Position numbers and translations under genes: made by a program | The notes under the pieces: generated by a model | The model's database searches: none | The model's input: only the letters and a program-made list of their open reading frames with translations | What the model was told of the DNA's origin: nothing | Shown: piece by piece, positions 1 through 12,454 of the stretch | Position numbering within the stretch: position 1 is the stretch's first letter | Layout: each line of letters begins with the position of its first letter | NCBI GenBank assembly: GCA_013151235.1 | Contig: JAADIO010000049.1 | Location: forward strand, 1 to 12,454 | Length of the DNA stretch: 12,454 bases | Direction of reading: 5' to 3' | Source of the DNA: Deltaproteobacteria bacterium | GTDB lineage: Bacteria; CG2-30-53-67

Positions 1-501
1 AGCGTCCGGCCGACTTCGGACCGTGCCAAGGAGACCCTCTTCAATATTTTCGGAGACCGGGTGCGAGGGGGCGTTTTTCTCGATCTCTTTTCCGGGTCGG
101 GAAGTATCGGTCTGGAAGCGGCCAGCCGGGGGGCCTCCGAGGTGGTCCTGGTGGAGAAAGACCCGGCGACCTTTGCCCTGCTTTGTGAGAATCTGGCACG
201 CTGCGGACTTGATGATCGGGTGACGGCTCTCCGGTTGGACGGGGCGGAAAGCCTTGATCTCTTTCGGGAGCAGGGCAGATCCTTTGATGTGATCTTCCTC
301 GATCCGCCGTACAGGGACCCGGAGGCTTACGGTTTGATTTCGCTGCTTGATCGGGAAGGCCTGCTCGCCGCAGAAGGAGTATTGGTGGCGGAACACGACC
401 GCAGGCGTCTCCTGCCGGAACAGGAGGGTTCTTTGGTGCGGGTACGTCAAAAGAGGGTTGGGGATACGATCTTTTCATTTTACCGGAAGGCGGGGAAATG
501 A
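1..501 (+). CDS. rsmD: 16S rRNA (guanine-966-N2)-methyltransferase RsmD, 5'-truncated by the window edge
   Basis: RsmD uses S-adenosylmethionine to methylate G966 (E. coli numbering) of 16S rRNA during 30S assembly in the cytoplasm. The frame is open from the first base, and 166 residues are visible against a usual length of about 185, so roughly the first 20 codons lie outside. The opening residues RPTSDRAKETLFNIF match the conserved RsmD start region (RPT.DR.KE.LFN). The SAM-binding motif I follows (FLDLFSGSGSIGLEA). The catalytic DPPY motif of N2-guanine methyltransferases is encoded around position 301 (FLDPPYRDPEAYG). The stop codon overlaps the coaD start as ATGA, so the two are translationally coupled. 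An rsmD-coaD pair is a common bacterial arrangement. Family assignment is firm; only the start is missing. Confidence 0.95.
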   Translation, partial: SVRPTSDRAKETLFNIFGDRVRGGVFLDLFSGSGSIGLEAASRGASEVVLVEKDPATFALLCENLARCGLDDRVTALRLDGAESLDLFREQGRSFDVIFLDPPYRDPEAYGLISLLDREGLLAAEGVLVAEHDRRRLLPEQEGSLVRVRQKRVGDTIFSFYRKAGK

Positions 502-995
502 CCAAAGGGAAGAGGAGAGAGAAAATCGCCGTCTATCCCGGCACCTTCGACCCGATCACCAACGGTCATGTCGATCTCATCGAACGGGGGCTCCGCATCT
601 TCGACCGGATCATCATTGCGGTGGCGCCCAGTGAGAACAAGGCGCCTTTTTTTGCGCTGAACGAACGGGTGGAGATGATCCGGGAGGTTCTGACAGGCCG
701 TTCCGATGTGGAGATCGATATCCTGCAGGGGCTGCTGGTAGAGTATGTCCGAGAGAAGAAGGCGGTCGCCGTGATTCGCGGCCTGCGGGCGGTCTCCGAT
801 TTTGAATATGAATTTCAGTTGTCCCTGATGAACCGGAAGATGGATGCCGATTTTGAAGCGGTCTTTTTGATGCCGAGCGCCCGGTATACGTATCTGAGTT
901 CCAGTATCATCAAGGAGGTGGCTCAACTCGGTGGATCCCTCAAGGATATGGTCCCCGAAGCAGTGGAACGAAAATTGAAACGGAAAAGGAAATAG
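498..995 (+). CDS. coaD: phosphopantetheine adenylyltransferase CoaD
   Basis: CoaD transfers AMP from ATP to 4'-phosphopantetheine, giving dephospho-CoA, the penultimate step of coenzyme A synthesis in the cytoplasm. The 165-residue product is close to the usual length of about 160. The nucleotidyltransferase signature PGTFDPITNGH occupies residues 14-24, with the TNGH form of the HxGH-type motif. The second nucleotide-binding motif, SSSIIKE, starts near residue 134 and contains the Lys of the ISSS.(V/I)(K/R) pattern. The ATG overlaps the rsmD stop by 4 nt and has a GGAAGG ribosome-binding site at 485-490, 7 nt upstream. The extra basic N-terminal residues (TKGKRRE) and Lys/Arg-rich C-terminus are minor variations. 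No alternative function is likely. Confidence 0.97.
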   Translation: MTKGKRREKIAVYPGTFDPITNGHVDLIERGLRIFDRIIIAVAPSENKAPFFALNERVEMIREVLTGRSDVEIDILQGLLVEYVREKKAVAVIRGLRAVSDFEYEFQLSLMNRKMDADFEAVFLMPSARYTYLSSSIIKEVAQLGGSLKDMVPEAVERKLKRKRK

Positions 996-1020
996 CTGGC
1001 CGGTTTTTGCCGGGCCGGCT
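994..1020 (+). other. GC-rich hairpin between coaD and the aminotransferase gene
   Basis: An imperfect inverted repeat starts inside the coaD stop codon. AGC plus GGCCGG on the left pairs with CCGG plus GCCGGCT on the right, giving about 10 pairs with one bulged G and one G-U, around a TTTTTG loop. No run of T follows, so it does not look like a complete intrinsic terminator on this strand. It may mark an mRNA processing or stability point, or modestly reduce transcription into the next gene. No promoter is obvious in the roughly 50 nt left before the aminotransferase, so co-transcription with coaD is still the simplest reading. Confidence 0.45.
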
Positions 1021-1072
1021 CCCTTCGAAGATCCCGGTAATTCAGCGGATCAAATGTTCAGGAGAGAATCAA

Positions 1073-2269
1073 ATGAAATCTTTAGCCAATCGTGTCGGTT
1101 CCGTAAAACCTTCCATTACGCTGGCGATCAGCGCCAAGGCCAAGGAATTGCGGGCACAGGGAGTGGATGTGGTCGGTTTCGGTGCCGGTGAGCCCGATTT
1201 CGATACGCCGGAAAACATCAAGGATGCCGCTCGCCGGGCGATTGCCGATGGGTTCACCAAGTACACGCCGGCTTCCGGAACGCTGGAACTGAAAGAGGCG
1301 GTCTGTGCGAAGATGAAAAGGGACAACGGTCTCGATTATGCCCCCTCTCAGGTGATTGTTTCCTGCGGGGCCAAACACTCCCTCTATAATATCGCCCAGA
1401 CCCTCTTTGAGGCGGGAGATGAAGTGATCATTCCAGCGCCCTACTGGGTCTCCTACCCGGACCAGGTGATTTTGCAGGATGCCCGTCCGAAGATCGTCCG
1501 GACCCGGGAAGAGGATGGTTTCCGACTTACTGCGGAGCTTTTGCGTGCGAATATTTCGGACAAGACCAAGGCGGTCATCCTGAACAGTCCCTCCAATCCA
1601 ACCGGGTGCGGCTATTCCCTGGATCATCTGAAGGAGATCGCCGAGGTGATCGTAGAGCATGATCTTTATGTAATTTCCGACGAGATCTATGAAAAGCTGG
1701 TTTATGATGGTTTTGTCTTTTGTTCCATTGCCGAGGTCGGTGATGCCGTCCGCGAGCGGACCCTTGTGGTCAACGGGGTTTCTAAATCCCACTCCATGAC
1801 GGGCTGGCGGATCGGCTGGACGGCCGGTCCGGAGAATATCATTCGGGCCATGGGAACCCTTCAGAGTCAGAGCACGTCGAACCCGAATTCCATTGCCCAG
1901 AAGGCGGCGGAGGAGGCCTTGACCGGTCCCCAGGAGGCGGTCTCGATGATGACCGGCGAGTTCGCGAAGCGGAGAAACTATATTGTGGAACGTCTGAACG
2001 CCATGGAAGGGGTCTCCTGCCTTATGCCCGTGGGGGCGTTCTATGTCTTTCCGAGGGTTTCCAAACTTTACGGAAGAAAAGCCGGGAATCATTTGATCCG
2101 GTCTTCCCTTGATCTTGCGGCCTATCTTCTCGATTCCTCCAAGGTGGCCGTGGTCCCCGGTTCCGCTTTCGGAGATGACGACTATATCCGGCTTTCTTAC
2201 GCGACATCCATGGAAATGATCGAAAAAGGGATGGACCGTATCGACAAGTCTTTCCGTAATTTAAAGTGA
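1073..2269 (+). CDS. aspC: pyridoxal-phosphate-dependent aspartate-type aminotransferase (class I)
   Basis: This aminotransferase probably interconverts aspartate and 2-oxoglutarate with oxaloacetate and glutamate; related enzymes also accept aromatic or other amino acids. The 398-residue product matches the class Ib/I-gamma family (Thermus AspC, Bacillus AspB type). Visible PLP-fold residues are W125 (APYW), N175 in NPTG, D203 and Y206 in ISDEIYE, the Schiff-base lysine K238 in VSKSHSMTGWRIG, and carboxylate-binding R373 in YIRLSYATS. The ATG at 1073 was chosen over an upstream in-frame start at 1007. It has an AGGAGAG site at 1060-1066 with 6-nt spacing, and homologues begin near L-A-x-R. 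It is the last gene before a clear promoter, and no convincing terminator follows it. Exact substrate preference cannot be read from sequence. Confidence 0.93.
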   Translation: MKSLANRVGSVKPSITLAISAKAKELRAQGVDVVGFGAGEPDFDTPENIKDAARRAIADGFTKYTPASGTLELKEAVCAKMKRDNGLDYAPSQVIVSCGAKHSLYNIAQTLFEAGDEVIIPAPYWVSYPDQVILQDARPKIVRTREEDGFRLTAELLRANISDKTKAVILNSPSNPTGCGYSLDHLKEIAEVIVEHDLYVISDEIYEKLVYDGFVFCSIAEVGDAVRERTLVVNGVSKSHSMTGWRIGWTAGPENIIRAMGTLQSQSTSNPNSIAQKAAEEALTGPQEAVSMMTGEFAKRRNYIVERLNAMEGVSCLMPVGAFYVFPRVSKLYGRKAGNHLIRSSLDLAAYLLDSSKVAVVPGSAFGDDDYIRLSYATSMEMIEKGMDRIDKSFRNLK

Positions 2270-2433
2270 TTCCCGTCGTTTTGCTCCCGTTTATCCGTTT
2301 ATGAGTCCTCCGGCTCCTTCTTTGCTTTACTCTCTTTAACTTATTATTTTGTGTATATTCACTGTGATTCTGTGTATTTACGAGGGATAAGCCGGATAAA
2401 GGCTGAAATAGCCAAAAATTTACAATTTTTTTC
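2270..2433 (+). other. AT-rich intergenic stretch upstream of the protease promoter
   Basis: No coding potential and no standard terminator for the upstream operon were found here. The part nearest the promoter is strongly AT-rich. It contains a 7-bp inverted repeat (AAAAATT at 2414-2420, AATTTTT at 2424-2430) abutting the -35 box, which could act as an UP element or operator. Just before it is a small GGCT/AGCC hairpin (2401-2413). An 8-bp inverted repeat, TTTATCCG at 2290-2297 and CGGATAAA at 2393-2400, spans most of the stretch. None of these can be tied to a known regulator from sequence. Confidence 0.4.
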
Positions 2434-2462
2434 TTGACGGCACGGGAGGCCGGTCCTATAAT
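2434..2462 (+). promoter_or_regulatory. sigma70-type promoter of the riboswitch-protease transcript
   Basis: The -35 hexamer TTGACG (2434-2439) is one base from consensus, and the -10 hexamer TATAAT (2457-2462) is perfect. They are separated by the optimal 17 nt, with an A/T-rich tract immediately upstream. The start of transcription is expected near 2468-2470, which gives a 5' leader of about 425 nt before the protease ATG. So strong a promoter in front of three terminators implies that control is exerted mainly after initiation. Confidence 0.85.
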
Positions 2463-2468
2463 GAAGTT

Positions 2469-2615
2469 ATACGGAGATAGAAGAACCTCCTCGGATACCC
2501 TGTTCGTCAGGACGAGCGGGAGAGCCGGGTGGGGTTGTTGAATTATTCAGGATGAAATCGGATCGATCCGGGAGGTGATGCCGGGAAGAAACTTGTAACA
2601 GACATCGATATTTGA
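2469..2615 (+). other. untranslated leader segment upstream of the aptamer, function unknown
   Basis: About 145 nt of transcribed leader precede the riboswitch without matching an RNA class I recognise. It contains a possible small stem (GTTCG near 2500 with CGAGC a few bases later) and a perfect 12-bp palindrome CGGATCGATCCG (2559-2570). Two tiny start-stop frames overlap as TGATG (2552-2578 and 2578-2598), the first with AGG directly against the ATG and the second with GGGAGG only 2 nt before it. Neither has good spacing, so a leader peptide is possible but unproven. This segment could hold a second regulatory element. Confidence 0.35.
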
Positions 2616-2629
2616 CGGTAAATTTACCG
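2616..2629 (+). repeat. perfect 14-bp palindrome overlapping the 5' edge of the aptamer
   Basis: CGGTAAATTTACCG reads the same on both strands. Its right half supplies the 5' strand of the predicted aptamer P1 helix (TTTAC with GTAAG at 2702-2706). In RNA it can instead form a small hairpin with an AAUU loop, which would compete with P1. Its left half, CGGTA, could also pair with the second TACCG at 2695-2699 in the ligand-binding region. It may be a protein-binding site, a part of the RNA switch, or both. Confidence 0.5.
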
Positions 2630-2706
2630 ACAAAGGCAAACCATCCGCGAGGGTGAGGCGCAAAGCTACCTGCCTGGTATCCAGGTCGAGGGGCTACCGA
2701 AGTAAG
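2623..2706 (+). ncRNA. cyclic di-GMP type I (GEMM-I) riboswitch aptamer
   Basis: The hallmarks of this aptamer class appear in order. They are GGCAAACC (2635-2642), a P2 stem capped by the GNRA tetraloop GCGA (2647-2650), the invariant CGCAAAGC (2659-2666), a P3 hairpin CCTGG/CCAGG (2673-2685) with a 3-nt loop, and the 3' signature GGGCTACCG (2691-2699). P1 is TTTAC (2623-2627) with GTAAG (2702-2706). By comparison with the Vibrio Vc2 aptamer, the base that sets ligand choice (G20 in Vc2) corresponds to G2635. G there fits cyclic di-GMP, whereas A in Geobacter variants favours cyclic AMP-GMP. This alignment is from memory and by eye. The element lies in the leader of the protease gene and is followed by terminators, the usual expression platform. 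Confidence 0.92.
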
Positions 2707-2749
2707 TTCTTGCAATAAATGGTATTGTAAGATCCGGATCAGCCGAACC
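2684..2749 (+). promoter_or_regulatory. candidate antiterminator pairing aptamer 3' half with terminator 1
   Basis: The 3' half of the aptamer can pair with the stretch leading into the first terminator arm. The pairs are GGU-CG (2684-2688) with CG-A-ACC (2744-2749), GCU (2693-2695) with AGC (2741-2743), and CCG (2697-2699) with CGG (2735-2737). This gives 11 pairs interrupted by bulges. A strong 9-bp hairpin (CTTGCAATA 2709-2717 with TATTGTAAG 2723-2731) sits in the intervening loop and brings the strands together. This structure excludes P3, the ligand-contacting ACCG, and the terminator 5' arm at once. It predicts that ligand binding favours termination (OFF switch). The pairing is visible in sequence; its use is inference. 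Confidence 0.5.
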
Positions 2750-2780
2750 AAGTTTGTTTTTGAGGTTCGGCGTTTTTTTT
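2742..2780 (+). terminator. intrinsic terminator 1 of the riboswitch expression platform
   Basis: Perfect 8-bp stem GCCGAACC (2742-2749) / GGTTCGGC (2764-2771), a 14-nt T-rich loop, and eight T residues at 2773-2780. It lies 36 nt downstream of the aptamer, the normal place for a riboswitch-controlled terminator. Its 5' arm overlaps the proposed antiterminator. Confidence 0.9.
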
Positions 2781-2791
2781 GCTTGTGGCGA

Positions 2792-2831
2792 AGCCGAACC
2801 TGTTTGCTCTTTGAGGTTCGGTTATTTTTTT
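2792..2831 (+). terminator. intrinsic terminator 2, copy of terminator 1
   Basis: Stem AGCCGAACC (2792-2800) / GGTTCGGTT (2815-2823), 9 pairs including one G-U, followed by seven T at 2825-2831. The stem arms are almost identical to those of terminators 1 and 3, so they can also pair across copies. A small GGC-GAA-GCC hairpin (2787-2795) overlaps the 5' arm. Confidence 0.88.
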
Positions 2832-2846
2832 GATGCTTGTGGCGAG

Positions 2847-2885
2847 GCCGAACCTGTTTGCTTCTTGAGGTTCGGCATTTTTTTT
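2847..2885 (+). terminator. intrinsic terminator 3, adjoining the protease ribosome-binding site
   Basis: Perfect stem GCCGAACC (2847-2854) / GGTTCGGC (2869-2876) followed by eight T at 2878-2885. The GAGGG ribosome-binding site of the protease gene begins at the next base. This is the last barrier before translation. Confidence 0.9.
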
Positions 2886-2894
2886 GAGGGCATT

Positions 2895-5800
2895 ATGAAA
2901 AAACCAGTCACCAAAATAAAACAGATCGGGTTGTTGTTTCTGGCCTTCTTCCTTTTATCTTTTCTGCTGATTCCATCATTAAATACGGTGCGACACAACG
3001 AGGATTCCTCCCTGAATGTTGATGCCGTAAACCTGGGGCATAAAACTCCGGTCTCTTCCATGAAAGACCGGACCCGAGTCGATTCGTCCCGGAAAGAAGA
3101 ATCTGTTCCGCCGGCCCCGGAAACCCTGCAGGTGGATTTGAGGAAGAATCCGGGGGACACGGCTGCGGCGGGTAAACGCCCCAAGGCGAAACCTTATGTC
3201 GAGCATGAGATCCTGGTCCGTTTTGCATCGAAGGTTTCCCCGGCAAAACTGACGGAAATCCTGGCCGATCATGATATGACCGTGGTCCGGATGTTGATGG
3301 GGAATCACCTCGCTTTTGTCCGGCTTCCTGAAACCCGGAGTGTTGCCGAGGCGGAGCGGATCCTGCGGAAGGTGCCGGGGGTCCTTTTCAGCGAACCCAA
3401 TTATATCGTCCACACCACGAGCATCCCCGATGATTCCTCCTTTTCCAACCAGTGGGGATTTCAGAACACCGGCGCAGGCGGCGGGACGAATGATGCCGAT
3501 ATCGATGCCGTCGAGGCCTGGGACAAATCGACCGGTTCCTCTTCTATTGTGGTGGCGGTTGTCGATGAAGGGATCGACTACACCCATCCCGATCTTGCCG
3601 GCAATATCTGGACCAACCCGAACGAGATTCCCGGGAATGGAATCGATGATGACGGAAACGGCTTTATTGATGATGTACACGGCTGGGATTTCAATCACAA
3701 TGATGCTACGACCTATGACGGGGCGAGCGAAGACCGGCACGGGACGGAGGTCGCCGGAGTCATCGGTGCGGTGGGAAACAACGGTGTCGGCGTGGCCGGG
3801 GTCTGCTGGAATGTCCGGATCATGTCGGTGAAGTTCATCTCCTATGGGAACGGGACCGTGGCCGATGCGATTTCCGCACTCGAATATGCCGCCAAGGAAG
3901 GGGCCCGGGTCGTGAATTGCAGCTGGGGCGGTACTTCCTATTCCGCCGCACTGGAGTCGGCCTTTCGTGATCTGGAAAACGCCGGTGTTTTAGTGGTGAC
4001 CTCGGCCGGAAACAGCGGAAAGAATACCGATCTCTCTTCCCACTATCCTTCCAATTATGATCTTCCGAACATTATTTCCGTGGCCGCCACCGACAGAAAC
4101 GATCTGTTGAGCTCCTTTTCCAATTACGGGGTGACGACCGTCGATCTCGGAGCACCCGGTTCTTCCATTTATACGACAGCTCCGGGCGGGAACTATGCTT
4201 ATTTCAGCGGGACTTCGGCGGCATCCCCTTTCGTGACCGGGGCTGCGGCCCTGGCTCTTTCCGTTTTTCCCAATCTGACCTACCAGGAGTTGAAGGACCA
4301 GATCCTGAATCATGTTGATCCCATTGCATCCCTGACGGGAAAGACCGTGACCGGCGGCCGTCTGAATGTGAACAATCTGGTCTCAGCGCTTTCGAACGGA
4401 GATTCCGATGGGGACGGCATGCCCAACGGTTTTGAAAGCCGGTACGGGCTGAATCCTTTGGATGCCTCCGATGCGAATGCGGATGCCGATGGTGACGGGC
4501 TCACCAATCTGCAGGAGTACCGGGACGGCACCTCTCCTGTGAACAAAGACAGCGATGGGGACGGCCTCTCCGACGGTTTTGAGGTCACTTATCACTTGGA
4601 TCCGACCGATGCTTCCGATGCTTCCAAAGATCTGGATGGAGACGGTCTGTCGAATCTGACGGAATATGAGGCGGGAATGGCGGTTAACAACGTTGATTCC
4701 GATCACGACGGGATCGACGATTTCACGGAATACGGTCCCCGGCAGTTTGCCTCCGATTCGGACGGTGATGGGATCATCGATGCCCTTGATACCGATTCCG
4801 ATAATGACGGACGTCCGGATGCAGAGGAAGGAACGGGCGACGATGATAACGACGGTATTGCAAATTATGTCGATATGAACGACAGCGACGGGCCCTCCGG
4901 CGACCAGGATGGAGACGGTCTTTCCAATTCGCTGGAGGTTACCTACATGTTCTATCCGAACCGGGTTGATTCGGACAATGACGGGATCGATGACCGGACG
5001 GAATTCGGCCCGAACGCAACCCCTCTCGATACCGATGGAGACGGGATCTATGATGCCCTGGATACGGATTCCGACAATGACGGCAAAACGGACCTTTCCG
5101 AGGGGACCGGTGATTCCGACGGGGACGGGGTCCCGAATTACAGGGATAGCGACGACTCCGACGGTCCCGTCGGGGATGCCGACGGCGATGGTCTTTCGAA
5201 TCAGCTTGAAGCACGGTTCGGTTTGAACACGAACCTTGCGGACAGCGATGGAGACGGGATCTCCGATGGTGAGGAATTCGGGACGGGTGATCTTCCGCTG
5301 GATACCGACGGGGATGGAATCATCGACGCCCTTGATACCGATTCCGATAATGATGGCGCCCTTGATATAAACGAAGGGGATCTGGACTCGGACGGCGACG
5401 GAATTCCCGACCGGCTCGATGCGAATACGGCGACCCTGTTAACGGGGTCCGGCGCCCTCTCGCTGATTCTCGGAAAGGGTGCGCGTCTGAAAGATGTTCT
5501 CTTTATCGCCCGGCCCCGGGCGGAAGCCGACATTCGGAATATCGATTTTCCTTATGGCGGGGTACAGTTCAAGGTAAGCGGGCTTGAGCCCGGTGCCGCT
5601 GTGACGATGACCCTGAAGACTTCCGCCGTGCTTCCTTCGAATGCCGAATACTGGAAGGAGGATGGAAACGGGAATTATGCCCGGTATGATGCGGTCATTA
5701 ACGGCAATACCCTGCAGTTTGTTCTGACCGACGGTGGAACCGGAGATAACGACGGTGTGGCGGATGGTTCCATCAGCGATCCCGGTTACATCGGGATTCC

Positions 5801-6005
5801 GGTGGCGGCCGAAAGTCCCTCCGTTTCCTCCGGCGGAGGCGGCGGAGGCGGTGGGGGCGGCGGAAGCGGTGGGTGCGCTCTCTCCACGCAGCCGGTGCCG
5901 CCGGAAAATGGATTGATCGATCTTGTTCTTCTCCTGCTGCCGCTCGGTTTTCCAGCAACGCGGCGTCTTAGCGTTTTACTCGGCCACAAGCGGTTCCGGT
6001 CCTGA
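2895..6005 (+). CDS. secreted, surface-anchored subtilisin-family (S8) serine protease with Ca-binding repeats
   Basis: The product of 1036 residues is a multidomain exported peptidase. Residues 1-28 form a signal peptide (basic start, then IGLLFLAFFLLSFLLIP). Residues about 97-176 resemble the fervidolysin-type prodomain, ending in EPNYIV. The S8 domain (about 200-495) has the complete triad: D224 (VVDEGID), H282 (RHGTEVAG) and S441 (SGTSAASP), with oxyanion N373 (SAGNSG). Residues about 502-843 hold 18 DxDxDG-type thrombospondin-3-like calcium motifs. Residues about 847-970 resemble the choice-of-anchor U domain (LTDGGTGDNDG...DPG). The tail has an 11-Gly run, C994, a hydrophobic segment (LIDLVLLLLPLGFP) and RR, like JDVT-CTERM-type sorting signals. 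ATG 2895 has GAGGG at 2886-2890; an in-frame TTG at 2754 lies inside terminator 1 and was rejected. Expression is probably governed by the upstream cyclic di-GMP riboswitch. The substrate is unknown. Confidence 0.93.
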   Translation: MKKPVTKIKQIGLLFLAFFLLSFLLIPSLNTVRHNEDSSLNVDAVNLGHKTPVSSMKDRTRVDSSRKEESVPPAPETLQVDLRKNPGDTAAAGKRPKAKPYVEHEILVRFASKVSPAKLTEILADHDMTVVRMLMGNHLAFVRLPETRSVAEAERILRKVPGVLFSEPNYIVHTTSIPDDSSFSNQWGFQNTGAGGGTNDADIDAVEAWDKSTGSSSIVVAVVDEGIDYTHPDLAGNIWTNPNEIPGNGIDDDGNGFIDDVHGWDFNHNDATTYDGASEDRHGTEVAGVIGAVGNNGVGVAGVCWNVRIMSVKFISYGNGTVADAISALEYAAKEGARVVNCSWGGTSYSAALESAFRDLENAGVLVVTSAGNSGKNTDLSSHYPSNYDLPNIISVAATDRNDLLSSFSNYGVTTVDLGAPGSSIYTTAPGGNYAYFSGTSAASPFVTGAAALALSVFPNLTYQELKDQILNHVDPIASLTGKTVTGGRLNVNNLVSALSNGDSDGDGMPNGFESRYGLNPLDASDANADADGDGLTNLQEYRDGTSPVNKDSDGDGLSDGFEVTYHLDPTDASDASKDLDGDGLSNLTEYEAGMAVNNVDSDHDGIDDFTEYGPRQFASDSDGDGIIDALDTDSDNDGRPDAEEGTGDDDNDGIANYVDMNDSDGPSGDQDGDGLSNSLEVTYMFYPNRVDSDNDGIDDRTEFGPNATPLDTDGDGIYDALDTDSDNDGKTDLSEGTGDSDGDGVPNYRDSDDSDGPVGDADGDGLSNQLEARFGLNTNLADSDGDGISDGEEFGTGDLPLDTDGDGIIDALDTDSDNDGALDINEGDLDSDGDGIPDRLDANTATLLTGSGALSLILGKGARLKDVLFIARPRAEADIRNIDFPYGGVQFKVSGLEPGAAVTMTLKTSAVLPSNAEYWKEDGNGNYARYDAVINGNTLQFVLTDGGTGDNDGVADGSISDPGYIGIPVAAESPSVSSGGGGGGGGGGGSGGCALSTQPVPPENGLIDLVLLLLPLGFPATRRLSVLLGHKRFRS
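4692..5420 (+). repeat. 273-bp (91-residue) tandem repeat within the calcium-binding region
   Basis: Two full units (residues 600-690 and 691-781) and a third of about 61 residues follow one another without gaps. Each begins DSDxDGI.D..E(Y/F)G, continues with D(S/T)DGDGI.DALDTDSDNDG, and the full units end with NY.D..DSDGP.GD.DGDGLSN.LE. The exact 91-residue register and strong identity indicate fairly recent internal duplication. Such Asp-rich repeats bind calcium and act as rigid spacers on bacterial surface proteins. Confidence 0.9.
5832..5873 (+). repeat. G-rich tract encoding the polyglycine linker before the sorting Cys
   Basis: Eleven consecutive glycine codons (residues 980-990) then Ser-Gly-Gly lead to C994. 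The + strand is a dense GGC/GGA/GGT/GGG run that could slip in replication or form G-quadruplex structure. A Gly-rich linker directly before Cys, a hydrophobic helix and arginines is typical of several bacterial CTERM sorting tails. Confidence 0.75.
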
Positions 6006-6023
6006 ACGGAACCCGCCCTCAGA

Positions 6024-6058
6024 AAAGCCCTGCACCTTTATGGTGTGGGGCTTTTTTT
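6024..6058 (+). terminator. intrinsic terminator of the protease gene
   Basis: A 13-bp stem, AAAGCCCTGCACC (6024-6036) with GGTGTGGGGCTTT (6042-6054), includes two wobble pairs. It has a TTTAT loop and ends in a T tract at 6052-6058. It begins 19 nt after the protease stop codon and closes the cassette before the rimP operon. Confidence 0.92.
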
Positions 6059-6060
6059 GC

Positions 6061-6089
6061 TTGATTTTTCAGAAGCCCTGTGGTATTTT
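6061..6089 (+). promoter_or_regulatory. candidate promoter of the rimP-nusA-infB operon
   Basis: TTGATT (6061-6066) and TATTTT (6084-6089) are 17 nt apart, with an extended -10 TG at 6081-6082. They lie directly after the protease terminator and upstream of rimP. Transcription would start near 6096, giving a leader of about 77 nt that contains the hairpin at 6120-6143. The -10 is only a moderate match, so confidence is limited. Confidence 0.55.
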
Positions 6090-6119
6090 TCGGCAAAATT
6101 CAGTTCACTAATAAAAAGT

Positions 6120-6143
6120 GGGCTCTTAAGGAGCCCTTTTTTT
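6120..6143 (+). terminator. leader terminator / putative attenuator upstream of rimP
   Basis: GGGCTC (6120-6125) and GAGCCC (6131-6136) form a perfect 6-bp stem with a 5-nt loop, followed by seven T (6137-6143). It stands about 60 nt beyond the strong protease terminator and 29 nt before the rimP ATG, downstream of the candidate promoter. It therefore looks like a weak leader terminator, not the end of a gene. In Bacillus subtilis, NusA represses its own operon through a NusA-dependent terminator in the leader; a similar arrangement here is an inference. Confidence 0.75.
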
Positions 6144-6172
6144 ATGGTACGGAGGTTAGCTGTTTTAAAGAG

Positions 6173-6625
6173 ATGAACGTTACGGAAAAGGTCAGGGCGC
6201 TGGTTCAGCCGATTCTTGACGGCTTGGGACTTGAATTGTTTGATCTTACATACAGTCAGGCCGGGCAGGGGCTCCTCCGGATTTTTATCGACAAGGAGGA
6301 GGGGGTCACCCTGGATGATTGCACACAGGTCAGCCGCGAACTGGAAACCCTGCTGGATGTTAAAGAGGTCGTTCCGGGAAGTTACCGTCTCGAAGTCTCT
6401 TCTCCCGGGATCAACCGTCCCATGCGTCATGAGGCGGATTATCGGAAATATTCCGGCCGCAGGATCAAGGTGAAACTGGTCCGAAAGATTTCCGACCGGA
6501 AAACCTTCGTCGGGGTCAACCGGGGCGTTTCCGGGGGGATTCTGCAACTGGAGGTCTCACCGGAACAGATGGTAGAGATCCCGCTGCAGGAAGTGGTACG
6601 GGCCAGCCTGGAGGTCGATTTCTAA
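6173..6625 (+). CDS. rimP: ribosome maturation factor RimP
   Basis: RimP is a cytoplasmic assembly factor needed for maturation of the 30S subunit. The 150-residue product is typical. The N-terminal domain has the family pattern G(L/V)ELFDLTY and RIFIDKEEGVTLDDC, and the highly conserved YRLEVSSPGINRPM block places SSPG at residues 76-79. The C-terminal half is the small SH3-like domain. ATG 6173 begins MNVTEKVRALVQPIL, where homologues start. The nearest upstream purine run (AAAGAG) abuts the ATG, while a perfect GGAGG at 6151-6155 is 17 nt away, so initiation may be weak. It is the first gene of the nusA-infB operon, as in most bacteria. Confidence 0.95.
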   Translation: MNVTEKVRALVQPILDGLGLELFDLTYSQAGQGLLRIFIDKEEGVTLDDCTQVSRELETLLDVKEVVPGSYRLEVSSPGINRPMRHEADYRKYSGRRIKVKLVRKISDRKTFVGVNRGVSGGILQLEVSPEQMVEIPLQEVVRASLEVDF

Positions 6626-6652
6626 GCGGAAAGGAGCTTTAAGGAGAATATC

Positions 6653-8242
6653 ATGGAACCGAATCTGATCCAGATCATCAATATCCTGGGCAAAGAAAAG
6701 AATATCCCCAAAGAGACGATCGTTGAAGCGATTGAGACCGCTATTACGACGGCAGCCAAGAAGAAGTATGGCGAAGATGAGGATATTGAGGTCGAGGTCA
6801 ACATGCAAAAGGGCGAGATCGAGGCCTACCGCTTCCGGGAAGTTGTGGAGAATGTGGAGGATGAACACCGCGAGATTCTCCTCACCGAAGCGCAGGAATA
6901 CGATGATACGATCGAGGTCGGGGATGAATTTGCCGTTCGTCTCGATGTTGTTGAATTGGGACGCATTGCCGCCCAGACGGCCAAACAGATTATCGTCCAG
7001 CGGGTGAGAGAGGCGGAGCGGGAGGTGATCCTCGAAGAATACGGCAACCGGATCGGTGAGACGGTGAACGGGATCGTGATGCGTATGGAGCGGGGGGCCC
7101 TGGTGGTGGATCTTGGCAAAGCCGAGGGGATTCTGGCGCATGGCGGAAGGATCCCGGGTGAACGTTACAACCGGGGGGACCGGATTCGTGCCTTGATCAA
7201 AGGGGTGCAGGATTCGAGTAAGACCCCTCAGGTGATTCTCTCACGGACCGACCCGGAATATCTGATCAAGCTCTTTGCCGTTGAGGTTCCCGAGGTTTAT
7301 GAAGGGATCGTCAAAATCACGAAAGTTGTCCGGGAGCCGGGGCAGCGGGCGAAGATCTCCGTGATTTCCGATGACTCCAATGTCGATCCCGTCGGGGCCT
7401 GTGTCGGGATCAAGGGGTCGAGGGTGCAGGCGGTCGTGCAGGAACTGCGGGGAGAGAAGATTGATATTATTGAGTATACCGACGTGACCCGGGATATGAT
7501 CGAAAAGGCCTTAAGTCCTGCGGCGATCTCCCGGATTGCCGTTAACGAAGAAGACAAATCGGCGCTGGTTGTGGTGGAAGAGAGTCAGCTTTCCCTGGCC
7601 ATCGGCAGAAGAGGGCAGAATGTTCGGTTTGCCTCGCAACTGACGAATCATCAGATCAATATCATGAGTGAGACCGAGTATCAGCAGGCCCTGCTGGATC
7701 AGCAGAAGGAAGCCGAGGCGGAAATTGCCGCCCGTGCCCGTGCTCTGGAAGAGATTGCCCGTTTGGAAGGCGTGGGTGAAAAAACGGCGCAGGCCATCCA
7801 TGAAGGAGGTTTTGCCTCCGTGGCGGAGATTGCCGGGAGTACTCCGGCGGAATTATCGGCCGTTCCCGGGATCGGGGAAAAAACAGCCGAAAAAATTATC
7901 CAACAAGCCGTAGGACTCGCAAAAATACTGGAAGAGGAAGCGGCGATCCGGGCGGAGAAAGAAGCGAAAGAGGCGGCCCGGGCGGAGCAGGAAGCCGAAG
8001 AAGCCGCTGCACGTGCGGAGCAGGAGGCGGAGGAAGCGGCGACCCGGACCGAAGAAGAATCGGGATCCGGGAGTACACAGGAGGACCCGGCCGGGGAAGC
8101 TTCGGAGCCGGAGGATGCAGCCTTGCCGGAAGAGAAGGTCCCTGCGGAAGAGGATGCCTCCGGGCCGGAGTCGGATGGTGTCGGAGAAAAAACGGATTCG
8201 GAGGAGACCTCCACACAGAGGGACGAGGAGGTTGTTTCTTAA
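6653..8242 (+). CDS. nusA: transcription termination/antitermination factor NusA
   Basis: NusA binds RNA polymerase and nascent RNA, promoting pausing, intrinsic termination and, with partners, antitermination. The 529 residues comprise the polymerase-binding N-terminal domain (1 to about 125), an S1 domain (about 132-190), and two KH domains (about 200-350) with GIKG near residue 252 and IGRRGQN near 316. A helix-hairpin-helix region (about 370-422, with GVGEKTAQAI and GIGEKTAEKI) comes next. A low-complexity acidic tail of about 105 residues, rich in Glu, Ala and Ser, ends the protein. The ATG has AAGGAG at 6641-6646 with 6-nt spacing, and a second AAGGAG precedes it. It lies 27 nt after rimP. 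The tail is not a standard NusA domain. Confidence 0.97.
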   Translation: MEPNLIQIINILGKEKNIPKETIVEAIETAITTAAKKKYGEDEDIEVEVNMQKGEIEAYRFREVVENVEDEHREILLTEAQEYDDTIEVGDEFAVRLDVVELGRIAAQTAKQIIVQRVREAEREVILEEYGNRIGETVNGIVMRMERGALVVDLGKAEGILAHGGRIPGERYNRGDRIRALIKGVQDSSKTPQVILSRTDPEYLIKLFAVEVPEVYEGIVKITKVVREPGQRAKISVISDDSNVDPVGACVGIKGSRVQAVVQELRGEKIDIIEYTDVTRDMIEKALSPAAISRIAVNEEDKSALVVVEESQLSLAIGRRGQNVRFASQLTNHQINIMSETEYQQALLDQQKEAEAEIAARARALEEIARLEGVGEKTAQAIHEGGFASVAEIAGSTPAELSAVPGIGEKTAEKIIQQAVGLAKILEEEAAIRAEKEAKEAARAEQEAEEAAARAEQEAEEAATRTEEESGSGSTQEDPAGEASEPEDAALPEEKVPAEEDASGPESDGVGEKTDSEETSTQRDEEVVS

Positions 8243-8243
8243 A

Positions 8244-8828
8244 GTGACTCCAGGCAAGAGGGCAGTGCCGCATCGTACCTGTATCGGGTGCCGCGAGGCC
8301 TTCGAGAAGACGGCACTGATCCGGATTGTACAGTCGCCGGATGGTCGGCTGGTTCCCGATCTCAAGGCGAAGCTTCCGGGGCGGGGTGTCTATCTGTGCA
8401 GCAGGCCTTCCTGTCTTCAAAAGGCCGTGCGGAAAAATCTTCTTTCCCGTGCCTTGCGCAGCCCGGTGCCGGCTTCGGAGCTTGCGGGGCTGGAAGAAAA
8501 AATTTGCGGTGTGCTGGAGAATAAGATCCGGTCGTTTCTGAGCGTATTGCGGAAAGGGAACCGGATTGTCGCCGGTCGTGAATCGATACAAAAAAGGATT
8601 CATCAAGGGGAGGTTTATCTGCTCATCCTGGCAGAGGAGTCTTCGAAAAAGCGTGCCGGTTATGAGCGAAAAAATATTCCATTGCGGATATTCTTCTCTC
8701 GTGAGCGTCTGGGACGGGCCGTTGGGAAAGCACCCCAGCCGGTCCTTGGGGTACTTGACGAGCGGGCGAGTCTGGAGCTGATCCGGTGGATCGATTGGGT
8801 GGATGGTTTTTGTGCCGGTAGGGGGTGA
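8244..8828 (+). CDS. ylxR: YlxR (DUF448) protein fused to an L7Ae/YlxQ-like RNA-binding domain
   Basis: Residues 11-80 are the YlxR/DUF448 domain, with [33 protein letters not shown] and a second Cys at 57. Residues about 93-185 resemble the L7Ae/L30e fold of YlxQ, with [20 protein letters not shown] and a [14 protein letters not shown] end. In Bacillus these are two separate genes between nusA and infB; here they are one 194-residue protein, an arrangement also known in some Proteobacteria. YlxR has been linked to RNase P modulation in Bacillus (RnpM). GTG 8244 was chosen because it comes one base after the nusA stop and has GAGGAGG at 8225-8231. Spacing of 12 nt is long, so the start is moderately sure. 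Its stop overlaps the region just before infB. Confidence 0.9.
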
Positions 8829-8836
8829 AACGTTTT

Positions 8837-11359
8837 ATGGGGAATAAAAAACTGAGGGTCCATGAAGTTGCAAGGGAGATCGGGATTGCCTCGAAAGAAC
8901 TCCTGGAATACTTCAAGAAAACAAATCCTGAGATCAAGAGTAATCTCTCCGTGGTTCCGGATGAGGTGGCGGAAGAGGTGCGGGAGCAGTATTCCTCCAC
9001 AGGAGGACTGAAGGCATCCAAGGCCCGGAAGAAGCCCAAACCGAAGGTGGAATTCAAGGTCCGCCGGAAGAGGAAAAAGGTCCCGGAGCCCGAAGTTGCT
9101 GCCGAGGGAATCTCGGCAGAACCTGAAAAGGCGGCGGTGAAAGACGCGGTCCCTCCGGTTGAGGAAAAGGAAGCGCCGGCGCCGATCCCGGAGACCCCGC
9201 AGGAAGCGGTGGTTGAGGCGCCTCCCGTGAAGGCACCGAAGGTCCAGCCGCCGAAAGAAGAGCCGGCGGCGAAGGCTCCTGCCGAGCCGGAAAAAGAAAA
9301 ACAAAAGCTCAAGAAGAAAGAGAAGAAGAAAGGGAAAAAAGAAGAGGTCAAAAAAGAGAAACAGAACCGGGCCCGGGCGGGGGTGGAGAAGGCCAAGGGA
9401 AAGAAGGGAAAGATCAGTCTCAAGACGGAGAAGGTAGACCGCGGTGCACTGAAGAAACCGAAAAAGATCAGTGCCAGCCAGATGCTGGAGCTGCAGGTTC
9501 GCCGAACCCCGAAGAAACTCAGGGTCAAGCCGAAGAAGAAAACCCGGGCCGAGAAGTCCAAGGCTCGGGAGAAGGTCATACAGGAACAGCCGGTTGTGGA
9601 AGAGACCGGCAGCCTCATTCGTTGGGATGAGACGACCACCGTCAAGGAGGTCGCGGAACAGCTGCATCTGCCGGTGAATAATCTCATTATGAAATTCATG
9701 GAAATGGGTTCCATGGTGACCGTGAATCAGCCGGTGGACCTGGAAGCCGTTTCCCTGGTCGCCGCGGAGTACGATTACGAGGTCAAGGCCGTTTCCCTGG
9801 AATCGGATGATGCCCTGATTGAAGAGGTGGAGGACAATCCGGAGAATCTGGTCTCCCGTCCTCCGGTGGTTACGATCATGGGGCATGTTGATCATGGGAA
9901 GACCTCGCTGCTGGATGAGATCCGGAAGTCCAACATTGTCGGCGATGAAGCCGGCGGAATTACCCAGCATATCGGCGCCTATACGGTGAAGCTGAAAGAC
10001 CGGCAGATCACGTTTCTGGATACGCCCGGCCATGAGGCCTTTACCTCCATGCGGGCCCGGGGTGCGAAGGTGACGGATATCGTGATCCTCGTGGTGGCTG
10101 CCGACGATGGTGTGATGCCGCAGACCGTGGAAGCGATCCATCATGCCGAGGCCGCCCGGGTTCCGATTGTGGTGGCGGTGAACAAGATCGATAAGGCGAA
10201 TGCAAACCCGGATCGGGTCAAGCAGCAGTTGGCCGAGCACAAACTGGTCCCCGAGGAGTGGGGGGGACAGACGATCTTTGTGGAGGTTTCCGCCAAGAAA
10301 AAGATCGGTCTCGATTCTCTGCTGGAGATGGTCCTGCTTCAGGCGGACATGATGGAGTTGAAAGCCGATCCTCAGCACCTGGCGCGGGGTGTCATCATTG
10401 AAGCCCGGCTGGATAAGACGCGGGGGCCGCTGGCAACGGTGCTGGTGGAATCCGGGACGATCAAAGTCGGGGATCCTTTTGTGACCGGCGGGTTTGCCGG
10501 GAAGGTCCGGGCCATGTTGAATGACCGGGGGAAAAAAATTACCTCTGCGGGACCTTCCGTTCCGGTGGAAATTCTCGGGATCTCCGGTGTGCCGATGGCG
10601 GGAGAGACGTTTGTGGCGGTGGAAGAAGAACGGAAGGCCCGGCAGATTGCCATGGTGCGTTCCACCCGGATGCGGGAGGCGGCGCTCTCCAAAGGGCATC
10701 GGCTGACGCTGGACGACCTGTTCCAACAGATCCAGCAGGGGGCGGTCAAGGAACTTCCCATCATAATCAAGGGGGATGTGCAGGGGTCAGTGGAAGCCCT
10801 TTCCGATACTTTAGAGCGCCTGAGTACGAGTGCCGTGGAGCTGAAAGTGATCCACGGTTCGGTCGGAGGAATTAACGAAACCGATGTGAATCTGGCGACC
10901 GCCTCCAATGCCGTGATTATCGGTTTTAATGTTCGTCCGGAACCGAAGGCTGCGTCGCTGGCCGATGCCGAGCATGTGGATATTCGTTTGTACAATGTAA
11001 TCTACGATGCGGCGGATGATGTCCGAAAGGCGATGGAAGGACTCCTGGAACCGATCCTGAAAGAGCGGCAGTTAGGCCGTGCCGAAGTGCGGGAGGTCTT
11101 TTCCATTTCCCGGATCGGCAATGTCGCAGGCTGTTATGTGCTGGACGGGACCCTGGAACGATCCGCCCATATTCGTCTGATTCGGGACAACGTTGTCATT
11201 TTTGAAGGGAAAGCCTCCTCCCTGAAACGTTTCAAGGATGATGTCAAAGAGGTTGCCACCGGCTATGAGTGCGGGGTAACCATCGAAAATTACAATGACA
11301 TCAAGCCGAAGGATATTATTGAGTTTTATACCTTCGACAAGGTGGCGGCCAAATTATAG
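8837..11359 (+). CDS. infB: translation initiation factor IF-2
   Basis: IF-2 is the GTPase that delivers fMet-tRNA to the 30S subunit and promotes joining of the 50S. The 840-residue product begins with an IF2_N module ([20 protein letters not shown]). A long Pro/Ala/Glu then Lys-rich linker follows to about residue 245, and a second IF2_N module ([19 protein letters not shown]) comes next. The G domain has GHVDHGKT at 349-356, DTPGH at 395-399 and NKID at 449-452. EF-Tu-like domain II, domain III and the C-terminal fMet-tRNA-binding domain complete it. ATG 8837 was chosen because GGTGA (8824-8828) lies 8 nt upstream. A GTG at 8825 overlapping the ylxR stop would add four residues (translational coupling) but lacks a site of its own. 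Confidence 0.97.
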
Positions 11360-11437
11360 TTGCGCTATTCTGAAGAAGGGACATGACGCGTACCGGTTTG
11401 TTGGAACAGGTCCGGTTGAAGGGGCGGGAGTTCGGGT

Positions 11438-11719
11438 ATGCACGTTGGTGCCTTGATCGTTGATTTATATCTTCCGGGATGTACTTCTCTGAAGGGGAAA
11501 CGGAGCATTGTCAAATCGATCAAGGAGCGGGTGAAAAATAAGTTTAATGTTTCCGTGGCGGAAGTAGATTATCATGATCTGCATCAGCGGGCCTTGATCG
11601 GTGTGGCCATGATCGGCAATGATGCAAAAAAGATCAACAGTGCGCTGGATAAGGTTTTGAGCTTTTTGGAACTGTTTCGTGATGCGGACCTGGCGGGTCA
11701 TCAGCTTGAAATCATGTAA
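11438..11719 (+). CDS. ylxP: DUF503 (YlxP-like) small protein
   Basis: A 93-residue protein with the DUF503 pattern: MHVGALIVDLYLPGCTSLKGKRS at the start and VAEVDYHDLHQRALIGVAMIGND in the middle. Its biochemical function is not established; the gene is repeatedly found between infB and rbfA, which suggests a link to ribosome maturation or translation. The ATG has GGGAG at 11426-11430 with 7-nt spacing. The 78-nt gap after infB contains no terminator, so it should be co-transcribed. Confidence 0.93.
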   Translation: MHVGALIVDLYLPGCTSLKGKRSIVKSIKERVKNKFNVSVAEVDYHDLHQRALIGVAMIGNDAKKINSALDKVLSFLELFRDADLAGHQLEIM

Positions 11720-11743
11720 CGGCCAAGGATATGAAGGATATGG

Positions 11744-12118
11744 ATGATGTCTTCTCCGAGAATGGAACGGATTTCCGATCTCATGATTTCCGAGATCTCG
11801 CAGGTTTTGTTACGGAAAGTCAAAGACCCCCGCGTGCGGCATGTAACCATTTCCGACGTGGACGTGGCCCGGGACCTCAAGACGGCAAAAGTATATTTCA
11901 GTGTCTTGCCGGGCGGGATGGATAAAGACGAAGTCCTCGACGGTTTGAACCGTGCCGCCGGATACATCCGCAGTGAACTGTTTCATGTCCTCCGATTCAA
12001 ATCGATCCCCCGGTTGATTTTTAAATTGGACCCCTCCATTGAATACGGCGCGCACATTGAAAAACTCCTGCACACCCTCCACAATGGAAAGGACGAGGAT
12101 GAAGACGGGGAATCTTGA
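11744..12118 (+). CDS. rbfA: ribosome-binding factor A
   Basis: RbfA is a KH-fold protein that binds 30S precursors near the 5' end of 16S rRNA and helps late maturation, also in the cold. The 124-residue product shows the family pattern R(M/I)ERISDLMISEISQVLLRKVKDPRV, VTISDVDVARDLKTAKVYFSVL and the end LRFKSIPRLIFKLDPSIEYGAHIE. Two adjacent ATGs (11744, 11747) are possible starts. The AAGGA at 11734-11738 fits either. It lies 24 nt after ylxP and overlaps the next gene by 20 nt, so translational coupling is likely. The acidic tail (KDEDEDGES) is short and ordinary. Confidence 0.95.
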   Translation: MMSSPRMERISDLMISEISQVLLRKVKDPRVRHVTISDVDVARDLKTAKVYFSVLPGGMDKDEVLDGLNRAAGYIRSELFHVLRFKSIPRLIFKLDPSIEYGAHIEKLLHTLHNGKDEDEDGES

Positions 12119-12454
12119 ACGCGTACGGCAGGTCCTGGCGGACGCCCATCGTATTCTGCTCACCACCCATGTGAACCCGGATGGGGACGGGTTGAGTTCC
12201 GAACTGGCGTTGGCTCGTTTCCTGGATCTGTCGGGCAAGGAAGTCCGGATCGTCAACCGGGACCCCGTTCCCGAGATCTTTGCGTTTCTGCCCGGCGCCG
12301 ACCGGATTCAGCGGTCGGACCGTCTGCCCGCGGACACGGACCTGGTGGTGGTCCTGGACTGCGGGGGACTGGAGCGATCCGGTCTGAAGGTGGAGGACGG
12401 CGCCGATCCGAAGGTGGTGGTGATCGACCATCATCTGACCGACGATCATGACGG
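12099..12454 (+). CDS. nrnA: DHH-family phosphoesterase, NrnA-like oligoribonuclease, 3'-truncated by the window edge
   Basis: The first 118 residues of a DHH/DHHA1 protein are visible. The metal-binding motifs are HVNPDGD (residues 24-30), VVLDCGG (84-90, D87) and the signature DHH (110-112). In this operon position, the usual member is NrnA, which degrades nanoRNA and, in some species, dephosphorylates pAp. ATG 12099 has AAAGGA about 5-6 nt upstream and overlaps rbfA by 20 nt. An in-frame ATG at 12084 has no ribosome-binding site. Because NrnA-type enzymes can also cleave pGpG, the linear product of cyclic di-GMP breakdown, a link to the riboswitch is conceivable but not shown. The C-terminal substrate-binding domain lies outside. 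Confidence 0.88.
   Translation, partial: MKTGNLERVRQVLADAHRILLTTHVNPDGDGLSSELALARFLDLSGKEVRIVNRDPVPEIFAFLPGADRIQRSDRLPADTDLVVVLDCGGLERSGLKVEDGADPKVVVIDHHLTDDHD

Follow-up and report, generated by a model that had tools for sequence, protein, structure and literature searches.

The window, the whole 12,454-nucleotide stretch of Deltaproteobacteria DNA analysed here, carries rsmD-, coaD- and aspC-like genes upstream of a promoter (names that reflect our reading of the open reading frames; the aspC orthologues were traced). Along the locus the promoter is followed by one c-di-GMP-I aptamer, three intrinsic terminators and the gene for a secreted protease, whose ATG at 2895 lies 19 nt past the last terminator stem. 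In the features listed below, a and b denote the 5′ and 3′ arms of each terminator, G001 is a sister species in the same genus and G003 belongs to a second genus.

2434–2462, + strand: strong sigma-70-like promoter, TTGACG-17-TATAAT, 11/12 consensus positions, 26/29 identical in G001.
2469–2624, + strand: 5′ leader before the aptamer, 156 nt, poorly conserved (79% identical to G001).
2625–2701, + strand: c-di-GMP-I (GEMM-I) riboswitch aptamer with GG at the G20/G21 place (RF01051, 56.5 bits, model positions 1–87 of 87).
2692–2744, + strand: predicted antiterminator, GGCU 2692–2695 with AGCC 2741–2744 and CCG 2697–2699 with CGG 2735–2737, capped by P4.
2709–2731, + strand: 9-bp hairpin P4 between aptamer and T1, its pairing kept in G001 and a similar hairpin present in G003.
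2742–2771, + strand: terminator T1, arms a1 2742–2749 and b1 2764–2771, T-tract 2773–2780 (−12.5 kcal/mol).
2763–2801, + strand: cross-copy hairpin X12, b1 2763–2771 with a2 2793–2801, an exact 9-bp inverted repeat (−14.5 kcal/mol).
2792–2823, + strand: terminator T2, T-tract 2825–2831 (−14.0 kcal/mol).
2814–2855, + strand: cross-copy hairpin X23, b2 2814–2823 with a3 2846–2855, 10 bp including two G-U (−12.3 kcal/mol).
2847–2876, + strand: terminator T3, T-tract 2878–2885 (−14.8 kcal/mol).
2886–2890, + strand: ribosome-binding-like sequence GAGGG immediately 3′ of T3.
2895–6005, + strand: regulated gene, encoding a secreted S8 subtilase that carries a prodomain and bacterial TSP3 repeats (PF00082, E 4e-59; PF22148; PF18884).

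The aptamer matches its Rfam family over the full length and passes the gathering cut-off of 35 bits, and nothing else in the window was returned by Rfam, in agreement with the single aptamer that an earlier, sequence-only reading had placed ahead of the terminators. The G at the equivalent of Vc2 G20, a selectivity position, would fit c-di-GMP rather than cGAMP as the ligand, and the source genome holds five c-di-GMP-I loci. An inverted repeat, TTTGACGGTAAA/TTTACCGACAAA at 2611–2634, extends across the 5′ boundary of the aptamer, is mostly kept in G001 and could act as a competitor of aptamer P1. The leader segment 2567–2600 has a GGGAGG resembling a Shine-Dalgarno sequence, together with what may be a tiny open reading frame (VMPGRNL*); AGGAGG or GGGAGG stands at the same place in 5/5 orthologous leaders, despite otherwise poor leader conservation. 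Beyond the subtilase gene, a short strong terminator (GGGCTCTTAAGGAGCCC TTTTTTT) within a well-conserved leader at 6075–6150 precedes the rimP-nusA-infB genes and is possibly an attenuator.

All three terminators share the arms GCCGAACC/GGUUCGGC with 0–2 extra pairs each, so that the near identity of the arms claimed by the sequence-only reading holds; its uniform 8-bp stems do not. T1 has 8 bp and a loop of 14 (2742–2749/2764–2771) followed by GTTTTTTTT, T2 has 10 bp including one G-U and a loop of 12 (2792–2801/2814–2823) followed by ATTTTTTT, and T3 has 9 bp and a loop of 12 (2847–2855/2868–2876) followed by ATTTTTTTT. A simple terminator scan missed T1–T3 because their loops of 12–14 nt exceed its limit. 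In most copies and species the loops (2750–2763, 2802–2813 and 2856–2867 in the window, and those of the orthologues) share UUUG with pyrimidines after it; loop conservation is not expected in terminators. The array is also open in the frame of the gene, with periods of 51 and 54, and could be taken for a leader peptide, a reading we dropped because in G001 a spacing of 52 and one extra base before the ATG break the frame.

Each 3′ arm of the array can pair not only with its own 5′ arm but with the next one, exactly at the positions first proposed, and this property is kept in both G001 and G003. The exact 9-nt common arms are not due to chance, but they are expected from duplication; copies 2 and 3 are 85% identical over a 54-nt unit. 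The minimum-energy fold of the isolated array nests a1:b2 around b1:a2, and the arms therefore compete. The cross-copy hairpins had been described as lacking T tracts, which is not quite the case, as G-interrupted U-rich stretches (GUUUGCUC and GUUUGCUU) do follow them; with loops of 21–22 nt they should nevertheless be poor terminators.

To find further orthologues we searched all eight genomes that represent the phylum, five of which carry the subtilase locus immediately behind aspC. The number of terminators, all with the same stem, is three in the window and in its syntenic orthologue in G001, two in G003, and one each in G002 and G004 of a third genus, with aspC identities to the window of 87% (G001), 77% (G003) and 72% (G002/G004). 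G005, an 89% complete genome of the same family, gave no orthologue of this aspC-riboswitch-subtilase locus, and one GTDB contig scan returned the G001 record as the only orthologue. The linker TGCTTGTGGCG occurs in copies 2 and 3 as well as in G003, where the sequence preceding the start codon is similar to it, as expected if the duplicated unit comprised a terminator plus a ribosome-site stretch. The array probably grew from one to two to three copies by tandem duplication, an order that agrees with the aspC identities, although loss is also conceivable as there is no outgroup. A scan of 147 c-di-GMP-I loci, of which 44 came from the first set of relatives and 103 chiefly from one other order, showed adjacent terminators whose arms can be exchanged only in the window and G001; G003 was counted as having one terminator because the scan misses bulged hairpins. 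One further locus has a pair of terminators separated by more than 80 nt. A second c-di-GMP-I aptamer in G002 (G002:C47:19864-20010, L041) has the same terminator stem in one copy and precedes a multihaem (CxxCH) cytochrome gene.

The array is not only rare but strongly conserved. Between the window genome and G001 it is identical at 143/145 positions (99%), compared with 76/77 for the aptamer, 31/39 for the platform, 124/156 for the leader and 63% for third codon positions. Counting the loops, linkers and tracts of the array only, 88/90 positions (98%) are identical, which differs from the leader with p about 1e-5 (Fisher's test). At other c-di-GMP-I loci that are orthologous between these two species, the single terminators have changed in loop or stem, and the terminator after the subtilase gene has changed as well. 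Judged from these alignments, the array is constrained beyond the needs of independent hairpins, which fits the relay and would also suit a factor that binds there. In G003 both b1 and a2 are preserved, and X12 (−15.4 kcal/mol) is more stable than the bulged hairpin of T2 itself (−11.7 kcal/mol); the only damaged arm is the last, b2, which under a relay is the arm without a cross partner, a fit that comes from this single case.

A candidate antiterminator that reaches a1 can be predicted. In isolated platforms the AGCC at the base of a1 is predicted to pair with the aptamer 3′ strand in 5/5 orthologues (P 0.73–1.0), with a hairpin at the tip that in G001 and G003 is P4; in G001, P4 carries two one-sided changes that leave the pairing intact. 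In the full-length RNA the predicted AGCC pairing falls to P 0.09 in the window, because leader structures compete, and to 0 in G003, and the CCG/CGG helix of the candidate is broken in G001. Other upstream pairings for a1, among them that of the leader CGG at about 2559 and that of 2586–2595 with 2749–2758, were rejected as they are absent from G001. The predicted antiterminator spans half of arm 1, and at equilibrium T1 is predicted to win in every orthologue; control must therefore be kinetic. As the predicted antiterminator and the ligand-bound aptamer are mutually exclusive, ligand should favour termination, which would make this an OFF switch like Cd1 of Clostridioides difficile.

We propose a model in which one aptamer decision is passed along all three terminators by a shift in pairing register. 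In the absence of c-di-GMP, the aptamer 3′ strand would pair with the base of a1. With a1 held, b1 would be free when a2 emerges and b1:a2 would form, following which b2 would take a3 and b3 would remain without a partner; in this free state all three terminators would be lost and the protease gene would be read. When c-di-GMP is bound, the aptamer would retain its 3′ strand, leaving a1 free, and T1, T2 and T3 would fold in register and terminate. We tentatively regard the element as an OFF c-di-GMP-I riboswitch with a tandemly multiplied terminator and an iterated register shift of the trp-leader kind, an assignment we hold at slightly less than an even chance, and we are a shade more hesitant about the strand-exchange cascade that would switch the three stops together. 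Sequence comparison and crude folding models are the grounds on which this model is drawn.

We ran a helix-level master equation, taking its barriers from findpath, at 30 nt/s. Formation of T1/T2/T3 is 1.0/1.0/1.0 in the ligand state; in the free state the values are 0.02/0.06/0.12 at a k0 of 2e5 per s, rising to 0.19/0.43/0.65 when k0 is 2e6. Holding only the AGCC of a1 lowers T2 and T3 to 0–0.01 in this model, T2 being lost because displacing X12 in favour of T2 meets a barrier of about 10 kcal/mol. For G003, at a k0 of 2e5, T2 is 0.07 when free and 1.0 with ligand. The in silico outcome is model-dependent and hinges on a partial-helix intermediate: in an earlier version of the helix-level model that lacked the partial a1:b2 helix, T3 re-formed, and the outcome changed once this intermediate was added. 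In a less restricted co-transcriptional simulation T1 displaces the antiterminator; with a1 held T2 and T3 are lowered, but we give this simulation little weight because its designed negative-control array misbehaved and its one-copy orthologues switched inconsistently. These simple co-transcriptional models yield the relay at the lower k0, a weaker relay at the higher one, and loss of the antiterminator in the other simulation. The relay proposed by the sequence-only reading is thus partly supported: it keeps its pairings, its register-shift logic and the backing of the helix-level model, but its antiterminator is a predicted one that T1 displaces in the less restricted simulation.

The main rival to this model is that three independent, duplicated terminators act as redundant back-up that cuts leakage, with only T1 controlled by ligand, T2 and T3 each leaky and merely lowering output, and the cross pairing a by-product. 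We consider this a substantial possibility, though less probable than the relay. Duplication alone accounts for interchangeable arms without selection, since they come free with a tandemly grown array; the copy numbers of one, two and three with the same stem and common linker are as redundancy would have them, and the relay is not needed by the one-terminator orthologues, which counts against it. A dual terminator with an unregulated second member is also known, in the c-di-GMP-I riboswitch Bc1 of Bacillus thuringiensis (PMC11218506). Redundancy would, however, let loops and linkers drift, whereas they are far better conserved than the leader. Bc1 itself cuts both ways, as in it T2 remains formed when ligand is present, masking T1 (PMC11218506), and two unregulated strong terminators in the window would likewise hold the gene off; because an unregulated second terminator masks Bc1, a working three-terminator switch needs a way to disarm T2 and T3.

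A further reading is an insensitive or decaying switch, in which the gene stays off regardless of ligand because of the duplicated terminators, for which Bc1, a c-di-GMP-I riboswitch without response (PMC11218506), is a precedent and to which the equilibrium advantage of T1 in all orthologues would conform. The near identity of both aptamer and array between the two species signals strong constraint on both, and we judge such a switch the least probable of the readings. Only slightly less improbable is that stem-loops with UUUGYU loops and TGCTTGTGGCG linkers bind an RNA or DNA factor, or render the polymerase processively termination-resistant, with no strand exchange. Conservation of loops and linkers in excess of pairing needs would suit such a role, and Bc1 offers a case in which Zur binds the DNA of a dual terminator (PMC11218506), but the window yielded neither a factor of this kind nor an element for processive antitermination; the aptamer is its only Rfam match. 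Taken together, the relay is feasible and would provide the best single account of three terminators beside a working switch.

In the trp leader of enterobacteria, blocking segment 1 lets 2:3 pair, preventing the 3:4 terminator. The proposed relay resembles it in the register shift among successive complementary segments (1:2 and 3:4 versus 2:3), but the trp leader is triggered by a stalled ribosome and has one terminator, whereas here an aptamer would be the trigger and the shift would be iterated over three. In Cd1 the terminator folds when ligand is present, and an aptamer strand otherwise joins the antiterminator (PMC9262584); the aptamer family is the same, but Cd1 decides at one terminator and the window has three with exchangeable arms. 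Bc1, whose terminators lie 28 bp apart and whose authors describe as rare the occurrence of two terminators within one platform (PMC11218506), likewise combines one c-di-GMP-I aptamer, a long platform and more than one intrinsic terminator; no arm exchange was reported for it. Tandem, or pseudo-cooperative, riboswitches steepen their response through several termination decisions (PMC9481103), with an aptamer for each terminator, unlike the one aptamer for three seen here. We found no report in the open-access literature of a register shift relayed over several terminators.

Extra terminators cut leakage (the threefold first suggested is imprecise, as independent leaks multiply), but the antiterminator normally does not extend to them, so that they mask the switch, as in Bc1. 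If the relay is true, it solves this general problem: interchangeable arms would put all terminators under one decision and sharpen the output obtained from a single aptamer, and nature would have its own equivalent of engineered strand-displacement cascades. The one-, two- and three-copy orthologues offer a ready-made series for the steepness of the dose response and for leakage.
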